From SAR116 cluster bacterium MED-G06 (GTDB lineage: Bacteria; Pseudomonadota; Alphaproteobacteria; Puniceispirillales; Puniceispirillaceae): a stretch of DNA of 46,783 nt. The stretch is taken from NCBI GenBank assembly GCA_002457745.1, contig NTKV01000003.1, positions 1-46,783 on the forward strand. The letters are read 5' to 3'. Of this stretch, positions 1 to 46,783 are shown piece by piece; positions within the stretch are counted from its first letter, which is position 1; every line of letters starts with the position of its first letter. The translations under genes were made by a program, and so were the position numbers. The notes below the pieces were generated by a model. The model ran no database searches. It worked only from the letters and a program-made list of their open reading frames with translations, and was not told the DNA's origin.

Positions 1-338
1 AGCTCGGCATAGGTGATGTGCCGCGAATCCGCGGGGTCGTCACCTTCCCAGATGATGGCTGTCTGGTTGCCGCGCGTCGCCAGATGCCGGTCAAGGCAGT
101 TGGCGGCGGCGTTCAATGTGCCATCGGCATACCAGCTGATGTGAAGATCACTGGCGTCATAGGAGACATCACTGATCTGGCTGTAGGGGGTCATCCAGTC
201 GATACGCTTGCCATGCTCGGCCCAGAAGGCATCGGGATCGGCGATTGACGCTTCATACATCGCCTCATAGCCGGCCTTGTCGATCAGTGCGGCAGCGACG
301 GTGCTGTCGCTTGGGGCAAACAGTCTGTCCTGGGTCAT
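1..338 (-). CDS. acs: Acetyl-CoA synthetase, N-terminal part
   Basis: This is the first ~112 codons of an acetate-CoA ligase; the gene runs off the left edge. The product activates acetate to acetyl-CoA through acetyl-AMP in the cytoplasm. Seen: the start region reads MTQDRLFAP, followed by an Acs N-terminal domain pattern (Y..MY..S..DPDAFWAEHGKRIDW, then DLHISWYADGTLNAAANCLDRH, then a TAIIWEGDD stretch), which is the conserved entry to the AMP-forming fold. A strong ribosome binding site (GGGAGG) lies upstream of the ATG at 338. recX lies upstream on the same strand with a 122-bp gap. The catalytic part is outside the window, so activity cannot be judged. Propionyl-CoA synthetase is a less likely alternative. 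Confidence 0.9.
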   Translation of the reverse strand, partial: MTQDRLFAPSDSTVAAALIDKAGYEAMYEASIADPDAFWAEHGKRIDWMTPYSQISDVSYDASDLHISWYADGTLNAAANCLDRHLATRGNQTAIIWEGDDPADSRHITYAE

Positions 339-460
339 AAAATTCCTCCCACCCGGAACGCCGCTCTACCGCACCTGCGATCGGCGCTGGCAGCGGCGGT
401 TGAAAACCGTCGGCAGTCTAGAACGATCCAAGGGCGCATCGCAAGATGATCACCCGGAGA

Positions 461-1060
461 TCACTGCATTTCGTCACGCAGGGATTCGGCCAGCGCGTCG
501 GCGGCGTTCGCATTCTCACACCCCATCACCTGGCGCGCGATATCGAAGGAGAACCCGGCTCTTGCCAATGACGCCAGATGGCGCTGGTGCGTGCTGTCAT
601 CTGGCTTTACCCGCGCATAGGGACCGATGCGCCGTCGCGCCGCGTGGCGAAGCGCGGCTGCCAGCTCGCCATCGGCAAGGGTCTCGTCGGCGGCGACAAG
701 CGCGGCATCGACCAGCGTGTCATCAATCTGGTGTTCGGCCAGGCTGCGCCTGATCGCCAGCGCCGAGCGCCCGCCACGTCTTTTGGATCGCGCGCGGGTC
801 ATGGCAAAGGCGGCATCATCGACATAGCCAAGGCGCACGCAGTCGGCGATCACGGCATCAATCGCGCGGCTGATCTCGGCTGGCTCGAAATGCTCAAGCT
901 TGCGGCGTGCGAAACGCTGAAGCACCTCGCGAAGGCGCTGCCGTGAAGAGGTATAGCGGCCAAGATAGTGAACGGCCTTGTTCATCAGCCGCTGTTCGGC
1001 GCGCGGCCTGTCGGCGGCAATGTCGCCAGCTTTGCTGTCGGTGATCTGGTCTGTGGTCAT
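461..1060 (-). CDS. recX: Regulatory protein RecX
   Basis: RecX-family modulator of RecA, a small helical-repeat protein that binds and limits RecA filaments. About 199 residues from the chosen ATG at 1060, within the family's usual 150-220. Seen: the typical start of the first repeat (A..YLGRYTSSRQRLREVLQR), a central region VIADCVRLGYVDDAAFA.TRARSKRRGGRSALAI with the conserved Y.DD..FA and R...G pattern, and a C-terminal repeat with R..H.ASLARAGFSFD. An in-frame ATG at 1135 would add 25 residues encoded by a 14-bp tandem repeat, so that start is unlikely. recA is not adjacent. The family call rests on pattern recognition. Confidence 0.85.
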   Translation of the reverse strand: MTTDQITDSKAGDIAADRPRAEQRLMNKAVHYLGRYTSSRQRLREVLQRFARRKLEHFEPAEISRAIDAVIADCVRLGYVDDAAFAMTRARSKRRGGRSALAIRRSLAEHQIDDTLVDAALVAADETLADGELAAALRHAARRRIGPYARVKPDDSTHQRHLASLARAGFSFDIARQVMGCENANAADALAESLRDEMQ

Positions 1061-1116
1061 GCCCCTGCGATAATGCCCCTGTAATGACGCTCCTGTAATG
1101 ACGCCCCTGTAATAAT
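1061..1116. repeat. 14-bp tandem repeat, 4 units
   Basis: Four contiguous 14-bp units (1061-1074, 1075-1088, 1089-1102, 1103-1116) of the form GCCCCTGTAATGAC with 1-4 changes each, plus a degenerate start of a fifth. The array abuts the recX start codon. Read on the recX strand each unit carries AGGGGC or AGGAGC, so the array repeats a purine-rich, Shine-Dalgarno-like segment. No spacers, so it is not a CRISPR. Confidence 0.85.
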
Positions 1117-1215
1117 GCCCTTCTCCATGCACCAACCATAGCAGTCGTTCACGATGCTCACCACCGGGACTCCCTATGGCCTGCTGGCAGGTTGTTATTT
1201 GCCAGCGTGAGGCAT

Positions 1216-2109
1216 ATGTTCAGCGGCATGAACGATCAGATGTCCTCCCGAATTCCGTCTTCCGACGCAGCAGATCACGACGCCCCGAAGGACCGCATGG
1301 CCGCCGCCACCAGCGGTCTGGTTCGTCCGGTCCAGATCGGCCCGATCAACTGGATTGGCCTGTGGACGCTGTATCTGCGCGAGGTGCAACGCTTTGCCAA
1401 GGTCGGGATGCAGACAGTGATCGCGCCGGTGATCACCTCGATGCTGTTCCTGATGGTCTTCGCTGTTGCCGTTGGTGACCGCGCGCAACTGGCTGGCGAT
1501 GTCAGTTTCATCGCCTTTCTGGTGCCCGGGCTGGCAATGATGACGGTGTTGCAGAACGCCTTTGCGAACAGCTCCTCCTCGCTGGTGGTTGCCAAGGTGC
1601 AGGGCAATATCGTCGATCTTCTGATGCCGCCGATCGGTCCCGGCGAATTGCTGTTCGGACTTGCCGCCGGCGGGATGACCCGCGGCATCGCGGTCGGGGT
1701 TATCGCCGCGCTGGTGCTCGGGATATTTGGCGGGTTGCCGCTGCCTGCGGCGCCCTTGACGGCACTGGCCTTTCTGGTCCTCGGGTCACTGGCGATGGCG
1801 TTTGCCGGGGTGCTGGCCGGAGTCTGGTCCAACAAGTTTGACGAGGTGGCGGCCATCACCAACTTCATCATCCAGCCGCTCGCCTTCCTGTCCGGAACCT
1901 TCTATTCGGTCGAAAGGCTGCCGGCCCCCTTCGACAGCATCGCCACGATGAACCCGTTCTTCTATGCCATTGACGGCTTCCGCTACGGGCTTATCGGGAT
2001 GGCCGACCGCCCGATCGCAACCGGCCTGATCGGACTGTCTGTGATGAATGTTGTTCTTTGTTGGCTGTGCTACCGTGTGCTCAAATCGGGCTGGCGCTTG
2101 AAGAGCTGA
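1216..2109 (+). CDS. ABC-2 type transporter permease
   Basis: Inner-membrane permease of the ABC-2 superfamily (NodJ/YadH-like), about 297 residues. Seen: a hydrophilic N-terminal extension of ~45 residues, then the family entry W.LYLREVQRF, about six hydrophobic segments, and the hallmark C-terminal region with FLSGTFYSVERLP followed by NPFFYAIDGFRYG. It would work as a dimer with an ATPase subunit, but no ATPase gene is next to it, so the partner must be elsewhere. The start is uncertain: ATG at 1216 has GTGAGG just upstream, a TTG at 1192 is in frame, and ATG 1228 is also possible. The substrate is unknown; family members export polysaccharides, drugs or lipids. dcd follows after 10 bp and is probably co-transcribed. 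Confidence 0.85.
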   Translation: MFSGMNDQMSSRIPSSDAADHDAPKDRMAAATSGLVRPVQIGPINWIGLWTLYLREVQRFAKVGMQTVIAPVITSMLFLMVFAVAVGDRAQLAGDVSFIAFLVPGLAMMTVLQNAFANSSSSLVVAKVQGNIVDLLMPPIGPGELLFGLAAGGMTRGIAVGVIAALVLGIFGGLPLPAAPLTALAFLVLGSLAMAFAGVLAGVWSNKFDEVAAITNFIIQPLAFLSGTFYSVERLPAPFDSIATMNPFFYAIDGFRYGLIGMADRPIATGLIGLSVMNVVLCWLCYRVLKSGWRLKS

Positions 2110-2119
2110 GGGACGGACG

Positions 2120-3256
2120 ATGACAGCGGCTAACGGGGCAATGCAGAATGCCCGGATGATGAACGGGATTCTGCCGGTACAGGACATCCGCCGGATGATT
2201 GCGGATGGTGAGATTGCCGCAGCCACCGACATGACGACGGCTCAGATGCAGCCTGCCAGCATCGATCTGCGACTTGGAAGGCGCGCCTGGCGGGTGCAGT
2301 CCTCATTTCTTCCCGGGTCCGGCACCCGCGTCGAGGACAAGCTTGACAGGCTGGCCATGCACCAGCTTGACCTTGACGGTGGCGCGGTGCTGGAACGCGG
2401 ATGCGTCTATATTGTCGAGCTTCAGGAGTCTCTGTGCCTTCCTGGCGATGTGTCGGCGATGGCAAACCCGAAAAGCTCCACCGGCAGGCTGGATATCTTC
2501 ACCCGCCTGATCACGGACGAGGCCCTGGAATTCGAGGCGGTGGCCGCTGGCTATGAAGGCCCCCTGTTTGCCGAGATCTCGCCGCGCACCTTTTCGGTGC
2601 TGGTACGGCCGGGATCCTGTCTGTCACAGCTGCGCTTGCGGCGCGGCCCGGCGGTGATGTCGGATGACGCGATGATCCGGCTGCAGCGCGATGTCGGGCT
2701 TGTTCGCGGCGCCAGCGATGTCGACATTCGTGACGGTGTGGCACTCAGCGTCAATCTGACCCCGTCCGGCCCGGATGACATCATCGGCTGGCGGGCGCGC
2801 AAACATGCCGGGCTGGTCGATATCGACGCGCCGGCAAGCTGTCAGGTGAGCGATTTCTGGGAACGGCTGACGACATCGGATCTGGTTGCTGGCGGGCTGG
2901 TGCTGCACCCCGATGAATTCTACATTCTTGCCAGCCGTGAATTCGTGACGGTGCCGCGCGACCACGCCGCTGAAATGCGGGCCTATGACACTCGGGTTGG
3001 CGAATTTCGCGCGCATTACGCCGGGTTTTTCGATCCCGGATTCGGCATGGCAGAGCTTGGTGCCAGCACCACCCGCGCGGTGCTTGAGGTGCGCTCGCAT
3101 GATGTTCCCTTCCTGATCGAGGAAGGTCAGACCGTCTGCCGGCTTGTCTATGAACCAATGGCCGCTGTGCCCGAATCGCTGTATGGCGCAACCGGGTCGA
3201 GCTCGAACTACCAGTCGCAGGGGCTTCGTCTGGCGAAGCATTTCATTCAGGACTGA
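2120..3256 (+). CDS. dcd: 2'-deoxycytidine 5'-triphosphate deaminase, long form
   Basis: Cytoplasmic dCTP deaminase making dUTP for thymidylate synthesis. At 378 residues it is the long alphaproteobacterial form, roughly two Dcd-like folds in tandem, not the ~190-residue enterobacterial enzyme. Seen: Q.QPASIDLRLG near residue 40, the segment ANPKSSTGRLDIFTRLI near residue 120 (the SS.GR deaminase signature), YEGPLF.EI.PRTF.V.V, and a second-half match with AHYAGFFDPGFG and VLEVRSHDVPF...EGQ..C.L.YE, both typical of the Dcd/Dut fold. The ATG at 2120 follows GAGGGAC. It sits 10 bp after the permease gene. About 200 bp of non-coding DNA separates it from argD. Confidence 0.92.
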   Translation: MTAANGAMQNARMMNGILPVQDIRRMIADGEIAAATDMTTAQMQPASIDLRLGRRAWRVQSSFLPGSGTRVEDKLDRLAMHQLDLDGGAVLERGCVYIVELQESLCLPGDVSAMANPKSSTGRLDIFTRLITDEALEFEAVAAGYEGPLFAEISPRTFSVLVRPGSCLSQLRLRRGPAVMSDDAMIRLQRDVGLVRGASDVDIRDGVALSVNLTPSGPDDIIGWRARKHAGLVDIDAPASCQVSDFWERLTTSDLVAGGLVLHPDEFYILASREFVTVPRDHAAEMRAYDTRVGEFRAHYAGFFDPGFGMAELGASTTRAVLEVRSHDVPFLIEEGQTVCRLVYEPMAAVPESLYGATGSSSNYQSQGLRLAKHFIQD

Positions 3257-3312
3257 GACTGGCACTGGCCCGGACGGCATCCTGACGCGCCTGCTGCTGC
3301 TGACATCTCAGG

Positions 3313-3401
3313 TTGACAAGACCTGTGAAAATGCCGAATTTGGCGGTCTTCCGATGCTGTTAGCAAAACCACCGGCACCGCTGTCGACGGGCTGGTGGTT
3401 T
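3313..3401 (+). promoter_or_regulatory. Possible promoter and structured leader of argDF
   Basis: In the 199-bp gap before argD there is a TTGACA at 3313-3318, without a good -10 at the right spacing (GAATTT at best). An inverted repeat AAGACC/GGTCTT (3318-3323 and 3345-3350) follows. Then comes an 11-bp inverted repeat with one G:T pair (AAACCACCGGC at 3366-3376, GCTGGTGGTTT at 3391-3401). The second could be the dcd terminator (weak T run) or part of an argDF leader. Function is inferred only. Confidence 0.3.
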
Positions 3402-3455
3402 GATGTTTTCGGCACTGGAAACCGAAACCACAACCGACCGGACCAAGACCGAGAG

Positions 3456-4703
3456 ATGAGCGCCTCAAACCCGACAGATTCCCTGAAGGACGCGTCCCCG
3501 TCGCCGACCGCGGCGAGCGCGGTGATGAAAACCTATGGCCGCGCCGACCTTGCCTTTGTCGAGGGCGAGGGAAGCTGGCTGATCACCGAGGATGGCGAGC
3601 GCTATCTTGACTGTGCCAGCGGCATTGCCGTGAACACGCTTGGCCATTCGCACCCGGCGCTGGTGGCCGCGCTGCGGGATCAGGCCGGCAAGCTGTGGCA
3701 CACATCGAATCTGTATCGCATTCCCGGGCAGGAAACTGTTGCCGGCAAGCTGGCCGGGCTGACCGGCCTTGATCAGGTCTATTTCTGCAATTCAGGTGCC
3801 GAGGCGAATGAATCCGCGGTGAAGATCGCGCGGCGCGCGGCGCATGAACGTGGCGAGACCGACCGCATGACCATCCTGTGCGCCACCGGGTCTTTCCATG
3901 GTCGTACACTTGGCATGCTGGCGGCTACCGACAAGCCTGCCAACCGCACCGGCTTCGGCCCGATGCCTGATGGCTTCGAACATGTGCCCTTTGGCAACCT
4001 GAACGCGCTTCGCGACAGGCTTGGACCGCATGTGGCGGCGATCATGATCGAGCCTGTTCAGGGTGAGGGCGGCGCGCGAGATGCGCAGGACGAATATCTG
4101 CGCGGTGTGCGCGCGGCAGCTGACGAATTCGGCGCTCTGGTGATTGCTGACGAGGTGCAGTCCGGCATTGGCCGTACCGGCACGCTGTTCGCCTATCAGA
4201 CAGCCGGCATCCGGCCCGACATCATCGCTGTTGCCAAGGGACTTGGCGGCGGATTTCCCGTTGGCGCGGTGATTGCCAGTGCCGAGGTTGGCAATGCGAT
4301 GACGCCGGGAACGCATGGCTCGACATTCGCCGGCAACCCGTTGGCGATGGCAGTGGCCGAGGTGGTTCTGGACGAGCTTGCCGCGCCGGGGTTCCTTGCT
4401 GATGTGCGCCGCCGCGCCGATATCATGGTGGCAGCCCTTCGCAAGGTCGCGTCCCGCCACGCCGGCAAGGTCGTCGAGGTGCGGGGCCGCGGGTTCCTGT
4501 GCGGTGTCAGGCTTGCCGACGACGTGGCAGCCGGCGATGTCGTGGCGGCGCTTCGTGAGGTGAAGGTGCTGACAGCGCCCGCCGCCGAAAATACGGTGCG
4601 GTTTCTGCCGCCGCTGACCATCAGCGAAGAGGAAATCGGGCTTGCCGTATCGCGGTTTGACGATGTTCTCGCCAGATTCGGCGAAGCGGGAGATGACAGC
4701 TGA
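3456..4703 (+). CDS. argD: Acetylornithine aminotransferase
   Basis: PLP-dependent class III aminotransferase, 415 residues, converting N-acetylglutamate semialdehyde to N-acetylornithine in arginine synthesis; it may also serve in lysine synthesis (DapC). Seen: YLDCASGIAVNTLGHSHP near the N-terminus, YFCNSGAEANESAVKIAR (phosphate-binding region), GSFHGRTLG, IADEVQSGIGRTG, and the PLP-lysine K261 in AVAKGLGGGFPVGA. The start is placed at ATG 3456 because upstream in-frame sequence overlaps dcd and does not resemble the family. The stop overlaps the argF start (TGATG), so the two are translationally coupled. The same fold covers succinylornithine and GABA transaminases, but the argF neighbour supports argD. 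Confidence 0.94.
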   Translation: MSASNPTDSLKDASPSPTAASAVMKTYGRADLAFVEGEGSWLITEDGERYLDCASGIAVNTLGHSHPALVAALRDQAGKLWHTSNLYRIPGQETVAGKLAGLTGLDQVYFCNSGAEANESAVKIARRAAHERGETDRMTILCATGSFHGRTLGMLAATDKPANRTGFGPMPDGFEHVPFGNLNALRDRLGPHVAAIMIEPVQGEGGARDAQDEYLRGVRAAADEFGALVIADEVQSGIGRTGTLFAYQTAGIRPDIIAVAKGLGGGFPVGAVIASAEVGNAMTPGTHGSTFAGNPLAMAVAEVVLDELAAPGFLADVRRRADIMVAALRKVASRHAGKVVEVRGRGFLCGVRLADDVAAGDVVAALREVKVLTAPAAENTVRFLPPLTISEEEIGLAVSRFDDVLARFGEAGDDS

Positions 4704-5611
4704 TGAGACATTTCCTCGATCTGCGGGATTTTGACAGCGGCACGCTGCAGGCAATCCTTGACCATGCCGCCAGCATGAAAGCAGCGCTGAAAGCGGGTGC
4801 AGCCGGTGAACGCCCTCTTGAAGGCAAGTCGGTGGCGATGATTTTCGAGAAGCCCTCGACCCGCACCCGTGTGTCCTTTGAAGTCGGAATCACCCAGCTT
4901 GGCGGCAAACCGCTGATGCTCTCGGCGCAGGATCTGCAGATCGGGCGCGGCGAAAGCATCGAAGATACGGCGCGGGTGCTGTCACGCTATGTCGATGCCA
5001 TCACCATCCGCTGTTTTGCGCATGACACGCTGCTGACGCTTGCCGAGCACGCCACTGTGCCGGTTGTGAACGCGCTGACGGCACGCTCGCACCCCTGCCA
5101 GATCATGGCTGATCTGCAAACCATGATCGAGCGCCATGGCGCTCTTGATGGCCAGATCGTCACCTGGATTGGCGATGGCAACAATGTCGCCGCAAGCTGG
5201 ATCGAGGCGGCGGCCCGTTTCAACTTCCAGCTTCGCCTGGCCTGTCCCGAGGGCTATGCCCCGCCGGCCGAGCTCATGGCCTGGGCGCGGGCCGAGGGCG
5301 CCGACCTGGTGCTGTATGATTCTGCGCTTGAAGCTGCCAGAGGGAGCCAGACCCTGGTCACCGATGTCTGGATCTCGATGGGCGACGAGGAAGGCACGCG
5401 GCGTGAGGATTTCAAGCCGTTCCAGGTGAATGAGGAACTTCTTGCCGCCGCTGCCGGCGATGCTGTGGTGATGCATTGTCTTCCGGCCTGGCGCGGGATG
5501 GAGATCACCGAAGCGGTGATAGACGGACCGCAATCCGCGGTATTTGACGAGGCCGAGAACAGGCTGCATGCGCAAAAGGCCGTGCTGGCCTGGTGCGTCA
5601 GCGGCAATTAG
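4703..5611 (+). CDS. argF: Ornithine carbamoyltransferase, catabolic/anabolic type
   Basis: Transfers the carbamoyl group from carbamoyl phosphate to ornithine, giving citrulline (arginine pathway, cytoplasm). 302 residues, normal for the anabolic trimeric enzyme. Seen: carbamoyl-phosphate motif STRTR at 52-56, HPCQ at 130-133, the ornithine loop region around DVWISMG near 221, and the catalytic HCLP at 258-261. The start codon overlaps the argD stop by one base, so both come from one transcript. Anabolic use is inferred from the argD neighbour; nothing points to an arginine deiminase operon. Confidence 0.96.
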   Translation: MRHFLDLRDFDSGTLQAILDHAASMKAALKAGAAGERPLEGKSVAMIFEKPSTRTRVSFEVGITQLGGKPLMLSAQDLQIGRGESIEDTARVLSRYVDAITIRCFAHDTLLTLAEHATVPVVNALTARSHPCQIMADLQTMIERHGALDGQIVTWIGDGNNVAASWIEAAARFNFQLRLACPEGYAPPAELMAWARAEGADLVLYDSALEAARGSQTLVTDVWISMGDEEGTRREDFKPFQVNEELLAAAAGDAVVMHCLPAWRGMEITEAVIDGPQSAVFDEAENRLHAQKAVLAWCVSGN

Positions 5612-5643
5612 GGCGCCAGACGCCAGACAGATGAACCCCCCAA

Positions 5644-6603
5644 ATGCCTGTTGCGGAGTGTGATGTGGCCGTGATTGATCCTGCCAAGGCTGGTGCCCAG
5701 ATCCTGCCTTTCTATCTTGCTGGCGACGCTGGCGACAGCGCGGTGATTCGTGGCCGCTTTGCGTCGGTTGGTGGCCCGGTGACCAGCATTCTGGAGCGCC
5801 ATGGGTATCCCGATCAGGTGGCGGCCCTTCAGGCCGAGGCGCTTGCCATAGCCGCCTGCCTGTCGACATTCATGAAGTTTGACGGGGTCTTCACGCTTCA
5901 GGCGAAGGGCAACGGCTATGTGAAAACGCTTCTTGCCGACATGACCTCGGACGGGGCGCTTCGTGGGTATGCCGCCTTTGACGATGAAAGCGAACCGCAG
6001 CTTGGTGCCGACATGGTCGCCGGCATGTCGGCCAGTGTGCCGGCCCTGCTTGGCAGCGGCTATGTTGCCTTCACCGTTGATCAGGGCGGCGAGAACGGCC
6101 GCTATCAGGGCATCGTCGAACTCAGCGGCGAGACGCTTGGCGATGCGGCGATGGCCTGGTTTGCCAATTCCGAGCAGGTGGACAGCCATATTGTTGCCGC
6201 GGCCCGCAAGGGCGAGAGCGGCTGGACAGCCAGTGCGCTGATGGTGCAGCGGGTGGCCGCCGATGGTGGCAGTGCCCCTGCCGGCGACAAGGCGGCGCAG
6301 GATGATGCGTGGAACACCGCGGAAATGCTGCTTCGCTCGGTGACCCGCGAGGAGCTTGTCGACCCGGCGCTTGCCGCCGAGGACCTGGTGTTCCGCCTGT
6401 TCAACGCATTGCGCCCGCATGTGGCACCGGCACAGGCGGTGATGGATCAATGCAGGTGCAGCCCGGAAAAGGTCGATGCCGTCCTTGAACGCATGGCACC
6501 CGACGAGCTTGCCGGGCTTGTTGCTGATTCGGGCATGATCGAAGTCACCTGCGAGTTCTGCAAGACCATGCGCGCCATTGATCCCGGCCTCTCCCGGCAC
6601 TGA
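5644..6603 (+). CDS. hslO: Redox-regulated chaperone Hsp33
   Basis: Hsp33-type holdase, inactive when its four cysteines bind zinc and activated by oxidative unfolding. 319 residues. Seen: an early ILPFYLAGDAGDSAVIRGR segment matching the family N-terminus, GYVAFTVDQGGENGRYQGIVEL, and the C-terminal zinc switch C270-X-C272 with C303-X2-C306 (CRC...CEFC). Spacing from argF is 32 bp on the same strand, so co-transcription is possible. The start is uncertain: ATG 5644 has no clear ribosome binding site, while GTG 5665 has CGGAG close upstream and would still leave the domain complete. All four zinc ligands are present, so it should be functional. Confidence 0.95.
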   Translation: MPVAECDVAVIDPAKAGAQILPFYLAGDAGDSAVIRGRFASVGGPVTSILERHGYPDQVAALQAEALAIAACLSTFMKFDGVFTLQAKGNGYVKTLLADMTSDGALRGYAAFDDESEPQLGADMVAGMSASVPALLGSGYVAFTVDQGGENGRYQGIVELSGETLGDAAMAWFANSEQVDSHIVAAARKGESGWTASALMVQRVAADGGSAPAGDKAAQDDAWNTAEMLLRSVTREELVDPALAAEDLVFRLFNALRPHVAPAQAVMDQCRCSPEKVDAVLERMAPDELAGLVADSGMIEVTCEFCKTMRAIDPGLSRH

Positions 6604-6703
6604 TTCCGAAGCTGTGGTCTCCGGCGGCGTGCCGGCCGACCGCTGCCATATTGATGCCGCCTTCTGACAGTATGTGTGACCGGACAGATCTGGGGAGTTT
6701 CCG

Positions 6704-7285
6704 ATGCGCAAGACAGCCTTTCCGCTTCTTTTTCTGGCAGTGCTGGCAAGTGCCTGCACCGGCACCACGACGGCGCCGCCGCAGGTGACCGTGACCGAGG
6801 CCGATTTCCAGTCTCTGCCGCTGAATGCACGCCGCCTCGAGATCATCGAGAACTGGCAGATGCCGATCAAAGCACCCTATATCGGCCATCTGCAGCAACC
6901 CTATCCGACCAATGTGATTTCAACCTGGGCCTCGCGCGTGTTGACCCCGGCGGGTGGCAGCGGCGAGCTCATCCTCGACATTTCGCGGGCAGCCGTGACC
7001 AAGGAGAAGCTGCCGCAGGAGGTCGGGATCACCAATGCGCTGACCGACCAGCAGGACAGCCGCATCAGGGTGGAGTTCGAGGCGCAGCTGATGTGGCTTC
7101 AGCCTGTTGGCGGTGCGCAGGCCATGGTCAGGCTGTCATCCTCGCATTCGGTGACAATTCCGGAATCCTCAAGCGCGAATGACGTGCAGCGGGCGGTGAA
7201 TGACAGTCTGAAGATCGCGCTTGCCGGCCTTGACCGGCAGGCGCGTGCCGAGTTGGCCAAGCTGGACGGAATCATTCTTCCCTAG
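6704..7285 (+). CDS. Conserved lipoprotein of unknown function
   Basis: 193-residue probable lipoprotein. Seen: a short basic N-terminus, a hydrophobic stretch, and a lipobox ending ASAC with the lipidated Cys at residue 18, followed by a Thr/Pro-rich spacer. The mature part has no motif I recognise; it begins near residue 28 with TVTEADFQSLPLNARRLEI and ends in an amphipathic segment (NDSLKIALAGLDRQARAEL). The residues after Cys18 are TG, giving no inner-membrane Asp retention signal, so outer membrane placement is likely by inference. It is 100 bp downstream of hslO and convergent with trkH. Confidence 0.8.
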   Translation: MRKTAFPLLFLAVLASACTGTTTAPPQVTVTEADFQSLPLNARRLEIIENWQMPIKAPYIGHLQQPYPTNVISTWASRVLTPAGGSGELILDISRAAVTKEKLPQEVGITNALTDQQDSRIRVEFEAQLMWLQPVGGAQAMVRLSSSHSVTIPESSSANDVQRAVNDSLKIALAGLDRQARAELAKLDGIILP

Positions 7286-7312
7286 GCAGATAACGGGCTG
7301 ACGACTCCCGGT

Positions 7313-8773
7313 CTATCGCCGCCAGAACCCCGGGTTCAGCATCACCAGCACGGTGAACAGCTCGAGCCTGCCAAGAAGCATGCCAAAGGCCATGATCCAT
7401 TTGGCAAGATCGGGGATGGTGGCGAAATTACCCTCGGCGCCAATCATGTTGCCAAGACCCGGGCCGACATTGCTGATCGAGGTGGCGGCCCCTGAAAGCG
7501 CGGTGATGAAATCCAGCCCCAGCGCGCCAAGTGCGATCGCCAGCATCACAAAGCAGATGATGTAGAGATAGAAGAACCCCATCACCGAATCCATCACCTC
7601 GTTCGATACCGGCCGGCGATTGTAATAGGCAAGGATCACCGCATGCGGGCTCAGCAGGCGCCCGATCTGCACCCGCGCCGTGGTCGCCAGCACCTGAAGC
7701 CGGAACATCTTGATGCCGCAGGTTGTCGACCCGCTGCACCCGCCCACAAACATCGCGATCAGAAGCAGTGTCGAAGCAAAACCGCCCCAGGCTGAAAAAT
7801 TGGCGCTGCCATATCCGGTGCCGGTCATGATCGACACGGCGTTGAAGCTGGCCTCGCGGATTGCCCCCGTCACCGGCATGCCGTTGCTGCTGAGGTGCCA
7901 GATCAGGATCAGCACGACTGTGGACAGCAGCACAAGGAACCAGCGCACCTGCGGGTCCTTCAGCAACGGCCGCCAGCCGCCGCGGACCATCGCCAGATAA
8001 TGCGCGAAGGGAAGACTGCCGACGATCATGCCGCAAATCACAATCCACTCGATGGCCACCGAATCAAAGGCCGCGATCGAGGCGGTGCGCGTGGAATAGC
8101 CGCCTGTGGCAATGGTTGTCATGGCGTGGGCGATGGCGTCGAAATTGCTCATCCCCGCCACCGACAGCATGATTGCCCAGATGGCTGTGAGGCTGGCATA
8201 GACAATGCCGATCCCGCCGGCGAGCTGCGCCGCCCGCGGCACCACCTTGTCGGCGCTGTCGTAGGATTCGGTGCGGAAAAGCTGCATACCGCCAACCGAC
8301 AGCATCGGCAGAACCGCCATCGCCATCACGATGATGCCGACGCCGCCAAGCCATTGCAGCAGGGCCCGCCAGATCAGGATTCCGGGAGAGGCCATCTCGA
8401 TCTGTTCCAGCACCGTCGATCCGGTGGTGGTGATCCCCGACACCGATTCGAAGATGGCGTCGGTAAAGCTCAGCTGCAGTTCGCTGAACATGAAGGGAAG
8501 CGAGCCGAACAGCCCGATCAACATCCATGACCCGTTGGTCAGAAGGAAGGCTTGGCGAAGACCGAGATCAAACCCCTCGCGCTGCGATGTGGCAAGCCAT
8601 ACCGACACCCCGACAAAGGCTGTCAGGAGGGATGACAGGGCAAAGACCTGCCAATCCGGTGAGCCGAAATACAGATCGAAGCACATCGGGATCAGCATTG
8701 CCGCGGCAAGGATGGTTGTCAGCAGACCGAGGATGTTCAGGACCGGTGAGAGGGTCATGACTCGGGCACCCAT
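7313..8773 (-). CDS. trkH: TrkH family potassium uptake protein
   Basis: Membrane-spanning subunit of a Trk-type K+ uptake system (SKT superfamily), 486 residues. Seen: many hydrophobic segments with re-entrant P-loops, the first as ESVSGITTTGSTVLE (selectivity-filter glycine in TTTGST), a second around TTIATGGYSTR, a third with SIMTGTGYGSANF, and a fourth with GPGLGNMIG, the expected four-fold pattern. The KMFRLQVLATT region between the third and fourth loops is typical of TrkH. The start could be ATG 8773 or ATG 8758 (MTLSPVLN); neither has a strong ribosome binding site. The regulatory subunit TrkA is not in the window. It may be read together with folE upstream. Confidence 0.94.
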   Translation of the reverse strand: MGARVMTLSPVLNILGLLTTILAAAMLIPMCFDLYFGSPDWQVFALSSLLTAFVGVSVWLATSQREGFDLGLRQAFLLTNGSWMLIGLFGSLPFMFSELQLSFTDAIFESVSGITTTGSTVLEQIEMASPGILIWRALLQWLGGVGIIVMAMAVLPMLSVGGMQLFRTESYDSADKVVPRAAQLAGGIGIVYASLTAIWAIMLSVAGMSNFDAIAHAMTTIATGGYSTRTASIAAFDSVAIEWIVICGMIVGSLPFAHYLAMVRGGWRPLLKDPQVRWFLVLLSTVVLILIWHLSSNGMPVTGAIREASFNAVSIMTGTGYGSANFSAWGGFASTLLLIAMFVGGCSGSTTCGIKMFRLQVLATTARVQIGRLLSPHAVILAYYNRRPVSNEVMDSVMGFFYLYIICFVMLAIALGALGLDFITALSGAATSISNVGPGLGNMIGAEGNFATIPDLAKWIMAFGMLLGRLELFTVLVMLNPGFWRR

Positions 8774-8860
8774 TCTGGCAAGTTTCTTCAGGCTGGCTGT
8801 CGCGGATCATAGCCGATTGACCGGAAAGGTCACAGAAAAATCCGGCAACCGCGTTTTTGC

Positions 8861-9484
8861 CTAGGCGAGGCGGGCCTGATCAAGGAAACGTCGTTGCAGG
8901 TCGTTGTCGCTCTGGAACAGCCCGGTGAAGCGGGTGGTCACCATCGACACATCGGGTTTGCGCACGCCGCGGGTCGTCATGCACTGGTGCTGCGCGTCGA
9001 TCAGAACGGCGACCCCGCGGGGCTTCAGCGCTGTCTGGATGCAGTCGGCAACCTGAGCTGTCAGCGTTTCCTGCGTCTGCAGGCGGCGGGCAAAACTGTC
9101 GAGAACGCGGGCCAGCTTTGAAATCCCGACAACGCGGCGATCCGGCATATAGGCGATATGCGCGGTGCCCAGAATCGGCACCATATGGTGCTCGCAATGG
9201 CTTTCCATACGGATGGACCGCAGCATCACCATGTCGTCATAGCCTTCGACTTCCTCGAAGATGCTGTTCAGCATCGCCGCCGGGTCTTCCTCATAGCCGA
9301 CGCAGAACTCTTCCCAGGCGCGGGCCACGCGCGCCGGCGTTCCGACCAGCCCCTCGCGGCTTACATCCTCTCCGACCCAGCGAAGCAGGGTCTCGACGGC
9401 GGCCTCGGCCTCGGCGCGGCTGGGGCGTGTCTGGTTGTCTGTCTTGGCGGCAGGCTTGGCGCTGCCGTTGTCATAAGGTGTCAT
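8861..9484 (-). CDS. folE: GTP cyclohydrolase I
   Basis: Converts GTP to 7,8-dihydroneopterin triphosphate, the first step of folate/pterin synthesis; cytoplasmic homodecamer. 207 residues. Seen: a Ser/Lys-rich N-terminal tail, [27 protein letters not shown] pattern, the zinc/catalytic segment [31 protein letters not shown], and [12 protein letters not shown] with the second zinc cysteine. ATG 9484 is preferred to the TTG just before it (9487). Its promoter region contains a TATAAT box (see separate entry). This is the type IA enzyme with both Cys ligands retained. Confidence 0.96.
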
Positions 9485-9540
9485 CAAGCTGTCCTGTCAG
9501 GTGACCCTGGTTCGACCTGTCTGGTCTGGCCCATTCGGCG

Positions 9541-9571
9541 ATTATATGGAGACAAAGCCCCTCCAAGGCAA
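9541..9571 (-). promoter_or_regulatory. Probable folE promoter with internal inverted repeat
   Basis: On the minus strand TATAAT (9541-9546) lies 57 bp upstream of the folE ATG, and TTGCCT (9566-9571) precedes it at 19 bp. The spacer between the boxes is exactly TGGAG-N9-CTCCA (9547-9565), an inverted repeat that could be a repressor site. The long spacing weakens the -35 call. Confidence 0.5.
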
Positions 9572-9643
9572 CAATTTAGGTGGATTTCGACACAACTAGA
9601 CATACCTACATGGCGCGACCAGCCGTCGGATTTGCAAAAGTGC

Positions 9644-9672
9644 TTTGCCGCGACCGTATCACCGGATAGTTT
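9644..9672 (+). promoter_or_regulatory. Possible promoter of tRNA-Gly
   Basis: TTTGCC (9644-9649), 17 bp, then TAGTTT (9667-9672), which would start transcription within about two bases of the mature tRNA 5' end at 9681. The boxes are weak matches, so this is a positional inference. Confidence 0.3.
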
Positions 9673-9680
9673 GATCGCAT

Positions 9681-9756
9681 GCGGGTGTAGCTCAGTTGGT
9701 AGAGCACGAGCTTCCCAAGCTCGGGGTCGCGGGTTCGAACCCCGTCGCCCGCTCCA
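9681..9756 (+). tRNA. tRNA-Gly(CCC)
   Basis: A full cloverleaf can be folded: acceptor GCGGGTG/CGCCCGC (one G:U), D arm GCTC...GAGC, anticodon stem CGAGC/GCTCG with loop TTCCCAA giving anticodon CCC, 5-nt variable region, T arm GCGGG-TTCGAAC-CCCGT, discriminator T, and encoded CCA at 9754-9756. It reads GGG glycine codons. It stands alone between folE and the cox cluster and is followed by a hairpin terminator. Confidence 0.97.
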
Positions 9757-9837
9757 GATTTCCGGCATCCCGGGACGCGTGATCGCCCGGGGCCCGAAAT
9801 GGCGGCATCACCGCGAAGACGTGACAGACAGCATGAA

Positions 9838-9861
9838 AAAGGCGGGGTTTCCCCCGCCTTT
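9838..9861. terminator. Bidirectional terminator between tRNA-Gly and coxM
   Basis: Inverted repeat AAAGGCGGGG / CCCCGCCTTT with a 4-nt loop: 10-bp stem, A run on one side and T run on the other. It is placed to stop tRNA transcripts on the plus strand and coxSLM transcripts on the minus strand, 26 bp after the coxM stop. Confidence 0.85.
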
Positions 9862-9887
9862 CGCTGTTTCAGAATGCCCTGCGGGGC

Positions 9888-10673
9888 CTAGCAGGCCGCG
9901 ACGGCACGCTTTGTCATTTCGACAACAAGATGCGCCCGGTAATCCGGGGCGGCATGGATGTCACCGATCATGTCGTCGACATCCACGGACGCACCATCCA
10001 GCGCGGCGGCATCGAAATTCGCCGACAGCGCGGACTCCATGCCGTCATGACGGAACACCCCGTCGCTGCTGGCACCGGTCACGGCAACGCGGACATGTCC
10101 ATCACCCGCTGCAACGAACACCCCGACCATGGCATAGCGCGAAGCCGGATTGGGGAACTTCACATAGGCCGCTTTCGCCACCTTTGGAAAGCTCACCGCG
10201 GTGATCATCTCGTCCTCGTCAAGCGCTGTCTCGAACATGCCGGTGAAGAAATCGTCGGCAGCGATGTCGCGCGTGCTGGTGTGGACGGTGCCGCCAAGAC
10301 CGAGAACAGCTGCCGGATAGCAGGCTGACGGGTCGTTATTGGCCACCGAACCGCCGATCGTCCCGCGGTTCCGCACCTGGCGATCGCCGATGCCGCCGGC
10401 AAGTGCCGCCAGCGCCGGGATCGCGTTCTGGACAAGCGCCGATTCGGCGACATCGACATGACGTGTCATCGCGCCGATGCGGATGGAATCGCCGGCATCC
10501 TCGATGCCCGCAAGGCCGCATCCGGCCAGATCCACCACGGTTTCGGGGCTGGCAAGACGCTGCTTCATCGTCGGGATCAGCGTCATGCCGCCAGCCAGAA
10601 GCTGGCCACCCTTCGCCAGGTGACCGACGGCGTCTTCGGTGCTCGCGGCCTTCACATAGTTGGTCTGGTACAT
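9888..10673 (-). CDS. coxM: Mo hydroxylase FAD subunit (CoxM)
   Basis: FAD-binding medium subunit of a CO dehydrogenase/xanthine dehydrogenase type enzyme, passing electrons from the iron-sulfur subunit to an acceptor. 261 residues, slightly short for the family (~285). Seen: first FAD motif AGGMTLIPTMK starting near residue 27, second FAD motif TIGGSVANNDPSACYPA starting at residue 105, and the C-terminal CoxM-type domain (VAVTGASSDGVFRH). The ANNDP version of the second motif is usual in form II operons. A GGGAGGA ribosome binding site precedes the ATG. It lies 12 bp after coxL and is the last gene of coxS-coxL-coxM, followed by a terminator. Confidence 0.93.
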   Translation of the reverse strand: MYQTNYVKAASTEDAVGHLAKGGQLLAGGMTLIPTMKQRLASPETVVDLAGCGLAGIEDAGDSIRIGAMTRHVDVAESALVQNAIPALAALAGGIGDRQVRNRGTIGGSVANNDPSACYPAAVLGLGGTVHTSTRDIAADDFFTGMFETALDEDEMITAVSFPKVAKAAYVKFPNPASRYAMVGVFVAAGDGHVRVAVTGASSDGVFRHDGMESALSANFDAAALDGASVDVDDMIGDIHAAPDYRAHLVVEMTKRAVAAC

Positions 10674-10685
10674 GTGGGTCCTCCC

Positions 10686-13073
10686 TTATTCAGCAGCTTG
10701 TGCCTGTGTGGCGTCATTGATTGCCCGCCACACCTTTTCCGGTGATGCCGGCATCGACATGTCGGTGACCCCGATCGGGGTCAGCGCATTGATAACGGCG
10801 TTGATCAGCGCCGGGGGCGAGGCAATCGCCCCGGCCTCGCCGCATCCCTTGACGCCGAGATCATTGTGCGTGCAGGCGGTCACGGTGTAATCCACCTTGA
10901 AGTCAGGCAGATCATCCGCGCGTGGCATGCAGTAGTCCATGTAGGACGCGGTGATGAGCTGCCCGGTCTCGTCATAGGCGGCGTTTTCCAGAAGCGCCTG
11001 TCCGACACCCTGGGCAATGCCACCATGAACCTGACCCTCGACAATCATCGGATTGATCAGATTGCCGAAATCGTCACAGCAGGCCCAGTCGACAAGCTGC
11101 ACGACGCCGGTGGCGGGATCGATCTCGACCTCGGCGATGTGCGTACCGGACGGATAGGTGAAGTTCAGCGGATCATAGAACGCTGTCTCCTCCAGCCCCG
11201 GCTCCAGCCTGTCATGCGGGTAGTTGTGCGGAACATAGGCCGCCAGCGAGATGTCGCTGAGCACCTTTTCCTTGTCGGTGCCGGCAACGGTGAATTTGCC
11301 GTCGGCAAAGACAACGTCGCTGTCGGCAGCCTCCATCAGATGCGCGGCGATGATCTTCGCCTTGTCGATGACCTTGTCGACGGCCTTGGCAATGGCGGAC
11401 CCGCCAACGGCAAGTGACCGCGATCCATAGCTTCCCATGCCAAACGGCGTCTTGTCGGAGTCACCATGGATGATCTCCACCTGCTCAACACCGATGCCGA
11501 GCTTGTCGGCAACAATCTGTGCGAAGGTGGTGTCATGGCCCTGACCATGACTGTGTGTGCCGGTCATCACATTTACCGTGCCTGTCGGATCGACCCGCAC
11601 GGTGGCACTTTCATAGAGACCGACCCGGGCACCGAGGGCACCAGCCACCGCAGAGGGGGCAATGCCGCAGGCCTCGATATAGCTCGACAGGCCGATACCG
11701 CGATATTTGCCGCGGCTCGCAGCCTCGGCACGCCGTGCCTCGAACCCCTTGTAGTCGATCATGTCCAGCGCCTTGTCGAGCGGTGCCTCATAGTCACCGA
11801 TATCGTACTGCAGCGCCACGGGTGTCTGATACGGGAAGGCATCCTTCGGAATGAAGTTCATCCGGCGGAACTCTGCCGGATCCATCCCGACCTGGCGTGC
11901 CGCGACATCCATGACCCGCTCCAGAAGGTAGGTGGCTTCGGGCCGTCCGGCACCACGATAGGCGTCAACCGGCGCGGTTGTGGTGGCCATGCCCCTGACA
12001 TTGGTATAGATCGCCGGTATCTCGTAGCACCCCGACAGCAGCGGTGCGTGCAGGATCGTTGGCGTCACCACCGAGAAGGCCGACAGATAGGACCCGATGT
12101 TGGCAAGGGTGTCGACACGAAGGCCGGTGATCCGGTTGTTGGCGTCGAGCGCCATTCGGACCTTGTTGATGTGATCTCGTCCGTGCGCGTCAGCAAGGAA
12201 GGACTCGCTGCGGTCGGCTGTCCATTTGATCGGCCGCTGAAGCTTCTTCGAGACCCAGGTGCAGACCGCTTCTTCCGGATAGACATAGATTTTCGATCCG
12301 AAACCGCCGCCAACATCAGGGGCGACGACCCGAAGCTTTGACTCGGGAATGCTGAGCATGAATGCCCCGATCACAAGCCGCGTCAGATGCGGGTTCTGCG
12401 ATGTCGTGAACAGCGTGTAGGATTCGTCAACCGGATCATATTCGGCGAGCGCCGCGCGCGGCTCCAGGGCGTTTGGAACAAGACGGTTGTTCCGCACGTC
12501 CAGCTCTACCACAGTCGCGGCATCCGCAAGCGCGGCCTCGGCGGCGGCTTCGTCACCAAGCTCGAAATCGAAATACATGTTGTTCGGCACATTCTCATGG
12601 ATCTGCATGCTTGCGGCTGCCGATGCCAGATCGACGACCGGAGCCAGCACCTCATAGCTGATGTCCACAAGCTCCGCCGCGTCACGCGCCTGCTGCAGCG
12701 ATTCTGCGATCACCGCAACAACATGGTCACCGACATAGTTGACCTTGCCGTTGGCAAGAATCGGATGTGGTGGCTCATTCGTCGGTGATCCGTCACGGTT
12801 GGTCACAACCCAGCCGCAGATCGGGCCGCCAATACCGTCGGCAGCGACATCCTCACCCGTATAGATGGCGACAACGCCATCCGCCTTGGCAGCAGCGTCC
12901 GTCTTGATCGAGGTGATCTTTGCATGTGCGTGGTCGGACCGGATGAAATGGACATGAAGCTGTCCCGGGCGCGAGATATCTGCTGTGTAACGACCTGACC
13001 CGGTGAGGAATTTCTTGTCTTCCTTGCGGCGCAATGCGGCGCCGATCCCGTCTTTGGTGGTTCCTTCTGGCAT
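10686..13073 (-). CDS. coxL: Mo hydroxylase large subunit, form II CoxL
   Basis: Molybdopterin-cytosine-dinucleotide catalytic subunit, about 795 residues from ATG 13073 (GGGAG upstream). Seen: GIGAALRRKEDKKFLTGSGRYTADI at the N-terminus, DVGGGFGSKIYVYPEE, the active-site loop AYRGAGR near residue 370, GQGHDTTFAQI, and the C-terminal GVGQALLENAAYDE and KGCGEAGAI regions with the catalytic Glu. True CO dehydrogenases (form I) have AYXCSFR with the Cu-binding Cys; this one has the form II loop and no Cys there. So it is a CoxL homologue of uncertain substrate: CO oxidation is disputed for form II, and an aldehyde or purine-like substrate is possible. The gene order S-L-M also matches form II. 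Confidence 0.93.
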   Translation of the reverse strand: MPEGTTKDGIGAALRRKEDKKFLTGSGRYTADISRPGQLHVHFIRSDHAHAKITSIKTDAAAKADGVVAIYTGEDVAADGIGGPICGWVVTNRDGSPTNEPPHPILANGKVNYVGDHVVAVIAESLQQARDAAELVDISYEVLAPVVDLASAAASMQIHENVPNNMYFDFELGDEAAAEAALADAATVVELDVRNNRLVPNALEPRAALAEYDPVDESYTLFTTSQNPHLTRLVIGAFMLSIPESKLRVVAPDVGGGFGSKIYVYPEEAVCTWVSKKLQRPIKWTADRSESFLADAHGRDHINKVRMALDANNRITGLRVDTLANIGSYLSAFSVVTPTILHAPLLSGCYEIPAIYTNVRGMATTTAPVDAYRGAGRPEATYLLERVMDVAARQVGMDPAEFRRMNFIPKDAFPYQTPVALQYDIGDYEAPLDKALDMIDYKGFEARRAEAASRGKYRGIGLSSYIEACGIAPSAVAGALGARVGLYESATVRVDPTGTVNVMTGTHSHGQGHDTTFAQIVADKLGIGVEQVEIIHGDSDKTPFGMGSYGSRSLAVGGSAIAKAVDKVIDKAKIIAAHLMEAADSDVVFADGKFTVAGTDKEKVLSDISLAAYVPHNYPHDRLEPGLEETAFYDPLNFTYPSGTHIAEVEIDPATGVVQLVDWACCDDFGNLINPMIVEGQVHGGIAQGVGQALLENAAYDETGQLITASYMDYCMPRADDLPDFKVDYTVTACTHNDLGVKGCGEAGAIASPPALINAVINALTPIGVTDMSMPASPEKVWRAINDATQAQAAE

Positions 13074-13075
13074 GA

Positions 13076-13543
<468 letters not shown>

Positions 13544-13609
13544 TCGTTCCTCCACTTTGCAGCATGCCAGAAGACAATTTGCTTTGCCTTTTGAAAGCAC
13601 GCTCTTGAA

Positions 13610-13668
13610 TATCGTTAAGCGAAACAAGATTTCTGTAAACAACGATAGTGTAACTTCTCTGTGAAGTT
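13610..13668. promoter_or_regulatory. Two inverted repeats in the divergent cox promoter region
   Basis: The 205-bp gap between coxS and coxD is clearly AT-richer than its surroundings. It holds TATCGTT/AACGATA (13610-13616 and 13641-13647, 24-nt spacer) and a compact palindrome AACTTC-N5-GAAGTT (13652-13668). They lie between the two divergent operons and could bind a regulator controlling both. No regulator gene is adjacent; operator function is inferred. Confidence 0.45.
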
Positions 13669-13748
13669 TGGTCGCATCACGTCATACTCACCGGTGCGCG
13701 GTATGCTCATTCTGCCTTACGCACCAACGAAAAACAGGGAGACATGCA

Positions 13749-14648
13749 ATGATCCCGGATTCGGTAGCCGGCCTTCGCGCCGTCATGGCGGATCATGACT
13801 ATGTTCTGTCAGACGGGCTTGCTGTCAGCCTGTTTCTGGCGCTTCGCAAGCAGCGGCCTCTGTTTCTTGAGGGTGAGGCAGGGGTCGGCAAGACCGAGGT
13901 TGCCAAGACATTGTCTTCGTGGCTTGGGCGGCGACTGATCCGTCTGCAATGCTATGAAGGCCTGGATATTGCCGCGGCCGCCTATGAGTGGAACTATGCG
14001 CGCCAGATGATGCAGATCCAGTCGGCAGGACAGGGCGTGCTGTCGAGTGCCGACCTGTTCACCGCAGAAAACCTGATCGAACGGCCGCTTCTCGAGGCGT
14101 TGCGTGATGACGGCAGCGGCGCACCTGTTCTGTTGATTGACGAGCTGGATCGTGCCGACGAGGCTTTTGAGGCCTATCTGCTGGAAATCCTGTCAGAGTG
14201 GCAGCTGACCATTCCGGAATTCGGGACCATTGCTGCCGCGACGCCGCCAATCGTGATCATCACGTCAAACCGGACGCGGGAAATCCATGACGCGCTGAAG
14301 CGCCGCTGCTTCTACCACTGGGTTGACTATCCCTCGATCGAGGACGAGCTCGATATCCTCCGCCGGCGGGCGCCCGAAGCCGGCGCCGCGCTTGCCGAGC
14401 AGGTGGTGCGGTTTGTGCAGAAACTTCGCGAGGCCAACCTGTTCAAGGCGCCCGGGGTGGCGGAAACCATCGACTGGGCACAGGCGCTTGTCGAGCTGGA
14501 CTGCGTGGCGATCGATCCCGCCAGCGCCGCGTCCACCATGGGCGTGCTGTTGAAATATCAGGATGATATTTCCCGAATCAGCGGCAGCGAGGCTGCGCGA
14601 ATCCTGACCGAAATCCAGACACAGATGAACGGGTTCAAGGCCGGATGA
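13749..14648 (+). CDS. coxD: MoxR-type AAA+ ATPase CoxD
   Basis: AAA+ ATPase of the MoxR family; in CO dehydrogenase systems CoxD helps mature the active site, acting as a chaperone with the VWA protein CoxE. 299 residues. Seen: Walker A GEAGVGKT at 42-49, Walker B LLIDELDRAD near residue 130, the sensor 1 region IVIITSNRTREIHDALKRRC, and the C-terminal lid. ATG 13749 has AGGGAG upstream; earlier in-frame codons belong to the promoter region. Its stop overlaps the coxE start (ATGA). It is the first gene of the plus-strand maturation operon. In a form II setting its exact target is not known. Confidence 0.92.
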   Translation: MIPDSVAGLRAVMADHDYVLSDGLAVSLFLALRKQRPLFLEGEAGVGKTEVAKTLSSWLGRRLIRLQCYEGLDIAAAAYEWNYARQMMQIQSAGQGVLSSADLFTAENLIERPLLEALRDDGSGAPVLLIDELDRADEAFEAYLLEILSEWQLTIPEFGTIAAATPPIVIITSNRTREIHDALKRRCFYHWVDYPSIEDELDILRRRAPEAGAALAEQVVRFVQKLREANLFKAPGVAETIDWAQALVELDCVAIDPASAASTMGVLLKYQDDISRISGSEAARILTEIQTQMNGFKAG

Positions 14649-15967
14649 CATCCTCGCATCCCGATAATGTGACGCCCCTGTTCGGGGCCCCCGGGCGGCC
14701 GGCCCCACGCCCGAAACGCGGCGAGAGGATGGACCAGAACATTGCACATTTTGTGCGTGTCCTGCGGCGGGCCGGTCTTCGGATCGGGCCGGCGGCGACC
14801 CTGGACTGCATCGAGGCAAGCCGGACCATCGATATCGGCAATCGTGTGGAATTCTATCACGCGCTGGCAAGCTGCTGTATGAAGAACCCGGAGGACCGCC
14901 TTGTCTTTGACCAGGCGTTCCAGATGTTCTGGCGCAATCCGCGTCTGATGGAAAAGATGCGGGATCTGCTGCTGCCGTCGCTGACCCGCGAGGTGGATGG
15001 CGACGGGGAAGAGGATCCGAACCTGCGCCGCGTCGACGAGGCTTTCGGATCTGCGGCTGAACCGGACCCCCAGCAGGATGAGCGCGAATCCATCGAGATC
15101 GACATGTCGATGACCAGCTCGGCGACGGAGCTGCTGCAGACCACCGACTTCCAGATGATGAGCACCGCCGAGATTGCCGAGGCCGAACGTGCCATTGATG
15201 CGATGAGGCTGGCCTTTCCAACGCGCCCGTCGCGCCGGTTTTCGCCGGCATCCTCGCATGGCCGGCTGTCATTCAGGCGCACACTCCGGCGCATGGCGCG
15301 TCAGGCCGGCATGCCGTTGCCAGCGCATGAGAAGCGACAGCAGCGGGCCCGCCCGATCGTCGTGATCTGCGATATTTCCGGCTCCATGGAGCGTTATTCG
15401 CGCATGCTGCTGCGGTTTGCCCATGCGCTGACACAACGGCGCGGGACGGTGCACTCCTTCCTGTTCGGCACGCGGCTTACCAATGTTACGCGGCAGATGA
15501 AGGACCGCGACCCGGATGCCGCTCTTCGGGCGGTCTCGGCCAGTGTTGAAGACTGGTCAGGCGGCACCCGTATTTCCAGTGCACTGCAGAGTTTCAACCG
15601 CAACTGGTCGCGCCGGGTTCTGGGTCAGGGCGCGGTGGTGCTGCTGATCACCGATGGGCTGGACAGGGACGAGGGTGGTGATCTTGGCTTCGAGATCGAC
15701 CGTCTGCACAGGTCCTGCGCCAGACTTGTCTGGCTCAACCCGCTTCTTCGTTTTGACGGATTCGAGCCGCGAAGTGGTGGTGTGCAGACCATCCTGCCGC
15801 ATGTTGACGCCTTTCTTCCGGTGCATTCGCTGGAGTCCATCAGGCAACTGTCAGACCTTCTGCAGCGGGACATGGCGCCGGGGTGGCGTTCACAAACACT
15901 CGCCAGCTGGCATCACAGACTTCATGATATCCAGGCAGAACAGACAGCAGGCGGAGGCATCGGATAA
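14645..15967 (+). CDS. coxE: VWA domain protein CoxE
   Basis: Partner of the CoxD ATPase, 440 residues. Seen: an N-terminal helical region with RPKR.E.MDQNIAHFVRVLRRAG typical of CoxE, an acidic mid-section near residues 118-160, RRTLRRMARQAGMP, and a C-terminal von Willebrand A domain with a complete MIDAS start D243-I-S245-G-S247 (VVICDISGSM), then HSFLFGTRLT and the GGTRISSAL threonine region. Known role: metal-dependent adaptor working with a MoxR ATPase on the molybdenum hydroxylase. The start overlaps coxD (ATGA) and the stop overlaps coxF (TAATG), so translation is coupled on both sides. Confidence 0.92.
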   Translation: MTSSHPDNVTPLFGAPGRPAPRPKRGERMDQNIAHFVRVLRRAGLRIGPAATLDCIEASRTIDIGNRVEFYHALASCCMKNPEDRLVFDQAFQMFWRNPRLMEKMRDLLLPSLTREVDGDGEEDPNLRRVDEAFGSAAEPDPQQDERESIEIDMSMTSSATELLQTTDFQMMSTAEIAEAERAIDAMRLAFPTRPSRRFSPASSHGRLSFRRTLRRMARQAGMPLPAHEKRQQRARPIVVICDISGSMERYSRMLLRFAHALTQRRGTVHSFLFGTRLTNVTRQMKDRDPDAALRAVSASVEDWSGGTRISSALQSFNRNWSRRVLGQGAVVLLITDGLDRDEGGDLGFEIDRLHRSCARLVWLNPLLRFDGFEPRSGGVQTILPHVDAFLPVHSLESIRQLSDLLQRDMAPGWRSQTLASWHHRLHDIQAEQTAGGGIG

Positions 15968-16950
15968 TGTCAGACATCTCGGGCATGACAAATGCCGCCC
16001 TTCTGGGCCGGGCTGCCGCCTGGCATCGTGACGGGCATGATGTGGCGGTTGCCATGGTCATGCAGACCTGGGGGTCGTCGCCGCGTCCGGTCGGCAGTGT
16101 GATGATCATCCGGGATGACATGGCGGTGGAAGGCTCGGTCTCCGGCGGCTGTGTCGAGGGGGCGGTCATCGATGCCGGTATCGAGGCCATCGGAAGCGGC
16201 ACTGGCAGACGGCTTGATTTCGGGGTGGCCGATGCGCGCGCCTGGGAAGTCGGCCTGTCCTGCGGTGGCAGGATCGCCGTTCTTGTCACGCCCGTGGCCA
16301 CAGACGGCCTGCCATCGGAGCGGCTTGCCGCGCTGTGCGAGGATATCGACTCACGCCGCGCCGCGCGGGTGCAGTTTGATGCTGTCACCGGTGCAGTGCG
16401 CGATGCAGGTCCCGACAGGGGGGCAGCAGGCGAGTGCGGCCTTGCCGCGGATGAAAGCCTTTTCACCTTTACCCAGGTTCCCCCCCGCCGACTGCTGGTG
16501 GTTGGCGGCGTTCACATCACGCAGTTCCTGGCGCCGATGGCGCAGCAGGCAGGGTATGATGTTGTCGTGATTGATCCACGTGCGGTTTTTGCCGCCGCCG
16601 AACGGTTTCCCGGCACCCGCTGCCTGACCGCCTGGCCCGATGAGGCGATGGCCGAGCTGGCACCCGACACGCAGACCGCTGTTGTCACGCTCACGCATGA
16701 TCCGAAAATCGATGACCCGGGCCTGCGCGCGGCGCTGGCAAGCGAGGCCTTCTATATCGGATGCCTGGGATCGCGCCGGACCCATGCGGCGCGCTGCGAG
16801 CGTCTTTCCGAAGCAGGGTTCGCAGCGGAGACGATCGCACGGCTTCATGGCCCGGCCGGTCTTGATATCGGGGCGAAGACACCCGCCGAGATTGCTGTGT
16901 CGATCCTGGCGCAGATGATTGCTGCCGAGCGCAAGGGCGGTGGGTCATGA
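15967..16950 (+). CDS. coxF: XdhC/CoxF family maturation protein
   Basis: 327-residue protein of the XdhC/CoxI family, which handles or inserts the molybdenum cofactor during assembly of molybdenum hydroxylases. Seen: N-terminal XdhC_CoxI domain (VMQTWGSSPRPVGSVMIIRD, then SGGCVEGAVI), the conserved LSCGGRI near residue 97, and a C-terminal Rossmann-like XdhC_C domain (RLLVVGGVHITQFLAPMA, VVVIDPRAVFA, VVTLTHDPKIDDPGL, YIGCLGSRRTHA). Both domains sit on one chain, as in CoxF and XdhC; the name is by operon position. It overlaps coxE by one base and the next gene by ATGA. Confidence 0.9.
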   Translation: MSDISGMTNAALLGRAAAWHRDGHDVAVAMVMQTWGSSPRPVGSVMIIRDDMAVEGSVSGGCVEGAVIDAGIEAIGSGTGRRLDFGVADARAWEVGLSCGGRIAVLVTPVATDGLPSERLAALCEDIDSRRAARVQFDAVTGAVRDAGPDRGAAGECGLAADESLFTFTQVPPRRLLVVGGVHITQFLAPMAQQAGYDVVVIDPRAVFAAAERFPGTRCLTAWPDEAMAELAPDTQTAVVTLTHDPKIDDPGLRAALASEAFYIGCLGSRRTHAARCERLSEAGFAAETIARLHGPAGLDIGAKTPAEIAVSILAQMIAAERKGGGS

Positions 16951-18569
16951 AATTCGGCCCCGTTCCGGTTGAGGACGCTGCCGGTGCTGTTCTGGCGCAT
17001 GCGGCGCGGCTTCCCGATGGCCGGTTGCGCAAGGGCATCCGGCTGACCGAAGCCGAGGTGGCGCGGCTGCAGGCCGCCGGGATCACCGAGGTGGTGGTGG
17101 CCCGCCTTGAGGATGGTGACGTTGACGAGGACGCTGCTGCCGATCGGGTCGCTACGGCGTTGATGCCAGCGGGTGTCCGGCTGTCGGTGGCGGCCACCGG
17201 CCGGGTGAATGTCTATGCTGTCGGACGTGGCATCGTGAGGTTTGATCGTGACCGGCTGAAGGCGGTCAACAAGATTGATGAGGGCATGACCATTGCCTGC
17301 GTCCAGCACAATCAGCTTGTCGAGGATGGCGACATGATCGCCACCCTGAAAGTCATTCCCTACAGCCTTCCCGGGACGGTGGTTGCCACCGTTGAACGTC
17401 AGGCCGGGGCCGGTCCCGTTCTGGCATTCCACAGGCTGACAGCGCGGCCCTTTGCGCTGATCCAGACGCGTGTCGATGGCATGAAGCCCTCGATTCTGGC
17501 AAGCACCGAAAAGGTGACGAAACAACGCCTGAACCAGCTGGGCTGTGCGCTGGTGGACAGCCGTGTCGTGGCGCATGATGAAGCCGAGGTGACCGCGGCC
17601 ATCGCCGCTGCGCGCGACCATGGTGCCGAGGCCATCCTGATCTGCGGTGCCTCGGCGATCAGCGACCGCCGTGATGTGGTGCCGGCGGCTGTGCTGGCCG
17701 CCGGTGGTCAGGTCGACAGGGTCGGCCTTCCCGCTGATCCCGGCAATCTGCTGATGGCGGCACAGCTTGACGGGATGCCGGTCATCGGCATGCCGGGATG
17801 TGCGCGTGCCCCCCGCCTGAACGGGTTTGACTGGGTGCTGCATCTGGTTCTGGCCGGCCTGCCGCTTGACGAGGATGAAATCGCGGACATGGCGATTGGC
17901 GGTCTGCTGATGGAGATTGCGTCACGACCCTTGCCACGCCGCATGGTCGAACGCCGCCAGCCTGACAATATCGCCATTGGCGGGGTGCTGCTTGCGGCAG
18001 GCATGTCGCGGCGCATGGGAACCGGCAACAAGCTTCTTGTCGAGATCGAGGGCGTTCCGATGGTGCGCCGCGCGGCGATGGCGATGCTGGAGGGTGGGAT
18101 TCGCGACCTTGTTGTCGTTGCCGGCCACGAACCCGACCATATAGCTGCCGCGCTTGACGGTCTGGCGGTCCGGATTGTTGAGAACCCTGATTTTGCCAAG
18201 GGCCAGGCAGGATCGGTGGCTGCCGGCGTGACGGCGCTGGCGGAGACGGTCTCGGGGGCGCTGATCGGGCTTGGCGACATGCCGTTCATCGCGCCGGAGC
18301 TTGTTGCCGAGATGATCAGCGACCATGGCGGGCTTGGCGATCACGAGGCCCGGATTTCCTTTCCGGTCTTTGCCGGACGCCGCGGCAATCCGGTCCTGTG
18401 GGGGCGGACCTTCTTCCCGGCCCTGTCCGGCCTTGCCGGGGATATTGGTGGCCGGGGTATCCTTGCCGAAAATCCGGCAGCGGTGAACAGCATCAGCTGG
18501 CATGACGACAGCATTTTGCGCGACATCGATACCGATGATGATCTGAAGCGTGAGAGTGCTGCCGAATAG
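16947..18569 (+). CDS. Molybdopterin-binding domain fused to MobA-like nucleotidyltransferase
   Basis: 540-residue two-domain protein closing the cox maturation operon. Residues ~1-335 look like a MoeA/MogA-type molybdopterin-binding module (GASAISDRRDVVPAAV, DPGNLLMAA, GMPGCARAPRLNGFDW). Residues ~340-540 are an NTP-transferase of the MobA/MocA type with signature LAAGMSRRMGTGNKLL beginning at 349, then GLGDMPFIAPELV and FAGRRGNPVLWG. Expected role: making the cytosine-dinucleotide form of the cofactor (MCD) for CoxL, as MocA does. The CTP preference is inferred from the cluster, not from specificity residues. The start overlaps coxF by ATGA. Such fusions are known in cox clusters. Confidence 0.88.
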   Translation: MKFGPVPVEDAAGAVLAHAARLPDGRLRKGIRLTEAEVARLQAAGITEVVVARLEDGDVDEDAAADRVATALMPAGVRLSVAATGRVNVYAVGRGIVRFDRDRLKAVNKIDEGMTIACVQHNQLVEDGDMIATLKVIPYSLPGTVVATVERQAGAGPVLAFHRLTARPFALIQTRVDGMKPSILASTEKVTKQRLNQLGCALVDSRVVAHDEAEVTAAIAAARDHGAEAILICGASAISDRRDVVPAAVLAAGGQVDRVGLPADPGNLLMAAQLDGMPVIGMPGCARAPRLNGFDWVLHLVLAGLPLDEDEIADMAIGGLLMEIASRPLPRRMVERRQPDNIAIGGVLLAAGMSRRMGTGNKLLVEIEGVPMVRRAAMAMLEGGIRDLVVVAGHEPDHIAAALDGLAVRIVENPDFAKGQAGSVAAGVTALAETVSGALIGLGDMPFIAPELVAEMISDHGGLGDHEARISFPVFAGRRGNPVLWGRTFFPALSGLAGDIGGRGILAENPAAVNSISWHDDSILRDIDTDDDLKRESAAE

Positions 18570-18631
18570 GTTTGTGGGCGGCGGCGTCGCGCTGCCGGGC
18601 GGCTTTCCTGCCGGTCTGGTCATGTTCGGAC

Positions 18632-18660
18632 TTGAACCTGTCAGCAAGGAGCGGTATATC
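18632..18660 (+). promoter_or_regulatory. Probable sigma-70 promoter for the DJ-1-like gene
   Basis: TTGAAC (18632-18637), 17-bp spacer, TATATC (18655-18660), about 138 bp before the DJ-1-like ATG and 62 bp after the cox operon stop. It suggests that the next three genes form a separate transcript. The rest of the 228-bp gap shows nothing I recognise. Confidence 0.55.
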
Positions 18661-18797
18661 GGCGGTGAATTCATGCCATCCATCCCTGCCACAACGATCT
18701 GCCGGGCCGTCAGCCTGTCCGGCAATGGCGCAGGGCACAGGCACAACCGGATCACCAGACAAAACCATCAACAGATAAAGAAACAGGAGCACGCCAC

Positions 18798-19310
18798 ATG
18801 CAGCTTTCCAACCTGACAGGCAAGACCGTCGCCATCATGGTCGCCAGCGGATTTGACGAGGACACCTTCATTGCCATCCAGCGCGCGATGATGTCCGTTA
18901 ACGCGAAACTGCGTGTCATTTCCCGCGATGCCGGCCTGACGAATGCCTGGAACGGAAGCAGCTGGGGCATGTCCTATCCGGTTGACGGCACGCTGTCGAC
19001 CACGCTTGCTGTCGATTACGACGCGGTGATCGTGCCGAAAGGCGAACGCCACGTTGCCACCCTGTCCGGCGAAGCGCATGCCAAGCGCCTTCTTCGCGCC
19101 TTTACCCGCGAAGACATGCCGATGCTGCTTCTCGATGATGCCCAGTCGCTTCTCGAGCTTGTCGACATCGCCGCGCCGGCTGCCGAGGAAGGCGCAACCC
19201 ATGCTGTTGCTGGTGGACTTGTCACCGGAACGGCAGAAGATCTCAATGCTGGCCTTGAGGCGTTAAACCGCGTCATGATCCGCGAAGATGGCGAAAGCGT
19301 CGCCGCCTGA
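18798..19310 (+). CDS. DJ-1/PfpI-like protein lacking the catalytic cysteine
   Basis: 170 residues, DJ-1/PfpI (class I glutamine amidotransferase-like) fold by pattern. Seen: TGKTVAIMVASGFDEDTF resembling the family's first strand and acidic loop, LRVISRDAG, DYDAVIVPKG, and DMPMLLLDDAQSLLEL where active members have an AICHG nucleophile elbow. Here an Asp-Ala stretch stands there, and the whole protein has no cysteine. So the cysteine-based activity of this family (protease, deglycase, glyoxalase) is not expected; it may be a binding or sensing protein. A GGAG ribosome binding site precedes the ATG. It is followed by the DUF1289 and methyltransferase genes on the same strand. Confidence 0.7.
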   Translation: MQLSNLTGKTVAIMVASGFDEDTFIAIQRAMMSVNAKLRVISRDAGLTNAWNGSSWGMSYPVDGTLSTTLAVDYDAVIVPKGERHVATLSGEAHAKRLLRAFTREDMPMLLLDDAQSLLELVDIAAPAAEEGATHAVAGGLVTGTAEDLNAGLEALNRVMIREDGESVAA

Positions 19311-19341
19311 GACTGCGCCGCATCCGAACCGGGGTCGCTCC

Positions 19342-19560
19342 ATGTCTGACGAGACAGCGCTGCCATCGCCCTGCATTTCGATATGCCAGCTCGACCGTGA
19401 CAGCGGTCGCTGCGTAGGCTGTTATCGTACGGGTGCGGAAATTGCCGCCTGGCGGTCGATGTCACCTGATGCGCAGCGTGATCTTCTCGAGGTGCTGCGG
19501 GACCGCCGCGCCACCGCCACCGGCATAAGGCGTCGCCCGACGCGCCGCCGCCAAGGATAG
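19342..19560 (+). CDS. DUF1289 small cysteine-rich protein
   Basis: 72-residue protein of the DUF1289 family, function unknown. Seen: the family signature SPCISICQLDRDSGRCVGCYRTGAEI at residues 9-34 shows four cysteines that could bind a metal, and is followed by W..M....R.DLL and a basic Arg-rich tail. The ATG at 19342 is chosen because the domain starts directly after it; an upstream in-frame ATG at 19288 lies inside the previous gene. It ends 3 bp before the methyltransferase start, so the two are probably coupled. A ferredoxin-like or Fe-S accessory role is only a guess. Confidence 0.85.
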   Translation: MSDETALPSPCISICQLDRDSGRCVGCYRTGAEIAAWRSMSPDAQRDLLEVLRDRRATATGIRRRPTRRRQG

Positions 19561-19563
19561 ACC

Positions 19564-20607
19564 ATGACCACCCAGAATGTAGTTGAAGAATGTCTCGAGG
19601 ATGGTGGGGTCATCCTTGCTGACGGTGCCACAGGTACGAATTTCTTCAACAAGGGTCTGGAGACCGGTTATCCGCCGGAACTCTGGAATGTCGAGCGTCC
19701 GGATGATGTCATGGACCTCCATACTGCTTTCATTGCTGCCGGATCACGGCTGATCCTGACCAATTCCTTTGGCGGGACGGCGCACCGGCTGAAGCTTCAT
19801 GACTCGCAGGACCGCGTCGGTGAGTTGAACCTTGCCGCGGCAAAACTGGCACGCCGGGCGGCGGATGACGGCCGTGACCGGTTTGGCGAGACGGTGCTGG
19901 TCGCCGGATCGATGGGGCCGACAGGTGAGCTGTTCAAACCGATGGGCGCGCTGGATTATGATGAGGCCCTGCAGGCCTTCACCGCCCAGGCCGAAGCGCT
20001 GGCCGAGGGGGGTGCCGACCTGCTCTGGGTAGAGACGATGTCATCGCTTGAAGAGGTTCAGGCCGCCATCGACGCGGCTCTCTCCTGCGGGCTTCCGGTT
20101 GCCGCCTGCATGACCTTTGATACCGCCGCGCGCAGCATGATGGGGGTGCTGCCTGCCGACTTCGTTCGTGATTCCGCCGGATATGGCGCCAGCCTTGTCG
20201 GCGCGAATTGCGGGATTGGTCCGGCTGAACTGATGCATTCGGTGCGCGAGATGCTGCCGGTCACCGATATGCCGGTGATTGCCAAGGGTAATTGTGGCAT
20301 CCCGAGCTATGTCGAAGGTGAAATCCACTACCATGGGACGCCCGAGCTGATGGGCCATTATGCCTGTTTTGCGCGCGACGCAGGCATTCGGGTGATTGGC
20401 GGGTGCTGTGGCACCACCCCGGCGCATGTCGAGGCGATGGCCGCCGCGCTGCAGGCAACACCAAGGCGTGATTTTGACCCGGTGGCCGCCGAAGCCGCCC
20501 TTGGCACCCCATGGAAAGACCTGCCGACACCACCAAAGGGCGATGGCGGTGATGCGGGACGGGCCGCGCGTGGTCGCGGACGTGGCCGCCGCCGGTCGCG
20601 CGCCTGA
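19564..20607 (+). CDS. bhmT: Betaine-homocysteine S-methyltransferase
   Basis: Zinc-dependent homocysteine methyltransferase, 347 residues, cytoplasmic; forms methionine, most likely from glycine betaine. Seen: ILADGATGTNFF near the start, ILTNSFGGTAHRL, GSMGPTGELF, LLWVETMSS, and the three zinc cysteines C216 (GANCG) and C281-C282 (GGCCGT). Residues ~332-347 form an unusual Gly/Arg tail (GRAARGRGRGRRRSRA) beyond the barrel. AAGGA precedes the ATG. A link to the DJ-1-like and DUF1289 genes is positional only. Methyl donors other than betaine (S-methylmethionine, dimethylsulfonio compounds) cannot be excluded from sequence. Confidence 0.88.
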   Translation: MTTQNVVEECLEDGGVILADGATGTNFFNKGLETGYPPELWNVERPDDVMDLHTAFIAAGSRLILTNSFGGTAHRLKLHDSQDRVGELNLAAAKLARRAADDGRDRFGETVLVAGSMGPTGELFKPMGALDYDEALQAFTAQAEALAEGGADLLWVETMSSLEEVQAAIDAALSCGLPVAACMTFDTAARSMMGVLPADFVRDSAGYGASLVGANCGIGPAELMHSVREMLPVTDMPVIAKGNCGIPSYVEGEIHYHGTPELMGHYACFARDAGIRVIGGCCGTTPAHVEAMAAALQATPRRDFDPVAAEAALGTPWKDLPTPPKGDGGDAGRAARGRGRGRRRSRA

Positions 20608-20636
20608 CTGGCATCTGACCGGCACCTGACCGGCAT
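20604..20636. repeat. 11-bp tandem repeat, 3 units
   Basis: Three contiguous units of CTGACCGGCAT (20604-20614, 20615-20625, 20626-20636) with one or no changes. The first unit contains the bhmT stop codon TGA, so the array starts at the gene end. Confidence 0.8.
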
Positions 20637-20670
20637 CTGGGACCTGTTGCTGGCCGGTTGTGCAAGCCGG

Positions 20671-20699
20671 TTGCGGAAGCGGGTCATTCTTTGCATACT
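20671..20699 (+). promoter_or_regulatory. Probable aspS promoter
   Basis: TTGCGG (20671-20676), 17-bp spacer, CATACT (20694-20699), about 74 bp upstream of the aspS ATG. Spacing is ideal and both boxes match 4 of 6 consensus positions. Confidence 0.5.
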
Positions 20700-20772
20700 G
20701 CGCGCGTTTTTGCCGACCGGCAGCCTGACCTGAACGGGCCGCTGGCAAACCGATTTTTCCAGCCGGAGTTTT

Positions 20773-22545
20773 ATGATGCACGCCTTTCGCTCACACACAT
20801 GCGGCGAGCTTACCGAATCCCATGTTGGCCAAGCTGTCCGCCTTTCTGGCTGGATCAATCGCAAGCGTGATCACGGACAGCTGGTCTTTGTCGACCTTCG
20901 CGACCATTACGGGCTGACGCAATGCGTCATCGACAGCTCTGACGAGGCTTTTGCCGCGGTCGAGGCAACACGTCTTGAATCGGTTGTCACCATCACCGGC
21001 ACGGTGCTGAAGCGCAGCGACGAGACCATCAACACGACATTGCCGACAGGCCATGTCGAGGTGCGGATCGAACAGTTCGAAGTGCAGTCGGCTGCCGACA
21101 CGCTGCCGCTGCAGGTCAATTCCGATGTTGATTCCGGGGAGGAGACGCGGCTTCGCTACCGTTATCTCGATCTGCGCCGGTCACGCCCGCATGACAACAT
21201 CATGCTGCGCGCCCAGATCATCCAATCGATCCGGGCCCGCATGGTGGCGCAGGGCTTCACCGAATTCCAGACGCCGATCCTGACAGCCTCCTCGCCGGAG
21301 GGCGCGCGCGATTTTCTGGTGCCGGCACGTCTTCATCCAGGCAAGTTCTACGCGCTGCCGCAGGCGCCGCAGCAGTTCAAGCAGCTGGTGATGGTCTCCG
21401 GCTTCGACCGCTATTTCCAGATCGCGCCCTGTTTCCGTGACGAGGACAGCCGCGCCGACCGCAGCCCGGGCGAATTCTACCAGCTTGACCTGGAGATGAG
21501 CTTTGTCGAGCAGCAGGATGTGTTCGATGCTGTCGAGCCGGTGATCCGGGGTGTCTTCGAGGAATTTTCCGACAAGGCGGTGGATCAGGAGTTCATCCAT
21601 ATCCCCTTTGCCGAGTCGATGCTGAAATACGGCAATGACAAGCCCGACCTTCGCATTCCGATCGAGATCTGCGATGTCACCGAGACCTTCCGTGGCTCCG
21701 GCTTCTCGATCTTTGCCAAGGCTGTCGAGGCTGGCAGCGTCGTCCGCGCTGTCCCCGGACCGAAATGCGGCAGCCGTGCCATCGCCGACAGGATGAACAG
21801 CTGGGCGCAGTCAGAGGGTGCCCCCGGCATGGGCTACATCATCTATGGTGAAGGCGAGGCACGTGGACCTGTGGCCAAGGCGCTTGGCCCCGAAAAGGCC
21901 GAAGAGATCCGTCAGGCGACCGGTGTCGGTGACGGCGATGCCGTGTTCTTCGCCTGCGCCGAGGAAGCCGCAGCCGCCAGCCTGGCCGGGCGGGCACGGG
22001 TGCGCATCGGCGAAGAGCAGGGGCTGATCGACAATTCAGTCTTCCGCTTTGCCTGGATCGTCGATTTCCCGATGTTCGAGGCTGACGAGACAACCGGCAA
22101 GATCGATTTCTCGCATAACCCGTTCTCCATGCCACAGGGGGGCCTGAAGGCCCTTGAGGAACAGGACCCGCTGACAATCAATGCCTGGCAATATGACCTT
22201 GTCTGTAACGGCGTTGAGCTGTCATCCGGCGCCATCCGGAACCACCTTCCCGAGGTGATGTACAAGGCTTTTGAAATTGCCGGTTATGACCACAGCGTTG
22301 TCGATGACAAGTTCCCGGCGATGATCAACGCCTTCCGCTTTGGTGCCCCGCCGCACGGTGGCATCGCCCCCGGGATCGACCGCATGGTGATGCTGATCGC
22401 CGACGAGCCGAATATCCGCGAGGTGATTCTGTTCCCGATGAACGGCAAGGCCGAGGATCTCATGATGGCGGCCCCGTCAGACGTCGATGACAGCGCGCTT
22501 GCCGAGCTTCACATCCGCCGCGCCCCGGCACCAAAGAAATCCTGA
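20773..22545 (+). CDS. aspS: Aspartyl-tRNA synthetase
   Basis: Class IIb synthetase charging tRNA-Asp, 590 residues, the full bacterial type. Seen: N-terminal OB fold ([27 protein letters not shown]), motif 2 region [24 protein letters not shown], the bacterial GAD insertion ([16 protein letters not shown] through [13 protein letters not shown]), FPMFE, and motif 3 [21 protein letters not shown] lies upstream; ATG 20773 or the next codon 20776 may start. Many alphaproteobacteria rely on a non-discriminating AspRS that also charges tRNA-Asn; whether this applies here needs knowledge of asnS in the genome. It is convergent with ctaA, 22 bp apart. Confidence 0.97.
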
Positions 22546-22567
22546 CGACTGGTATGACCGGGTGCGG

Positions 22568-23599
22568 CTAGCGCGGCATCCGGTGGATTGTCCAGGTCAG
22601 GCTTGCCAGAAGCAGCACCGCGCCGCTCTGGTGCAGGGCACCAAGCGAGACCGGCACGCCCTGAAGCAGCACGGCTATGCCAAGCACGAATTGCGCCACG
22701 ACGACAGCAAGGACAAGCGTTGCCGGCCCGCGGGCCGCCGGATGGCGGCGGCCACGAAGGGCCAGCGTGATCACCGCAAGTGCGGCAAGCAGCGCGATCC
22801 AGCGGTGGTGGAACTGGGCTGACGCCGGATTTTCAAAGGCGTCAAAAAGCCCTTCCTCGCCATACTCCACCGGGACCAGACCGTCGCCCATCAGCGGGTA
22901 GTGGTTGTAGAGAAGGCCGGCATCCATGCCGGCGACAAGCGCTCCGGCCAGAATGGTCAAGACCACGATGACCAGCGTTCCGCCGGCATGACCGCGCGGC
23001 AATGGGGCCCGGCCGTAGCGGATGTCAAAGGCCGTCCACAACAGCATGCCGAAGATCAGCAGCGCCATACCAAGATGCACGGCAAGCCTGTATTGCGATA
23101 CGGTGGCATCGGCCGTCAGACCGGACTTCACCATCCACCAACCGATCACACCCTGCGATCCGCCAAGAGCCAGCAGTATGAAGAGGCGCCCGCCAAAGCC
23201 GTTCGGCACATTCCGGCGAATGATCAGCCACAGGAAGGGCAGACCGAAAGCAACGCCCAGAATCCGGCCCCACAGCCGGTGCACATATTCCCAGAAGAAG
23301 ATCGTCTTGAAGCCGGCAAGGTCCATGCCGTAGTTGAACTCGTTATATTCCGGCGAGGCCAGATAGAGATCGTAGACACGCTGCCACTCGGCGGCACTGA
23401 GCGGGGGAAGCGTTCCCATCAGCGGCCGCCATTCGACCATCGACAGCCCGCTGCCGGTCAGGCGCGTGACCCCGCCGATCAACACCATAACGGCAACCAG
23501 AACCGCCATCACGATCAGCCACCAGAATGCAAAATTGTCGGTCCGCGTCGCCAATGGCGCGCGGTTAGCCACTTCAGTCGCAGACATATAAGACAGCAT
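22568..23599 (-). CDS. ctaA: Heme A synthase CtaA/COX15
   Basis: Inner-membrane enzyme oxidising heme O to heme A for aa3-type cytochrome oxidase. About 343 residues from ATG 23599. Seen: first membrane segment followed by GGVTRLTGSGLSMVEWRP.GT.PP, EYNEFNYGMDLAGFKTIFFWEYVHRLWGR (conserved E and heme-ligand H), VHLGMALLIF, HHRWIALLA and LGALHQSGAVLLL with later His residues, about eight membrane segments. This is the COX15-like type without the paired extracellular cysteines of Bacillus CtaA. ATG 23587 is an alternative start; an extension to 23680 is unlikely. It indicates an aerobic respiratory chain with heme A. Confidence 0.93.
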   Translation of the reverse strand: MLSYMSATEVANRAPLATRTDNFAFWWLIVMAVLVAVMVLIGGVTRLTGSGLSMVEWRPLMGTLPPLSAAEWQRVYDLYLASPEYNEFNYGMDLAGFKTIFFWEYVHRLWGRILGVAFGLPFLWLIIRRNVPNGFGGRLFILLALGGSQGVIGWWMVKSGLTADATVSQYRLAVHLGMALLIFGMLLWTAFDIRYGRAPLPRGHAGGTLVIVVLTILAGALVAGMDAGLLYNHYPLMGDGLVPVEYGEEGLFDAFENPASAQFHHRWIALLAALAVITLALRGRRHPAARGPATLVLAVVVAQFVLGIAVLLQGVPVSLGALHQSGAVLLLASLTWTIHRMPR

Positions 23600-23948
23600 G
23601 ACAGGGTCCCCGGGGATGGTGTGCCAGCCGGCACATGCCCGGCACCCTTGCGATATAGCAAGGCCGAACCAGGCTTGCAAACAGGTGCAAATGCCGCATC
23701 TGCGATATGGCGGTGTGACCTGCGATGCCGGAACCAGCGGATCACATTCGCTGGAATTTGCCGGTTGCTAGAAAAAGCACATCCCGTGCAGCCAAGCGCA
23801 GGAAAAGCTTTTCTGAAGCTGTGTCTTCATCCTTGCCTTGCGGTGAAGGGGATTTAGCCTGAGCCCTCCAATGGCGTCCCGGCTCCTGTTTGCCTGTTAC
23901 CCGATCCTGTGCCGAGAAGGGACCTTGAAGCAAGGAACGGGTGCGGCA
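23600..23948. other. Divergent intergenic region ctaA/cysG
   Basis: 349 bp with no convincing gene. It contains a perfect inverted repeat CCTTGC-N6-GCAAGG (23646-23663) and a smaller one GTGCC-N4-GGCAC (23621-23634), both just upstream of ctaA and so candidate operators. On the cysG side an AAGGAA sits before the chosen ATG. No clear sigma-70 promoter was found. Confidence 0.5.
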
Positions 23949-24878
23949 ATGGCACGGCATTTTCCCATTTTCATTGACCTTGGCAGGTCGCCGCCCCTTG
24001 TTGTCGGCGCCCAGCCCGGGCTGGCGGCGAAGATGCGCCTTCTTGGCAGCTTTGCGTCACGCATTGACCTGGTCACCGGTAGAGACGTGCCGCAACCGGC
24101 CCTTGACCTGCCTTGCGTCACCGCTATCGCCGGTATATCGCTGCAAGACGCTGCCACTTTGTTCACTGGCCGGTCCCTGATCCTGATCGATACTGGCGAC
24201 CACTTGCTTGATGAAAGACTGTCCTTGCAGGCCCGCGCCATCGGCGTGCCGGTGAATGTGCCTGACAAGCCGGCCCTATGCAGCTTCTATCTCGGCTCGA
24301 TCGTCGACCGCGATCCGGTGATTCTCTCGATATCCACCGGCGGTTTCGCCCCGGTGCTTGCGCAGCGACTTCGCGCCGCCATCGAGGACTGGCTGCCGCA
24401 TCGCTATGGCAGGCTGGCGCTCTATCTGAACCGCATCAGGCATCGCATCCGGACCCTGCCTGCCGCGCGCCGGCGTCGGCTGCAGCACCGGATCATCGAT
24501 GACCAGGCGGCGAGCAGGGTCATCGAGGGTGATGAGGCCCGCGCCGACGCGCTTGTGATGGAGATGCTGACGGACAAGCCGGCGCAGGATCGCGGTGGCC
24601 TGCATGTCATCACCAACAAGGGCAGCGATCCGGCGCAGCTGAACCGACGCCAGATCGAGGCGATCCGCAACGCCGATGTGATACTGCATCCGCCCGGTGA
24701 GATGCCGGAGCTTGTCCATCTGGCGCGCCGCGAGGTGGAGCTGGTGTCCGCCGAGCCGGCAATGGCGCGGGCGCAGGCGGCGTCGATGATGGCCCGCGGG
24801 CTCGAGGTGGTTATCACAGGTGCCGCCAGACCCCCGGCACAGTCGGCGGCGCTGCCCATGGCCGGGAGGCCGACATGA
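23949..24878 (+). CDS. cysG: CysG-like siroheme synthase with vestigial SUMT part
   Basis: 309 residues. The N-terminal ~200 residues match the precorrin-2 dehydrogenase/sirohydrochlorin ferrochelatase module: FPIFIDLGRSPPLVVG, then NVPDKPALCSF with the catalytic Asp at 106, IVDRDPVILSISTGGFAPVLAQRLR. The usual NAD-binding GGG after VVG is replaced by AQPG. Residues 217-294 align by eye with only the first part of a uroporphyrinogen-III methyltransferase: ITNKGSDP (221-228) stands where GAGPGDP is expected, then IEAIRNADVILHPP and LARREVELV, ending at GLEVVITGAARP where the GGDP motif should be. The rest of the ~250-residue domain is missing. So methylation must come from another gene. The stop overlaps the next start by ATGA. 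Confidence 0.8.
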   Translation: MARHFPIFIDLGRSPPLVVGAQPGLAAKMRLLGSFASRIDLVTGRDVPQPALDLPCVTAIAGISLQDAATLFTGRSLILIDTGDHLLDERLSLQARAIGVPVNVPDKPALCSFYLGSIVDRDPVILSISTGGFAPVLAQRLRAAIEDWLPHRYGRLALYLNRIRHRIRTLPAARRRRLQHRIIDDQAASRVIEGDEARADALVMEMLTDKPAQDRGGLHVITNKGSDPAQLNRRQIEAIRNADVILHPPGEMPELVHLARREVELVSAEPAMARAQAASMMARGLEVVITGAARPPAQSAALPMAGRPT

Positions 24879-26881
24879 CCGGCATCAGGTTCACCGCCAA
24901 CAGGATCGAGACAGGTGCGGCTGTCTGGCTGACCGATGATCTGTCCTGGACCGAGGACGCGGCACGCGCCTTCCGGTTCACCGATGACCTTGCCGAAAAA
25001 GCCCGCCTTGCCGTCGAGCTTGCCGAACGACGCGACGAGATCATCGCGGCCTATGAGATGCCGGAGGACAAGGTCACGACGCGGCCGTCGGCGCGCGAGG
25101 CAATCCGCGCCGCGCGTGGTCCCAGCGTCACGCTGCCTGCCGATCTCCGTCCCGGCGAACTTCGTCCCGCCGATCTCCGTCCTGCCGATCTCGGTCCTGC
25201 CGACACCGATTCCCTGCCGTCCATGTACAGCTATGACGCGATCGACCATGACGTCGTCAGGCGCCGGGCGGCCCAGTTCCGTGACCAGGTCGAGCGGCGG
25301 CTGAGCGGCGCGCTGACCGAAGAGGAATTCAAGCCGCTGCGATTGCAGAACGGTCTGTATCTTCAGCTTCACGCCTACATGCTGCGGGTGGCGATACCCT
25401 ATGGCGTTCTGTCGAGCACGCAGATGCGCGGGCTGGCCGGAATCGCCCGTGATTTCGATCGTGGCTTCGGGCATTTCACCACCCGCCAGAACATTCAGTT
25501 CAACTGGATCAAGCTTGTTGAGGCACCGGACATTCTGGACCGGCTCGCCGAGCTTGAGATGCATGCCATCCAGACATCCGGAAACTGCATCCGCAATGTG
25601 ACCTCTGATCCGCTTGCCGGGGCCGCACCGGACGAGATCGAGGATGCCAGGATCTGGGCCGAGGTCATCCGGCAATGGTCGACATTTCACCCCGAATTCG
25701 CCTTTTTGCCACGCAAGTTCAAGATCGCCATATCCGCTGCCTCCGAGGACCGCGCCGCCACGGCGTTCCATGACATCGGTCTGCGGCTTGTCAGGTCGCG
25801 AAGCGGTGACACCGGTTTCCGGGTTCTTGTCGGCGGCGGCCAGGGGCGGACGCCGCGGGTGGCGCGCAAGCTGGCGCATTTCCTGCCGGCGCGTCATCTT
25901 CTCTCCTATCTGGAAGCCATCATGCGGGTCTATAACGCGGCCGGGCGGCGCGACAATATCTACAAGGCGCGGATCAAAATTCTTGTCGATGCCATGGGGA
26001 TCGAGGCATTCACCGAAGCGGTCGACACTGAATGGGTGGGGATTGAAGGAAGCACGATTGAGCTGCCGGAAGAGGAATTCCGGCGCATCGCCGCCTGCTT
26101 TACCCCGCCCGTACTGGAACCGGGCCCGCCGAAAACCCGCCGGGATGACAGGGCACTGCCGGACGTGCCGGGGTTCGACCTGTGGACCCGCACCAATCTG
26201 CTGCCGCATCGCCTGCCGCATTATGTGAATGTAAGCCTGTCGCTGAAATCCGCCGGGCGCCCCCCCGGTGATGCCTCGGCATCCGAGATGGAGGCGATGG
26301 CGGCGATGGCCGACCGCTACGGCTGTGGTGAGCTTCGCATCACCTACACGCAGAATGTGATCATCCCGCATGTGCGCCGGGCCGATCTGGTGGCCCTTTA
26401 TGCCGATCTGAAGGCGGCCGGCCTGGCTGGCGCCGAGGACGGGTTGATCAGCGACATGATCGCCTGCCCGGGCCTTGACTATTGTAACCTTGCCAACGCC
26501 AGATCATTGCCGCTTGCCGACAGGATCTTCCGGCGCTTCGGCGATCCGGAACGGCGCTTCGAAATCGGGCCGCTTCGGCTGAACATTTCCGGCTGTATCA
26601 ACGCCTGCGGCCACCACCATGCCGCCGATATCGGCATTCTCGGCGTGGACAAGAAAGGGGTGGAGCATTTCCAGATCACCCTTGGCGGACGCGCCGGCGA
26701 GGATGGGGCGATCGGCAGGATCATCGGCCCCTCCTTTGCCGAGGATGAGGTTCCGGATGCCATTGAAACGATTATTGACACCTTTCTCGCCAACCGCCGC
26801 GAGGGTGACGTTTTCGCCGATTACATCGCGCGGGAAGGGATCGAGCGGGTCAAGGAGGCCGTGTATGGGGCACGCCTGTGA
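24875..26881 (+). CDS. cysI: DUF2849 fused to sulfite/nitrite reductase hemoprotein
   Basis: 668 residues in two parts. Residues 1-~85 match DUF2849 (RFTANRIETGAAVWLTDDLSW, then REAIRAARGP), normally a separate small gene between cysG and cysI in alphaproteobacteria. A linker of ADLRP-type repeats (89-108) follows. Residues ~115-668 are a siroheme/4Fe-4S reductase: HFTTRQNIQFNW, QTSGNCIRNVT, and cluster ligands C531-X5-C537 and C574-X3-C578 (ACPGLDYCNLA, SGCINACGHH). It reduces sulfite to sulfide or nitrite to ammonia with six electrons; the neighbours favour sulfite. It overlaps cysG by ATGA and the DUF934 gene by 17 bp. Frame is open throughout, so this is a true fusion unless the assembly is wrong. 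Confidence 0.9.
   Translation: MTGIRFTANRIETGAAVWLTDDLSWTEDAARAFRFTDDLAEKARLAVELAERRDEIIAAYEMPEDKVTTRPSAREAIRAARGPSVTLPADLRPGELRPADLRPADLGPADTDSLPSMYSYDAIDHDVVRRRAAQFRDQVERRLSGALTEEEFKPLRLQNGLYLQLHAYMLRVAIPYGVLSSTQMRGLAGIARDFDRGFGHFTTRQNIQFNWIKLVEAPDILDRLAELEMHAIQTSGNCIRNVTSDPLAGAAPDEIEDARIWAEVIRQWSTFHPEFAFLPRKFKIAISAASEDRAATAFHDIGLRLVRSRSGDTGFRVLVGGGQGRTPRVARKLAHFLPARHLLSYLEAIMRVYNAAGRRDNIYKARIKILVDAMGIEAFTEAVDTEWVGIEGSTIELPEEEFRRIAACFTPPVLEPGPPKTRRDDRALPDVPGFDLWTRTNLLPHRLPHYVNVSLSLKSAGRPPGDASASEMEAMAAMADRYGCGELRITYTQNVIIPHVRRADLVALYADLKAAGLAGAEDGLISDMIACPGLDYCNLANARSLPLADRIFRRFGDPERRFEIGPLRLNISGCINACGHHHAADIGILGVDKKGVEHFQITLGGRAGEDGAIGRIIGPSFAEDEVPDAIETIIDTFLANRREGDVFADYIAREGIERVKEAVYGARL
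25139..25198 (+). repeat. 15-bp in-frame tandem repeat, 4 units
   Basis: Four 15-bp units (from 25139, 25154, 25169, 25184), consensus GCCGATCTCCGTCCC, encoding ADLRP, GELRP, ADLRP, ADLGP. It forms the joint between the DUF2849 part and the reductase domain. Because the unit is a multiple of three, copy number can change without breaking the frame. Confidence 0.9.
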
Positions 26882-27305
26882 CGGCCGGACCCGCGATGGC
26901 TGGTTCGATCTGTCTTCGACCCGCCTCGTCGCGCTTGACCGGATCTGCCCGACCCTCAACGCCAGCCTGCCGCCTGCCGATGCGCCGGCTCACCTTGGGG
27001 ATGCAAGCTGTCCGGTCGGGATCTGGTTCGACAAATTCTCCGATGGGCGCGGGTTTACCCTGGCGCGTTATCTGCGGGAGAAAGCCCGGTTTACCGACGC
27101 GTTGCTGGCGGACGGTCATCTGATCCCCGACCAGGCGGATTATCTCCGGCGGTGCGGCTTCAGCCATGTCCGCATTCGCGAAGATCAGGCCGCCCAATGG
27201 CGCCGGTCGCTGGCCCTTGCCCCGCCATCGATGCAACAGGTGCTGGCAAGCCGTCGGGAGCGCGGGCGGCACGACCCGTCAGCGAGACTGAACCAGGTGG
27301 AATGA
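26865..27305 (+). CDS. DUF934 family protein of the sulfite reductase operon
   Basis: 146-residue protein of the DUF934 family, regularly encoded next to cysI/cysH in proteobacteria; biochemical role unsettled. Seen: GIWFDKFSDGRGFTLARYLRE near residues 51-72 and FTDALLADGHLIPDQADYLRRCGFSHVRI, the family core. A perfect AAGGAGG at 26852-26858 sits 6 bp before ATG 26865, inside the end of cysI, so the 17-bp overlap is real. Known family operons also carry cysH; here the next gene is a ferredoxin-NADP reductase and no cysH is found. Its stop codon lies within a 14-bp tandem repeat. Confidence 0.87.
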   Translation: MGHACDGRTRDGWFDLSSTRLVALDRICPTLNASLPPADAPAHLGDASCPVGIWFDKFSDGRGFTLARYLREKARFTDALLADGHLIPDQADYLRRCGFSHVRIREDQAAQWRRSLALAPPSMQQVLASRRERGRHDPSARLNQVE

Positions 27306-27370
27306 GGACGCCAGAATGAGGATGCCAGAATGAAGACGCCAGAATGAGGGCGCCAAAATGAGGGCGGCAG
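27301..27370. repeat. 14-bp tandem repeat, 5 units
   Basis: Five contiguous units of AATGAGGACGCCAG (starts 27301, 27315, 27329, 27343, 27357) with one to three changes each. The first unit contains the DUF934 stop (TGA at 27303). The array fills much of the gap to the ferredoxin reductase gene. Confidence 0.9.
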
Positions 27371-27455
27371 ACAATGCCTGCAACAGCGCGCCCCCTTGCC
27401 GAGCCGGGCCATCGTGGTTACCTTCACCCGAGATTCAGGCCAATCCCTTTTTTGA

Positions 27456-28520
<1,065 letters not shown>

Positions 28521-28539
28521 AATTTTTCAGCGTTATTGC

Positions 28540-28568
28540 TTGACAATATGTCACGTCGCGCCCAAGTA
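28540..28568 (+). promoter_or_regulatory. Probable groESL promoter
   Basis: CTTGACA with TTGACA at 28540-28545 is a full -35; the -10 zone 17 bp on (CAAGTA, within GCGCCCAAGTA) is poor for sigma-70. A CTTG...CCCAAGT arrangement could instead suit a heat-shock sigma factor (RpoH). It lies 14 bp upstream of the CIRCE repeat. Confidence 0.45.
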
Positions 28569-28581
28569 CCCGGGGTGCTTG

Positions 28582-28608
28582 CTGGCACTCTGTTTGTCTG
28601 AGTGCCAG
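28582..28608 (+). promoter_or_regulatory. CIRCE operator (HrcA site)
   Basis: Perfect inverted repeat CTGGCACTC-N9-GAGTGCCAG, matching the CIRCE layout TTAGCACTC-N9-GAGTGCTAA with two changes per arm that keep the symmetry. It lies 36 bp before the groES ATG in the expected position. HrcA repression of groESL is established for this element; the hrcA gene is not in the window. Confidence 0.95.
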
Positions 28609-28643
28609 TACCATACTGAAATCCAATTGGAGGAGAAAGAGGC

Positions 28644-28931
28644 ATGAAATTCAGGCCCCTTCACGACCGTGTGCTGGTTCAGCGGATGGAATCCGAAGAC
28701 AAGACCGCAGGCGGCATCATTATTCCCGACACCGCCAAGGAAAAGCCGATGGAAGGCAAGGTTATTGCCACAGGCAGTGGTGCCCGCGACGAGCAGGGCA
28801 AGGTACAGCCGCTTGACGTCAAGGCCGGCGACGCCGTCCTGTTCGGCAAATGGTCCGGGACGGAAGTCAAGATCGATGGTCAGGATTACCTGATCATGAA
28901 GGAATCCGACATCATGGGGATCATCGACTGA
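28644..28931 (+). CDS. groES: Co-chaperonin GroES
   Basis: 95-residue lid of the GroEL chaperonin, normal length. Seen: [33 protein letters not shown] with the mobile loop, [31 protein letters not shown] and the [12 protein letters not shown] ending. GGAGGA lies upstream of ATG 28644. groEL follows after 53 bp; one transcript under CIRCE control. Confidence 0.98.
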
Positions 28932-28978
28932 CGATCCCGACTGTCACAAGCTTGACCCAATTCAATACAGAAGGATGA

Positions 28979-30634
<1,656 letters not shown>

Positions 30635-30660
30635 GCCCCGCCCCATCGCAAAAGACATCA

Positions 30661-30690
30661 GGCCGGAGGGACCCCCTCCGGCCTTTTTTT
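30661..30690 (+). terminator. groESL terminator
   Basis: GGCCGGAGGG / CCCTCCGGCC, 10-bp perfect stem with a 3-nt loop, followed by seven T. It starts 26 bp after the groEL stop and is just beyond the end of the antitoxin gene on the other strand. Confidence 0.95.
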
Positions 30691-30693
30691 GCG

Positions 30694-31155
30694 CTAGGCA
30701 GCAGGGGCGTACGGTTTATCTGTGCTTTCTGTCTTTTCGATCATGATCTGTGTCTGAACAGCGTTTGGTTGCGCAAGCTGGCTGAGCGCGGCGAAGGTAT
30801 CTACCAGTTTGAGCTCGAGCCTCTCAGCCGCCAATTGACGGATCAGTATGTCGATTGGTGGTTCAAGGGGCGTTTCACTGCGCTCCCAGCGACCGACCGA
30901 CTGCGTGTCGCGATGAACAAGCTCAGCCATTTCACTTTGGGTCATTCCCATTTCGGTTCTTAGGAAGCGAACTTCTGGACCCGTAAGTGTGCCAGGCTGA
31001 TTAATCCGTCCTTCTGCGATGGCTTTATGCAGGAGTCTGATGGATGGGATGCCAATAACCTGCTCACCTTCATCATCTTTGGGGACGAAGTTGGCGTTGC
31101 GGATGATTACATTGTCCAATCCACATTCGGTATAATGGTAATCGTTGCCAGTCAT
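30694..31155 (-). CDS. HTH antitoxin/repressor of a toxin-antitoxin pair
   Basis: 153 residues from ATG 31155, which has a good GGAGAT site; ATG 31170 is also possible. Seen: an N-terminal segment YHYTECGLDNVIIRN typical of a family of HTH antitoxin-like regulators, then a Cro/C1 helix-turn-helix near residues 66-105 (LTGPEVRFLRTEMGMTQSEMAELVHRDTQSVGRWER). The likely role is to bind the toxin encoded upstream and repress the shared promoter. Base composition is lower in G+C than the flanking genes, suggesting recent gain. The gene is second in the operon, after the toxin, as in HigBA-type modules. It ends next to the groEL terminator. Confidence 0.82.
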   Translation of the reverse strand: MTGNDYHYTECGLDNVIIRNANFVPKDDEGEQVIGIPSIRLLHKAIAEGRINQPGTLTGPEVRFLRTEMGMTQSEMAELVHRDTQSVGRWERSETPLEPPIDILIRQLAAERLELKLVDTFAALSQLAQPNAVQTQIMIEKTESTDKPYAPAA

Positions 31156-31191
31156 TAAGTTGATCTCCATTCTAACCTTGTCCTGAAGTCG

Positions 31192-31518
31192 TTAAACTTT
31201 CTCATCAAACCAATATATCGTTATTATTTTGATTGATTTGTTCTTGAAGCTGGGAATCACTACAGCTTCCACAAGCCTATTGCTTGAATTGGGTGTCTTG
31301 CCCCTGATCTTGTATTTCCAGAAACCGTTACGCGTAGAAGGCTCGCCTTCCTCATAAACAAATCCGGTGGACAACAAATGCAGGGTGTCAGAATTAATGA
31401 GCTGCCGTTCTTCCAGTCGCTGCCTGTAGTGAGACGTGAAATACAAGCTCAGATGCTCATCCTGCGCCAAGCCTCGAATTTTCTCTGTCGCCTTTGCTGG
31501 TGTTAAACTTTTGCCCAT
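31192..31518 (-). CDS. DUF4258-type putative toxin
   Basis: 108 residues. Seen: YFTSHYRQRLEERQLINSDTLHLL, a DUF4258-like start (H...R..ER.I....V...L..G), then EEGEPSTRNGFWKYKIRGKT and a C-terminal strand KIITIYWFDE. DUF4258 proteins resemble RelE/MqsR-type RNases and often pair with HTH antitoxins; enzyme activity here is inferred from that pairing. GAGGG precedes the ATG. The stop is 21 bp before the antitoxin's first possible start. AT-rich, like its partner. Without tests it could also be an inactive member. Confidence 0.75.
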   Translation of the reverse strand: MGKSLTPAKATEKIRGLAQDEHLSLYFTSHYRQRLEERQLINSDTLHLLSTGFVYEEGEPSTRNGFWKYKIRGKTPNSSNRLVEAVVIPSFKNKSIKIITIYWFDEKV

Positions 31519-31594
31519 ATTTTCCCTCGCTTAAGTCTCTTGCGACTGGGAAAACAGAAATCAGAAACAGACACACCAATCACTGCCCATAATC

Positions 31595-31636
31595 TATCAT
31601 GATGATATATTTAGAGGCGTAACAAATTTATGTCAA
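31595..31636 (-). promoter_or_regulatory. Toxin-antitoxin promoter and operator
   Basis: On the minus strand TTGACA (31631-31636), 17-bp spacer, TAAATA (31608-31613). Directly downstream of the -10 is the palindrome TATCA-N3-TGATA (31595-31607), placed near the transcription start. This is a strong promoter with a good candidate autoregulatory site for the HTH protein. Confidence 0.7.
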
Positions 31637-31658
31637 TAGCGCTGGATGACTTGTATCG

Positions 31659-34484
31659 TCAGTCCCCTAGAAACTCCTGTGTGATCCGCACCGCCTCGGC
31701 AAGGCCGATGCGTTCCACCTGCACCCCGGGCGGGAAGGCGCTTGTCAGGCGGGTTGGCAGGCGGCTGTCCAGCATCACGAAGACGCCGCGGTCACTGGCC
31801 CGCCTGATCAGCCGTCCAAAAGCCTGGCGGAGTTTCAGCCGCGTCACCCGGTCGACCCAGGCATCGCGCCCCTGCCATTCGGCGCGCGCCTTGAACAGGA
31901 TATCGGCACGCGGCCAGGGCATGCGGTCGAAGATGATCAGCCGCAACGCCTCTCCCGGCACATCGATGCCGTCGCGCACCGCATCGGTGCCAAGAAGGCA
32001 GGAATGCGGTTCCTCACGAAAAATCTGCAGCAGCGTCTGAAGGTTCATCCTGTCGACATGCTGCGCATAGAGCGGCAGCCCTTCGGCCTCGAGCCGGCGG
32101 ACAAGTTCCGGATGCGCCGCGCGGAGCCGCCGGATTGCGGTGAACAGCCCCAGCCCGCCGCCGCCTGCCGCCACCATCAGCGCCGCCATCGCCGCTGCGG
32201 TGGCCTGTGGGCGTTCACGCTCCAGGTCGTTCACCACCAGGATGCGGGTCTGTTGCGGATAATCGAAGGGCGAATCGAACGTGGCCCGCATCGAGGGGTG
32301 TTCCAGATGCAGCGCACCGGTCATGGTCAGCGCCGATCCCCATCCTGCCGTTGGCGCTGGTGGCTCGCTGTCCGGTGCCGGTGGCGGCATATCACGCAGG
32401 GTGGCTGAGGTAACAGCAACACCGTGTGCTGGCTCAAGGACCGTCTGCGCAAAGGGAATCGTCGGGTCCAGCCAGTGCCGCGCCACCCCCACATCGCGGT
32501 CGCTGCCGTCTATGCGGTCGATCTGCATCCAGTCGACAAAGCCGTCCGACGGGCCTGACAGGGCGCCTTCCAGCAGCCCCTGCCAGCCCGAGACCGGCCC
32601 GGAGGCGCGAAGCTCGAGCCCGCGGATGGCGCCTTCCAGTCTCGCCCGCTCGGGCGTTTCCAGCTCCTCGGCCTTGTCATCCAGAATCGATTTCAGCCGC
32701 GCCGCCAGCTTGCGAAGCGGCCCACCAAGCTCGGCAAGTGCCGCGCGCAGCGGTTCGGCCACCGTCACAAGCTCGGCCGGGGCCGGGTGGAAATGCGCCT
32801 GCAGGTCATAGGGGCTGGTGGCATCCTCGACACGGCCATAGAGCGCCTGGCGAAGTGCCATGAAAAATGTCTCGGCAGGGCCGACAGGCGAGGCATTGCT
32901 GATCCGTTTCTGCCAGCCCTGGCCGGGAAGCGCGCGCGCCGCCTCCAGCGCCGCGTCAAGATCGGCAAGCGCTGCCGGATCGTCCGCCAGCAGCTCACCA
33001 AGCCGGCGTTTCAGCCCGCGTGCGCGTCCACCCCGCCCGTCCTCGGCGCCGCGGATCCAGGTTCGCAACTCGGCCGATTCCTGGGCGCTGAGATAGACCG
33101 AGAAGGCGCTGTCGGCAGCATCGAACAGATGATGCCCCTCATCGAACACATAGCGGGTCGGGCGGCGGCGTTCATTCGCCTCGTCCCCATTGTCCCGTCC
33201 GGGCGGCGCATAGGCGGCGTTGATCATCACCAGCGCATGATTGCTGATCACAATGTCGGCGCGGCGTGCGCGGCGCATCGATTTCTCGACAAAGCAGCGG
33301 TTGTAGTGGGAACAGGCGCTGTGGATGCATTCCCCGCGCCGGTCGGCCAGCCCTATGGTCTGGGCGCGTCCGACAAGGTCGGACAGCCAGGCCGGAAAGG
33401 TCGGGCCGGTCAGATCGCCGTCATTGGTCGCCCCGGCCCAGCGCGCCATCAGCCCGAGCGCGGTGCCGCGCCGCGGTGCACCGCCAAGCTGCGCCAGCGC
33501 CTCCTCAAGGTTGAGAAGGCAGAGATAGTTTTCGCGGCCCTTGCGGATGACCACCTTGCGCTCCCAGCTGGCGGTATCGGGATAGAGCCGCGTCAGCTCC
33601 GAGGCGATCTGATGCTGCAGCGTTCGGGTGAAGGTTGAAATCCAGACCGGTGCGCCATTCGCCTCGGCCCAGAGCGTTGCCGGCGCCAGATATCCGAGGG
33701 TCTTGCCGGTACCGGTACCGGCCTCGGCAAGCACCATCGCCGGGGCAGGCCCGGCCTCCGGCGTATCGAACCCCGCCGCCAGCGCGGCGGCATAGTTTGA
33801 CTGGCTCTCGCGTATCTCGGCCCCGCCGCCAAGCATCTGTCCCAGCCTCTCACGCGCTGAATCAGGCCGGATCGGCGTGGTGCCTGGCGGTACGGTTGCG
33901 GTGAAGTCGGTATATTCGGCAAGCCGCGTCCAGATCGCCGCAAGACGCCCGTCTGGCGGTGCCAGTGCCGGCATCGACAACCCCAGATGTGCCAGCAGGA
34001 TGGGCCCCCAGGACCAGCCTGATGCCGCCATCATCGTGGCGATGGCTCCGGCTTCACGCTGGGCTGCCGCCGGCGCGGCTGCCAGCTCGTCAAGAAGCGC
34101 AAAGGCGGCACGTGGCAGCATCGCCGCCATGTCCTCGCCACCAGCAGGAAGCGGCAGTGCCAGCTGTGTCGCCAGCCCGCGTGGGGTCGGCAGGCAGAAT
34201 CTCGCCGGCCTGACAAAGGCGTAGAGCTCCATGATGTCGAGGCAGGCCTCGATCTCGGTGCCGGCGCGCGCTTCGGTCCAGCGACGGTGGCAGATCAGCG
34301 GCACATGTCGCGCCAGTCTGGCGGCGGCGGTTGGCCGGTCGATCTCGTCGATCTCGCCTGCTTCGGAGATCCAGATCAGCCGTGTTCCGGCCGGGTAGAA
34401 AACAGGCGCACTATGCAATTCGGGAACGGTCATTCCCGAGGGCTGTCCGGATGGCGTGCGGCTGTCGGCGGGTGGGCGTTGCAT
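31659..34484 (-). CDS. DinG/YoaA-type ATP-dependent DNA helicase
   Basis: 941-residue superfamily 2 helicase of the XPD/DinG group, 5'-3' polarity expected, acting in DNA repair or on R-loops. Seen: an N-terminal ~200-residue extension with a WISEAGEIDEIDR region, Walker A EAGTGTGKT, the Fe-S cysteine set (YLCLLNLEE, then CIHSACSHYNRC), DEGH box VFDEGHHLF, and the C-terminal helicase motifs LLGTDAVRDGIDVPGEAL and RLKLRQAFGRLIRRASDRG. All four Fe-S cysteines are present. It is divergent from lysS with a 167-bp gap. dinG versus yoaA cannot be separated by eye, so no symbol is given. Confidence 0.93.
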   Translation of the reverse strand: MQRPPADSRTPSGQPSGMTVPELHSAPVFYPAGTRLIWISEAGEIDEIDRPTAAARLARHVPLICHRRWTEARAGTEIEACLDIMELYAFVRPARFCLPTPRGLATQLALPLPAGGEDMAAMLPRAAFALLDELAAAPAAAQREAGAIATMMAASGWSWGPILLAHLGLSMPALAPPDGRLAAIWTRLAEYTDFTATVPPGTTPIRPDSARERLGQMLGGGAEIRESQSNYAAALAAGFDTPEAGPAPAMVLAEAGTGTGKTLGYLAPATLWAEANGAPVWISTFTRTLQHQIASELTRLYPDTASWERKVVIRKGRENYLCLLNLEEALAQLGGAPRRGTALGLMARWAGATNDGDLTGPTFPAWLSDLVGRAQTIGLADRRGECIHSACSHYNRCFVEKSMRRARRADIVISNHALVMINAAYAPPGRDNGDEANERRRPTRYVFDEGHHLFDAADSAFSVYLSAQESAELRTWIRGAEDGRGGRARGLKRRLGELLADDPAALADLDAALEAARALPGQGWQKRISNASPVGPAETFFMALRQALYGRVEDATSPYDLQAHFHPAPAELVTVAEPLRAALAELGGPLRKLAARLKSILDDKAEELETPERARLEGAIRGLELRASGPVSGWQGLLEGALSGPSDGFVDWMQIDRIDGSDRDVGVARHWLDPTIPFAQTVLEPAHGVAVTSATLRDMPPPAPDSEPPAPTAGWGSALTMTGALHLEHPSMRATFDSPFDYPQQTRILVVNDLERERPQATAAAMAALMVAAGGGGLGLFTAIRRLRAAHPELVRRLEAEGLPLYAQHVDRMNLQTLLQIFREEPHSCLLGTDAVRDGIDVPGEALRLIIFDRMPWPRADILFKARAEWQGRDAWVDRVTRLKLRQAFGRLIRRASDRGVFVMLDSRLPTRLTSAFPPGVQVERIGLAEAVRITQEFLGD

Positions 34485-34651
34485 GGATCTGATATAGCGT
34501 CAATCCGGGGGACGGACCAGCGCGCTTTTTGCCCCGCCATGGTTCGGTGTGGTCGGGAGGCAAGCGTCTTGCCTGTGCACCGGTTTTCCGGCATAGATGG
34601 CGCCACCGCGGGGGCTGCCCTGCGGGATATGAAGCCAGACAGGACCCGATC

Positions 34652-36274
34652 ATGACCGACGACATTGCGCATTCGCCTGCCGCGCATTTGAAGGACATCG
34701 CCAGCGACGCCAAGGCCTGGCCCTTTGCCGAGGCGCGCGATCTGGTCAAACGTCTTGATGGCAAGGGCCATGACGGCGAGGTGCTGTTCGAGACAGGTTA
34801 CGGCCCGTCTGGCCTGCCGCATATCGGTACGTTTGGCGAGGTGGTGCGCACCAGCATGGTGCGGCATGCGTTCGAGGTGATGACCGGCGCCAAGACGCGG
34901 CTCGTCTGTTTCTCGGATGACATGGACGGGCTTCGCAAGGTTCCCGACAACATCCCGAATGGCGAGGCGATGCAGGCTGATCTTGGACTGCCGCTCACCG
35001 TGGTTCGTGATCCGTTCGGCACGCATTCCTCTTTTGGTGCGCACAACAATGCCCGCCTTCAGGCCTTCCTCGATTCCTTCGGCTTCGACTATGAATTCGT
35101 CAGCTCCACCGACTGTTACCGTTCGGGGCAGTTTGATGACGGGCTGCGCACGGTGCTGGCGCGCTATGACGCCATCATGGAGATCATGCTGCCGACCCTT
35201 GGCGAGGAGCGGCGTGCGACCTACAGCCCGTTCTTCCCGGTCTGCCCCGACACCGGCCGGGTGCTGCAGGCGAAGGTCATCGCGACCCATCCGGACCGTG
35301 ACGCGGTCACCTACCAGCATCCCGAGACCGGTGCCGAGATCGAGACCTCGGTTCTTGGCGGTGCCTGCAAGCTGCAATGGAAGGCGGACTGGGCGATGCG
35401 CTGGTTCGTTCTGGGTGTCGATTACGAAATGGCCGGCAAGGACCTGATCGATTCCGTGCGGCAATCCTCGAAGATCACGCGGGCGATGGGTGGCACCCCG
35501 CCGATCGGCATTTCCTACGAGCTGTTCCTTGATTCCGCTGGCGAGAAAATCTCGAAATCGAAGGGCAATGGTCTCAGCGTCGAGGAATGGCTTCGCTATG
35601 GCAGTCCGGAATCGCTGGCGCTGTTCATGTATGCGCAGCCGCGCCGGGCCAAGAGGCTGCATTTCGAGGTGATCCCGAAGACAGTCGATGAATATTACCA
35701 GCACCGCGCCAAGCTTGGTGAACAGGATGACGCCGGGCAGCTGGAAAACCCGGCCTGGCACATCCATGCCGGGGTGCCGGACGCGGGTGGTATGCCGGTC
35801 AGCTACACGCTGCTCCTGAACCTGGCTTCGGTCTGCCTTGCCGAGACACCGGAAGTGGTCTGGAGCTATGTCAGCGACTATGTCCCCGGAGTCAGCGCCG
35901 CGACGCATCCCGAGCTCGACCGGATGATCGGCTATGCGGTGAATTACTATCAGGACATGGTGCGCCCGCACAAAACCTACCGCGCGGCAAGTGCCGAAGA
36001 GGCGACCCATATCACAGCACTGGTCGCAGCCATCGAGGCCTTGCCGTCCGATGCCGATGCCGAGGCCATCCAGTCGGCTGTCTATGCCACCGGCAAGGCG
36101 GCCGGGTATGAAAATCTGCGGGCCTGGTTCCAGTGCCTGTATGAGGTGCTTCTTGGCCAGTCGGAAGGCCCGCGCATGGGATCCTTCTTTGCCCTCTATG
36201 GCAGGTCGCAATCACTGGCGCTGATGCAGGACGCGCTGGCTGGCAAGCTTGCCTCCTCCGGAGACGCGGCTTGA
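34652..36274 (+). CDS. lysS: Lysyl-tRNA synthetase, class I
   Basis: Class I LysRS (archaeal-type, also found in alphaproteobacteria and spirochaetes), about 540 residues. Seen: HIGH-type motif H57-I-G-T in GYGPSGLPHIGTFGEV, FSDDMDGLRKVPDN, PFFPVCPDTGRV, KLQWKADWAMRW, and the KMSKS variant starting at K299 (KISKSKGNG). It is unrelated to the common class II LysS. ATG 34652 with AGGA upstream is chosen; the upstream extension to 34529 does not look coding. The stop overlaps the pyrD TTG start. Whether a class II copy also exists elsewhere is unknown. Confidence 0.96.
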   Translation: MTDDIAHSPAAHLKDIASDAKAWPFAEARDLVKRLDGKGHDGEVLFETGYGPSGLPHIGTFGEVVRTSMVRHAFEVMTGAKTRLVCFSDDMDGLRKVPDNIPNGEAMQADLGLPLTVVRDPFGTHSSFGAHNNARLQAFLDSFGFDYEFVSSTDCYRSGQFDDGLRTVLARYDAIMEIMLPTLGEERRATYSPFFPVCPDTGRVLQAKVIATHPDRDAVTYQHPETGAEIETSVLGGACKLQWKADWAMRWFVLGVDYEMAGKDLIDSVRQSSKITRAMGGTPPIGISYELFLDSAGEKISKSKGNGLSVEEWLRYGSPESLALFMYAQPRRAKRLHFEVIPKTVDEYYQHRAKLGEQDDAGQLENPAWHIHAGVPDAGGMPVSYTLLLNLASVCLAETPEVVWSYVSDYVPGVSAATHPELDRMIGYAVNYYQDMVRPHKTYRAASAEEATHITALVAAIEALPSDADAEAIQSAVYATGKAAGYENLRAWFQCLYEVLLGQSEGPRMGSFFALYGRSQSLALMQDALAGKLASSGDAA

Positions 36275-37371
36275 TCTGGCAACTGGCGTCGCGTCTGGCG
36301 CGCCTGCTGCCCCCAGAGGCGGCCCATCGCGCCGCGGTGCGCACCTTGTCACTTGGCATCGCGCCGTCGCCGTCCCTGCCGTCCCTGCCGGTCAGCCTGG
36401 CAGGCCTGAGTTTTGACAATCCGCTTGGTCTGGCTGCTGGCTTCGACAAGGATGCCGCCTGTCCCGACGGCGCGCTGCAGCTGGGATTTGGCCATGTCGA
36501 GCTTGGCACGATCACGCCGGACCCGCAGCCCGGCAATCCGCGCCCACGGGTTTTCCGGCTTGCCGATGATGGCGCGGTAATCAATCGCTACGGGTTCAAC
36601 AGCGGCGGGATGGGCGCGGCGAAGGCGCGGCTTGCCGCGCGGCAGGCTGGCCCGAACAGGCAGCAGGGTGTCATCGGCATCAATGTTGGGGCGAACAAGA
36701 CAAGCGCCGCGTCGACAGATGATTACCGCCTTGCGGTCACCAGCCTTGTGGCGTTTGCCGACTACATCACGCTGAATATATCCTCGCCGAACACGCCGGG
36801 GCTTCGTGATCTTCAGGCTGGCGACAATCTGCGCCGGACGATTGCCGCCGGCCGTGACGGCATGGCTGCCGCTGGCCGCACCGTGCCCCTGTTTGTGAAG
36901 GTTGCGCCGGATCTGGAGGACGCGGATATCGAGGCCATCTGCGCCACGGCCTCGGCAGAGGGTGTGGACGGGTTGATCGCCACCAACACCACCATCAGCC
37001 GACCGCAGACGCTCCGTTCGCCGCAGGCTGCCGAGACAGGTGGCCTGTCCGGCGCGCCTCTGTTCGAGATGTCAACGCATGTGCTGGCCGCGATGGCCCG
37101 CCATCTTGCCGGCAACGGGCCGGCATTGATCGGGGCTGGTGGTGTGGCAACAGGCTGGCAGGCCTATGCCAAGATTCTGGTCGGGGCAAGCCTGGTCCAG
37201 CTTTACACCGCGCTGGCGCTGCACGGGCCAGAGCTTCCGGCGCGGGTCATCTCCGAGCTGGCGGCGCTATTGCGTGCCGACGGTCACGACAGCATCGAGG
37301 CAGCGCGCGGCTCCATTCCTGATGCCGGGGCGGCTATCCGGCACGCGCTTCATCTTGCGCAAAACGTCTGA
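36271..37371 (+). CDS. pyrD: Dihydroorotate dehydrogenase (quinone), class 2
   Basis: Membrane-associated FMN enzyme oxidising dihydroorotate with quinone, fourth step of pyrimidine synthesis; 366 residues. Seen: an N-terminal amphipathic helix region (LASRLARLLPPEAAHRAAVR) typical of class 2, NPLGLAAGFDKDA, RVFRLADDGAVINRYGFNSGG, NISSPNTPGLRDLQ with the catalytic-base Ser region, LFVKVAPDL, TNTT and IGAGGVATGWQAYAKI. The start is TTG 36271 inside the lysS stop (TTGA), with GGAG upstream. The last 38 bp overlap the end of the convergent ribbon-helix-helix gene. Confidence 0.95.
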   Translation: MIWQLASRLARLLPPEAAHRAAVRTLSLGIAPSPSLPSLPVSLAGLSFDNPLGLAAGFDKDAACPDGALQLGFGHVELGTITPDPQPGNPRPRVFRLADDGAVINRYGFNSGGMGAAKARLAARQAGPNRQQGVIGINVGANKTSAASTDDYRLAVTSLVAFADYITLNISSPNTPGLRDLQAGDNLRRTIAAGRDGMAAAGRTVPLFVKVAPDLEDADIEAICATASAEGVDGLIATNTTISRPQTLRSPQAAETGGLSGAPLFEMSTHVLAAMARHLAGNGPALIGAGGVATGWQAYAKILVGASLVQLYTALALHGPELPARVISELAALLRADGHDSIEAARGSIPDAGAAIRHALHLAQNV

Positions 37372-37768
37372 TCGCCAGCTGTAGCAAAGGCAAAGGCGGC
37401 CCGGACGGCTGCGGCGCGCGAAGCAGCCCGTCGCGGCGGCGCTGCTGCATGTCAGGATCAACGAAGGGCGGGTTGTTGATCTGATCGAGAAGCCGGAAAT
37501 AGGCCAGCACGACAAGCCGCGCCGATGACGCCATGCTTGAATTCCGGCGCGCATGATCGACATGGGCGCAGAACTCGTCGAGCGAGACAGTCTCCTTGTC
37601 CAGCATGCTGTCGATGCTGTCCCAGACATAGGCTTCGAGGACAATGGTTGTACGTCGGCCCCCGACGCGTACATTGCGTTTCAGGCGCCGGCCAGTTGAG
37701 GCCGGGTTGGGCCGTGGCTCGTTGCCGCGTCGATGCTGACGCAGCCCGGAGTCGCTTCCTTGGATCAT
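37334..37768 (-). CDS. Ribbon-helix-helix domain protein
   Basis: 144 residues. Residues ~35-95 match the alphaproteobacterial ribbon-helix-helix family (RRTTIVLEAYVWDSIDSML, SLDEFCAHVDHA, MASSARLVVLAYFRLL), probably a small DNA-binding regulator. The basic N-terminal ~30 residues and the Pro-rich C-terminus are not recognisable. GGAAGG lies upstream of the ATG. Its 3' end overlaps the 3' end of pyrD by 38 bp in antisense, and a 12-bp tandem repeat sits 24 bp upstream of its start. Target genes unknown. Confidence 0.75.
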   Translation of the reverse strand: MIQGSDSGLRQHRRGNEPRPNPASTGRRLKRNVRVGGRRTTIVLEAYVWDSIDSMLDKETVSLDEFCAHVDHARRNSSMASSARLVVLAYFRLLDQINNPPFVDPDMQQRRRDGLLRAPQPSGPPLPLLQLAIRRFAQDEARAG

Positions 37769-37791
37769 GGGTTTGCTGCCTTCCAGTTGCG

Positions 37792-37839
37792 GTATCAGGC
37801 CAGGTGTCAGGCCAAGTATCAGGCCAAGTATCAGGCCAG
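37792..37839. repeat. 12-bp tandem repeat, 4 units
   Basis: Four contiguous units of GTATCAGGCCAA (starts 37792, 37804, 37816, 37828) with at most one or two changes, upstream of the ribbon-helix-helix start. Each unit would read TWPD on the minus strand, but no real gene uses it. Confidence 0.9.
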
Positions 37840-37949
37840 GTGACGCATGAGGAAATCATCGCCATCTGATAACAAGGATAATCCGAAAGGTTTAATAATC
37901 CGCTAAGCCGGGCGCGGAATTCGTCGCCGCGGTCACGCCCGATTCAGGC

Positions 37950-37978
37950 TTGACCTCACCATGGCGCTGGCCTATACC
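37950..37978 (+). promoter_or_regulatory. rpmB promoter
   Basis: TTGACC (37950-37955), exactly 17 bp, TATACC (37973-37978), 99 bp upstream of the rpmB ATG. It is the best sigma-70 match for a housekeeping gene in the window and leaves a leader of about 90 nt. Confidence 0.65.
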
Positions 37979-38077
37979 CACGCATCGTTATTCACTGCGG
38001 CACAGACGCCGCCGCCGGAGCCACCATAACAGGTGGAAACACCGGGCGAGATGTTCGAAGAGATGGGAGCCAGTTCA

Positions 38078-38368
38078 ATGGCCAAACGCTGTCAAATCAC
38101 AGGCAAGACGGTGATGTCTGGCAACAATGTCAGCCACGCCAACAACAAGACCCGCCGCCGGTTCCTTCCGAACCTGCAGCAGGCCACCATGCACAGCGAG
38201 GCCCTTGGCCGTCGCGTCAGCCTGCGCCTGTCGACCAGCGCCATGCGCACCATCGAGAAGCATGGCGGCCTTGACGCATTTCTGATGCAGGCCCGCAACG
38301 CCGAGCTTGCCGACGAGGCACGCCAGCTGAAGCGCGAGATCAAGGCAGCCCAGGGTACTGCCGGCTGA
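38078..38368 (+). CDS. rpmB: 50S ribosomal protein L28
   Basis: Large-subunit protein L28, 96 residues. Seen: [33 protein letters not shown], the invariant N-terminal pattern, and [22 protein letters not shown] with an alphaproteobacterial C-terminal helix extension. ATG 38078 has GGGAG upstream. Transcribed alone, with its own promoter and terminator. Confidence 0.98.
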
Positions 38369-38393
38369 ACCAGCCAGAATCGTCCGGAATGAA

Positions 38394-38422
38394 AAAAAGC
38401 CCCGCCATCGGCGGGGCTTTTT
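38394..38422. terminator. Bidirectional terminator between rpmB and cobT
   Basis: A 13-bp perfect stem (AAAAAGCCCCGCC / GGCGGGGCTTTTT) with a 3-nt loop, giving an A run on one side and a T run on the other. It serves both convergent genes, 25 bp after rpmB and 40 bp beyond the cobT stop. Confidence 0.95.
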
Positions 38423-38462
38423 CGTTGTGCGGTGCGAGCGGCGTAAGCGGCAATCCGGATGA

Positions 38463-40313
38463 TCAGGCCACGCGGCCAAACTTGCGGTTGGCATCCTCGT
38501 CAAACAGGTCGGTCAGCTGCCCGACAACGGCACCGCCAAGCTGGTCGACATCGGTGATCGTCACCGCACGGCGGTAATAGCGGGTGACATCATGGCCAAT
38601 GCCGATGGCCAGAAGTTCGACCGGTGAACGCCCCTCGATATAGGTGATCACTTCGCGCAGATGCTTTTCCAGATAGCTGCCGCTGTTCACTGACAGGGTC
38701 GAATCATCAACCGGTGCCCCGTCCGAGATCACCAGCAGGATGCGGCGGTCCTCATTTCGCGCCAGAAGCCGCTCATGGGCCCATAGCAGCGCCTCGCCAT
38801 CGATGTTCTCCTTCAGGATGCCTTCGCGCAGCATCAGCCCGAGCGATTTGCGCGCCCGGCGCCATGGGGCGTCCGCCCCCTTGTAGATGATGTGGCGAAG
38901 GTCGTTCAGCCGCCCCGGCGCCGCCGGCTTGCCGGCCTGCTGCCACATCTCGCGCGACTGTCCGCCCTTCCAGGCGCGGGTGGTGAAGCCGAGAATCTCG
39001 ACCTTCACACCGCAGCGCTCCAGCGTGCGTGCCAGAATATCGGCGGTGACGGCGGCGATGGTGATCGGCCTGCCGCGCATCGACCCGGAATTGTCCAGAA
39101 GCAGCGTGACGACGGTGTCACGGAATTTGGTGTCCTGCTCCATCTTGTAGGACAGCGGGCTCAGCGGTTGCGTCACCACCCGGTGAAGCTTGCCAGCATC
39201 AAGAATGCCTTCCTCGAGGTCGAAGTCCCAGGAACGGTTCTGATGCGCCATCAGCTTGCGCTGCAGCCTGTTGGCAAGCTTGCCGACAACGCTGGCAACA
39301 TTTTCCATATGCCGGTCAAGCATCAGGCGGAGCCTGTCCAGCTCCTCGGGATCGCACAGATCGGCAGCCGCCACAATTTCGTCAAAGCGGGTCTCGAACA
39401 CGCGATAGGCGTCCTTCGCCTGGCCGCGGTCCTGGTTGTGGCCCTGCATGTCGGAATGTGGTGACTCTCCGTCCGACATGCCGTCCTCGGCGCCATCCGC
39501 ATCGACCATCTCGCCATCGTCGCTGGCGCCGCCATCGCCGGAATCCTCCATCGACTGGCTTTCATCGCCTTCGGACTGGTCCTCGCCGGCCGCGGACTGC
39601 TCGCCACCATCCTCGTTCTGCTGCTCGCCGCTGTCGTCCGACTGATCGCTGTCGTCCTCGGAATCATCCTGATCGGCAGCCGAATCACCAAGATCGGTCT
39701 CCAGCGCGCCGATGAGACGCCGGGAAATCTCGGCAAAGCGGGCCTGGTCGTCGAGCGAGTCACCAAGTTCATCAAACAGTTCGCCGGCGCGGCTTTTCAC
39801 CCAGGGACGCCACAGATCCATCACCATCGACAGATTCGTCGGCGGCGGCGCACCGGTCAGTTCCTCACGCAGCATCAGCCGCACGACTTCGGCAATTCCG
39901 GCTTCGTCAGCCTGTCCGGGGGCATCGATCTGCCGGCCTTCATAGCGCTGGTTGAGAGCGGCCTCGAGATTGACCCCGACCCCTTTCAGCTCACGCGATC
40001 CGATGGCCTCGACGCGGGCGCGTTCGGCGGATTCAAAGATGGCACGGGCGCCGTCAAGCGACGGACAGAGTTTGCGATGCGTTTTCTCGTCGTGATGCGC
40101 CAGCCACAGCGCCGCGCCGTCGGCAGCCCCGCGAAGGCTGGCCCGCTGCTGTGCAGTGGCCCGCGGCGGCAATGCCGGAAGGCGCACATCGGCCTTGCCG
40201 ACATGTGTGTCGGTGCCGGCATAGCTCACCTGATGCTCGACGCCACCGGCAAGCGCACGCATCGCCGCTGCGGTCGATTTCAGGAACTGCTGGTTCGGAT
40301 CACCGTTCGACAT
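38463..40313 (-). CDS. cobT: Cobaltochelatase subunit CobT
   Basis: 616 residues; with CobS forms the AAA+ part of the aerobic cobaltochelatase (CobNST), which inserts Co into hydrogenobyrinic acid a,c-diamide for B12. Seen: N-terminal CobT domain ([16 protein letters not shown]), a very acidic Asp/Glu/Ser stretch near residues 210-300, and a C-terminal VWA domain with [18 protein letters not shown] and [12 protein letters not shown]. No cobN gene is in the window. It lies 9 bp after cobS. The rpmB, cobT, cobS, J-domain, bolA order is common in alphaproteobacteria, including some that may use CobST for other tasks. Confidence 0.94.
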
Positions 40314-40322
40314 GCGGTTGCG

Positions 40323-41330
40323 TTACCCGACCGTCGCCTGGCGGACCGGCGCCTCGGGAAGGTCGATGCCAAAACAGCGTTGATAATACTCGGCCACGGT
40401 CGGGCGCTCGACCTCGTCACATTTGTTCAGGAAGCTGAGCCGGAAGGCGGTGGTCATGTCGCCGAAGATCGTGGTGTTCTCGGCCCAGGTGATCACCGTC
40501 CTTGGCGACATCACCGTCGACAGATCGCCAGACATGAAGCCCTTGCGGGTCAGGTCGGCCATCCGCACCATGCCGGCGACGGTCTCACGTCCTTCGGCGG
40601 TGTCATAGTCTGTCAGCTTCGCCGCAACGATCCCGACCTCGTCCTCATGCGGCAGATAGTTCAGGGTCGAGACAATCGACCAGCGGTCCATCTGGCCCTG
40701 GTTGATCTGCTGCGTGCCGTGATACAGGCCGGTGGTGTCGCCAAGGCCGACCGTGTTCGCAGTGGCGAACAGCCGGAAGCTGGGATTGGGATGGATCACC
40801 CGGTTGGTGTCCAGAAGGGTGAGCTTGCCGTCGACCTCGAGAACGCGCTGGATGACGAACATCACATCCGCGCGGCCGGCGTCATATTCGTCAAACACGA
40901 TGGCCACCGGGTTCTGCAGTGCCCAGGGAAGGATGCCTTCACGGAACTCGGTCACCTGCTTGCCCTCACGAAGGACGATGGCGTCCTTGCCGATCAGGTC
41001 GATACGGCTGATATGGCTGTCCAGATTGACCCGGATACAGGGCCAGTTCAGGCGTGCCGCGACCTGTTCGATATGGGTTGATTTGCCGGTGCCGTGATAG
41101 CCCTGGATCATCACCCGCCGGTTGTGGCCGAAGCCGGCCAGAATCGCCAGTGTGGTGTCATGGTCGAACTGGTAGGCCTCGTCAATGGAGGGCACATATT
41201 CCGAGCTCTGCGAAAAGGCAGGCACGGTCATGTCGACATCAAGGCCAAACACCTCTCTCACATTGATCGTCGTGTCAGGCGCTGGCAGCGAGTGGGCGTT
41301 CATTTTGGTCATTGTCTGTTCGTTAGGCAT
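40323..41330 (-). CDS. cobS: Cobaltochelatase subunit CobS
   Basis: 335-residue MoxR-group AAA+ ATPase powering cobalt insertion with CobT and CobN. Seen: Walker [22 protein letters not shown], the [15 protein letters not shown] region, Walker [47 protein letters not shown] with sensor 1, and a C-terminal [21 protein letters not shown] that is highly specific for CobS. This is the CobNST CobS, not the cobalamin synthase that shares the symbol. It overlaps no gene; the J-domain gene lies 41 bp upstream on the same strand. Confidence 0.96.
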
Positions 41331-41371
41331 AAATTCAGTTCTCCGAAAGCAGCCGCACCTACGGCATTAGG

Positions 41372-42019
41372 TCAGGACATGGTTGGTGTGGCAGTGCTTT
41401 GCAATGATTTGCGAATCAAATCATAAGCCAGATTGATCTCTTTTAGACGTTCCTCGGCCCCGGCGTCACCCCCATTTGTATCCGGGTGATTTTCCTTGGC
41501 CAGCTGTTTGTACTGCGCCTTGACCGCATTGAAATCGGACACCGGCTCCATGCGGAGCGTTTTCCAGGCCTGACGTTCTTCCGGGCTGAGCTGGCGCTGT
41601 TGCGCCGTGCCATTTGCCCGTGCTTCGAAATCGAACAGGCCGGTATGGTCCTCGAAGATCTCTTCGGCAGGCTTGCCGGTGGCGAATTTCCAGCTCGGGC
41701 GTTCCCAGGTGGTGGCGCGGCGGATTTCCGCCTCCAGCGCGGCCCCCTGAAGCCCTTCATAGTAGTTCCAGGATTTGTTGTAGGCGCGCACATGTTCAAG
41801 ACAGAACCAGATATAGTCGCGAAGGGCATCGCGCGAGCGGGGCGCCGGATAATGTGCCTCGGCGGTGCATCCCTCGGCTTCGCACAGACGGGTGCGGCCG
41901 GCGGCGGGCTCGCCGTCGGCATCCGAGAATCCGTCGGACTGGCCGCCGGTCCTTGTCCCGGACATGCCGGGAATCTTTGCCTCTGGTCTGGAGGGGCGTC
42001 TCATAATATGGTCCATCAT
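41372..42019 (-). CDS. J-domain protein, DnaJ-like
   Basis: About 215 residues. The J domain is at the C-terminus (residues ~150-208): DFNAVKAQYKQLAKENHPDTNGGD with the HPD signature, so it should stimulate an Hsp70 partner. The N-terminal two thirds carry two cysteines in CEAEGCTAEAHYPAP and a conserved YIWFCLEHVRAYNKSWNYYEG block, the alphaproteobacterial family seen beside cobS and bolA. No G/F or zinc-finger region, so it is not canonical DnaJ. Start chosen at 42019; 42016 and 42004 are also possible. The start region is divergent from and close to bolA (ATG 42070). Confidence 0.88.
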   Translation of the reverse strand: MMDHIMRRPSRPEAKIPGMSGTRTGGQSDGFSDADGEPAAGRTRLCEAEGCTAEAHYPAPRSRDALRDYIWFCLEHVRAYNKSWNYYEGLQGAALEAEIRRATTWERPSWKFATGKPAEEIFEDHTGLFDFEARANGTAQQRQLSPEERQAWKTLRMEPVSDFNAVKAQYKQLAKENHPDTNGGDAGAEERLKEINLAYDLIRKSLQSTATPTMS

Positions 42020-42069
42020 AGTGACCCGCCACATGCAGGCAATCAAAACCCCCAAGCCGGAGATAGCAC

Positions 42070-42327
42070 ATGACCATGGCCGATGCCATAGCGACAAAGC
42101 TGAAAGATGCGCTTTCGCCACGCCATATCGAGGTGCTGGATGTCAGTCACAAACATGCCGGCCATGCTGGCTGGCGCGAAGGGGGTGAGACGCATTTCGA
42201 GGTGACGATGACAGCGGACGCCTTTGCCGGAAAGAGCCGCGTCGAATGCCACCGCATGGTCAACCACATTCTTGCCGACGAACTGGCCAGCACTGTGCAC
42301 GCGTTGCAGCTGCAGCTGTCCTCCTGA
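42070..42327 (+). CDS. bolA: BolA family protein
   Basis: 85 residues, BolA/IbaG fold; partners of monothiol glutaredoxins in Fe-S handling and stress. Seen: IATKLKDALSPRHIEVLDVSHKHAGH, GGETHFEVTMTADAFAGKSRVECHRMV, and L...VHALQLQL, with conserved HAGH and RV..HR.V. GGAG precedes the ATG. It is divergent from the J-domain gene and convergent with the DUF2889 gene. The H in the variable loop suits Fe-S cluster binding with a glutaredoxin; the partner is not here. Confidence 0.95.
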   Translation: MTMADAIATKLKDALSPRHIEVLDVSHKHAGHAGWREGGETHFEVTMTADAFAGKSRVECHRMVNHILADELASTVHALQLQLSS

Positions 42328-42331
42328 CGTC

Positions 42332-42370
42332 GGCCCGGATCTCTGGCCCGGATACCTGACTCGGATCTCT
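42332..42370. repeat. 13-bp tandem repeat, 3 units
   Basis: Units GGCCCGGATCTCT, GGCCCGGATACCT and GACTCGGATCTCT (42332, 42345, 42358) fill almost all of the 41-bp space between the convergent bolA and DUF2889 stops; the last two bases belong to the DUF2889 stop codon. Confidence 0.85.
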
Positions 42371-42950
42371 AGTCGTCCACCGCATAGGCGATGCAGCTGT
42401 TCGCCATCGCGCTGGCGCGTTCCTTGCTGCGTGCTGTCACCGTTTCCATGCCGGTGCTGGCAACCGTCTGACGGCGCTGCCGGGCGTCCTCGCCATAGCG
42501 GGTCTGGAAGGCGATGGTGCCCACCACGCCCATCAGCTCGGTGATATGGGTGCAGCCATGCCGCCCCCCGATTGCCGCCGCCACCTTTCGGCGCCATCCC
42601 GGTCCGATGGTCAGCCCGACAATGTGTTGGAACGCATCATTCGCCGTCGGGCATATGGCGTAGGGGCCGGCAATGGTCAGCGCTTCGGCGGCATGAACCT
42701 TCATGTCACGATCCACGGTCACCCGCACCTTCATGTGATGCACATACTGGTCGGGGGTGACATCGCCGCGAAATTCGGTGGGGAAGGGATAGGACTTGTT
42801 GTCGGTCATCTCCGCCTCGATGTCGAACAGCCCATCCTCGCGGACAAAGCCGTTGCAGCTGACGCGGCGGTTATGCACTTCCTCGCGCGGGACCGGCTGG
42901 CTTAGCTCGGTCGGATGGTTCGCCCCGTAGGGGGTGGCTGGCTTATCCAT
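42369..42950 (-). CDS. DUF2889 family protein
   Basis: 193 residues, DUF2889, function unknown. Seen: PREEVHNRRVSCNGFVREDGLFDIEAEMTD, VHHMKVRVTVDRDMKVHAAEA, GPGWRRKVAAAIGGRHGCTHITELMG, the conserved family core, with several His/Cys residues that could bind a metal or cofactor. Its ATG overlaps the corC stop by 8 bp (ATGGATAA), so it is coupled to the upstream transporter and ends the aroK-aroB-corC-DUF2889 operon. Confidence 0.88.
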   Translation of the reverse strand: MDKPATPYGANHPTELSQPVPREEVHNRRVSCNGFVREDGLFDIEAEMTDNKSYPFPTEFRGDVTPDQYVHHMKVRVTVDRDMKVHAAEALTIAGPYAICPTANDAFQHIVGLTIGPGWRRKVAAAIGGRHGCTHITELMGVVGTIAFQTRYGEDARQRRQTVASTGMETVTARSKERASAMANSCIAYAVDD

Positions 42951-44226
42951 GTTTCGTGCTCCAGAGTCGCAGGCTTGTCACCTTGTTGCCTTCGCGTTTC
43001 AGAATTCTGAAACGGATATTGTGAAAGCGGAATTCCTGGCCGGGGTTCGGTATCGTCCGGCTTTCAAACAGTACCAGACCGGCGATGGTCGAGGCATCTT
43101 CATCGGGAAGCTGCCAGCCAAGGGCGCGGTTCAGATCGCGGATGGTGACGCTGCCATCGACAATCCATGATCCGTCTGCCTGAGCCGTCAGGCCGACAAG
43201 GTCGATATCATGCTCGTCATCAATGTCACCGACGATTTCCTCTAGGATATCCTCCAGCGTGACAATGCCCTGCAGGTCGCCATATTCATCGACCACAACG
43301 GCAAAATGTTCACGCCGGGACCGGAAGGCCTGGAGTTGGTCGAACAGCAGGGTCGTCTCGGGCACGAAATAGGGATCGCTGGCGATGCCCTGGACAAGTT
43401 CGCGTCCGGTGGTGGCGCGCTGGGCCTCCTCGTCTTTCGCCGCCGGGGCACGTCCAACCGCACGAAGCAGATCCTTGACATGAAGAACGCCGATGATGTT
43501 GTCCGGGTTGCCGGAATAGACAGGGTGGCGGGTGTGCGGCGATGACAGGACTTCGCGGAGAAGCGAATCCAGATCATCGTCGGCATCGACCATCTTCACG
43601 CCGGCGCGGTGCGTCATGATCTGCTCAACGGTGAGCTCGTTCAGGTCGAGCACCGAGGACAGCATCGCCTGCGTCTCACGGTCATCAGCATCACCGTCGG
43701 CACCGTGAAGCTCGATCATCCCGCGAAGTTCTTCCTCGCGGTCGGAATCATCCGTGCGGCGCTTGCCGATCAGACTGTTTGCCAGAACGCTGAGCGCCAT
43801 CGACAGTGGCCTGAGAAGCAGCACGACGACGCGCACGGGCGGTGCGATCATCAGCGCGTATTTGTCAGAATGGGTCAGCGCGTAGGTCTTCGGCATGACC
43901 TCGGCAAACACCACCAGGATCACGGTCATGGTGATCGTCGCCCAGACAACCCCGGCATCATCAAGGATGGAAATGAAGACCGATGTCGCCAGGGCAGAAG
44001 CGATCACATTCACAGCGTTGTTGCCGATCAGGATCGAGCCGATCAGCCCCTCGCGGTCATCGCGAAGCCGCTCGACAAGCATGGCGCGCCGGTTGCCCTT
44101 GCCGGCAAGCTGGCGCATGCGGGCATCCGATGCCGCGGTCAGTGCGGTCTCGGCACTGGAAAAGAAGGCCGATGCCAGAATCAGCAGAAAGATCACCAGA
44201 ACAAGGGTCAGAATGTCACCGCTCAT
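42943..44226 (-). CDS. HlyC/CorC family (CNNM plus CBS) membrane protein
   Basis: 427 residues. Seen: N-terminal CNNM/DUF21 membrane domain (LASAFFSSAETALTAASDAR, then LIGSILIGNNAVNVIASALA), tandem CBS domains (VEQIMTHRAGVKMVDADDDLD..., VVDEYGDLQGIVTLEDILEEIVGDI) and a C-terminal CorC_HlyC FAD-binding-like domain (GSVTIRDLNRALGWQLPDED). The family acts in Mg2+ or Co2+ efflux or transport; the hemolysin name is historical. The start overlaps the aroB stop (ATGA). The aroB link looks like transcription convenience only. Confidence 0.92.
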   Translation of the reverse strand: MSGDILTLVLVIFLLILASAFFSSAETALTAASDARMRQLAGKGNRRAMLVERLRDDREGLIGSILIGNNAVNVIASALATSVFISILDDAGVVWATITMTVILVVFAEVMPKTYALTHSDKYALMIAPPVRVVVLLLRPLSMALSVLANSLIGKRRTDDSDREEELRGMIELHGADGDADDRETQAMLSSVLDLNELTVEQIMTHRAGVKMVDADDDLDSLLREVLSSPHTRHPVYSGNPDNIIGVLHVKDLLRAVGRAPAAKDEEAQRATTGRELVQGIASDPYFVPETTLLFDQLQAFRSRREHFAVVVDEYGDLQGIVTLEDILEEIVGDIDDEHDIDLVGLTAQADGSWIVDGSVTIRDLNRALGWQLPDEDASTIAGLVLFESRTIPNPGQEFRFHNIRFRILKREGNKVTSLRLWSTKHG

Positions 44227-45332
44227 CGGCTGTCATCCAGCACGGTGCGAAGCGTCTCTTCGGGCACATCATCACTCACAAAACTGTTGCCGATGCCGCG
44301 CGGTACGACAAACCGCATCTGGCCGCGACGGGCCTTCTTGTCACGGCGCATGATGTCGATCAGCTGGTCATTGCTGGCATCGGCCGCCGGGCTGTCCGCA
44401 AGACGTGTGACCAGGCCACACCCTGCCAGATGGGCGTGGACGCGCCCCCGGTCCTGACCGGTGCACAGCTGCAAGGCGCTCGCCAGATCATAGGCAAGGG
44501 CCATGCCGGTGCCGACCGCCTCTCCATGAAGCAGCGTGCCGTCATAGCCGCACACGGCTTCAAGCGCGTGGGCAAAGGTATGGCCAAGATTGAGAAGCGC
44601 CCGCTGGCCGGCCTCGCGTTCGTCAGCTTCGACAATGCGCGCCTTTGCCTGGCATGAGGTGGTCACGGCATGTGCCAGCGCGGCATCGTCGCGCGCCATC
44701 ACACCGGTGCCGTTCGCCTCGAGCCATTCAAAGAAGGCGGCATCGCCGAGCAATCCGTATTTCACCACCTCGGCATAGCCGGCGCGAAGCTCGCGGTCGG
44801 CAAGCGTGTCGAGGCTCGCCATATCGGCCAGTACCGCACGCGGCTGGTGGAAGGCGCCGATCAGATTTTTGCCGGCAGCGGCATTGACCCCGGTCTTCCC
44901 GCCCACCGAGCTGTCAACCTGCGCCAGCAATGTTGTCGGCACCTGAATAAAGTCAACGCCGCGCAGAAGGCTTGCAGCGGCAAACCCGGCCAGATCGCCG
45001 ATCACCCCGCCGCCAAGCGCGACAAGCACCACATCCCGGTCAACACCGAGTGCCAGAATGTCCTCGAGAAGTGTCGCCAGAGCCGGCATCGACTTGCTGG
45101 CCTCTCCGGACGGAACCGTCAGACTGTCAACGCGCCGGCAGGCACGCTCGCAGGCGGCCTTCAGCGCCGGCAGATGAAGCGGAGCCACGGCGGCGTCACT
45201 TATGATCACGACATGCCTGTCCGCCAGCATGTCGCCCAGAATGTCGTCGGCGCGCCCGATCAGGCCGCGACCGACATGGATGTCGTAGGCGCGGGCCCCA
45301 AGACCAACGGTCAGCTTGGATTCTTTCTGCAT
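44223..45332 (-). CDS. aroB: 3-Dehydroquinate synthase
   Basis: Second step of the shikimate pathway: DAHP to 3-dehydroquinate, NAD- and metal-dependent, cytoplasmic. 369 residues. Seen: YDIHVGRGL at the N-terminus, PSGEASKSM, LGGGVIGDLAGFAAASLLRGVDFIQVPTTLLAQVDSSVGGKTGVN, AEVVKYGLLGDA and LNLGHTFAHALE with the metal-binding His residues, LHGEAVGTGMA. It lies 11 bp after aroK and overlaps corC by ATGA. Confidence 0.98.
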   Translation of the reverse strand: MQKESKLTVGLGARAYDIHVGRGLIGRADDILGDMLADRHVVIISDAAVAPLHLPALKAACERACRRVDSLTVPSGEASKSMPALATLLEDILALGVDRDVVLVALGGGVIGDLAGFAAASLLRGVDFIQVPTTLLAQVDSSVGGKTGVNAAAGKNLIGAFHQPRAVLADMASLDTLADRELRAGYAEVVKYGLLGDAAFFEWLEANGTGVMARDDAALAHAVTTSCQAKARIVEADEREAGQRALLNLGHTFAHALEAVCGYDGTLLHGEAVGTGMALAYDLASALQLCTGQDRGRVHAHLAGCGLVTRLADSPAADASNDQLIDIMRRDKKARRGQMRFVVPRGIGNSFVSDDVPEETLRTVLDDSR

Positions 45333-45343
45333 AATGCTATGGC

Positions 45344-45895
45344 CTATGTGACCGTCAGATGCCTGTCAAGGGCGCGAAGCACCGCGTTGGTCGCGGCCGG
45401 CGCCGACAACTCGTCGGTCTTCACGGTGATATGCGCCTTGCCGTAGTCGCCAGCGCGGGATTCGGCTAGCCTGCGAAGGGTCTGCAGCGGGTCGTCACTG
45501 TGAAGCAACGGGCGGCTGCCAACCGATCCGATGCGCGAGATCAGCGTTTCCGGCTCGGCGTAAAGCCAGACCACGATGCTGTTCTCGCACAGCAGCCGTG
45601 CCGTGGATTCGGCGCAGATCGCCCCGCCGCCAGTCGACAGGATGATGGGACCGGAAGTGAACTCCGCCTCGATGGCCGTCCGTTCCATCTCGCGGAACTT
45701 TGCTTCTCCGGCAATTTCGAAAATTTCGGCAACGCTGATTCCGGCCGCGGCCTCGACACGGCTGTCACTGTCGACAAAGGGCAGGTCGAGAACGCGCGCC
45801 AGCCGGCGACCGACAAGTGACTTGCCGCTCCCCATCATGCCGACCAGTGCGATCGGCCTGTCCAGCAGTTCTCTCAGCCGTGACGGCTCTGGCAT
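45344..45895 (-). CDS. aroK: Shikimate kinase
   Basis: Phosphorylates shikimate with ATP; 183 residues from ATG 45895, which has GAAGGA upstream. Seen: Walker A LVGMMGSGKSLVGRRLA, LPFVDSDSRVEAAAGISVAEIFEIAGEAKFREMER with the shikimate-binding D and R residues, LSTGGGAI, and the lid Arg region GSRPLLHSDDPLQTLRRL. ATG 45916 is an alternative start. It is the first gene of the aroK-aroB-corC-DUF2889 operon. The divergent small membrane gene starts 207 bp away. Confidence 0.96.
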   Translation of the reverse strand: MPEPSRLRELLDRPIALVGMMGSGKSLVGRRLARVLDLPFVDSDSRVEAAAGISVAEIFEIAGEAKFREMERTAIEAEFTSGPIILSTGGGAICAESTARLLCENSIVVWLYAEPETLISRIGSVGSRPLLHSDDPLQTLRRLAESRAGDYGKAHITVKTDELSAPAATNAVLRALDRHLTVT

Positions 45896-46102
45896 CGTGT
45901 TACGTCCTTCGGGCATGGCGCGCCATCCTGCCCGACATGAACATCTGCTGCAACCATGCCGGCTACGCGGGCAGGTGCTGACGCCGCCGCTTGCCCTAAT
46001 ACAGACATATTCTTGCCATAGACGAGGACGATCGTGACCCTGCAAAGATCATGGCGGTGGCATCAGAATGCCCTGCTGTCCAGGCCGAATGGCGGAGCGA
46101 AC

Positions 46103-46240
46103 ATGAATCGAATTGGTATTGTTTTGGTGGTGGTGGCCGGCCTTGTGGCTGCCGGTTTGATCGCGTTGTCGGCATGGCAGATCCCGGCGCCGACCGTCGT
46201 CGTGAACAAGGTCGTCCCTGATGAAAATCTTCCGAAATAA
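46103..46240 (+). CDS. Small single-span membrane protein
   Basis: 45 residues: MNRIG, a strongly hydrophobic segment (residues ~5-25, VLVVVAGLVAAGLIALSAW), then a short tail QIPAPTVVVNKVVPDENLPK. GGAG sits before ATG 46103; the longer in-frame version from 46034 lacks such support. Its last 20 bp overlap the start of the next gene, which suggests a coupled pair. No known family recognised; a membrane anchor or an accessory to the exported partner is a guess. Confidence 0.65.
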   Translation: MNRIGIVLVVVAGLVAAGLIALSAWQIPAPTVVVNKVVPDENLPK

Positions 46241-46783
46241 GCAGCACCCACACCGCCTCTCGACACTTGCCAGCCTGACCGTCGGGGTTGCGTTGCTTGT
46301 CTCGATGCCGGCTTTTGCGCAGCGGACAACCGGTCCCGGCACGAGCAGTGGTGCGACTAGTGACACGAACAGCAATACGCGCGGTGGTCCGGTCGATCTT
46401 CTGGCAACCATTACCGCCAGTGGCACCGACAACAGCAGCGCCAACGCGAATGCCGCGGCAGCCCCCGTTATCGGATCGATAGATGAGGCCATCGAGGCGA
46501 TTTCAGACGATAGCGGGTCCGATGCTGACACCACAGGGGATGCCGTGGCGCCAGCGTCGGCGACCCTGACCGTCAATGACTCGCCCTCAACGCCATCGAC
46601 CCAGGCGGTGACTGACAGCGCATCTGATACCGTTTCCGAAACAGCATCTGGCACCGCTTCTGACACTATGGCCGGTGACGACGGCACGGCCACCGCCACG
46701 GTGAGCCTGACGCGCGGGACAGTTGTCACCAGCTTTGGCGTCGCGGATATCGGGCTGGAGCCCTCTGGCGAAGATGCTGCCAG
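46221..46783 (+). CDS. Exported Ser/Thr-rich protein, N-terminal part
   Basis: Open from ATG 46221 to the right edge, 187 codons, 3' end outside. Seen: a likely signal peptide (basic N-terminus, LASLTVGVALLVSMPAFA with an AFA cleavage site near residue 33), then ~110 residues of low complexity rich in Ser, Thr, Asp and Ala, then a folded-looking stretch SLTRGTVVTSFGVADIGLEP at the edge. I do not recognise the family. A periplasmic or secretion-apparatus protein is possible because aroK is often near pilQ-type secretin genes in other bacteria, but nothing here shows a secretin domain. It overlaps the small membrane gene by 20 bp. Confidence 0.65.
   Translation, partial: MKIFRNKQHPHRLSTLASLTVGVALLVSMPAFAQRTTGPGTSSGATSDTNSNTRGGPVDLLATITASGTDNSSANANAAAAPVIGSIDEAIEAISDDSGSDADTTGDAVAPASATLTVNDSPSTPSTQAVTDSASDTVSETASGTASDTMAGDDGTATATVSLTRGTVVTSFGVADIGLEPSGEDAA

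Follow-up and report, generated by a model that had tools for sequence, protein, structure and literature searches.

The locus and its genes

The window, that is, the whole stretch of 46,783 nucleotides analysed here, carries on its forward strand an ORF with an ATG start encoding a 170-aa Cys-free protein of the DJ-1/PfpI fold, followed by the genes for a small Cys-rich DUF1289 protein and for a betaine-homocysteine S-methyltransferase-like protein (bhmT). The features of the locus are as follows:

18631-18659, + strand: predicted RpoH-type promoter, CTTGAA (18631-18636), 16-nt spacer, GGTATAT (18653-18659); conserved in the genus and matched to a consensus
18785-18789, + strand: ribosome binding site AGGAG, read from the sequence; AGGAGC is invariant in 9 genus members
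18798-19310, + strand: Cys-free DJ-1/PfpI-fold protein, Catalase_C-like, 170 aa, ATG start (ORF, Pfam, NCBIfam, predicted model)
19134-19142, + strand: codons for D113-D114-A115, the residues aligned with the nucleophile elbow (Cys-His-Gly) of PfpI (alignments)
19302-19307, + strand: codons of the last two residues, Ala-Ala (tail GESVAA), which are predicted to act as a ClpXP degron (sequence comparison)
19342-19560, + strand: DUF1289 small Cys-rich protein, best start 19342, stop 19560 (PF06945, 65.8 bits)
19564-20607, + strand: bhmT, betaine-homocysteine S-methyltransferase-like (NF005718, 437.6 bits, cut-off 338; PRK07534)

A longer ORF form of DUF1289 reaches back into the 3' part of the DJ-1-like gene. 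Directly upstream lies a coxD/coxE/xdhC/mobA-moeA-like maturation cluster (13749-18569), which was seen only in the window's genus among the neighbourhoods compared.

Fold and family assignment

DJ-1 is a protein linked to Parkinson's. In Pfam, the window protein passed the cut-off for Catalase_C (PF18011, 25.9 bits, cut-off 24.6), over residues 8-90 only, and just missed that for DJ-1_PfpI (PF01965, 25.1 bits, cut-off 26.6). In NCBIfam, the top model was that of catalase HPII, matched at its C-terminal end with 39.4 bits, far under the whole-protein cut-off. Among the 45 A2 members, PF01965 matched all 45 and PF18011 matched 29 at E<=0.01, and TIGR01382 also matched 45/45. The AlphaFold model (mean pLDDT 90.4; input alignment of 43 rows) had its best fold match in PfpI from P. 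aeruginosa (8r3n, chain B; Z 22.9, rmsd 2.0, 160 aligned residues), and it also matched DR1199 (Z 21.8), the C-terminal domains of KatE/HPII and CAT-1 (Z about 20-21, rmsd 1.7-2.3) and other DJ-1 proteins. Since the model matches PfpI, DR1199, the catalase C-terminal domains and other DJ-1 proteins, the fold is that of DJ-1/PfpI. An earlier note, made from the sequence alone, had called the protein DJ-1/PfpI-like and proposed structure prediction as a check; the predicted fold bears this out, and the absence of cysteine that it reported is found over all 170 aa. The assignment of the protein to the DJ-1/PfpI fold and to a Cys-free subfamily is almost certain.

The nucleophile elbow and conserved residues

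In the alignments, D113-D114-A115 of the window protein stands where PfpI has Cys-His-Gly, confirming the proposal of the earlier note that Asp-Ala replaces the nucleophile elbow, and T23 aligns with the Glu partner of the PfpI cysteine. The profiles gave 195 matches in 196 loci, from which 158 distinct proteins, closed and full-length, were retained; 137 of these scored at least 88 bits, a cut chosen after inspection of the list. None of these 137 members (58 from the order outside family f3, 34 from f3 and 45 from the rest of the class) had Cys at the nucleophile position. Gly was found there in 98 of them (35/58, 34/34 and 29/45, respectively), and the others had Asp, Ser, Glu, Ala, Asn or Thr. 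The Glu partner was kept in 7/58 members outside f3, 0/34 in f3 and 16/45 in the class, versus 19/21 of the lower-scoring rows. The 21 rows under 88 bits comprised 17 with the elbow Cys, two catalases, one sequence gapped at this position and one, L133, without Cys. L133 (genome G439, 86-87 bits) lacks the elbow Cys, with VGEG at the elbow, ends in KVA and sits on a long branch beside PfpI; it may be a borderline member of the subfamily.

Wholly Cys-free proteins accounted for 30/58 members of the order outside f3, 34/34 in f3 and 30/45 in the class. The complete lack of cysteine is therefore not family-wide, because 28/58 and 15/45 of the members outside f3 and in the class, respectively, have Cys elsewhere. 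Nevertheless, the PfpI cysteine is lost, and its Glu partner and His are mostly lost as well, so Cys chemistry is excluded, in line with the view in the earlier note that the known chemistries are out.

An alternative is that the protein is an enzyme or ligand binder, with a new DJ-1-fold active site built from Q28, D63, D73, H94, R97 and R104, all invariant in the order. Consistent with this, 17 columns of A1 are invariant, R97 and three Gly are invariant over 45 diverse A2 members, and the class members keep Q28 in 41/45, D63 in 38/45 and H94 in 41/45 cases. However, several positions vary beyond the window's order, with R104 being R in 4/45, Y60 being Y in 4/45 and H85 being H in 5/45 class members, and the PfpI Cys is never retained. 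We consider a new active site rather unlikely.

Distribution and phylogeny

A protein query found the gene in 94/136 genomes of the window's order, including 39/43 good genomes. In the class, profile A1 matched 82/385 genomes at E<=1e-5, and in the phylum, profile A2 matched 96/398 genomes at E<=1e-20; the sequences in all counts given in this work are related, so the counts are not independent. By the 88-bit cut, the Cys-free subfamily was present in 50 of the 82 class genomes (5 from the order and 45 others from 21 family labels). Among 30 phylum loci that were fetched, the three best, all from members of the class, were without Cys, and the best row in each of the other 27 had a CH[GA] elbow.

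In a tree of 98 rows, the PfpI rows (47, including L133 and the gapped L146) were separated at a support of 99/94, and the proteins of the order grouped with those of family f111 (three sampled rows) at 90/91. The catalase C-terminal domains attached weakly beside the subfamily (74/92), on long branches. Derivation of the order's genes from a catalase fragment was ruled out: the catalase domain PF00199 was found in 0/136 genomes of the order, and the 94 matches are frames of 139-247 aa with no internal stops. The Cys-free proteins form a distinct alphaproteobacterial subfamily of the DJ-1 fold. A literature search, in sources mostly short of full text, found no paper on this subfamily.

Gene neighbourhood

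Neighbours could be assessed in 92 of the 94 genomes of the order, two lacking enough downstream sequence. DUF1289 was located within 700 bases downstream on the same strand in all of them (58 outside f3 and 34 in f3). The bhmT gene was found downstream in 51/58 genomes outside f3 and 0/34 in f3, that is, in 51/92, and was missing in 41/92 (7 outside f3 and the 34 of f3). Further downstream in the order lies aspS, often with ctaA as well. Among 34 class loci outside the order, DUF1289 and bhmT were both present in two (L090 and L095), DUF1289 alone in one (L088) and neither in 31, and no common partner gene was found among the class-level neighbourhoods. The heme A synthase gene ctaA was convergent beside the Cys-free gene in 5 of the 34 class loci (L094, L098, L102, L105 and L116), representing five family labels.

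The earlier note described the DJ-1-like, DUF1289 and bhmT genes as a compact three-gene unit, perhaps tied to methyl-group or one-carbon supply, and proposed that the conservation of the trio be checked across alphaproteobacteria. The unit stands in part: the pairing with DUF1289 is constant in the order and bhmT follows in most genomes outside f3, but bhmT does not occur in the f3 neighbourhoods, and conservation of the full trio breaks down at the class level (2/34 loci). A role of the DJ-1-like gene in such a methyl-group unit would be favoured by the succession of both genes in the 51 genomes outside f3 and by the recurrence of the DUF1289-bhmT pair beyond the order, at L090 and L095, the former being from family f111, which groups with the order's proteins. 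However, bhmT is a usual but dispensable neighbour, because it is absent from 41 genomes in which the DJ-1-like gene and DUF1289 stay paired, and neither neighbour occurs in 31 of the 34 class-level loci. The suggested link to methyl-group or one-carbon supply, for which this neighbour was the sole ground, is thus not upheld, and we judge participation in a methyl-metabolism unit to be improbable.

The upstream region

The core of the predicted promoter, TTGAAC-N17-TATATC (18632-18660), recurs as TTGAAC-N17-TATA[TC]C in 9/9 aligned genus members, about 140-185 bases before the start. An automatic promoter scan missed this site because its rule requires T at the last -10 position. The Sinorhizobium RpoH1 consensus is CTTGAA-N15-16-CCTATAT, according to the available part of PMC4843759, citing Barnett 2012, and the window promoter fits 11/13 bases of this form. 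With this consensus, which was chosen after a first look at the data, so that significance is inflated, an RpoH promoter was scored at p<=0.05 against Markov shuffles in 11/11 members of the genus, 16/48 other members of the order outside f3, 0/34 in f3 and 12/45 in the class. The same test on control genes gave 3/70 for aspS, 0/13 for ctaA and 0/50 for bhmT.

The test was repeated with several models on the same four groups. The RpoH1 model gave 11/11, 18/48, 1/34 and 11/45, and the sigma70 model gave 0/11, 0/48, 1/34 and 9/45. RpoH2 was scored in 1, 4, 1 and 2 cases, EcfG in 0, 0, 0 and 1, a scrambled motif in 0, 2, 2 and 1, and a motif with wrong spacing in 0, 0, 0 and 4. The control motifs for sigma70 and EcfG are those we presume for these factors. 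In f3, the shuffle test has little power because the upstream regions are AT-rich and their shuffles score 8.59. The mean RpoH score of the f3 regions (9.44) is as high as that of the other genera outside f3 (9.33), and the idea that f3 had lost the promoter was dropped.

TTGAAC-N17-TATATC also resembles a sigma70 promoter. One alternative is therefore an ordinary DJ-1 relative transcribed from a sigma70 promoter, with a C-terminal Ala-Ala that is structural or inherited from PfpI and has no role in proteolysis. For the promoter, the repeat test argues against this explanation, since the sigma70 model was scored in 0/11 and 0/48 of the members from the genus and the other genera outside f3, as opposed to 11/11 and 18/48 for RpoH. 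In the class set, however, sigma70 performed nearly as well as RpoH1 (9/45 versus 11/45).

With looser criteria, a TTGA/TA pattern was present in 22/138 upstream regions versus 4% of the shuffles, including all 14 regions of genera g1 and g4. In the window's own genome, TTGAAC-N17-TATATC with one mismatch allowed had 4 matches versus 1 in the backwards control, and in two genomes TTGAAC-N17-18-ATATC had 9 matches versus 0. Three of these nine were upstream of genes (the DJ-1-like gene, lon and an Hsp20 gene), and six were inside ORFs of more than 150 codons, on either strand. Similar motifs stand upstream of lon (own genome), an Hsp20 gene (genome G119) and clpP (genome G083), the genes being confirmed by Pfam. 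A further pattern, CTTGAA-N16-18-CCATAT, which we took to be typical, had one match in three genomes, and enrichment was weak when CTTGAA/CCATAT was used for scoring.

RpoH itself was above the cut-off in 104/136 genomes of the order. In the own assembly, which is 67% complete, the best RpoH match (E 1e-40) was below the cut-off and is perhaps another sigma factor. Several genomes of families f1 and f4 had an additional RpoH-like match, scoring about 280-305 bits, and none was seen by eye for f3 among the matches listed.

The conserved site agrees with the earlier suggestion that the gene has its own promoter, and its form suggests that the DJ-1-like gene is probably under RpoH control in the window's genus. 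Heat-shock control is well supported in the genus, moderately so in the order and weakly in the class.

The C-terminal Ala-Ala

A pair of alanines at the C-terminus is described as a common ClpXP degron in Caulobacter, where CdnL carries such a degron and is stabilised by the change of AA to DD (PMC11034885, from the part of the report available). All 58 distinct members of the order outside f3 and all 45 class members ended in Ala-Ala, making 103/103 at >=88 bits, with L133, just below the cut, as an exception. In f3, the count was 0/34, with tails such as KENNK. Outside f3, the last two residues had an entropy of 0 bits versus 1.7-3.5 bits for the preceding ten. Distinct proteins of the neighbouring genes ended in Ala-Ala in 1/51 cases for bhmT, 0/64 for aspS, 1/74 for ctaA and 0/74 for DUF1289, counted without a check for contig ends, and long neighbouring ORFs did so in 3/199 cases, DJ-1-like ORFs with other starts being excluded.

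Nevertheless, Ala-Ala is not special to the Cys-free subfamily, because Cys-bearing PfpI proteins often end in AA as well, in 8/17 rows of the class set and 12/27 of the phylum set (L216-L242; for example, ALAA and RRAA). The Ala-Ala end is thus a wider trait of the PfpI group that is fixed in the Cys-free subfamily outside f3, and ClpXP-type ends may be more widespread in the DJ-1/PfpI superfamily.

ClpX was above the cut-off in 104/136 genomes of the order, and SspB was found in 104/136, including 41/43 good ones. The ssrA tags, read with a custom pattern (ARAGORN named 4 of the 12), ended in AA in 12/12 genomes examined, four of them from f3; that of the window's own genome is ANDNTAPVAIAA, ending in IAA. 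The sspB and ssrA (tmRNA) genes were close neighbours in all 12 genomes in which both were located (e.g. G000:C58:3488-4348). Loss of the machinery as the cause of the missing Ala-Ala in f3 was ruled out, as SspB, ClpX and AA-ending ssrA tags (4 genomes) occur in this family.

In the model of the window protein, residues 163-170 had pLDDT values <50. However, in the model of the class-level member L064, the C-terminus is the end of a helix (164-189), the last block having a pLDDT of 90, and a general claim of a loose tail is weakened because this C-terminus is predicted to be helical with good confidence. Such a terminal helix would fit a structural role of Ala-Ala, as in the alternative of an ordinary DJ-1 relative outlined above, and the AA ends of the Cys-bearing PfpI rows would fit simple inheritance. 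On the other hand, a structural role is at odds with the absence of any variation at the last two positions next to variable ones. Together with the promoter data, this makes that alternative, in our view, an explanation of low probability, although not a negligible one. Our confidence that Ala-Ala acts as a ClpXP degron was lowered because AA ends are also present on Cys-bearing PfpI and L133 ends in KVA; we still lean slightly towards a degron in the Cys-free subfamily, given the invariance of the last two residues outside f3.

Proposed role

The loss of the PfpI catalytic residues makes protein binding, rather than catalysis, the most likely activity. The window protein could therefore be viewed as a DJ-1-fold pseudoenzyme whose nearest fold matches are PfpI and the C-terminal domain of large catalases and which, like that domain, would act as a small chaperone of the holdase type. 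Transcription from a heat-shock (RpoH) type promoter would switch it on quickly, and the built-in C-terminal Ala-Ala degron would allow its rapid removal by ClpXP after stress. The machinery for this model, ClpX, SspB, tmRNA and RpoH, is all present in the order. We infer heat induction, degradation and chaperone activity of the window protein from its sequence features. The full proposal, in which a DJ-1-fold protein without catalytic activity is induced by heat shock, perhaps serves as a holdase and is cleared by ClpXP, has about an even chance of being correct, and the holdase function, suggested by analogy with Cys-free catalase C-terminal domains with published chaperone activity (PMC9137513 and PMC10135305, as far as the available parts of these reports go), is a tentative part of it. 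The gene may thus encode a short-lived stress protein rather than an enzyme of methyl metabolism.

A variant of this proposal is that the protein serves as a client-delivery factor or ClpX activator: induced by heat shock, it would bind unfolded proteins through its dead active-site face, dock on ClpX through Ala-Ala and be consumed with its cargo, by analogy with LarA, which engages Lon by way of its own degron. We regard this as a long shot; if true, the DJ-1 fold would have been turned into a protease partner across Alphaproteobacteria.

The short-lived stress protein that we favour is of broader interest. A chaperone role of DJ-1 independent of glyoxalase/deglycase chemistry is disputed. 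This clade has dropped a cysteine thought to be central to the DJ-1 family, and yet the gene is retained in nearly all good genomes of the order. With its predicted RpoH promoter and ClpXP-type end, it would provide a Cys-free test case for a chaperone role of the DJ-1 fold without such chemistry.

Comparison with known systems

The closest known relatives by fold are PfpI and YhbO (TIGR01382, NF040823; 8r3n), which give the best match, with Z 22.9 over 160 residues, and share a Trp loop with the window protein. The subfamily differs from them in lacking the Cys-His-Gly elbow and usually the Glu, and in forming a separate clade (99/94).

Comparisons with degraded proteins concern the C-terminus. 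Like CdnL of Caulobacter and further ClpXP substrates that end in AA, the window protein has the Ala-Ala end and comes from an alphaproteobacterium (in the available part of PMC11034885). The proteins are unrelated, however, and degradation is known for CdnL and only predicted here. In the accessible portion of PMC10665427, LarA is described as a heat-shock protein of alphaproteobacteria whose C-terminal degron is conserved; the window protein has a predicted one, and the likeness is an analogy only. LarA ends in His and activates Lon, whereas the window protein ends in Ala-Ala.

Large-subunit catalases (HPII/KatE and CAT-1) have a C-terminal domain (PF18011) of the same fold (Z about 20-21), the Pfam cut-off of which the window protein passes. 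The window protein differs in being a stand-alone protein of 170 aa with an -AA end and a weak link in the tree, and no fusion to a catalase occurs here, with PF00199 in none of the order's 136 genomes. The likeness extends to the CAT-3 catalase, the C-terminal domain of which, in the part of PMC10135305 available, is without Cys and active as a chaperone; the window protein is likewise without Cys.
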